Source of the DNA: a virus | IMG/VR virus record: IMGVR_UViG_3300006754_000087 | Span: 1 to 30,363 of that record | Strand: one strand, 5' to 3' | DNA length: 30,363 bases | Shown: one piece after another, positions 1 to 30,363 of the stretch | Position numbering within the stretch: position 1 is the stretch's first letter | How the letters are laid out: each line of letters starts with the position of its first letter | Notes under the pieces: model-generated | The model's database searches: none | What the model was told of the DNA's origin: nothing | What the model saw: only the letters and a program-made list of their open reading frames with translations | Position numbers and translations under genes: made by a program

Positions 1-1
1 T

Positions 2-58
2 CGGGCTTCGAACAACAAACAGGTCTTAAGTGGCCCTTTGAGGGATGACACTAAATAA
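2..58 (+). CDS. 3' end of an upstream gene (partial, frame uncertain)
   Basis: Two reading frames run in from the window edge and stop just before the tape measure gene. Frame 2 ends in a TAA that overlaps the next ATG (TAATG), a junction also seen at 23660 in this window. Frame 1 ends in TGA at 46-48. I favour frame 2 because of the overlap, but about 18 residues are too few to name a product. By position it is probably another tail gene. Confidence 0.35.
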   Translation, partial: RASNNKQVLSGPLRDDTK

Positions 59-2388
59 TGGCTGATGATCAACAGGCGATGTGGGGGAAGCTTCTCAGCA
101 CAATGGCGTCCATTGAGTCTCACTTGAGTCAAGCCAAACAGGCGCAGGCTCAGGGTGAGGTTGATAAAGTGGCTCAGGAGGCTGCGAAGGTCGTCTACCA
201 CAGCACCGAGGCTGACAAGCTCGCAGCCGCCATGAAAAATGTCAACAAGGAATCAGCGACCCAAGAGGAGTTTGGAGAGAAGAGGCTTGCTATTCTTAAA
301 GACCAACTGGCTACTCAAAAAAGTCTCGCGCAGCTCGAACACGAAGGCCAGGACGCCGCGATCAAAAAAGCCGCAGCTATCGAAAAGAAAATCAAAGCTC
401 AGGAAAAGTCAAACAAGCAACAAGCGAAAGCAGACACAACTGTAAAGAGCATTTTAAAAACAACGATGGGGATCACCGACGTAAAGATGGAGGATACAGC
501 TTTGGGGCAGATACTTGATCCCACCAACTGGTCCAAGCTCGCTGCGTCACTGAGGGAAAACCTCACACTGAGCAAAGTTGCGGCATCCATTTATCTTAAG
601 TTTATACAAGCAACCATGGCGCAGATCGTCGCTCTAGATCAAGCTCAATCATCCATGCAGCGCTCCACCGCGCTCGGTGCCGATTATAACGATATGCTCG
701 CGGACAACGGTGACGCTCTGCGTAGCGTTGGCTTGGGCTATGCCGAAGCAGGGCAGGCTATTACAGCACTACAAGCAAACATGAGCAATTTTGCTCTCCT
801 GAGCAGGGAAGCTCAAGCAGACCTTTCTCTTCTCGCTGCTGCTAATGAACAGCTTGGCGTTAGTGCCGATGTAAGTTCACGCAACATGAGCACGATGATG
901 CAGGTGCTAGGCATGACCACCCAAGAAGCCATCAATCAAAGCAATGAGCTAGCAGCCTTGGCTATAAATTTAGGTCGCCCACCACAACAAGTTGCAGAAG
1001 ATTTTGCAGCCGCCGCCCCACAGCTTGCCCAATTTGGCTCACGCATGACCGGGATGTTTGAAGAGTTGCAGATTCAAGCCACCGCCACGGGTGTCTCGAT
1101 GCAGGAATTGCTCAATATCGTAGAGCGGCTGGATACTTTTGAAGGCGCAGCCGACGCAGCGGGTCGGCTCAACGCGGTTTTGGGCGGAGGGGTGCTTAAC
1201 TCTATGGACCTCTTAGCGGCTGAAGGTCCTGAAAAAATAGCATTGCTTCAGCAAGCATTTCAGCAGACTGGGCATAGTCTGAGTGACCTAGACCAACGCA
1301 CTCAGCGATATGTAGCTGGTGTGTTAGGCGTTGACGTAACTCAGGCGAACCGCATGCTCTCAGGTTCTATAGGAGAACAGACAGCCGCGCTTGAGGCTCT
1401 AGCCACTGAAGAGGCAGACCTTCAAGAACAACGCCAACAAGCAGCGAGTATCCAGCAAAAACTTACAGCATTGATGTCTGCATTTGGCCTGGCAGTTGCA
1501 CCCCTTGTTGAAATGATTACTGGGATATTGACCCCACTAAGTGCATGGATATCAGAGAATAAAACATTATTTCAGGTCTTAATGGGCGGCGTCGTGGTGC
1601 TGTGGGGTGTTCGCAAGGCAGTACTTGCCACCCGCACAGCGATGATAGCCGTAAATGCTGCGGGCGGCTTAATGAAGGCAATGTACCTCTTGTTGATTCC
1701 CGCCCAAGTCGCCCAAGGCGCAGCCGCAACTACAGTCGCAACCACGAGCGCACCCGCAGCCGCAGGACTCACGGCTATCGGCACCGCTGGTAAAGCGGCT
1801 GCACCGGGGCTCTTTGTTATTGCTGGGGCTGGTTTTGTTTTGGGGCTCGCAATCCTTATGATCGGCGGCGCAGTTCTTATGGCAGCTTATGGCATGAGCC
1901 TCCTCGTAGACTCTTTTCGCGACTTCGCCGCAGCCATTAGTATAGAAAAGTTAATGGCTTTATCACTACTGGGTCTCGCCGCCCCCGGCTTTCTCCTCGC
2001 CGCCGCCGCATTACCTTTTCTGGCGGTTGGCATCGGCGCTCTTGCCCTGGCGCTAATGTTGCTCCCCGAACAAAAATTAGTATCCCTTCAGGGATCATTT
2101 GAGGCTATCGACGGCGCAATAACTGCTGTGGCTCAAGCACCAGACGCGCCCTTAAAGATTATGGCAGTAATCGACAAAGCGAGCGAACTAGCTGATAAAC
2201 AGCTCGTACTCAGGATGGATGTACTGTCTGCTACGGCTGATATGATTACGAGCACTTTCAGTGATTTCTTTGGTTCCGAGGGTCAAGCCTCCCAGGATGT
2301 TGTTTTAGTGCTGAAGGACCGCGAATTTGCTCGCGCCGTGAATGCCGTGGTGCAAGACAACCTACAAGCAACTGTGATGAGAGGGTAA
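58..2388 (+). CDS. Tail tape measure protein
   Basis: Probable tape measure protein (776 aa), which sets tail length and takes part in DNA delivery. Residues 1-125 are helical and rich in Lys, Gln and Ala, with coiled-coil character. The middle (about 215-450) is Ala/Gln/Met-rich and helical. A segment near 365-420 with a Gly-Gly-Gly turn and an LDQRTQR stretch resembles tape measure proteins of large marine myoviruses, from memory and not from a search. From about 500 to 690 there are several hydrophobic stretches long enough to span a membrane (for example around 515-535, 585-625 and 640-675), typical of the family. A GAGGGATGA Shine-Dalgarno-like stretch precedes the ATG. It is followed 6 bases later by a tail/baseplate gene, which fits tail assembly order. 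Exact family is unconfirmed. Confidence 0.8.
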   Translation: MADDQQAMWGKLLSTMASIESHLSQAKQAQAQGEVDKVAQEAAKVVYHSTEADKLAAAMKNVNKESATQEEFGEKRLAILKDQLATQKSLAQLEHEGQDAAIKKAAAIEKKIKAQEKSNKQQAKADTTVKSILKTTMGITDVKMEDTALGQILDPTNWSKLAASLRENLTLSKVAASIYLKFIQATMAQIVALDQAQSSMQRSTALGADYNDMLADNGDALRSVGLGYAEAGQAITALQANMSNFALLSREAQADLSLLAAANEQLGVSADVSSRNMSTMMQVLGMTTQEAINQSNELAALAINLGRPPQQVAEDFAAAAPQLAQFGSRMTGMFEELQIQATATGVSMQELLNIVERLDTFEGAADAAGRLNAVLGGGVLNSMDLLAAEGPEKIALLQQAFQQTGHSLSDLDQRTQRYVAGVLGVDVTQANRMLSGSIGEQTAALEALATEEADLQEQRQQAASIQQKLTALMSAFGLAVAPLVEMITGILTPLSAWISENKTLFQVLMGGVVVLWGVRKAVLATRTAMIAVNAAGGLMKAMYLLLIPAQVAQGAAATTVATTSAPAAAGLTAIGTAGKAAAPGLFVIAGAGFVLGLAILMIGGAVLMAAYGMSLLVDSFRDFAAAISIEKLMALSLLGLAAPGFLLAAAALPFLAVGIGALALALMLLPEQKLVSLQGSFEAIDGAITAVAQAPDAPLKIMAVIDKASELADKQLVLRMDVLSATADMITSTFSDFFGSEGQASQDVVLVLKDREFARAVNAVVQDNLQATVMRG

Positions 2389-2394
2389 CCAAGA

Positions 2395-3333
2395 ATGGAT
2401 GACGATGATGACATGACTTTTACCTTAGCGGAAGCCGAGGGCGTTGATATGGCGTTCACTCAAGAAGAAGCCGACGCTCTTGCAGAAGATGATATCGCGG
2501 TAGACTCCAGCACTGGCGTGGGGTTGTTTCGCAGCACGAGCGGCACGAGAGGATTCCAAGACCCTTCGGATTTTCAAGCGAACGAGCTTCAGCAATTTAT
2601 TGAATTTTATCACCTCCCCAGCAGCCGCTCGGTGCGCTTCAAAGCCTTTGTGACTGGCTTCAAAGATAAATTCACGTCAGAGTGGAATAAAGAAAACTTG
2701 TTCGGTCGAATGGACCCCATTCAAACATTTAAAGGGACGCAGCGCACCATAGATCTTCAGTGGGAAGTCCCAGCCGCCTCTCTCCGCGAAGCCCGCGCCA
2801 ATCTAAAACGAGCCTCTCTTCTTTTTAATATGCTCTACCCCGCTTATGATTCAGGGGGGATCATGACAACCCCGCCGTTGTTTAAATTAAAAATGATGAA
2901 CTTGATTCAGGATAGTTCCACTACAGCAACTTCTGGCGGAAGCGCTAAGCACGTTGGATTATTGGGCACCGTCGGCGGCTTCGAATATGACCCTGATTTT
3001 GAGGCTGGTGTTTTCCATGCTGGTCCTGGCAAAATATACCCTCAGGTGATACGCCTTTCATGTACTTTTACTGTAAACCATACTCACATAATTGGGTGGG
3101 ACAAAATGGGAGACTATTATGATAACAATAATAATTTTCCTTATGGCGACGGCGCACGCTCTCCTACAATTTCGGGAGCCATCTCCGAAGTCTTGCGCGG
3201 AACTGGCTCCCCCGACGCTGGCGATGAAGCAGCCGACCAGGGGCTAGAAACGGGGACAAACGATGCAGTAACAAGCAATACTGCAACCGCCGACGAACTA
3301 GCTGCATCGGAGTCGGAACTTCTGGGAGATTAA
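2395..3333 (+). CDS. Tail/baseplate structural protein (possible tail tube initiator)
   Basis: 312-residue probable virion protein. Residues 1-40 are very acidic and the C-terminal 60 are low-complexity (Ala, Asp, Glu, Thr, Ser). The folded core (about 60-255) has a pattern I associate with a conserved tail/baseplate family of far-T4 marine myophages: FKGTQRTIDLQWEVPAAS, then a helix with LLFNMLYP, PPLFKLKMMNLI, GGFEYDPDFEAG, and YPQVIRLSCTFTVNHTH. The role as a tube initiator or baseplate-tube junction protein is inferred from its place between tape measure and LysM wedge protein. Shine-Dalgarno GAGAGGG lies about 9 bases before the ATG. I am sure it is structural, not of the exact role. Confidence 0.65.
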   Translation: MDDDDDMTFTLAEAEGVDMAFTQEEADALAEDDIAVDSSTGVGLFRSTSGTRGFQDPSDFQANELQQFIEFYHLPSSRSVRFKAFVTGFKDKFTSEWNKENLFGRMDPIQTFKGTQRTIDLQWEVPAASLREARANLKRASLLFNMLYPAYDSGGIMTTPPLFKLKMMNLIQDSSTTATSGGSAKHVGLLGTVGGFEYDPDFEAGVFHAGPGKIYPQVIRLSCTFTVNHTHIIGWDKMGDYYDNNNNFPYGDGARSPTISGAISEVLRGTGSPDAGDEAADQGLETGTNDAVTSNTATADELAASESELLGD

Positions 3334-3339
3334 AATAAC

Positions 3340-3678
3340 ATGTCAAGATATAGAAAAAAAAGCCCTCTTTTGAATGAAGAAGATTCTTATGTTAACATTT
3401 TTAAGGAGCGTGGTGTAAAATATATTCGGCAATACAGCACCGCCAACTTACACCATCCCACGGTGGCTCAAAGGGCAAAACTTAAGAGAGTTAACCATGT
3501 ATGGAAGCTTGGAGATCGTTTTTATAAACTAGCACACAAGCATTACGGCAATGCAAAATTATGGTGGGTCATTGCCTGGTATAATCAGACGCCCACAGAA
3601 GCTCATCTTATTGTGGGGCAAACCCTTAAAATCCCATTCCCTCTTGACGATGTTCTGTCGTTATTGATAAATAAGTAA
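3340..3678 (+). CDS. LysM-domain baseplate wedge protein, gp53-like
   Basis: 112-residue protein with a short basic N-terminus, a linker and a C-terminal LysM-type fold at about residues 54-101: VWKLGDRFYKLAHKHYG, then LWWVIAWYNQ, then an IVGQTLKIP strand. In T4-like phages a small LysM-containing baseplate wedge protein (gp53) helps join wedges around the hub. Length, domain position and neighbours fit that. It is separated by 6 and 3 bases from the flanking structural genes, so it is probably co-transcribed. LysM can bind peptidoglycan in other settings, but within a baseplate operon a structural role is more likely. Confidence 0.75.
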   Translation: MSRYRKKSPLLNEEDSYVNIFKERGVKYIRQYSTANLHHPTVAQRAKLKRVNHVWKLGDRFYKLAHKHYGNAKLWWVIAWYNQTPTEAHLIVGQTLKIPFPLDDVLSLLINK

Positions 3679-3681
3679 AAC

Positions 3682-6600
3682 ATGGATGACGAAGAAGAAA
3701 CACCAGAGGAGGACCCCCCTGCAACTGGAGGGGCTGAAGTGGAGGAAAGCTCGGCTAGAGCCGGGGTGTCCAGCTTCCTCACGCAGGTCGGAGCCAGCAT
3801 CGACGCCACCGTCGCTGACCTTACCGGGGATGAAGCAGGTCAGGTCGACGCTCAGCGACGCCTCTCTCGGGCTCTCGACGGCACAGCCAGCGCCACCGAG
3901 GAAGAGCGAACCATCGCCCAAAGCGGCGAAGAGAGTGTTATTGAAAATGCCGAAGCACGCGAGGCAGCTAGGAGTTTCCAAGAGCAGTGTTACCTGCTCT
4001 ATAACTGGAGAAAGTTCGCAGACTTCAATCGTGACGTAGCATACCGGCGTTTTATGAAAATTCATGATGGGGGCAATTCTCCGGCGGAAATGCTGAATGC
4101 AATGACTGCAACCCCGAGCCTCGCGGAGGCAGTAGAAGAGCTGCCCGCTGTCTATTCATCGCTTGTTCCCAAAATACGTCTGTATAAAAGTTATCAGCCA
4201 ACCGCCGATCTCGACGCGGAAGAAATAGATGTAGAAGTAAAGTTTGATAACTTCACCTCAGACGTCCACGAACTCATGGTATCCGAAGCAGCACACCGAG
4301 GACAGGGTGCAGGCATAAAGAGTTTTGAATTTAAAAATACGGGCAACATGCCAGGCGCTGCTGTGCGCTCTCTTGAGGCGACACTGACCTTACACCTCAA
4401 CTCCTTGAGCGATCTTGAGGTGATCCGCGCCCACCCCCGCGACAACCCAACTGCCGATGAAGCAACGTTAGCACTTTTAGAGAACGTGGACCCTGTGAGG
4501 ATCATTGATCTGTTTACCGTTTCGTCCTCAACGGGCTCCGATAACGCTGGCCACAACCCAGCCCACTATCGAATAAAAGCGGTGGTGGGATGGGAGACTC
4601 CCCGCCAGGCAATCAGCGGTGAGCAAGAGCTAGAAGCCCTGCGCGAGTTTACCGCTCGCACAAGCCATACTTTCTTTTTAGAACTCACCACACATGAATT
4701 GGACTTGAAAGAGGACGGCACCGTAGGCGTTAGCATATCTTATATTGCCACTTTAGAGAACTCACTTCGCAGCGCACAGCCTGGCGACAGCGACGTTCTA
4801 TTCGGTACGTTGCCTCCCATTGATCAACAACGAATTGCCCAAGAGCGCATAAATATAGCCGCCTCCCGAGAAGGAATGCAAGAGCAAGTTTCTCAACGCG
4901 GGTGTGAAGCACAGGAGCGCAGCCGAATGGCAGGAGGCAACCAAGAAGCCCAAACTGAAGCTGCACAAGAGGCGAGAGAAGAAGCAACTACTGCCGACGA
5001 AGAGCGTGAAGAAGCGATACAAGCCCAGGAAAACCGCCATCGTATGGTGCTTTATCAAAACTTTCTAGAAACGTTGATAGAATTACATGGGCTGCGATAT
5101 ATTGATGTAGAAGGTGAAGAGCTGGGAGTTGTAAGCCGCCGGCTATCTTGGAGTGACGAAGTCTCGTCGCTCGCATCCGCCTCTCTTGGGCTAATGGACG
5201 CCATAGGACTAAATCCTAGCGTTACCAGAGGCGCCGAGCGTGCGGGTCTCGCGACCTCATACGACGAGGCGCAAGCCGACCTCAGCCAAGGGCAAGTGAG
5301 CGAAGAAGAAGCCCGCCGCCGCCGCGCTGAACGCGGGGGTGATATGGATATTGCATCTCGCATTAAAACAGTGAGGTATAACCTAGAACACACGGGTCGA
5401 GCCGGGAATGGCGCTTTGGACGACCGTAGTACTTTTGAGACAACTACCACAATTTCGGGGGATAATGAAAACCCTTCGGTTAATGAGCAGGCTCTCCAAG
5501 GAATCCGCAGCGCCACTGCTGCTTCTCAAGACGCTCGTGTTGTTGAACTTCAAGCAGCGCAGGACGCAAACATCAATGACGGTATTCGGGGTTTGGGTAC
5601 AGCCCTCCGTAACAGGGGTGCAGCCTACCATGGCACGCCTGAAGGCTTGTCCCAAAGCCTGATTATGGCTTCGGACACTCCGCGTGTCGAAGCGGGCAAA
5701 TTTCGAGTTTTCTTTATTTTCTTGGGAGACCTTCTGGATGCAGCCCTCTCTTTCATCGAAGCAACGGGCACGAGCAAGGACCTGCGACGAATGCGAACAC
5801 TGGTGGGTCCTACAGAATTTATAGATCCAGCCACCCCCGAACGGGTTCGCAATTATGTAAATTTGGCTGATGTTCCGATTTCATGGAATGAACTTCAGAA
5901 ATGGTTTGGGCGTGAGTTCATCGCAGCGGATGTGTTACAAATTTCATTTAGCGACTTTTTAGCCAAGGCAACTGAGGGTTTACTACGCTCTGCGTTTGGT
6001 CCCAGGTGTTTTGAGAGTGACACCGATGGGATGGTTGCCTCCTCTGCTGTTGTTACTTCCAACATGTTCCAGCTAGCGACCACAACTGATCCCTTTACCC
6101 AACGAGTGCCAGAGTTTCCTTATGGAGGGGGGGTGGTAGAGTTCAGTGCTGCTTTGTTTTCTCACGATACTGTTGCTTACACATCTGACGAAAATTCCGA
6201 CTATCTTTTTATTTTTGGTCAAATGCGCGACCCCACCAGTTTAATTTTTGATCCCACTCTTCATGGTGGCACACGACGCTCCCGCGATGCCACCAAGGGC
6301 ATCTATCACTTGCGTCACGGCGCGGCTAAGGGCATTGTAAAGAGGATCGCTTTCAAGCGTAAAGACGATCCTCAATTGCGAGCGGCAAATATTGCTCGCG
6401 CAGCCCAAACCAACTCTGGGACTAATCGGTTCCGCGCTTTGCGTGAAAGATACGATGCCAACGTAAGTATGTTGGGGAACGGCTTATTTAAGCCGGGAGA
6501 TTATGTTTACATTGATCCAACATTTTGGACCCATGGTTCCACCCCCGGCTCTATCATTGCAACCAACACTACGTTTAAGGGATACTACTCCGTCCTAGAA

Positions 6601-6828
6601 TCTAGTTCATCTATCGAGTCTGGCAAATATGAAACTGAGATTCGCTGCGTCTACCAGGCAGACGGTGAGACTTCGGAGGATTATTCCGGTACACGTCCCC
6701 GCGCCACGGCGAACGCTGCCTGCGAGAATACCTCCCCACAGTCTTTAGGGCAGAACCCCACGTCGCCGCCAGCCCCTCCTACTCCTCCGAGCGTTAGCAG
6801 CGCTGCCGGGTCCGAAGGCGCTTCATAA
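3682..6828 (+). CDS. Large baseplate-type structural protein
   Basis: 1048-residue probable virion protein, most likely of the baseplate. The N-terminal 100 residues are acidic and low-complexity. Residues 160-390 are strand-rich and include a GIKSFEFKNTGNMPGAA segment that resembles large baseplate proteins of marine myoviruses (from memory). A highly charged Glu/Gln/Ala-rich stretch at about 395-465 should form a coiled coil. A second folded region (about 690-1010) contains FRVFFIFLGDLLDAAL and a GLFKPGDYVYIDP motif. The last 30 residues are Pro/Ser/Ala-rich and probably disordered. It begins 3 bases after the LysM gene, without a strong Shine-Dalgarno sequence, so translational coupling is likely. 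No enzyme motif was recognised. Confidence 0.65.
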   Translation: MDDEEETPEEDPPATGGAEVEESSARAGVSSFLTQVGASIDATVADLTGDEAGQVDAQRRLSRALDGTASATEEERTIAQSGEESVIENAEAREAARSFQEQCYLLYNWRKFADFNRDVAYRRFMKIHDGGNSPAEMLNAMTATPSLAEAVEELPAVYSSLVPKIRLYKSYQPTADLDAEEIDVEVKFDNFTSDVHELMVSEAAHRGQGAGIKSFEFKNTGNMPGAAVRSLEATLTLHLNSLSDLEVIRAHPRDNPTADEATLALLENVDPVRIIDLFTVSSSTGSDNAGHNPAHYRIKAVVGWETPRQAISGEQELEALREFTARTSHTFFLELTTHELDLKEDGTVGVSISYIATLENSLRSAQPGDSDVLFGTLPPIDQQRIAQERINIAASREGMQEQVSQRGCEAQERSRMAGGNQEAQTEAAQEAREEATTADEEREEAIQAQENRHRMVLYQNFLETLIELHGLRYIDVEGEELGVVSRRLSWSDEVSSLASASLGLMDAIGLNPSVTRGAERAGLATSYDEAQADLSQGQVSEEEARRRRAERGGDMDIASRIKTVRYNLEHTGRAGNGALDDRSTFETTTTISGDNENPSVNEQALQGIRSATAASQDARVVELQAAQDANINDGIRGLGTALRNRGAAYHGTPEGLSQSLIMASDTPRVEAGKFRVFFIFLGDLLDAALSFIEATGTSKDLRRMRTLVGPTEFIDPATPERVRNYVNLADVPISWNELQKWFGREFIAADVLQISFSDFLAKATEGLLRSAFGPRCFESDTDGMVASSAVVTSNMFQLATTTDPFTQRVPEFPYGGGVVEFSAALFSHDTVAYTSDENSDYLFIFGQMRDPTSLIFDPTLHGGTRRSRDATKGIYHLRHGAAKGIVKRIAFKRKDDPQLRAANIARAAQTNSGTNRFRALRERYDANVSMLGNGLFKPGDYVYIDPTFWTHGSTPGSIIATNTTFKGYYSVLESSSSIESGKYETEIRCVYQADGETSEDYSGTRPRATANAACENTSPQSLGQNPTSPPAPPTPPSVSSAAGSEGAS

Positions 6829-6848
6829 ACTATTTAGGAATATATACG

Positions 6849-8078
6849 ATGCCCCGCCCCCCACAAGGAAATAATAAATTAGGCGCTTTTGCCGCTTTTG
6901 CCGAACGAACTGCCTATAGGCGATATGCCTATCCCGCTAACCTTCCTTTTATTGATTTGTGGGAAAAAGGACATCAGCTTTATGGGAAGGTAGATTGGCA
7001 TTACAATGCACGTCTTGTTAGAGAGGACACTCTGAAACAGTTGCCTGGTGGAAAGCGTAATAAAAAAACACTTTTTGCTTTAGATTATGTGGCTGATGCT
7101 TTTATGGATCTTAAACACTATTATGAAGACGCCGCCCGCGCCGGGATTATTTCCTCGACGAGTAATATCCTGATGAACCCACAAGCCGCTTGGTCCAATA
7201 TACATGACACCTTTCACGAGTACAATCAGTCGGTGTATTCTATTTTTATGGAAAATTATTTGTCTCAAGAAGCAGTTTCGCGGAAGATCACGAGCTTTAG
7301 TTTATTTTTAAAACACTTCCTTCGTTTTGTGGCAACCGTCCCTCGCGGCACCTCGATCACTCGGAGTGCGTTTGTTTACTCCAAGTTAACACCCCCCAGC
7401 GCCACCGGGTTGTTTATTGAGCTTGCAAAAGAGAAGCACGACGACGATGCGGTCAAGTATAACAAATTTTTAAAGGATAAGAACTTTCATTTTTATGTAA
7501 AAGCCGCTGAACGCTTCGGCTTTTTAGTTGATAAAAACGCACCTTGGAGGCTCGTGGCTAACTTGCGCTCCCCTGTTATGCAGGGCTATATGGAGTCTTA
7601 TGGGATCGCTCCTGAGGATATGTTTGATAATTACTATTTTTATGCTTGCGATCATGATATAGACGCCCTGAAGATGTACTTTCGGGCGTATTACGAGAAT
7701 TTTATTTTACAACACCCTACAGTTAGTATCCTGTCTCACAAGAATGGTGTTACTTGCACGCGGGTGGTGAAGCGTGCCCCCATCGCCGCTTCCGAAATGA
7801 ATTCAATGGCAGACCTTATGTGGCTTCGAGCATACACTTATTTGCGAGTTTACGAATCCGACGCCAACTGGACTCAACAGTATTTCGAAACCCAGATGGC
7901 AAATATTAATGAATATTATAAAAAGAATACCTTACAAAATACTCAAAGATATGTTAGTCTTGATTTCAAGGGATGCCACTTACCACCACCGGGTGCAAAA
8001 AAAGACTTGACACCGGGAACGTTAGGTGGTAAAGTGGAGTTTCCTGTTCGAAGGAGCAGCAACCCGCTGCAATTCTAA
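6849..8078 (+). CDS. Conserved-type phage protein of unknown function, probable virion component
   Basis: 409-residue soluble-looking protein that I do not recognise. It is unusually rich in Tyr and Phe, has no membrane segment and no evident catalytic motif. Notable stretches are PWRLVANLRSPVMQGYM near 235-250 and MFDNYYFYACDHD near 258-270. The C-terminal 40 residues are Gly/Pro-rich. A TAGGAA Shine-Dalgarno lies shortly before the ATG. It closes the tail module and is followed 21 bases later by the family A polymerase, so a structural role is inferred from position only. Confidence 0.6.
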   Translation: MPRPPQGNNKLGAFAAFAERTAYRRYAYPANLPFIDLWEKGHQLYGKVDWHYNARLVREDTLKQLPGGKRNKKTLFALDYVADAFMDLKHYYEDAARAGIISSTSNILMNPQAAWSNIHDTFHEYNQSVYSIFMENYLSQEAVSRKITSFSLFLKHFLRFVATVPRGTSITRSAFVYSKLTPPSATGLFIELAKEKHDDDAVKYNKFLKDKNFHFYVKAAERFGFLVDKNAPWRLVANLRSPVMQGYMESYGIAPEDMFDNYYFYACDHDIDALKMYFRAYYENFILQHPTVSILSHKNGVTCTRVVKRAPIAASEMNSMADLMWLRAYTYLRVYESDANWTQQYFETQMANINEYYKKNTLQNTQRYVSLDFKGCHLPPPGAKKDLTPGTLGGKVEFPVRRSSNPLQF

Positions 8079-8099
8079 GAAAGAAAAAAGAGTATACTT

Positions 8100-9281
8100 T
8101 TGCTTTTTCAAAGCCTTGATAGCAAACAAGAGTGTGTTGGGATATATGCCGATGGTCGTATCCATTATAAAGACTTCCCGACTTCTTTGACTAAAACATG
8201 GAGCTACTCCCCTATTTTATCAGGGGGTTCTGTTGAATACGCACAGATCTACACGGGGGGTCTCTCTTTGACCGATGCGTGCCCCACCAACCTCAGTGAT
8301 GAGTGGGCAGCATCACAGAAAAAACTTAAGGCTTTTTTGCGGTCTTTCAAAGAAGCTAAGATCTCGCTGTATGAGAACTGTTTTTTTGATTTGGTGCCCG
8401 AACGATTTTTATTGGAGTTCTTTTATTTGAAAAACGAAATTACCGCATCTGCACTTGAGAAGCACGCTCGCCCTCTGAACCATGATTTTCTAGCGTCGAT
8501 GGCTTCTCTCCTTCATGAAGTCTCCAGGCGCCCATTGAATATAAATAAGGGGGCACTGCGCCCTCTCTTGGGCACCGCCCGCGCTCGTGATTTTTGGAAA
8601 AAGTTAGACGCATCCGCGCATATTGATTATAATTTATTTGGCGCAAAGACCGGGAGACTGACCACCAAAAAAGGGAGCTTCCCAATTTTAACTCTTGACC
8701 GCAACCTGCGCCGCGTCTTGGAGCCCACGAACGATTGGTTTGTGGAGCTTGACTTCAACGCGGCAGAACTACGCACCTTGTTGGCTCTCAGCGGCTCTGA
8801 GCAGCCCGAAGGTGATATCCACGAGTGGAACATTGAAAATGTGTTTGGGGGCTTAGGAACGCGGGAGGAGGCGAAGAAGAGGGTGTTTTCTTGGCTTTAT
8901 AATCCCTCCTCCGAGGATGCTCTCCTTAGCAATGCATATGATCGAGACACTGTAATAAAGCAGTACTTTGATGGGCGAGCAGTTAAAACGATCTTTGATC
9001 GAACGATGGAGGTCGACCGCCGCCGCGCATTGAATTATATTGTGCAAAGCACGACAAGTGATTTGTTTTTAGACCGCGCCAACGCCGTCAGTCGCCTTCT
9101 GAAAGACCACCAGTCTCATGTTGCTTTTTTCATCCACGACAGCTTGGTGCTGGACGTGTGTGATGAGGAGAAGAGTGCCCTTGGCGCCCTCATAGAAGAG
9201 TTTGGTTCCACGCGGCTAGGAGACTATAAGGTTAATGTGAGTGCCGGAAAGAATTTTGGCGACATGAGGAAAATACGATGA
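8100..9281 (+). CDS. Short family A DNA polymerase (polymerase domain only)
   Basis: 393-residue DNA polymerase of the Pol I family, reduced to the polymerase domain with no 3'-5' exonuclease motifs. A TGRL motif lies at about 196-199, as in Pol I enzymes. Motif A is DFNAAELRTLLAL with Asp218. The O-helix (TREEAKKRVFSWLY) keeps the residues matching E. coli R754, K758, F762 and Y766 (here R255, K259, F263, Y267). Motif C reads H346-D347-S348 rather than the usual HDE: the metal-binding Asp is kept and the Glu is Ser. The start is a TTG with a purine-rich AAAAAAGAG about 8 bases upstream; no in-frame ATG gives a sensible N-terminus. Its stop overlaps the next gene (ATGA). With the separate FEN nuclease at 14006 it resembles a split Pol I, for gap filling or primer replacement. 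Confidence 0.85.
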   Translation: MLFQSLDSKQECVGIYADGRIHYKDFPTSLTKTWSYSPILSGGSVEYAQIYTGGLSLTDACPTNLSDEWAASQKKLKAFLRSFKEAKISLYENCFFDLVPERFLLEFFYLKNEITASALEKHARPLNHDFLASMASLLHEVSRRPLNINKGALRPLLGTARARDFWKKLDASAHIDYNLFGAKTGRLTTKKGSFPILTLDRNLRRVLEPTNDWFVELDFNAAELRTLLALSGSEQPEGDIHEWNIENVFGGLGTREEAKKRVFSWLYNPSSEDALLSNAYDRDTVIKQYFDGRAVKTIFDRTMEVDRRRALNYIVQSTTSDLFLDRANAVSRLLKDHQSHVAFFIHDSLVLDVCDEEKSALGALIEEFGSTRLGDYKVNVSAGKNFGDMRKIR

Positions 9282-9592
9282 TAGAATATAACAAGCTGGT
9301 GAGAGATAAAATCCCTCAGATTATTCAAGAGAAGGGGAAAGAGTGCGATTTTCGAGTCGCGCCCCCAGGAAGCATAGAGTACAAAGTAGCTTTAAGAAAG
9401 AAGCTTTTGGAAGAGGCACAAGAATTTTACGAAGACCCTTCTGTTGAGGAGTTGGCAGACGTGCTCGAAGTCATCGCAGCTATTCAACAGGCAGAGGAGG
9501 TTACTGATGTGGATATCGAGTCAGCGCGGCAGGAGAAAAACTTAGCTCGTGGTGCCTTTGCTGATGGGATCATCTTAGAGAGGGTCCTGTAA
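9278..9592 (+). CDS. MazG-like / phosphoribosyl-ATP pyrophosphohydrolase-like NTP pyrophosphohydrolase
   Basis: 104-residue helical protein of the all-alpha NTP pyrophosphohydrolase superfamily. It opens with YNKLVRDKIPQII, a common start of the phage/bacterial MazG-like group. The metal-binding pattern EExxE...ExxD is present as E45-E46-x2-E49 and E58-x2-D61. Family members cleave (d)NTPs to (d)NMP and pyrophosphate, or act as house-cleaning enzymes or ppGpp modulators. The substrate here cannot be told. It overlaps the polymerase gene by 4 bases (ATGA), which suggests translational coupling and a role in nucleotide pool quality. Confidence 0.8.
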   Translation: MIEYNKLVRDKIPQIIQEKGKECDFRVAPPGSIEYKVALRKKLLEEAQEFYEDPSVEELADVLEVIAAIQQAEEVTDVDIESARQEKNLARGAFADGIILERVL

Positions 9593-9593
9593 G

Positions 9594-10439
9594 GTGGATG
9601 TTGTGGTCGGATTGGGGTCCGTCGGTTGTGGGATTGCGGAGGGCTTTCGTAACTATCCCCAATATCAGGTTTATAAAATCAACACCGGGCTCAAGGGTTA
9701 TAAGAAAGATGGCATTTATAGTATGCCTAAGCAAGAAACCCATCAGGAGTACGAGGCAAATTGCCCCTCTTTCAAGCGTTTTTTTAAAGGGCTTGCTGGA
9801 AAGGAGCTTTTGTTCGTTGTGGCAGGAACAGATGAGATTTCCGGTGCCGCCTTGCAGATCCTAAAGACACTACACCCTATGTGTTCGGTGAGCATTTTAT
9901 ATGTGCAGCTTGATACCGAGCTTATTTCGGCAGAAGCCGCTCTCCAAGATCGTCTTACATGTGGAGTGCTGCAAGAATATGCTCGCTCGGGCGTCTTTAG
10001 GGGGATCTATTTGCTCAATCAACTCAACCTTGAGCTTATCTTAGGAGATCTCCCGCTCAAGGAACACCAGAGCCGTTTAGAGGCACTCGTCGTGAACACT
10101 GTTCATATGATTAATGTTTTTAAGCATACGCCCCCCGTGATCGATACAACTTCCAAGCTTCATGAACTGACCCGAGTGTGGACTTTTGGAACGGTTAACC
10201 TAGAGACTGGCGAGGAGAAGAAATTCTTTCCTTTATTGGCTCCCACAGAGAGGGTTTTTTACTATGCCATCCCTGAAGAGGACATTGATCGCGACCCCAA
10301 ATTACTCTCTAAGATCAAAAAACAAATTAAAGATGCAACTGATGAGGAGTGTCATGCCTCTTATATGGTTCATTCTACGAAATATGAAAAGCCATATGTG
10401 TATTGTCTATATGGCACCCGTTATGTACAGCCAGTCTAA
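9594..10439 (+). CDS. Divergent tubulin/FtsZ-like protein (putative)
   Basis: 281-residue protein beginning with a GTG; a GAGAGGG Shine-Dalgarno lies 9 bases upstream. The N-terminus (VVVGLGSVGCGIAEGF, residues 3-18) is a strand-glycine loop-helix as in the first nucleotide loop of FtsZ/tubulin or of a Rossmann fold. It is followed by a strand ending KINT, where FtsZ has VNTD. At 72-90 a strand (LLFVVAG) leads into AGTDEISGAALQILKTL, placed like the FtsZ strand and GGGTGTG loop, but the glycine-rich signature is degenerate. Then come VSILYVQLD, a helix with LQDRL..GVLQEYARSG, and a strand plus Asn-rich turn, the order seen in FtsZ. This is fold-level inference: it may bind GTP, or be a non-polymerising relative or plain Rossmann protein. 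Confidence 0.5.
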   Translation: MDVVVGLGSVGCGIAEGFRNYPQYQVYKINTGLKGYKKDGIYSMPKQETHQEYEANCPSFKRFFKGLAGKELLFVVAGTDEISGAALQILKTLHPMCSVSILYVQLDTELISAEAALQDRLTCGVLQEYARSGVFRGIYLLNQLNLELILGDLPLKEHQSRLEALVVNTVHMINVFKHTPPVIDTTSKLHELTRVWTFGTVNLETGEEKKFFPLLAPTERVFYYAIPEEDIDRDPKLLSKIKKQIKDATDEECHASYMVHSTKYEKPYVYCLYGTRYVQPV

Positions 10440-10459
10440 CTGAGAAGAGGAGAGGGAAC

Positions 10460-10942
10460 ATGGAGAGTGTGTGGGTGATAGTGCAAATTGTGTTGGGGCT
10501 TTTGTATGCCAATATGGCTGAGTGGGTTTTCCACAAATATGCCTTTCATGTGTTGGGGCGCAAGAAGAAGAGTATTTTTGCTTTCCATTGGTGGAGACAT
10601 CATAAGCTTTCGCGCCGACACGGGCATATTGATGAGGACTACTTAAAGCCTTGGGGCTCTGGGAAAGAGTTGTGGATTCTTCTAGGCGCAGGGCTTCTTC
10701 ACTCTCCTTTATTTTTGGTCGCCCCCGTGTTCACCTTAACTCTTTTCTATGGCATTTTCAATTATTACTATGTGCATAAGCGCTCACATACTGATGCAGC
10801 TTGGGCGAAGAGAAAACTGCGCTGGCACTACGAACATCACATGGGGAAGAACCAGAATAAGAATTTTTGTGTCACAAAGCCTTGGTTTGACTGGGTTATG
10901 GGCACGCGAGTTAAGTACGATTATCTTTTTGAAGAAAAATGA
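10460..10942 (+). CDS. Fatty acid hydroxylase / sterol desaturase-superfamily membrane protein
   Basis: 160-residue integral membrane protein with the histidine clusters of the fatty acid hydroxylase superfamily, which use a di-iron centre to hydroxylate or desaturate lipids. Visible clusters are H25-x4-H30, H43-x3-H47-H48 plus nearby His, HKRSH near 108-112, and HYEHH near 126-130. Hydrophobic segments lie at about 4-24 and 70-100. I start at the ATG at 10460 because AGAGGAGAGGG lies just upstream; a longer frame from 10403 overlaps the preceding gene and adds residues without family character. Related enzymes modify carotenoids, sphingolipids or fatty acids; the substrate here is unknown. 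It is an auxiliary metabolic gene candidate. Confidence 0.75.
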   Translation: MESVWVIVQIVLGLLYANMAEWVFHKYAFHVLGRKKKSIFAFHWWRHHKLSRRHGHIDEDYLKPWGSGKELWILLGAGLLHSPLFLVAPVFTLTLFYGIFNYYYVHKRSHTDAAWAKRKLRWHYEHHMGKNQNKNFCVTKPWFDWVMGTRVKYDYLFEEK

Positions 10943-10951
10943 AAATAGTGC

Positions 10952-10985
10952 TTGACTTTAGAGTGGAGATGGTGTAGTCTATGAT
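10952..10985 (+). promoter_or_regulatory. Possible sigma70-type promoter before the WYL_2-like gene
   Basis: TTGACT at 10952-10957 is a good -35. At 17 bases it meets TAGTCT (10975-10980), a poor -10. TATGAT at 10980-10985 is a good -10 but lies 22 bases away. The site is just after the hydroxylase stop and before a gene with a strong Shine-Dalgarno. The element is plausible but imperfect. Confidence 0.4.
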
Positions 10986-11015
10986 CATCCCAACAAAGGA
11001 GAGGAAAAAAGAACA

Positions 11016-11276
11016 ATGAAGATTCACGAAGCAATTTTTAAGAAGAAGGACGGCAATCAACGCCTGATGAATTTTGTCAGAGCAACAGATTTGCCCCAAG
11101 CCTTCGTAGAGAAAGTCACCAAGTCAGGAGCAGTGAGTTCCCCTACGTTGCCCGAAGGTATGGAGATCGTCTGGGACCTTGACAATTCAGCCTTCCGCGT
11201 ATTTAACTGGAAGACAGTTGTCGGCGCGGTGAAAGAGAAGCAAGCTGACCCAAGCGTGCTACACACACCGCTCTGA
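11016..11276 (+). CDS. WYL_2/DUF2693-like small protein
   Basis: 86-residue protein with the pattern I associate with the WYL_2 (DUF2693) family of T4-like phages: a strand FKKKDGNQRLMNF, a middle loop, and VWDLDNSAFRVFNWKTVV near the end. These small beta-barrel (Sm/SH3-like) proteins are common in large phages and have no settled function; a nucleic-acid-binding regulatory role is sometimes proposed. AAAGGAGAGG precedes the ATG. It stands alone between a possible promoter (10952) and another upstream of the SSB gene (11328). Confidence 0.6.
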   Translation: MKIHEAIFKKKDGNQRLMNFVRATDLPQAFVEKVTKSGAVSSPTLPEGMEIVWDLDNSAFRVFNWKTVVGAVKEKQADPSVLHTPL

Positions 11277-11327
11277 CAAAAACGCCGAAGTCGCCGTGCC
11301 GACATCGAGAGTGAGTATGTTTTGTAC

Positions 11328-11356
11328 TTAACAAAATGGAATTTATGTGTTATGTT
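11328..11356 (+). promoter_or_regulatory. Candidate promoter upstream of the SSB gene
   Basis: TTAACA (11328-11333) is followed after exactly 17 bases by TATGTT (11351-11356), matching the sigma70 consensus at 5 of 6 and 4 of 6 positions. A transcript would start near 11363 and have a leader of about 40 bases with AAGGAG before the SSB start. Single-strand binding protein is needed in large amounts, so its own promoter makes sense. Confidence 0.45.
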
Positions 11357-11403
11357 TAGGAACACTTTTACAAGAGTAATAAAAAAAAATAAGGAGATAA
11401 TAA

Positions 11404-12186
11404 ATGGCTATTGACCTAAAGAAGATGCGGGAGAAGCTCGCATCATTGCAAAATCGCGGAGGCGGTTCTTCACGTTCGAGTTTTTGGCGTCCTCAGGATG
11501 GCGATCAACAGATTCGTATTGTTCCCACTGCTGACGGTGACCCTTTCAAGGATCGTCACTTTCATTATAACTTGGGCAGCAATGCCGGCTTCTTGTGCCC
11601 CAAGAAGAATTACGGGGACTCATGTCCTGTGTGCGACTTTGCTTCCGCTCTCTATAAGGAGGGCACCGAAGAGAGTATGTCTATGGCAAAGAGCCTTTTC
11701 CCACGCCAGCGCTTTTTCTCTCCGGTTTTTGTCCGTGGAGAAGAGGAGAGCGGCATCCGTGTTTGGGGCTATGGCAAGATGGCTTATGAAAGCCTTTTGA
11801 GCCTTGTGTTAAATCCTGAGTATGGAGACATCACTGATGTGATGGAGGGGACAGACCTCAAGCTTACTTATGGTAAGCCCCCTGGTGCCAACTTCCCCGT
11901 TACCAAGCTGGTTCCGTCGCGGAAGACCTCCACGCTCTGTCAGGATAAGACTGAAGAAGAGTGTAATGCTCTCCTTGAGGGGATTCCTGATTTTACTGCG
12001 CTCTTTGAGCGCAAAACCACTGAAGACGTTCAGTCGATGCTAGACGCTTATTTGTCTGGGGACGAGTCCGCAGAGTCACGCTCTAATCAAACGGAGAAGT
12101 ATAATAATTCTACTCCTAATGATGATAAAAATGTTACACCCGCTGATTCTGTTGAGACCGCTTTTGCTGAGCTTCTAGGAGCTTGA
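11404..12186 (+). CDS. Single-stranded DNA-binding protein, T4 gp32-like
   Basis: 260-residue homologue of T4 gp32, which coats single-stranded DNA during replication and recombination. The N-terminal basic stretch (K6-R29, rich in Lys, Arg, Gly, Ser) matches the region used for cooperative binding. A zinc site reads H52...C65...C74-x2-C77, with nearly the same spacing as gp32's H64, C77, C87, C90. The core continues with QRFFSPVFV and an IRVWGYG strand. The C-terminal 55 residues are low-complexity (Asn, Thr, Ser, Asp, Glu) and end AFAELLGA, a likely tail for recruiting other replisome proteins. AAGGAG lies 7 bases before the ATG. A hairpin repeat follows the stop by 10 bases. Confidence 0.9.
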   Translation: MAIDLKKMREKLASLQNRGGGSSRSSFWRPQDGDQQIRIVPTADGDPFKDRHFHYNLGSNAGFLCPKKNYGDSCPVCDFASALYKEGTEESMSMAKSLFPRQRFFSPVFVRGEEESGIRVWGYGKMAYESLLSLVLNPEYGDITDVMEGTDLKLTYGKPPGANFPVTKLVPSRKTSTLCQDKTEEECNALLEGIPDFTALFERKTTEDVQSMLDAYLSGDESAESRSNQTEKYNNSTPNDDKNVTPADSVETAFAELLGA

Positions 12187-12195
12187 CGGCTTCAA

Positions 12196-12229
12196 TCCGC
12201 AGGGGGGCACGGGGTTACAGGTGTCCTAT
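12196..12229 (+). repeat. Copy 1 of a 34-base hairpin repeat flanking the FKBP gene
   Basis: This 34-base element matches the one at 12701-12734 at 33 positions (G versus A at position 9). It contains a stem GGGCAC/GTGTCC (one G-U pair) around GGGGTTACAG and is followed by ATATTTTT, so it could act as an intrinsic terminator or attenuator. It lies 10 bases after the SSB stop codon. Confidence 0.85.
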
Positions 12230-12255
12230 ATTTTTAAAACGAAAGAAGAGTATCC

Positions 12256-12690
12256 ATGAGTAAAGTAGAAGATGGCAACACTGTTAGTGTTCATTATGTA
12301 GGGAAGCTAGCAGACGGTGAACTGTTTGATAGCTCTCGTGATAGAGAAGCCCCCATTTCCTTCGAGGTCGGTGCCGGGACGATGATCCAGGGCTTTGAAA
12401 GCTCCGTTCTCGGTATGACAGTTGGGGAGACTAAGACAATTATCTTGACTCCCCAAGAAGCGTATGGGGAAAGCGATCCTACCCGCGTCCAGGCAGTACC
12501 TCGCACCGCCTTCGCCCCTCAGATGGAATTTGAGGAAGGTGCTGTAGTGCAGGGACATACTGATGTTGGGATGCCATTTATGGCTAAGATTCAGTCGTTT
12601 AGTGAGGATGAGGTCGTTTTGGACTTGAACCACCCGCTTGCAGGCAAGACTCTCAATTTTGAGATTGAGGTCGTGAGCATCGATAGCTGA
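12256..12690 (+). CDS. FKBP-type peptidyl-prolyl isomerase, SlyD-like
   Basis: 144-residue FKBP-fold protein that should catalyse cis/trans isomerisation of proline peptide bonds and may act as a chaperone. The FKBP half is split by an inserted flap, as in SlyD: VSVHYVGKLADGELFDSS, then GAGTMIQGFESSVLGM, then TIILTPQEAYGE, with the insert at about 72-120, and LNHPLAGKTLNFEIEVV closing the fold. The metal-binding His-rich tail of E. coli SlyD is absent. The ATG has AAGAAGAG upstream. It sits alone between the SSB and recombinase genes, bracketed by near-identical hairpin repeats. This enzyme is uncommon in phages; host protein control or folding of phage replication proteins are both open. Confidence 0.9.
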   Translation: MSKVEDGNTVSVHYVGKLADGELFDSSRDREAPISFEVGAGTMIQGFESSVLGMTVGETKTIILTPQEAYGESDPTRVQAVPRTAFAPQMEFEEGAVVQGHTDVGMPFMAKIQSFSEDEVVLDLNHPLAGKTLNFEIEVVSIDS

Positions 12691-12700
12691 TTGAATACTT

Positions 12701-12734
12701 TCCGCAGGAGGGCACGGGGTTACAGGTGTCCTAT
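12701..12734 (+). repeat. Copy 2 of the 34-base hairpin repeat, after the FKBP gene
   Basis: Same element as at 12196-12229, with one base changed (A for G at position 9). The A allows an extra A-U pair, giving AGGGCAC/GTGTCCT followed by ATTTTT, so this copy looks the better terminator. It lies 10 bases after the FKBP stop and ends about 25 bases before the recombinase start. Confidence 0.85.
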
Positions 12735-12758
12735 TTTTACTAAGGCATGAGGGTGCAG

Positions 12759-13901
12759 ATGGCGAATAAGAAGAACAAGGGAGCAGGCAAGCTCTCTATC
12801 GCAGATATGCGTAAGGTTGTAAACAAGAAGGCTGGTCGTGAAGCCGCTTGGGATCTTAAAAAAGATAACCCTACTGAGGTGAACCAATTCATCTCCACTG
12901 GTTCACGATGGTTAGACAGTATTATTTGCCGTGGCAAACTCGCAGGCGTTCCTGTTGGCAAAGTCACTGAGATCGCGGGGCTAGAATCTACAGGTAAGTC
13001 TTTTTTGGCAGCGCAGGTCGCCGCCAACGCCCAAGAAGAGGGAATTGATGTTGTTTATTTTGATGCCGAGTCTGCCATCGATCCCGACTTCCTTGTAAAA
13101 GCCGGATGTGACTTAGATAAGCTACTTTATGTACAGGCGGAATCCGTCGAGTTTGTGCTGGAAACCATTGAAGAACTTCTGGGGAACGCAGAGAACCAGC
13201 TTTTGTTTATTTGGGACAGCTTGGCTCTGACACCGAGCATTACTGACATTGAAGGGGACTTTAACCCTCTAAGCAGTATGGCAGTCAAGCCACGAATATT
13301 ATCCAAGGGGATGGCGAAACTGGTACAGCCTCTAGCGAACGCTCAAGCTACGCTGCTGGTGCTGAACCAGCTTAAAACAAACATTACCCGTAGTGTGTCT
13401 GAGGCTCTTACCACTCCTTATTTTACGCCCGGTGGCAAGGCAATGCATTATACCTATAGCCTACGCATCTGGTTGACCGGGCGAAAAGCCAAAGCCTCGT
13501 TTATTGTAGACGACAAAGGTTTTCGCATCGGCTCAGAAGTCAAGGTGAAACTAGAGAAGTCACGTTTCGGAACCCAAGGTCGTCAATGTGCTTTTAAAAT
13601 TTTATGGGGTGCCGAAGTTGGCGTCCAAGATGAAGAAAGCTGGCTTGAGGCGATCAAGGGCTCAGATGCTCTAGTAAGCCGAGGCGCATGGTATGCACTG
13701 CTTTATGCAGATGGCACTGAGGAAAAGTTTCAAGCCGCGCATTGGCGAGAAAAGCTCCAGCAACCAAAGTTTAAGGATCGGGTACTAAGGATAATTGAAG
13801 AAGAGGTCATTATGAAATTTGAGACCCGCGAAGGCGAAGCTTCATCTTTTTATGAGATTGACCCTGAAGAATCTTTGACTGACGCCGACGCGGTAGTTTA
13901 G
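12759..13901 (+). CDS. uvsX: UvsX/RecA-like recombinase
   Basis: 380-residue strand-exchange ATPase of the RecA/UvsX family, which pairs single-stranded DNA with duplex in recombination-dependent replication and repair. The Walker A motif is GLESTGKS (K80 from this start). It is followed by VVYFDAESAIDPDF, a Walker B strand LLFIWDSLAL, and the LVLNQLKTNI segment before the DNA-binding loop region. An ATG at 12747 would add four residues, but its AAGG is only 1 base away. The ATG at 12759 has GAGG at a 6-base spacing, so I prefer it. The C-terminus is acidic, as in RecA proteins. The gene is followed by a hairpin that also holds a promoter. Confidence 0.92.
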   Translation: MANKKNKGAGKLSIADMRKVVNKKAGREAAWDLKKDNPTEVNQFISTGSRWLDSIICRGKLAGVPVGKVTEIAGLESTGKSFLAAQVAANAQEEGIDVVYFDAESAIDPDFLVKAGCDLDKLLYVQAESVEFVLETIEELLGNAENQLLFIWDSLALTPSITDIEGDFNPLSSMAVKPRILSKGMAKLVQPLANAQATLLVLNQLKTNITRSVSEALTTPYFTPGGKAMHYTYSLRIWLTGRKAKASFIVDDKGFRIGSEVKVKLEKSRFGTQGRQCAFKILWGAEVGVQDEESWLEAIKGSDALVSRGAWYALLYADGTEEKFQAAHWREKLQQPKFKDRVLRIIEEEVIMKFETREGEASSFYEIDPEESLTDADAVV

Positions 13902-13937
13902 AAGCTTATATTAGTAGTAAAAAACAACTTTTTGTCA

Positions 13938-13966
13938 TTGACAAGCCCTCAAGTATAGTATATAAT
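13938..13966 (+). promoter_or_regulatory. Consensus sigma70 promoter before the FEN nuclease gene
   Basis: TTGACA (13938-13943) and TATAAT (13961-13966) are separated by exactly 17 bases, a perfect match to the bacterial housekeeping sigma consensus. Transcription would start near 13973. The -10 lies within the loop of the hairpin at 13944-13985. The likely cargo is the nuclease-helicase-nucleotide reductase run (14006-18267). Confidence 0.85.
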
Positions 13967-13991
13967 GGAATTACTTTTGAGGGCTGTTTTT
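13944..13991 (+). terminator. Terminator-like hairpin overlapping a promoter
   Basis: AGCCCTCAA (13944-13952) and TTGAGGGCT (13977-13985) form a 9-bp perfect stem around a 24-base loop, followed by GTTTTTAT. GTA/TAC pairing inside the loop could lengthen it across a 2-base bulge. Read-through RNA from the recombinase gene would form it. RNA started at the embedded promoter (near 13973) would carry only the right arm and escape it. Confidence 0.6.
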
Positions 13992-14005
13992 ATCTCAGGA
14001 ATGGA

Positions 14006-15013
14006 ATGGAGAGCGAAGTGGACGCGAGCAAAAAGAAAAGAATAATGATTATTGATGCGCTGAATATGTATTATCGCGCCTATATTGTCGACCCCTCCCT
14101 TTCAACAAACGGACAACCCATCGGCGGGATTAAAGGGTTTTTTAAAATTTTGCAGAAGCTTCTGCGTGAAACAAAGCCCGATAAAGTTATAATTTGCTGG
14201 GATGGCGCTGGAGGCTCACGCAAGCGCAAGAGCGCCGTTAAAGACTATAAGGCGGGCAGGAAGCCTATTCGGCTCAACCGCGCAATCCGCAATCTCTCCG
14301 AGAATGAAGAGGTTGAAAACAAAGTGTGGCAGCAGACACGTCTGATGGAATATTTGAATTGTTTGCCCGTGGTCCAGCTTGTGTTGGCGAGCGTAGAAGC
14401 GGATGATATTATTTCATATGTTTGCCGCACACATGCCTCGCTCGCTGGGTGGGAAAAACTAATCATCTCCAGCGACAAGGATTTTTTGCAACTCTGCGAC
14501 GCCGAGACAGTGCTTTATCGCCCTATCCAAAAGGAGGCAATGAACACCCAGGGTGTCGTTCGTAAGTATGGCATTCACCCTGAGAACTTTGCTCTTGCCC
14601 GCGCTATAGCGGGAGATAAGTCGGATAATCTTCCTGGGATTGCCGGCGTGGGTCTTCCTACCATAGCAAAGCGTCTTCCCATGCTCAAGGAGTCTCGCAC
14701 CGTAACAATTGATGAGCTTATGGATTATTGTGAGACTGTCGACTCCAAGGTTGCCGCCTATGTCAAGATTGTAGAAGGCAGGGAAGTTGTAGAGTTGAAC
14801 TATAAGTTGATGCAGTTGTATGCTGCGAGCATACCAGTCCAGGGTAAAACCAAGATTGATTATGCCATAGACAACTGTGAGTATGCGCTTAATAAAACAG
14901 AGTTCATCAAAATGATGACTGAGGATGGTTTCGGTGAAGGAAACTGGAGCGCCCTTTTTCAGGTGATGAACAAAATAGCTTTTGACTTTGGTAATAACGG
15001 GGGCTCCCAATGA
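14006..15013 (+). CDS. FEN/RNase H-type 5'-3' exonuclease
   Basis: 335-residue flap endonuclease-type 5' nuclease (T4 RNase H / Pol I 5' nuclease family), which removes RNA primers and flaps. It shows the family's acidic metal sites: IMIIDALNMYYRAY (D17), ICWDG, EADDIISYV (E131, D133, D134), ISSDKDFLQL, and GDKSDNLPGIAGVG, the last also starting the helix-hairpin-helix DNA-binding element. The ATG at 14006 is chosen because AGGA lies 5 bases upstream; a 14-codon frame from the ATG at 14001 overlaps it. It overlaps the helicase gene by 4 bases (ATGA). It supplies the 5' nuclease that the short family A polymerase lacks. Confidence 0.9.
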   Translation: MESEVDASKKKRIMIIDALNMYYRAYIVDPSLSTNGQPIGGIKGFFKILQKLLRETKPDKVIICWDGAGGSRKRKSAVKDYKAGRKPIRLNRAIRNLSENEEVENKVWQQTRLMEYLNCLPVVQLVLASVEADDIISYVCRTHASLAGWEKLIISSDKDFLQLCDAETVLYRPIQKEAMNTQGVVRKYGIHPENFALARAIAGDKSDNLPGIAGVGLPTIAKRLPMLKESRTVTIDELMDYCETVDSKVAAYVKIVEGREVVELNYKLMQLYAASIPVQGKTKIDYAIDNCEYALNKTEFIKMMTEDGFGEGNWSALFQVMNKIAFDFGNNGGSQ

Positions 15014-16386
15014 CAGTTTCGAAGGAGCAGGTTGATTTTTCTCATTATGGGACAACCTTCCAAGAAAATTTAGTTACTCTTATTTTAGACGATCGCGTTT
15101 TCGCAGACCAGATCAATGAAGTGCTTGATATAGGCTTTTTAGAACTTAAGTATCTACAGGCTTTTGTCCGACACCTGTTTGATTATAGGCATAAGTATGG
15201 CACTCACCCCTCTCGAAGCACTTTTTCCACCGTATTGAAAGCTGGACTCACTGCCGAGAATGAGTTAGTCCGCAACCAGACATTAGATTTTTTCAATTCT
15301 CTTCCCGACGATGCCACCGAAGGCTCCGCGCACACCAAGGAAACTGCACTCGATTTCTGTAAGAAGCAAAAACTGAAGGGTGCCATGATGCGCTGCGTCG
15401 GGCTCATCAAGACATCTAGTTTCGATGAGATTAGCAAGGTTATGAATGATGCCCTGCTGCTTGGGGCAGACAGCAATCACGGTTATGATTATCTGGTGGA
15501 CTTTGAACAGCGCTTTGCTATCAAGGCTCGCAATCCCATAACCACAGGGTGGAACAAAATAGATGCAATTTGTAACGGCGGCTTAGGTGCTGGGGAGCTT
15601 GGTGTCGTCGTGGCTCCCACCGGAGCGGGAAAGTCCATGGCTCTCGTTCACTTAGGCGCTCAGGCAGTCATGGCAGGAAAGACGGTCATACACTATACGC
15701 TAGAGCTACAGGACACCGTAGTTGCTCTTCGTTATGACAGTTGTATTACGGGCGTTCCACTCACGGGGATCTTTAGCCATAAAGACGCAATTTATGAAAA
15801 GGTGCAAGAGGTGCCTGGGAGGCTTATTATTAAAGAATACCCTACCAAAACTGCCTCCACCGAAGTTATCAAAGCTCACCTTGAGCGACTTCAGCGCCAA
15901 CATGTCGACGTCGGGATGGTGATTGTGGATTATGGAGATCTTCTACGCCCCGTCAGCGCCCAGCGCGAAAAGCGTAACGAGCTAGAATCGATATATGAAC
16001 AGTTGCGTGCCATCGCTCAAATCTTTAATTGCCCCGTATGGACAGCCTCCCAGACTAATCGTTCGGGACTCAATGCTGAAGTTATTACTATGGAGTCCAT
16101 TTCTGAAGCGTTCAATAAGTGTTTCGTCGCAGATTTTATTTTTACAATTTCGCGCACTATCGAAGATAAAAGCAGTAATGAGGGGCGCATCTTTGTGGCG
16201 AAGAACCGCAATGGTCCTGATGGGATGGTGTTTCCCATATTCATGGACACTCGCAACGTACAGATCAAGGTCCTTTCTCAAAGCTTGCAATCCGTTGGAG
16301 ACCTTGTAGCCAAGTCTACAAAACAGCAAGCCGAGTCCCTAAGAGAGAAATACAAAAGCTTTAAGCATGACAAGAAGGATAATTAA
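15010..16386 (+). CDS. Replicative DNA helicase, DnaB/T4 gp41-like
   Basis: 458-residue hexameric helicase of the DnaB superfamily. The N-terminal 165 residues are helical, matching the part that meets primase in this family. The RecA-like motor follows: Walker A APTGAGKS (K208), a catalytic-Glu segment HYTLELQDT, Walker B VGMVIVDYGDLLRP, a WTASQTNRSG sensor strand, and a C-terminal KNRNGPDG arginine/loop region. It should unwind the fork on the lagging strand. It overlaps the nuclease gene by 4 bases, and its stop directly abuts the next ATG. No primase or helicase loader was found in this window. Confidence 0.92.
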   Translation: MTVSKEQVDFSHYGTTFQENLVTLILDDRVFADQINEVLDIGFLELKYLQAFVRHLFDYRHKYGTHPSRSTFSTVLKAGLTAENELVRNQTLDFFNSLPDDATEGSAHTKETALDFCKKQKLKGAMMRCVGLIKTSSFDEISKVMNDALLLGADSNHGYDYLVDFEQRFAIKARNPITTGWNKIDAICNGGLGAGELGVVVAPTGAGKSMALVHLGAQAVMAGKTVIHYTLELQDTVVALRYDSCITGVPLTGIFSHKDAIYEKVQEVPGRLIIKEYPTKTASTEVIKAHLERLQRQHVDVGMVIVDYGDLLRPVSAQREKRNELESIYEQLRAIAQIFNCPVWTASQTNRSGLNAEVITMESISEAFNKCFVADFIFTISRTIEDKSSNEGRIFVAKNRNGPDGMVFPIFMDTRNVQIKVLSQSLQSVGDLVAKSTKQQAESLREKYKSFKHDKKDN

Positions 16387-18267
16387 ATGAGCAACAAGAA
16401 AGATATTTCCATAGACATTTTGTCCAACATCACCGTTCACATGAAATATGCCCGCTACTTGGAAAAGAAGCAACGTCGTGAAACTTGGCGTGAAATTACT
16501 AATCGTAATAAAAATATGCATATTAAAAAGTACCCTCACTTGCGAGAGGAGATCAACGAGGCGTACAAGCTTGTTATGAAAAAGCAAGTGCTTCCTTCGA
16601 TGCGCTCAATGCAGTTTGCCGGCAAATCTATTGAAGTTGCCCCCAATCGTGTTTTCAACTGTGCCTACCTTCCCATTGACGACTGGCGCTCTTTTAGCGA
16701 AGTGATGTTTCTTTTATTGGGGGGTACTGGAGTTGGGTATTCGGTTCAGCGTCACCATGTGGAAAAGCTGCCTGAGATTCGCAAGCCTAATCCCGAGCGT
16801 TCACGACGTTTTTTGATTTCAGATTCAATTGAGGGCTGGGCAGATGCAGTAAAGGCTTTGGTGAAGTCTTACTTTTATGGTGGGTCCACTCTTCGTTTCG
16901 ATTTTAGTGATATTCGCCCCAAGGGGGCGAAGCTTATAACTTCTGGCGGCAAAGCCCCAGGTCCCCGTCCGCTGCAAGAGTGTCTCGTAAAGCTCGAAGG
17001 CTTGTTGAGCGAGAAAGAAGACGGAGACCAGCTAGAGCCCGTCGAGGTTCACGATTTGATTTGCCATGTGGCAGACGCGGTTTTAGCTGGAGGTATCCGC
17101 CGCGCAGCGCTCATCTCACTGTTCTCGGCAGATGATAATGAGATGCTTTCGGCAAAGTCCGGCTGTTGGTGGGAGACCAACCCACAACGCGGTCGTGCAA
17201 ATAATTCGGCGGTCTTGCTTCGACATCGGATTACAAAGGAGTACTTTCTGAATTTATGGTCTCGCGTCCAAGCCTCCGGCGCAGGCGAACCGGGCTTTTA
17301 TTTTTCTAACGATAAAGATTGGGGCACCAACCCCTGCTGTGAGATCGGTCTTCGCCCCTATCAATTTTGCAATTTGACAGAGGTTAACGTTAGCAACGTC
17401 AAAGATCAGCATGATCTAGAGACTCGCGTCCGCGCCGCCGCTTTTTTAGGAACCCTTCAAGCAGGCTATACTGATTTTCACTATCTCCGTCCCGTATGGC
17501 AGAGAAATACTGAAAAAGAGGCTCTCATTGGGGTGTCAATGACCGGCATTGCATCGGGCACTGTGCTCGGAGAGGATATAAGTTTATCCGCCGCCGCCCA
17601 AGTGGTGAAAGCCGAGAACAGACGTGTCGCGGCTCTTATCGGAATTAGCCCCGCCAGCCGTACCACTTGCGTGAAGCCAGCGGGAACCACTTCTCTAACA
17701 CTAGGAACAAGTTCGGGCATCCATGCTTGGTTTGATCGATACTATATTAGACGTGTCAGGGTCGGGAAGAATGAAGCCATTTATAATTATTTGTTGAGCG
17801 CCGCACCGGAGATGATTGAAGATGATTATTTTCGCCCGCATGACACCGCAGTTATTTCTGTCCCTCAGTCGGCTCCTGACAATTCTATTTTGCGTACTGA
17901 GTCTGCATTGTCTCTGCTCCGACGTATAAAAAAGATCACAACTGAGTGGGTCAAGCCGGGACACGTTAAAGGGCAAAATACTCATAATGTATCTGCCACT
18001 ATTTCAGTCCGTCCTTTTGAATGGGAGGACGTGGGAGAGTGGATGTGGGATAATCGCCATGTCTATAACGGCTTGGCAGTCCTTCCTTATTCAGAAGCAG
18101 ATCACACCTATGTTCAGGCACCTTTCGAGAGTTGCTCAAAGGAAACCTATGAAGCCTTATATGACTCTCTCGTTGCTTTGGACCTCACCGACATCCGCGA
18201 GGATACAGATGACACAGACCTCCAAGGCGAGCTTGCGTGTGCCGGCGGCATGTGTGAAATTAAATGA
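16387..18267 (+). CDS. nrdJ: Class II (adenosylcobalamin-dependent) ribonucleotide reductase, monomeric RTPR-type
   Basis: 626-residue enzyme reducing ribonucleotides to deoxyribonucleotides using a B12-derived radical. It follows the monomeric Lactobacillus leichmannii type: NRVFNCAYLP (C92, matching C119), LLLGGTGVGYSVQ, PCCEI (C317 and E319, matching radical Cys408 and Glu410), C328 (matching C419, same 11-residue spacing), and a C-terminal CAGGMC (C618/C623, matching the C731/C736 shuttle pair). The Gly between Cys and Glu in the usual PCGE motif is Cys318 here. It is about 110 residues shorter than the bacterial enzyme (739). It starts immediately after the helicase stop, so dNTP supply is co-expressed with the fork. 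Oxygen independence and B12 need are family knowledge. Confidence 0.9.
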   Translation: MSNKKDISIDILSNITVHMKYARYLEKKQRRETWREITNRNKNMHIKKYPHLREEINEAYKLVMKKQVLPSMRSMQFAGKSIEVAPNRVFNCAYLPIDDWRSFSEVMFLLLGGTGVGYSVQRHHVEKLPEIRKPNPERSRRFLISDSIEGWADAVKALVKSYFYGGSTLRFDFSDIRPKGAKLITSGGKAPGPRPLQECLVKLEGLLSEKEDGDQLEPVEVHDLICHVADAVLAGGIRRAALISLFSADDNEMLSAKSGCWWETNPQRGRANNSAVLLRHRITKEYFLNLWSRVQASGAGEPGFYFSNDKDWGTNPCCEIGLRPYQFCNLTEVNVSNVKDQHDLETRVRAAAFLGTLQAGYTDFHYLRPVWQRNTEKEALIGVSMTGIASGTVLGEDISLSAAAQVVKAENRRVAALIGISPASRTTCVKPAGTTSLTLGTSSGIHAWFDRYYIRRVRVGKNEAIYNYLLSAAPEMIEDDYFRPHDTAVISVPQSAPDNSILRTESALSLLRRIKKITTEWVKPGHVKGQNTHNVSATISVRPFEWEDVGEWMWDNRHVYNGLAVLPYSEADHTYVQAPFESCSKETYEALYDSLVALDLTDIREDTDDTDLQGELACAGGMCEIK

Positions 18268-18276
18268 AAAAAAGAC

Positions 18277-18305
18277 TTGACAATCTACAAATTTTGTTGT
18301 ATGAT
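18277..18305 (+). promoter_or_regulatory. Consensus sigma70 promoter after the nucleotide reductase gene
   Basis: TTGACA (18277-18282), a 17-base spacer and TATGAT (18300-18305). A start near 18312 gives a short leader with AAAGGGG before the next ATG. It begins 10 bases after the reductase stop and probably drives the run from 18333 onwards. No terminator hairpin accompanies it. Confidence 0.85.
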
Positions 18306-18332
18306 AGATGTTATTAGAAAGGGGTTATTACT

Positions 18333-18617
18333 ATGACTCAGGATACGAAGAGCACTACGGATGAAGATACTGAAATAAGCAAGGAGGAGCGCATTCAAAC
18401 TTATGTGAAGTCCTTGCATGCAATTGAGGAGGCGATGGAGCCTTTTAAGGAACAGAAGCGCAACCTTAAGGGCAATTATGTCGAGAACGGTTGGCTCAAC
18501 AAGGAGGACATCTCTCTGGCAGTAAAGGCGTATCGCCTGTTCAAGAATGATGTAGACATGGAACAATTGATGGATTATTATGATACGGTCAAGCGTTCTA
18601 AGAAGAGCGTGGCATAA
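18333..18617 (+). CDS. Small helical protein, possibly GapR-like
   Basis: 94-residue charged, helical protein not firmly recognised. After a Thr/Asp/Glu-rich start (1-17) come a long helix (about 18-47) and GWLNKEDISLAVKAYRLF followed by a second helix. This order (coiled-coil helix, Gly-aromatic turn, helix with a basic face) recalls the GapR/DUF2312 DNA-binding fold, but the resemblance is weak and unsupported by a search. It is the first gene after a consensus promoter, so it may be strongly expressed. AAAGGGG precedes the ATG, and its stop abuts the next gene's GTG. Confidence 0.6.
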   Translation: MTQDTKSTTDEDTEISKEERIQTYVKSLHAIEEAMEPFKEQKRNLKGNYVENGWLNKEDISLAVKAYRLFKNDVDMEQLMDYYDTVKRSKKSVA

Positions 18618-18905
18618 GTGAGTTTTGTGCCAATGAATCGCCACCTGCTGGTTCGCCCAGCCGGAGCTTACGGGGACGAAGAAACCACTGGGATTATCCT
18701 CCCCCAAGCCTACATAAACGCACAAGAACATGTGTCTGTAGAGGTGCTCTCGGTTGCTGCCGACTGCACTGCTCTTAGTCAGACACCGTTGCAGGGCTGT
18801 ACCATAGTGGTGCCTAAAAATATGATTTTAGAAATTAGTACCGGCACTGTGACTTATAATTTGATACAGGAAAATTATATTCTTGGGGTCATCACCCCTT
18901 CTTAG
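18618..18905 (+). CDS. GroES/gp31-like co-chaperonin
   Basis: 95-residue protein resembling the GroES fold: MNRHLLVRP at the start, TTGIILPQ, a variable mobile-loop region, VEVLSVAADC, GCTIVVPKNMI, and a closing NYILGVI strand. T4 gp31 replaces host GroES so that GroEL can fold the major capsid protein, and this may do the same. The start is GTG, directly after the previous TAA, with AAGAAGAG about 10 bases upstream; the ATG at 18633 lacks a Shine-Dalgarno. The sequence is divergent and short, so partner choice is not established. Confidence 0.6.
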   Translation: MSFVPMNRHLLVRPAGAYGDEETTGIILPQAYINAQEHVSVEVLSVAADCTALSQTPLQGCTIVVPKNMILEISTGTVTYNLIQENYILGVITPS

Positions 18906-18930
18906 GGGGTCACCAAGAAAGAGGATTTAG

Positions 18931-19494
18931 ATGACTGCATACATACTTTGTAGTGCCATGGTGGCAGCAGGCTTTGGGACAAACGTTGACATAGCTTGTG
19001 ATAATGCTGCGGCGGTTATAGAAGCGTCGCGAGAATACGAGCTAGACCCGTTGGTCCTGGCGGCACTCATTCAAGTAGAGAGCCACTGGAGCCCCCGCGC
19101 TCGCTCTTCCCGAGGCGCTTGTGGGCTAACCCAGGTATTGCCTCGATTTACTCTCCCTCGCGTTTCGTGCCGCACTCTTACCCGCAACCCTGATGTGGCG
19201 ATCGTGCAGGGCGCTCGCGCCCTCCGCTCTTGGATCAACCGCGCCGGCACCCAGGGTAGCCCCTCTCGCCAGCTCCAGCAGGGACTCTGCGGATATAATG
19301 CGGGCAACACCTGCTATACCTCTAGGCGCACCTGGCGTGGTCCTGGGCGGGCTTATGCCCGACGTGTAATGCGGCTTGCTAGTAGCCTCCGCCGAGCAAT
19401 GGAGACCATTCGCACCCTGGACACGAGCCCGAGTTCGACTGAAACGGGGACCACCCTTGAAGAGTGGTACATCATGGAAGGGTGTGGGCTATGA
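18931..19494 (+). CDS. Lytic transglycosylase (SLT/lysozyme-like) endolysin
   Basis: 187-residue peptidoglycan-cleaving enzyme of the soluble lytic transglycosylase type. The catalytic Glu is E50 in ALIQVESHW, followed by the family's ACGLTQVLP (usual form GLMQ) and later LCGYNAGNTCY (usual form AYNAG). Residues 4-16 are hydrophobic and may act as a weak export or signal-anchor segment, but there is no basic n-region. There are several Cys residues, so disulfides are possible after export. The C-terminal 40 residues have no family signature. GAGGA lies before the ATG. It is one of two wall hydrolases in the window. Confidence 0.85.
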   Translation: MTAYILCSAMVAAGFGTNVDIACDNAAAVIEASREYELDPLVLAALIQVESHWSPRARSSRGACGLTQVLPRFTLPRVSCRTLTRNPDVAIVQGARALRSWINRAGTQGSPSRQLQQGLCGYNAGNTCYTSRRTWRGPGRAYARRVMRLASSLRRAMETIRTLDTSPSSTETGTTLEEWYIMEGCGL

Positions 19495-19706
19495 GTGCAT
19501 ATGCTGTTTATTATGAGAAGATCCCCGCCCACCTTAAGCGCGTCAATGGATTTAGTGAAGACTATAGGGACCTCCCCCTTCATCAAAAAGCGTTCATTGA
19601 ACAAGTCTTCGGATTGACCACCGAGTGGGTAATTACCCTACCAGACGGTCGCCAGATCCACGTCCAGCCTCAGCTTCAGCTTGACCCTGCATCGAAAGGC
19701 GTATAG
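19491..19706 (+). CDS. Small protein of unknown function
   Basis: 71-residue protein, unrecognised. The ATG at 19491 overlaps the stop of the transglycosylase gene (ATGA), an overlap type used repeatedly here, so I prefer it to the longer frame from 19464. It has an aromatic-rich start (YAVYYEKIP), a central helix with DLPLHQKAFIEQVFG, and a strand pair with LPDGRQIHVQ. There is no signal peptide. It lies 2 bases before the polymerase gene. Confidence 0.55.
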   Translation: MSAYAVYYEKIPAHLKRVNGFSEDYRDLPLHQKAFIEQVFGLTTEWVITLPDGRQIHVQPQLQLDPASKGV

Positions 19707-19708
19707 CC

Positions 19709-22700
19709 TTGACTGAAGATCGGACAACAAGTACAATCCCGTTTGTGGGACTACACGCACACAGCGTGGCAGGCTCTCCATTTGATGGTCTAGGCTACCC
19801 CTCTGAGCATATGGACTACGCCTATCAGAATGGGATGGATGCCCTGGCTCTTACCGACCATGGCAACTGCAATGGGCTCGCTTATCAAGTACTCCATGCA
19901 AAAAAGATGCACTCGGAGAGCCGCGAGTTTAAGCCTATTTTTGGCGTGGAAGCATACTTTTTGCCCTCTATTGAGGAGTGGAAAGAGACTTATGAGCAAG
20001 CTAAGTTAGAAAAAAAACTAGCTAAGAAGATAAAGGACGCTGGGCAAGGTGGCGCGGTTGTAGAAGATGAAAACCGAAGCGTCAAGAGCGCCATAAACCG
20101 CCGACGCCACCTTATCCTGTTGGCTCAGAACCAGACGGGTCTTTCTAATATTTTCAAATTAGTGTCTCAGTCTTATGCTGAAGGGAATTTTTATCGATTC
20201 CCGAGGCTGGATTATGCTTTGCTAGAAAAATATAATGAAGGGATCATTGCTTCTTCCGCCTGTCTTGGAGGGGTATATGCCGGCAGCATGTGGGAGAACC
20301 AAGAAGAGGGTTCGGAAGCAGTATTAGAAGCCATGCGGGATACTACGCGCAGAATGCTAGCCATCTTCGGAGACCGCTGGTACGGAGAACTTCAGTGGAA
20401 CTCCATTCCTGAGCAACATCAATTAAATCAGTATATTATTCAGGTATGCAAGGAATTTGGCGTCAAGCTTATTTCCACTGCCGACAGTCATTATCCGTCC
20501 CCCGAGCTATGGAGGGACCGCATTCTTTATAAGAAGCTGGGGTGGCTAAGCAGCTATTCCGCCGATGAAGAATTTTCTCTTCCCAACTCCGTAGATGAAG
20601 TTGGCTATGAACTTTATCCCAAGAACGGCGATCAGATGTGGGAATCCTATAAGAGATATGCCGCCGAAGCTGCCATAGAATATGACGACTCTTTGGTTCT
20701 GGAGTCTATCAAGGAAACTTGCATCATTGCACATTCTCGTATTGAAAGCTTTTTGCCTGACAATACCGTGAAGCTTCCCTCTTTTGTTGTGCCCGAAGGA
20801 GAGGAGCCAGAGGCTGCTCTGGTTCGTCTTAGCGTTGTAGCACTCAAGGAGATGCTTCGCCGACGCACAGATATCACGCCGGACATGGCTCAGCAATATG
20901 CTGCCCGCCTCAAAGAGGAACTCCAGATTATTAATGATCGGGGCTTTTCTAAATATTTTTTGACGATGAGCGCCATTGCAGACAAGGCTGTCCAAAACCA
21001 ACTCACTGGACCGGGTAGAGGCTCGGCAGCAGGCTCGCTAGTATCTTATGCATTGGGCATAACACAAGTAGACCCTATCAAGTATGGTCTTTTGTTTAGT
21101 CGCTTTTTGCGTAAGGACGCCACCGATTATCCTGATATTGACTACGATGTTTCGGATCCGATGGCGCTGAAAGATTTTTTGGCGAAAGAGTGGGGAGAAA
21201 ACACTGTAGTCCCGATCTCTAATTGGAATACGTTACAGCTCCGCTCCTTGATCAAGGACATCTCAAAGCTATATCAGATTCCGTTTACGGAGGTAAATGC
21301 AGTTACCGGTCGAATGCTCTTTGAAGCAACCCCGCTTGCCAAAGCAAAGCATGGGATCAAGGCAGGCGTCTATGTACCAACCTTTACCGAGGTTATGGAA
21401 TATAGTAGCACTCTCAAAGCCTTTCTTGAGAAGTACCCCCAAGTAAAAGTTCACGTTGAAACATTGTGTGGGCAAGTGCGCTCTTGCTCCCGTCACGCCG
21501 GGGGCGTCGTTATTGGGGAGAATTTAGATGAACAAATGCCCCTGATTGTCTCTGGTGGCGTCCGCCAGACACCGTGGTCAGAAGGGCAGCATGTGAGGCA
21601 CTTAGAGCCGCTTGGGTTTATTAAGTTTGATATCCTTGGCTTAGGAACACTGCGGATGATCGAGGGCGCAATTCGACATGTTTTAAAGAGGCACCATGAT
21701 ATGCCCCACCCCACGTTTGACGATGTACGCCAATTTTATAATAACCAGCTTCATCCCGATGTTCTCAATCTTCATGATGCTAGTGTCTATTCAGAGATCT
21801 TCCATCAGGGTGCGTGGGCAGGTGTTTTTCAATTTACTGAATCTGGCGCACAGTCTTTTTGCACGAATGTGAAGCCAAATAGTATTATTGATATTGCTGC
21901 GGTCACTTCCATTTTTCGCCCTGGTCCGCTTTCAGCCGGCGTGGATAAGAAGTTTATTGAAGCCAAGGAGCATCCCGCCCGCATTAAGTATGTACATGAT
22001 ATTGTGCGTGATGTTACTTCTGAGACCTATGGTTTTTTGATTTTTCAAGAGCAAATTGCCACCTTGGCTCATCGTTTAGGAAAGGGCATTTCTCTTGATG
22101 AGGGAAACCTCCTTCGAAAGTTGTTGACCAAAAAGGGCACCGGAAAAGGTGCTGAGGCAAAGCAGCGCATTTATAATAAGTTTGTTGAGGGGTGTGCCGA
22201 TAAAGGCATCTCGCGCCCCGACGCAGATGAGATTTGGTCTACCTTTGAGTTCTTCTCAGGGTATGGCTTCAATAAATCACATGCGGTATCCTATAGCATC
22301 TTGTCCTATCAGTGCGCGTGGCTGTTACACTATTACCCTGCGGAGTGGTCAGCAGCATTTTTGGATAAAGAGCCTGAACGTCGAAAAGAAAAGGCTATCA
22401 ACTTAGTCAAGCACTTGGGCTTTAAGGTAAAGTCTCTTGATATCAACACGTCGGGTGTAGTGTGGGAGATTGCACCGGACAACCGGACGTTAGTACAACC
22501 TCTTACATCTATTAAAGGTCTGGGTGACGCTGCCATCAAGCAGATTATAGATCACCGCCCTTTTGATTCCGTGGACGAATTTTTGTTTGACGAGGAGATT
22601 ATTTATTCCAAGCTGAACAAGAAGGCTATCGACGCTCTAGTTCGGAGCCAGGCACTCGACTGCTTGATGGATGAAAGGTTTTCTGGCATGAAGCATTTTT

Positions 22701-23158
22701 GGTCAGCAGTTGCGGTCGACCGCCCTAAGAACCGCAAGAAGCTTGCAGAGAACATTGAACTGTATCGCCCTGAAGGTGATTTTTCGACTGAAGAGAAGAT
22801 CGAATATCTGGTATCACTCACCGGAGCGTTCCCCATGGCTTTGGTTATGAGTGAGAAGGTCCGCACAGAGCTTACTGCCCACGGTGTCCCACCATTAGGG
22901 GAGTTTGACACTGATATCGGTGCCGCTTGGTTTATTCCCCGTGAAGTTATAGAGAAGAGAACCAAAAAGGGGAAGCTTTATTGGATCTTGCGGGTCATTG
23001 ATTCGACAAGCACCACCACGTCTATTAAGTGCTGGGGGGTAAAGCCAGAGATTGATGTGGTGCATATTAACCACCCCTACATGGCAAAGCTAGATTATGA
23101 TGCCCAGTGGGGCTTTAGTACGCGAAGCTTACGCAGAAATTTTAGGCTATTAGCGTAA
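19709..23158 (+). CDS. Family C DNA polymerase (DnaE-like) with intact PHP domain
   Basis: 1149-residue replicative polymerase related to the bacterial Pol III alpha subunit (E. coli 1160). The N-terminal PHP domain keeps all nine expected metal ligands: H16, H18, D26, H51, E81, H134, C185, D259, H261. E. coli DnaE has lost several of these, while Thermus-type enzymes that keep them have 3'-5' exonuclease activity. The palm carries GPGRGSAAGS and the catalytic acids D476 and D478 (PDIDYD) with D641 (KFDILGLG). Fingers motifs include SCSRHAGGVVIG, FRPGPLS, FQEQIA and FNKSHAVSYS. A helix-hairpin-helix-like LTSIKGLGDAA lies near 930-940, and an OB-like segment closes the protein. The start is TTG: the first in-frame ATG falls after the PHP HxH motif. 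It is probably the main replicase. Confidence 0.95.
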   Translation: MTEDRTTSTIPFVGLHAHSVAGSPFDGLGYPSEHMDYAYQNGMDALALTDHGNCNGLAYQVLHAKKMHSESREFKPIFGVEAYFLPSIEEWKETYEQAKLEKKLAKKIKDAGQGGAVVEDENRSVKSAINRRRHLILLAQNQTGLSNIFKLVSQSYAEGNFYRFPRLDYALLEKYNEGIIASSACLGGVYAGSMWENQEEGSEAVLEAMRDTTRRMLAIFGDRWYGELQWNSIPEQHQLNQYIIQVCKEFGVKLISTADSHYPSPELWRDRILYKKLGWLSSYSADEEFSLPNSVDEVGYELYPKNGDQMWESYKRYAAEAAIEYDDSLVLESIKETCIIAHSRIESFLPDNTVKLPSFVVPEGEEPEAALVRLSVVALKEMLRRRTDITPDMAQQYAARLKEELQIINDRGFSKYFLTMSAIADKAVQNQLTGPGRGSAAGSLVSYALGITQVDPIKYGLLFSRFLRKDATDYPDIDYDVSDPMALKDFLAKEWGENTVVPISNWNTLQLRSLIKDISKLYQIPFTEVNAVTGRMLFEATPLAKAKHGIKAGVYVPTFTEVMEYSSTLKAFLEKYPQVKVHVETLCGQVRSCSRHAGGVVIGENLDEQMPLIVSGGVRQTPWSEGQHVRHLEPLGFIKFDILGLGTLRMIEGAIRHVLKRHHDMPHPTFDDVRQFYNNQLHPDVLNLHDASVYSEIFHQGAWAGVFQFTESGAQSFCTNVKPNSIIDIAAVTSIFRPGPLSAGVDKKFIEAKEHPARIKYVHDIVRDVTSETYGFLIFQEQIATLAHRLGKGISLDEGNLLRKLLTKKGTGKGAEAKQRIYNKFVEGCADKGISRPDADEIWSTFEFFSGYGFNKSHAVSYSILSYQCAWLLHYYPAEWSAAFLDKEPERRKEKAINLVKHLGFKVKSLDINTSGVVWEIAPDNRTLVQPLTSIKGLGDAAIKQIIDHRPFDSVDEFLFDEEIIYSKLNKKAIDALVRSQALDCLMDERFSGMKHFWSAVAVDRPKNRKKLAENIELYRPEGDFSTEEKIEYLVSLTGAFPMALVMSEKVRTELTAHGVPPLGEFDTDIGAAWFIPREVIEKRTKKGKLYWILRVIDSTSTTTSIKCWGVKPEIDVVHINHPYMAKLDYDAQWGFSTRSLRRNFRLLA

Positions 23159-23177
23159 GCCTAAGGAGAAAAATAAA

Positions 23178-23660
23178 ATGATTATTGAATATACAAAAGT
23201 CCGTCCGAACGTTATTGCGCCAACTCGCGCCAACCCAAGTGATGCCGGCTTGGATGTGTTTTATTGTCCAGCGGAACAAAAGGTGCCTCCCGCAGTTGAA
23301 ATTTTACCAGGGGAGTCCAAACTGTTTCAGACTGGCTTGCGCTTCGGCGTCCCTCACGGTTATATGCTGGAAGTGAAAAACCGCTCTAGCGTTGCAGCAA
23401 AGAGAAGCCTCCTCGTTGGGGCATGTGTTATTGACTCTGGGTATGATGGTGAGGTGTTCATCAACCTTCATAACGTCGGCAATAGCACCCAGTGGGTTTA
23501 CCCTGGGGCAAAGATTGCACAGATGGTAATGGTGCCTGTAATTACTTTTCGAGCGGTTGAGTGTGCTGACGGCGGCTTGTATGCCCGTGAGCCCATCACG
23601 ATAAGCGATCGAGGCGAAGGCGCTCTGGGTTCTACGGATGCGAAGAAGGCAGGAGCCTAA
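23178..23660 (+). CDS. dut: dUTPase (deoxyuridine triphosphatase)
   Basis: 160-residue trimeric-type dUTPase that hydrolyses dUTP to dUMP and pyrophosphate, keeping uracil out of DNA and feeding dTMP synthesis. The five family motifs are visible: DAGLDV (D22-V27), NRSS (68-71), ACVIDSGYDGEV with D86 and Y89, GAKIAQMV, and a C-terminal RGEGALGST, which closes over the active site. AAGGAG lies 9 bases before the ATG. Its stop overlaps the next gene (TAATG). No thymidylate synthase was seen in this window. Confidence 0.93.
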   Translation: MIIEYTKVRPNVIAPTRANPSDAGLDVFYCPAEQKVPPAVEILPGESKLFQTGLRFGVPHGYMLEVKNRSSVAAKRSLLVGACVIDSGYDGEVFINLHNVGNSTQWVYPGAKIAQMVMVPVITFRAVECADGGLYAREPITISDRGEGALGSTDAKKAGA

Positions 23661-23935
23661 TGAATCGCAAGGAGCGCAGAGCACTCAAGAGTGCTGCCAA
23701 GAAAGCGGGCACAGATATCGCTGACCTTGAGAAGTCTCTCGGGATGTTTGATATGCTCCCCGACGCATGCACTTCCTGTGCGCGTGAATTCGATAAGGGC
23801 TCTCGTGAGATGGCATTTACCTGGCGGGTTGTGGTGCGAAAAGACCCCGATATAGTAAGGCTGTTTTGTCCTGCTTGCACGGACAAGGCAAAAGAGGTTG
23901 CAGATAAAAATATAGGAGGCAAAGATGTCGGCTAA
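23660..23935 (+). CDS. Small zinc-ribbon-like phage protein
   Basis: 91-residue protein with a basic N-terminus (NRKERRALKSAAKK), a GMFDMLPDACTSC segment and two CxxC pairs (C37-x2-C40 and C70-x2-C73) that could bind one zinc. The body between them has alternating strands (FTWRVVVRKD). I recall related conserved hypotheticals in T4-like marine phages, function unknown. It is translationally coupled to dUTPase by TAATG and overlaps the methyltransferase start by 11 bases. Nucleic-acid or protein binding is a reasonable guess only. Confidence 0.7.
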   Translation: MNRKERRALKSAAKKAGTDIADLEKSLGMFDMLPDACTSCAREFDKGSREMAFTWRVVVRKDPDIVRLFCPACTDKAKEVADKNIGGKDVG

Positions 23936-24416
23936 GTTATGGAGCAAAGATAGTGGCGCAGTGGGCTTTAGTTCAAAAAGCGCAGACTGGGAAACCCCCC
24001 AGGGCTTCTTTGATAAGCTCAACAAGAAGTACCATTTTACCCTAGACCCGTGTGCCACCGCCCAGTCGGCGAAGTGTGCTACATATTTTACGGAGAAGGA
24101 TGATGGTTTGAATCAAAGTTGGGAGGGGCATACCGTTTTTATGAACCCTCCTTATGGGCGAGAGATCAAGAACTGGATCGAAAAGGCATATCGCGAATCG
24201 CAAAAAGCTGATACAACGGTAGTTTGTTTGATCCCGTCGCGCACCGATACTAAGTATTGGCACGAGTATTGTATGAAAGCACGGGAGATCCACTTTGTGA
24301 AAGGTCGCCTCAAGTTTGGAGGATCAAAGAACGCCGCCCCTTTCCCGTCCGCAGTCGTTGTTTTTAGTTCCACCCCAAGCTATCACACGCTGAAGCTTGT
24401 GCGGGGTGAGTCATGA
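23925..24416 (+). CDS. dam: Phage-type DNA N6-adenine methyltransferase
   Basis: 163-residue methyltransferase of the phage Dam-like group, which transfers a methyl group from S-adenosylmethionine to adenine N6. It has DWETPQGFFDKLNKKY at the start, LDPCAT, and the catalytic NPPYG (N74-Y77), followed by IPSRTDTKYWHEY and GRLKFGG. There is no separate target-recognition domain, usual for this short family, so its target site cannot be read. A strong AGGAGG lies 6 bases before the ATG. It may protect phage DNA from restriction or time transcription and packaging; no partner restriction gene is nearby. Confidence 0.9.
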   Translation: MSAKLWSKDSGAVGFSSKSADWETPQGFFDKLNKKYHFTLDPCATAQSAKCATYFTEKDDGLNQSWEGHTVFMNPPYGREIKNWIEKAYRESQKADTTVVCLIPSRTDTKYWHEYCMKAREIHFVKGRLKFGGSKNAAPFPSAVVVFSSTPSYHTLKLVRGES

Positions 24417-25474
24417 GCGACAATAGGTTGAAACTTCTTACAATACCCGACGCTCTGACTTATGATGACGTATTGTTGGTCCCTCAGTATAGCGACATTG
24501 AGAGCCGCCAAGAAGTTAATTTACATAGCGCCCTTGACGAGGTTCTGAACATCAAGCTTCCGATCATTTCGAGCCCCATGGACACGGTGACCGGCACTGA
24601 AATGGCAGCGACTTTAGCGGTCTTGGGTGGCTTGCCCATCGTGCATCGCTACAATTCAGTCCCTGAGCAAGCGCAAATTATTAAGGATGCAATAGAGATG
24701 ACCGACCTTATCACCGCTCCAATAATCGGAGCCGCCGTGGGTGTCTCAGGGGACTTTGAGGATCGAGCCGCCGCAGCCTATGATGCCGGCGCTCGCGTGA
24801 TCTGCGTGGATGTTGCTCACGGTCATCACATTTTAGTTAAGCGTGCGCTGGCACGTCTACGGCGGTTTGGAAATGACTTGCACATCATGGCTGGGAACGT
24901 AGCTACTCTCGCAGGCTTCAACAGCTTGGCGGATTGGGGCGCAGATAGCGTGCGTTGTAATATTGGCAGCGGCAGTTGTTGTACTACAAAAATCCAGACA
25001 GGTCACGGCGTCCCTGGGCTACAGACGATTCTTGACTGTGCCGCTTCCGATCGTGATGCGAAGATTATTGCCGATGGCGGAATCCGCAATTCAGGAGATA
25101 TTGTGAAGGCGCTCGGCGCAGGCGCAGACTTCGTCATGTTGGGTTCAATGTTGGCGGGGACTAACGAAACCCCCGGTCGTACAATTGTTCACGCCGATGG
25201 CACTCAACGAAAAGTCTATCGCGGCATGGCATCGAGACAAGCCCAAGAGGATTGGCGCGGTCGTGTATCGAGTCTAGAAGGGGTTGCTACCACTGTCCCA
25301 TGTAGGGGTCCCGTTGGGAACATAATTGACTTCGCTACGCAGGGGATTCGAAGCGGATTGTCTTACAGCGGCGCTCGAACCATCCAAGAGTTCCAAGCAA
25401 AAGCAAGGTTTGTTCGTCAAACTAATGCAGGGCAACTTGAGTCCGCGCCTCATATTCTTCAAGGACCTGGCTGA
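24413..25474 (+). CDS. IMP dehydrogenase / GMP reductase-family enzyme without CBS domains
   Basis: 353-residue TIM-barrel enzyme of purine nucleotide interconversion. It opens with LTYDDVLLVPQYS and continues with ISSPMDTVTG, CVDVAHGH, MAGNVAT, a catalytic loop GSGSCCTTK (catalytic Cys190), IIADGGIRNSGDIVKALGAGADFVMLGSM and YRGMAS. The length and lack of a CBS pair match GMP reductase (about 347), and the flap (about 270-292) is short, as in GMP reductase, without an evident Arg-Tyr dyad. The C-terminal GIRSGLSYSGARTI..F and ESAPH stretches are IMPDH-like. Which direction of purine metabolism it serves is unresolved. It overlaps the methyltransferase gene by 4 bases. Confidence 0.85.
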   Translation: MSDNRLKLLTIPDALTYDDVLLVPQYSDIESRQEVNLHSALDEVLNIKLPIISSPMDTVTGTEMAATLAVLGGLPIVHRYNSVPEQAQIIKDAIEMTDLITAPIIGAAVGVSGDFEDRAAAAYDAGARVICVDVAHGHHILVKRALARLRRFGNDLHIMAGNVATLAGFNSLADWGADSVRCNIGSGSCCTTKIQTGHGVPGLQTILDCAASDRDAKIIADGGIRNSGDIVKALGAGADFVMLGSMLAGTNETPGRTIVHADGTQRKVYRGMASRQAQEDWRGRVSSLEGVATTVPCRGPVGNIIDFATQGIRSGLSYSGARTIQEFQAKARFVRQTNAGQLESAPHILQGPG

Positions 25475-25788
25475 TGGCAAAAGAAAACGATAAGAGAATT
25501 ACGTTTTACTATACCGAAGCAGGTCACAAAGAATTTAGGAGAGCCCTCAAGGACTATGAAGTATCACAAAGTTTATTTTTTCGTATTATGATGGAGGGGC
25601 TGGTTGCCGGTGAACCGTCTGTTGTGTCTTTTGTTAAGCGGAAAAAGAAAGCCTTAGATAAAAAGAAAGCGAAGCGTCATACTAAGAAGCAGAAGCCTCG
25701 TAAGGTGGAGCGTGATAATATGACATATAATGAGAGAGAACTTGAGAATATTTTTGATTTATTAGAAAGAAATGGTGCGATCAGATGA
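25474..25788 (+). CDS. Ribbon-helix-helix-like basic protein, probable DNA-binding regulator
   Basis: 104-residue very basic protein. Residues 7-45 read as a ribbon-helix-helix unit: strand KRITFYYT, helix GHKEFRRALKDYEV, turn Ser, helix SLFFRIMMEGLVAG. A Lys/Arg-rich linker (57-80) follows, then a C-terminal helix with ELENIFDLLERNG. Dimeric proteins of this fold bind DNA with the paired strands; similar proteins occur in large phages. It is coupled to its neighbours by TGATG and ATGA overlaps and lies next to a sigma region 4-like protein, so the pair may regulate phage transcription. No operator was identified. Confidence 0.6.
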   Translation: MAKENDKRITFYYTEAGHKEFRRALKDYEVSQSLFFRIMMEGLVAGEPSVVSFVKRKKKALDKKKAKRHTKKQKPRKVERDNMTYNERELENIFDLLERNGAIR

Positions 25789-26021
25789 AGTGTATGAAGA
25801 TGTGTAAACAACATGATGTGAGTTGTCCTAATTCCGATTGTCGTAATTGGATTGATTATGAAGAAGATTTAAATTGCACCTATATAGCAGTAGAAAAGCA
25901 CGGATCGATGACTCTCCGCCAAATTGGAGAACGGGAAGGGGTCACACACGTTGCTGTAAAATACATTGTGGATAGTGCCGGAACTAAATTGCGAAAAAAA
26001 CTAAGACCATATCAAGGCTAG
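25785..26021 (+). CDS. Sigma region 4-like helix-turn-helix protein with Cys/His N-terminus
   Basis: 78-residue protein. The C-terminal half (about 41-72) reads MTLRQIGEREGVTHVAVKYI followed by a helix with SAGTKLRKKL, the pattern of sigma70 region 4.2, which contacts the -35 element and the RNA polymerase beta flap. The N-terminus has C3, C7, H10, C14 and C19, able to bind zinc; CRNWIDYEEDLNC follows. There are no region 2 motifs, so it cannot act as a full sigma factor. It may be a phage transcription accessory protein or part of a split sigma system, as gp33/gp55 are in T4. It overlaps the preceding gene by 4 bases. Confidence 0.65.
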   Translation: MKCMKMCKQHDVSCPNSDCRNWIDYEEDLNCTYIAVEKHGSMTLRQIGEREGVTHVAVKYIVDSAGTKLRKKLRPYQG

Positions 26022-26030
26022 AGTCTTTTT
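26003..26030 (+). terminator. Weak possible terminator at the end of the sigma-like gene
   Basis: AAGAC (26003-26007) and GTCTT (26023-26027) can pair, followed by further T residues to 26031. The stem is only 5 bp with a 15-base loop and overlaps the stop codon, so it is weak evidence. Confidence 0.3.
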
Positions 26031-26094
26031 TAGCGTTGCAGAAAAGATGACTTTTTTGGATTTTACATACTATTTACTAATTGCAAATATCAAA

Positions 26095-26114
26095 ACCCCG
26101 ACTTTATCGGCGGT
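26095..26114 (+). other. Leader hairpin before the acidic protein gene
   Basis: ACCCCGA (26095-26101) pairs with TCGG-GGT (26107-26114, one bulged C) around a 5-base CTTTA loop, ending 8 bases before the AGGAGA Shine-Dalgarno. No T tract follows, so it is not a terminator. It might affect mRNA stability or translation. The AT-rich stretch upstream (26040-26092) may hold a promoter, but I found no convincing -35/-10 pair. Confidence 0.4.
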
Positions 26115-26135
26115 TGATTGTTAGGAGAGAAAAAA

Positions 26136-26837
26136 ATGAGTGAAAAGAAGCTATTAAGTGAATCCGCTGTACGCCGTTTGATGAAGTATGCCAATCTAGA
26201 CCAAACCACTGCCGAAGAGTTTTTGGCTCGGAATGCCATCCAAGAAGAGGAGTCATCGCAAGAGCTGGAGCTTGATGCTGCTGCTGACTTAGATGATGCT
26301 AACGCAGACCTTGAAGGCGCAGCCGCCGATCTCGCTGACGCTACTGCCGATATTGAAGACGCAGAAGAAGATCTGGTCGCCGCCGCCGAAGCCCCTATGG
26401 ATGAGGATCAGGTGGAGGCTCTTGTGGATGCGGTCTTGTCCGCTATTAGCGACGTGACTGGCGTTGAGGCTGAAGTTGTCTCTGACGTTGCCGCCGCCGA
26501 GCTTGAAGATGATGCAGCAGAAGCAGACATTGCCGCTGACGCCGAAATGGACGCAGCCGATGACGAACTCGAACTTGCTGGCAGCGAAGACATTGTAGCC
26601 ATGGCTGAGAAGCAGGGCGAAGACGATCGTGACGACGAGCGTGAAGGGGAACGCCTTGGTGCCATTGACAAGCACGAGGATGAGACCGAAAAAGATCGCC
26701 GCGATGATGTCCTGGGCGACCGCGGCAAGCGCACAGCGGCGAACGAGGCTGCTCTTGTTGCTCGCGTCACCCGCCGCGTTGCTGAGCGCTTGCTCAACAG
26801 CGTGAAGCCGAAAGCCACCCCTGACGCCACCGAGTAA
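26136..26837 (+). CDS. Very acidic, Ala/Asp/Glu-rich protein, possible head core or scaffold protein
   Basis: 233-residue low-complexity protein. Residues 45-160 are dominated by Ala, Asp and Glu in heptad-like repeats (DLDDANADLEGAAADLADA), followed by a mixed-charge segment and a basic C-terminal helix (about 195-222, LVARVTRRVAERLLNSVK). The N-terminal 30 residues (KLLSESAVRRLMKYANL) look like a separate short helical leader. The ATG at 26136 has AGGAGA 7 bases upstream; a frame extended to a TTG at 26118 lies across the ribosome binding site and is unlikely. Acidic helix plus basic tail recalls phage scaffold or core proteins, but no head genes are in the window. Function unknown. Confidence 0.7.
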   Translation: MSEKKLLSESAVRRLMKYANLDQTTAEEFLARNAIQEEESSQELELDAAADLDDANADLEGAAADLADATADIEDAEEDLVAAAEAPMDEDQVEALVDAVLSAISDVTGVEAEVVSDVAAAELEDDAAEADIAADAEMDAADDELELAGSEDIVAMAEKQGEDDRDDEREGERLGAIDKHEDETEKDRRDDVLGDRGKRTAANEAALVARVTRRVAERLLNSVKPKATPDATE

Positions 26838-26844
26838 AAGAAAA

Positions 26845-26866
26845 CTTACCCCCCAGTTGAGGTAAG
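26845..26866 (+). other. Short hairpin after the acidic protein gene
   Basis: CTTACC (26845-26850) and GGTAAG (26861-26866) form a perfect 6-bp stem around a 10-base loop, 8 bases after the stop. It is followed by AATTTACTT rather than a T tract, so it may be an mRNA 3' structure rather than a terminator. Confidence 0.4.
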
Positions 26867-26873
26867 AATTTAC

Positions 26874-26902
26874 TTAAAGTTTAGAGCCAGATAGTGTATT
26901 AT
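26874..26902 (+). promoter_or_regulatory. Weak promoter candidate inside the terminator loop
   Basis: TATTAT at 26897-26902 lies 17 bases after TTAAAG (26874-26879); an overlapping alternative is TTTAGA-16-TATAAG. The -35 is poor. I list it because its placement inside a terminator hairpin repeats the clear case at 13938-13991. Confidence 0.35.
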
Positions 26903-26927
26903 ATAAGCATTATGTGGCTCTTTTTTT
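26883..26927 (+). terminator. Intrinsic terminator-like hairpin before the small membrane protein gene
   Basis: AGAGCCA (26883-26889) and TGGCTCT (26915-26921) form a 7-bp perfect stem around a 25-base AT-rich loop, followed directly by six T residues. It would end transcripts from the acidic protein gene. The long loop is unusual for a terminator and contains promoter-like sequence. Confidence 0.6.
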
Positions 26928-26948
26928 GTTTTGTGGGGTGCTTTTTAT

Positions 26949-27335
26949 ATGTATAGTGGTGTTATTATTGGGATTATTCTGGGTTTTGTAGGTGGTGCTT
27001 TTTGCATTCGACTAATTACTAAGGTAATGTTACGCAACCTTATTGCTGCCGCCGAGGTAGAAGCCCTTGCGGCGATAGCCCATGGGGCTGAACTATATCA
27101 TTCCTCACGCGCCCTGTTGGATTTAGTAGCATTTCATGTTGATGATGAAGAGCGGGATCGACTGCATCTTATGCAGCAGGTCACAGCGCATCGCTACGCC
27201 GCGTGGCAAGATAGGGCTCTTGAACACTTAGCGGCACACCACCCGTCAGCTATGAATGAGGGCGATGGCTCTTGGAACGACGCTATGACCGCCGCACTTA
27301 AAAACACCGCCCCCATCCGCCACCCAGAGAAATAA
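26949..27335 (+). CDS. Small membrane-anchored protein of unknown function
   Basis: 128-residue protein with one N-terminal transmembrane segment (about residues 4-28, GVIIGIILGFVGGAFCI), then a basic turn (RLITKVMLR), then a mostly helical, His- and Ala-rich domain. The short cytoplasm-independent start and single span suggest an N-out or N-in anchor with the rest in one compartment. The ATG at 26949 has GGGGTG about 8 bases upstream; the frame extends to TTG at 26931. It lies ahead of the protease and amidase genes, so a lysis-related role is possible, but a single-span anchor with a soluble domain does not identify a holin or spanin. Confidence 0.6.
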   Translation: MYSGVIIGIILGFVGGAFCIRLITKVMLRNLIAAAEVEALAAIAHGAELYHSSRALLDLVAFHVDDEERDRLHLMQQVTAHRYAAWQDRALEHLAAHHPSAMNEGDGSWNDAMTAALKNTAPIRHPEK

Positions 27336-27351
27336 CAACCTAAGGAGCACC

Positions 27352-28068
27352 ATGACAAAGAAGACGAAAAAGAAAGGCAGCAAGAAAAAGACAACAGTGG
27401 AAGAGCAGCCGACGACATCGCCAGAGGACGCACCGGAGGAGGGATTAGAAGGACTAGAACTCCCCCCTTATATGATCTTACAGATGCCGGCGGAACCCCG
27501 GTCTGCCGCTGCCCCTTCCCCTATTCGGGTCACAGGGCTTGTGGGAGATGTGACGGAAGACAAGGCGGCAGACGTCCTCAGTGCCATTATTAGTCTTATG
27601 GATAAAGGGCGCAGGGAAACTATGAACGAGGATGGAACCGTTGAGGTGTCTTATCTCCCCTTTGAAATTGTGGTCTCCACCAACGGCGGCTCGGCTTCAG
27701 AAATGTTTTCACTCTTTGACTTGATAAACTATGCCAAAGAGAGATATGAGGTGCGTACACTCGGCTTGGGTAAGGTGATGTCAGCGGGGGTCCCTCTCCT
27801 TGCGGCAGGCACTAAAGGCTCCCGCCGCATTGGGCGCAATTGTCGTGTGATGCTTCACTCGGTCGTAGCTGCCTTTGGGGGCTCCATGCACGATCTCGAT
27901 GCTGAGATGGACGAGGTGCGGTGGGCACAGGAAAAGTATATTGATGCTCTTGTGCAAACCACGGATATGACCAAGGCTTATATTCGCAAGCTTCTTAAAA
28001 GAAAAGTAAATGTTTATCTGACGGCTCAGGAGGCTGTGGATCTAGGCATCGCAGATGAGATAATCTGA
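27352..28068 (+). CDS. ClpP-like serine protease
   Basis: 238-residue protein of the ClpP/crotonase-fold protease family. Residues 1-50 are a Lys-rich then acidic linker. The ClpP core begins near 60 with GDVTEDKAADVLSAI, then IVVSTNGGSASEMFSLFDLI, the nucleophile Ser144 in GKVMSAGVPLLAAG, and His169 in RVMLHSV. Where ClpP has its catalytic Asp (in ERDxF), this protein has Asn220 (KVNVYLTAQEA), so the third triad residue is changed. The ending EAVDLGIADEII is ClpP-like. A Clp ATPase partner is not in the window. It may be a prohead maturation protease as in some phages, or a host-Clp interfering subunit. AAGGAG precedes the ATG; the stop overlaps the amidase start (TGATG). Confidence 0.85.
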   Translation: MTKKTKKKGSKKKTTVEEQPTTSPEDAPEEGLEGLELPPYMILQMPAEPRSAAAPSPIRVTGLVGDVTEDKAADVLSAIISLMDKGRRETMNEDGTVEVSYLPFEIVVSTNGGSASEMFSLFDLINYAKERYEVRTLGLGKVMSAGVPLLAAGTKGSRRIGRNCRVMLHSVVAAFGGSMHDLDAEMDEVRWAQEKYIDALVQTTDMTKAYIRKLLKRKVNVYLTAQEAVDLGIADEII

Positions 28069-28982
28069 TGGGGGTTGAGGAAAAGATTTTTTATAATGAA
28101 GGCACCGCCGCCCGCTTTGGGTGGTTCCCTTCATGGTTCGGGGTAAAACACTTTGATTCCGAACTGATCCGCCAAATCCGACGCTGGCAAAAGAAGCACA
28201 AACTAAAGGCAGACGGTCTCGTGGGTCCTAAAACCTTTCGGCGCATCTACACAGAAAAAGAAGCGGAGAAGGATCCTATTATAGAAACGGAGCCCGCGCT
28301 TACTGGAACTTTAGTTTATAATGGTGAAGATGTTCCGATTGCGTGGGATAAGGTGGTCGCCTGGGAAGATGCCCCAGACTCAATTATCGTGCCCAACAGT
28401 GGGGCGTATTACGCCTATGAGAAGGGCGAACGCGAAATAAACTTTTTTGTAAATCATTGGGACGCCACGTTGTCCGCTGCCACTTGTAGTAAAATATTGG
28501 CTCGCCGCAACTTATCGGTTCATTTTTGTATTGATAATGATGGGACCATATATCAGTTATTGGATATGCAACATGCTGCCAAACATGCGGGACGTGCCAA
28601 CCGGACTTCCGTAGGGGTGGAGATCAGCAATGCCTATTACTTAAAATATCAACCCACCTATAAGCGAAAGGGCTTTGGTGAGCGCCCGGTTATATCAGAC
28701 GCGACTGTTCACGGTGTAAAGTTGTCCCCCTTTACCGGCTTTTACCCGGTGCAGATCGAAGCATTAAAGGCTCTCTGGTCGGCAGTAGCTGATGCCACCG
28801 GTATCCCCTTGGAATGCCCTCTTGATTCCAATGGGGAACTAGTTACGGGCGTACACCACCGCGCCCGTCGCAATTCGTTTAAAGGTTTTGTAAATCATTA
28901 CAACCTTTCTCGGAAAAAGATTGACTGTGCAGGGCTCGAATTGGACAAACTATTGCAGGAGATAAAAGATGAAAAAGCGTGA
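28068..28982 (+). CDS. N-acetylmuramoyl-L-alanine amidase endolysin with peptidoglycan-binding domain
   Basis: 304-residue zinc amidase (Amidase_2 family) that cuts the bond between muramic acid and the stem peptide. An N-terminal peptidoglycan-binding domain (about 25-65) shows IRRWQKKHKLKADGLVGPKTF. The catalytic domain has the expected ligands: H130 in FVNHWDA, H277 in FVNHYN, and the KKIDCAG motif (D286/C287). The substrate-strand segment TSVGVEISN is also present. There is no signal peptide, so a holin or other release route is needed. It starts on the last base of the protease stop (TGATG) and overlaps the next gene by 14 bases. With the transglycosylase it provides two different wall cuts. 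Confidence 0.9.
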   Translation: MGVEEKIFYNEGTAARFGWFPSWFGVKHFDSELIRQIRRWQKKHKLKADGLVGPKTFRRIYTEKEAEKDPIIETEPALTGTLVYNGEDVPIAWDKVVAWEDAPDSIIVPNSGAYYAYEKGEREINFFVNHWDATLSAATCSKILARRNLSVHFCIDNDGTIYQLLDMQHAAKHAGRANRTSVGVEISNAYYLKYQPTYKRKGFGERPVISDATVHGVKLSPFTGFYPVQIEALKALWSAVADATGIPLECPLDSNGELVTGVHHRARRNSFKGFVNHYNLSRKKIDCAGLELDKLLQEIKDEKA

Positions 28983-30333
28983 TCTTGATAAGATAATTGA
29001 TGAGGCTTTTGAGCGACAGCAAGTGGCTGAAGTAAAGCTTACGCCTGCGTTTCTTCGCGAGATGATTGAAGAAGTCGTTGAAGACGAAGCCCCTTTAGCC
29101 AAAATGATTAGGGAGGGAGCGGAAACTATTGGTGCCGATATAAACGAAATTTGGTTTGCTTATTTGGCGGCTGGCGGAAATTGGAATAATCTAGGTGATG
29201 GTACTCTTGCTCAAAAAACCTTGGACGAGCGAGTTGCAGCGCTTCAGTCTGCAACGAAAAGCCCGCAAGAAGCCCAGGAATATATTGATATCCAAAAAGG
29301 GAGAGCAAAAAAATCTCTTGAAGAGGTAAAAAAGTGGGGCAGCAGCAACAAATACAGCGGAAAGATTGTAAAGGCATATTGGACAGCTAGAGAGGGCACG
29401 TTGCAGCGAGTTGTCAATGAAGACAACGAGGGCGACAAGATCCCCGTTAAACAGGGGGGTAGTGGTGGTAACCCAACTGACGTTGCTCTTAGGTTTAGCG
29501 ACGGCAAGCTTTTAGGGGTATCATTAAAGTCTACCGGAGGATCGGGAAATATAACTTTTAAAAATGGCGGATTCGGATCTACAGTCAAGCGGCTGGAGGC
29601 GCTAGGTGTCGCAACTGACTACACAAAAGGCGTGAAGCTTTGGGGCAAAGCCGACTGGAAGGAGGTGGTAAGGCAAGCCAGGGTCGAAGCAGGCAGCGAT
29701 CTGCCAATGGCGCTGACAGAAGCTCCTGCAAAGTTGCGAGCACAGCCACAAACGGTTCGTAAAATGTACGCCCAAGCACTGCAATATTTTGCCGAACCTG
29801 AGTCGGAAAGGATGGAATTTTTACTTAGAAAATATAGGAATCAGGCGGTGGCACAGAAAAAACAACAGGAGCTTGAAGAGTGGGGAAGGTACTTAGAAGC
29901 GATTATTCCGACCGATCAATTAGGTGGAAAGACGTTTCAAGAATTTGCCCGAGATCGATACCAAGAGTTGAAAGATCGTGGCAACGAAATGCTGGGAAAA
30001 GCTAGAGACATTATGTTGCATTCAATGAATCAGCTTGACAGAGATCAAAGGAAAGCCTTTATTTTGACGGAATATATAAATGCCAGCGCACAGACGCCGT
30101 ATTGGGTTAAAGCTACTGGAATGGGCACGAAAGAGCCTTATACCGCGAAAATCGAAGACCCGATCAACAACCCCATGTATCTGGCTTTGAACACAGAAGA
30201 AATTACATTTGAGCCTGTGGCTTCTGGCACTATTGGCGTGAGGGCTGGCGGGGCAAAAATCATGAAGATTCGCGCCAAATGGGAATCTACGCCCCTTACT
30301 ACTAGTATTAAGACAGATGCTACTAAATGGTAG
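28969..30333 (+). CDS. Large protein with a possible PD-(D/E)XK-like nuclease core and a leader-like N-terminus
   Basis: 454-residue protein not firmly recognised. Residues 1-40 form a charged helical leader (KLTPAFLREMIEEVVEDE) like the short leaders before internal head proteins of T4-like phages, which prohead protease removes near Leu/Ile-x-Glu sites. A central region resembles a PD-(D/E)XK nuclease core: a helix with E142, then NPTDVALRF (D171), a Gly-turn and GVSLKS (S185-L-K187), with Ser where Glu or Gln is usual. Helical, charged sequence follows (250-370), and a strand-rich C-terminus. It could be a nuclease carried in the head or a DNA-processing enzyme; structural roles cannot be excluded. 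The start overlaps the amidase gene by 14 bases, with AGGAG just upstream. Confidence 0.65.
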   Translation: MKKRDLDKIIDEAFERQQVAEVKLTPAFLREMIEEVVEDEAPLAKMIREGAETIGADINEIWFAYLAAGGNWNNLGDGTLAQKTLDERVAALQSATKSPQEAQEYIDIQKGRAKKSLEEVKKWGSSNKYSGKIVKAYWTAREGTLQRVVNEDNEGDKIPVKQGGSGGNPTDVALRFSDGKLLGVSLKSTGGSGNITFKNGGFGSTVKRLEALGVATDYTKGVKLWGKADWKEVVRQARVEAGSDLPMALTEAPAKLRAQPQTVRKMYAQALQYFAEPESERMEFLLRKYRNQAVAQKKQQELEEWGRYLEAIIPTDQLGGKTFQEFARDRYQELKDRGNEMLGKARDIMLHSMNQLDRDQRKAFILTEYINASAQTPYWVKATGMGTKEPYTAKIEDPINNPMYLALNTEEITFEPVASGTIGVRAGGAKIMKIRAKWESTPLTTSIKTDATKW

Positions 30334-30342
30334 TTCATTAAA

Positions 30343-30363
30343 ATGAGCGGCGATCCCTGGAAA
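30343..30363 (+). CDS. Possible start of the next gene (partial)
   Basis: An ATG 9 bases after the preceding stop opens a frame (MSGDPWK) that runs off the window edge. The upstream Shine-Dalgarno is weak. Tight spacing elsewhere makes a new gene here likely, but the product cannot be judged. Confidence 0.3.

Follow-up and report, generated by a model that had tools for sequence, protein, structure and literature searches.

A bacterial-type family C DNA polymerase with an intact PHP metal site in a T4-type replication module of uncultivated marine phages

The DNA analysed here, referred to as the window, is a virus record of 30,363 bases that was classified as linear and probably a fragment; for this reason, absence at the level of the genome was judged from its relatives. 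An open reading frame with a TTG start on the plus strand (19709..23158) encodes a family C DNA polymerase of the DnaE form, 1149 amino acids long, as identified by Pfam, alignment to PDB entries, an AlphaFold2 model and structural matches. Four Pfam domains were detected in this protein: PHP (1.8e-28), DNA_pol3_alpha (1.9e-50), the finger domain (1.1e-30) and HHH_6 (7.6e-12). The PHP domain occupies residues ~10–350 and is followed by the Pol3 core (~350–900), a helix-hairpin-helix region (~904–990) and an OB fold (~1055–1148), with OB-type structural matches covering residues 1055–1149. This order, in which PHP precedes the Pol3 palm and fingers with their DxD...D acids and HhH and OB parts come last, is that of the DnaE form of the C family. 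PolC carries a DnaQ-type exonuclease inserted in its PHP domain; Pfam found no RNase_T domain in the window polymerase.

The earlier note had assigned to this protein a complete nine-residue PHP metal site (H16, H18, D26, H51, E81, H134, C185, D259 and H261; codons 19754..20491, plus strand) and three polymerase acids (D476, D478 and D641; codons 21134..21631, plus strand). All of these residues were located at exactly those positions, and each was paired with its counterpart in Taq Pol III alpha (2hpi) by residue-by-residue alignment. The resulting motif, HHDHEHCDH, agrees with the nine-residue motif HHDHEH[C/H]DH that defines an active PHP domain (PMC12926913). In Mycobacterium tuberculosis DnaE1 this domain holds a trinuclear zinc site, and D23N/D226N mutants are exonuclease-dead (PMC5636811). 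D26 and D259 of the window polymerase are the equivalents of D23 and D226. A long loop beside the mycobacterial PHP site helps to guide the primer into the site (PMC5636811); the loop between E81 and H134 in the phage enzyme has 52 residues, is longer than that of Escherichia coli and is partly disordered.

An AlphaFold2 model built from 29 sequences reached a mean pLDDT of 87.7 and a pTM of 0.82. Superposition, which the earlier note had proposed as a check of the metal site, showed that the model fits both the M. tuberculosis enzyme (5lew; Z 43.5, 3.6 A over 839 residues), PHP domain included, and the Taq enzyme (3e0d; Z 38.9, 3.3 A over 895 residues). The PHP part of the model also matches RNase AM and EndoQ. 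The protein terminates at the OB fold, its end aligning with residue 1099 of the 1160 residues of the E. coli enzyme, and no C-terminal domain of the bacterial DnaE1 type was seen in it. A canonical clamp-binding motif of the QxxLF type is also absent from the polymerase, no residue of which aligned to the E. coli QADMF at 920–924. A conserved N-[IV]-[ED]-L-[YF] peptide is found at residues 1015–1019, between the HhH and OB parts; speculatively, its sequence could represent a degenerate clamp motif.

Upstream of the polymerase lies a set of replication genes, all on the plus strand. The first of these (8100..9281) encodes a small family A polymerase of 393 amino acids that consists of the polymerase domain only (PF00476, 3e-13), with intact motifs A (ELDFNAAELR), B (R255-K259-F263-Y267) and C (HDS). 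It is followed by genes for a gp32-like single-strand DNA binding protein (11404..12186; PF08804, 4e-12; phrog_1192, 2.5e-23), a UvsX-like recombinase (12747..13901; phrog_97, 3.8e-52), a stand-alone 5'-3' exonuclease or FEN-like nuclease (14006..15013; PF02739, 1.4e-30) and a gp41/DnaB-type replicative helicase (15010..16386; phrog_19, 2.6e-68). The gp32-, UvsX- and gp41-type genes are situated 3–8 kb upstream of the polymerase gene, on the same strand. A companion of this module is a ribonucleotide reductase (16387..18267, plus strand), of the B12-dependent type by Pfam domain, whose best relative is in Microcystis phage Mel-JY01 (phmmer, 5e-271). Directly downstream of the polymerase gene, a dUTPase is encoded (23178..23660, plus strand; PF00692, 5.7e-14), which was also present in 73 of 80 relative loci.

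These profile matches substantiate the earlier claim that gp32-, UvsX- and gp41-like parts of T4 type are present. The same note had described the family C enzyme as the only full-length replicase in view and had seen no separate proofreading exonuclease. Both statements hold for the window: the additional family A enzyme, being limited to a polymerase domain, is compatible with the wording, and DnaQ, DEDDy and PolB were all absent when the 30 predicted proteins were searched with Pfam.

Relatives of the window polymerase are numerous in IMG/VR. A scan yielded at least 600 stretches, nearly all of them relatives of this enzyme, and among the matches listed near full-length copies were present in 80 marine viral loci at 65–88% identity. 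In an alignment of 28 sequences (65–89% identity) the nine PHP residues were invariant, which argues that the site is not a product of chance. Of the 81 rows examined, 80 carry the complete PHP motif, and the single exception, truncated at its N-terminus, lacks only the first ligand. The three polymerase acids were likewise kept. Between the window and its relative L002, non-synonymous divergence was similar in the PHP region (pN 0.058) and the Pol3 core (pN 0.062), with synonymous sites saturated. This similarity in sequence divergence suggests that constraint on the PHP domain is about as strong as on the polymerase itself.

Two large relatives, G001 (205,517 bp) and G002 (184,913 bp), have 118 proteins in common and are circularly permuted with respect to each other. 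G001 is considered close to a whole genome because its two ends adjoin in G002. T4-superfamily genes identified in G001 include those for the portal, the major head protein, an S77 prohead protease, a T4 baseplate protein and terminase, with phrog_138, phrog_213, Peptidase_S77 and T4_baseplate as the matching families for capsid, portal, protease and baseplate; primase, PhoH and GroEL are also encoded. Assignment to the T4 superfamily is made through this relative, as the window itself contains tail-side genes only. The gene neighbours of the polymerase and their order are kept in the large relatives, and the small PolA is also found in both G001 and G002 with its motifs kept. A scan of G001 with PF00476 had indicated that the small PolA was missing there; this was rejected, since the gene is present at 43% identity and the scan result was a false negative.

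According to the earlier note, a family B polymerase or a separate proofreading exonuclease elsewhere in the genome would contradict its reading. No PolB and no RNase_T/DnaQ, DEDDy, Rv2179c/DexA-type or PolA-type 3'-5' exonuclease was found in 12 related contigs of up to 205 kb. Similarly, a gp45-type clamp was not found in the 12 contigs, and neither a beta clamp nor a clamp-loader AAA protein was found in the six relatives searched, with Mel-JY01 matching the clamp-loader family as a positive control. A replisome of the T4 type, composed of PolB gp43, the gp45 clamp and the gp44/62 loader, was thus not detected in the relatives searched by profile. Because a genuine PolA escaped the PF00476 scan, absence by profile is strong evidence, not final.

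An intact PHP motif by itself is no proof of proofreading. One alternative is that the family C enzyme acts as the replicase while host DnaQ/epsilon, or a phage nuclease that went unrecognised, proofreads in trans; the PHP site would then be retained because it serves folding or has some other phosphoesterase function. In E. coli, the PHP domain is structural and binds epsilon (PMC3919608; PMC3666897). Other nucleases are also encoded by G001: a PD-(D/E)XK nuclease, an RNase H-like PF04308 protein and an SbcCD-like fusion. Profile searches can miss genes, as the G001 PolA illustrates. Against this alternative, PHP domains that have no proofreading role tend to shed ligands, as in alpha-, beta- and gamma-proteobacteria, DnaE2 and DnaE3 (PMC3919608). 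Family C polymerases of named phages show the same tendency. The nine-ligand site is intact in 17 of 20, the exceptions being E217 (PB1-like), FoX7 and SSU5, which have lost ligands, whereas all nine are invariant in the window lineage. A DnaQ-type exonuclease is encoded in the genomes of all three phages with a degenerate PHP versus five of the 17 with an intact one, and in E217 and FoX7 the DnaQ-type gene adjoins the polymerase gene. This association of a degenerate PHP with DnaQ is only suggestive (hypergeometric 0.049), as two of the three phages are related. On balance, proofreading in trans is unlikely. The best-supported reading is that the replicase probably proofreads through its own PHP domain, since the ligands are conserved, no canonical alternative was found and the D23N/D226N mutants of the M. 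tuberculosis enzyme provide a precedent.

The counts in named phages also bear on what is unusual at this locus. The earlier suggestion that a complete PHP site is itself unusual was not borne out, because such a site is the norm in phage family C polymerases. The claim of an unusual replisome combination stood in part: a family C replicase whose PHP is intact does sit in a T4-type set, although UvsX and family C already occur together in Mycobacterium phage Tonenili. The module of gp32, UvsX, exonuclease and gp41 was not seen in the neighbourhoods of named family C phages that were examined, which are a subset of the records. The distinctive feature is the setting of the polymerase, not its intact PHP. 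Delftia phage phiW-14 was considered as a known T4-like phage with a family C enzyme and rejected, as family C is absent there. DNA polymerases of uncultivated Far-T4 phages are mentioned in the available portions of the Far-T4 literature, in which no family C enzyme was found (PMC4360716, PMC13037479).

The origin of the polymerase was addressed with a tree of 61 sequences, constructed by a quick method and containing some long branches elsewhere. In this tree, 17 rows make up the window clade, which joins a sister clade (37–39% identity) in a viral-only branch of 21 rows with a support of 100 and a stem of 1.08. The phylogeny that the earlier note had proposed thus separates the window branch from the bacterial DnaE1 and DnaE2 sequences sampled and from the named phage branches; grouping with bacterial DnaE1 was not observed among the 61 sequences. 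The phage G type of jumbo phage (group 3.2) has a host-like, PHP-bearing Pol III, an enzyme of the same kind as the window polymerase, whereas UvsX is a trait of group 2 (PMC7824862). Bacillus KLEB27-3 also falls outside the window branch in this tree, which does not include phage G itself. Four matches in bacterial genomes (62–67% identity to the polymerase) appear to be phage contigs that were placed in metagenome-assembled genomes. As judged from this tree, the window polymerase belongs to a deep, viral-only DnaE lineage. Recent capture of a host dnaE gene that has no particular tie to the replication genes could be argued on the grounds that family C is otherwise bacterial and that its phage copies have often been explained by transfer (PMC3919608, PMC7824862). 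Such an event is highly improbable in view of the long and well-supported viral branch, within which no cellular dnaE is nested, and of the gene neighbours and order kept in the large relatives.

Family C was detected by tblastn in 1,361 of 50,697 phage records. When IMG/VR was scanned with a conserved motif, 83 of 118 family C loci (70%) fell into the window clade and 11 of 118 into the 35–55% identity range of its sister, a rough share among the matches listed. Scans for distant relatives with MTATph1 and PcaP2EGY as queries returned few loci. A 2016 survey, as cited in PMC9069017, counted only eight Pol III genes among 1,574 viruses. The number of phage records and of IMG/VR stretches, which in the IMG/VR sample belong mostly to one uncultivated marine branch, indicates that the view of family C as marginal in viruses needs revision.

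A role in repair or translesion synthesis, with the small PolA or a host replicase copying the genome, was also considered for the family C enzyme. The module does contain a PolA with intact motifs, and extra DnaE2 enzymes are frequent in bacteria (PMC3919608). The PHP of DnaE2 is usually broken (PMC3919608), however, and the small PolA lacks an exonuclease domain and occupies the same place in phages that have a PolB or a long PolA. Since it occurs elsewhere alongside such polymerases, it is part of a shared core and unlikely to be the replicase. Also, PolB was not found in the 12 relatives, and the only PolA matches traced were to the small PolA. A repair function is accordingly an improbable account of this enzyme.

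In the proposed mechanism, the family C polymerase would be the main replicase of a large uncultivated lineage of T4-superfamily phages, occupying the slot that PolB, or a PolA bearing an exonuclease, takes in related phages. The gp41-type helicase would unwind the DNA and the gp32-like protein would cover the template, on which the D476/D478/D641 site would carry out synthesis; UvsX would assist replication that is primed by recombination. Wrongly incorporated 3' ends would be excised by the PHP domain at a nine-ligand, zinc-type trinuclear site, with D259 corresponding to D226, the catalytic residue in M. tuberculosis DnaE1. Together with the small PolA, the stand-alone 5'-3' exonuclease probably represents a split Pol I that may handle primer removal and gap filling. 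A point against this mechanism is processivity, for which no clamp or clamp loader was found in the relatives searched; it may be provided by a host clamp, or the enzyme may operate with none.

It seems that widespread T4 relatives in the ocean, all uncultivated, exchanged the T4 polymerase for a bacterial-type one and kept the rest of the T4-style kit. A stronger version of this proposal, put forward tentatively, is that PolB, clamp and clamp loader were replaced together by a single PHP-proofreading family C polymerase in a dominant marine T4-superfamily lineage, that the slot is exchangeable among three unrelated families and that the system works without a phage clamp. The enzyme is of a known type; what is unusual is its setting, which is apparently abundant. 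Two questions become testable: whether a PHP exonuclease alone is sufficient for fidelity in a phage replisome, and whether T4-type accessory proteins can support a family C enzyme when no phage clamp is present.

Among cellular enzymes, M. tuberculosis DnaE1 and Taq Pol III alpha have the same PHP-Pol3-HhH-OB order, nine PHP ligands and three polymerase acids; the window polymerase differs in being phage-encoded and in having only ~24–31% identity to them over the aligned parts. Phages with a DnaE-form enzyme include Bixzunavirus (Tonenili), Streptomyces phages, Geobacillus phage GBK1 and the Bacillus phage G group, the intact PHP being common to most of those tested. Near its family C polymerase, Tonenili also encodes DnaB, a primase and a UvsX-like recombinase. 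Family C polymerases of named phages have ~31% identity or less to the window polymerase among the best matches listed. Bacteriophage T4 resembles the window lineage in its gp32-, UvsX- and gp41-type proteins and in the head, protease, portal and baseplate genes of G001, but it replicates with gp43 PolB, a clamp loader and the gp45 clamp, which were undetected in the window's relatives.

Other parallels are in phages that share the module. The order small PolA, gp32, UvsX, 5'-3' exonuclease and gp41 is common to three phage lineages. Mel-JY01 has the small PolA, gp32, UvsX, 5'-3' exonuclease, gp41 helicase and ribonucleotide reductase in the same order, but its replicase is a PolB with an exonuclease domain, accompanied by a clamp loader, and family C is absent. 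Flavobacterium phage immuto similarly has the small PolA, gp32, recombinase, 5'-3' exonuclease and DnaB helicase in the same order; its likely replicase is instead another PolA, which is longer and includes a 3'-5' exonuclease domain, and family C is again absent. On these sequence comparisons, the DnaE of the window would fill a replicase slot that varies between the lineages sharing the module. Thus, one replication core combined with three unrelated replicases, of families A, B and C and each with a different solution to proofreading, provides a natural comparison.

A 281-aa protein encoded within the replication module (window 9594-10439) gave no match in Pfam or PHROG searches. Structure comparison of its predicted model, which is of low confidence (pLDDT 52), matched FtsZ and TubZ structures with an E value of 3e-7. 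The gene for this FtsZ/TubZ-like protein also adjoins the small PolA gene in the large related viral contigs G001 and G002, and its product is possibly a phage tubulin belonging to the replication module. Surrounding this module are host-type accessory genes, namely fatty acid hydroxylase-like (window 10403-10942), FKBP-like (12256-12690), IMP dehydrogenase-like (24413-25474) and ClpP-like (27352-28068) genes.

A 95-aa protein (window 18618-18905) is Cpn10/GroES-like by a weak match to PF00166 (0.0085, under the curated cut-off). A GroEL gene (PF00118) was found in G001, and the two proteins possibly constitute a phage chaperonin pair. G001 also encodes an RNase H-like protein (G001:180683-181153, equivalent to L091:683-1153; PF04308, 1.8e-25) with a counterpart in G002. 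It is a nuclease-fold protein and a candidate trans proofreader.

A polymerase of the same phage clade as that of the window (67% identity) was located at the extreme start of a WOR-3 metagenome 'chromosome' (L108; CP070664.1 1-12655), where its presence is likely due to chimeric assembly or a provirus. Three other viral family C polymerases (L210, L276 and L220) are 1513-1693 aa in length, and their best family C match starts only after 500-740 residues; this long N-terminal part may be a PolC-like or fused domain.
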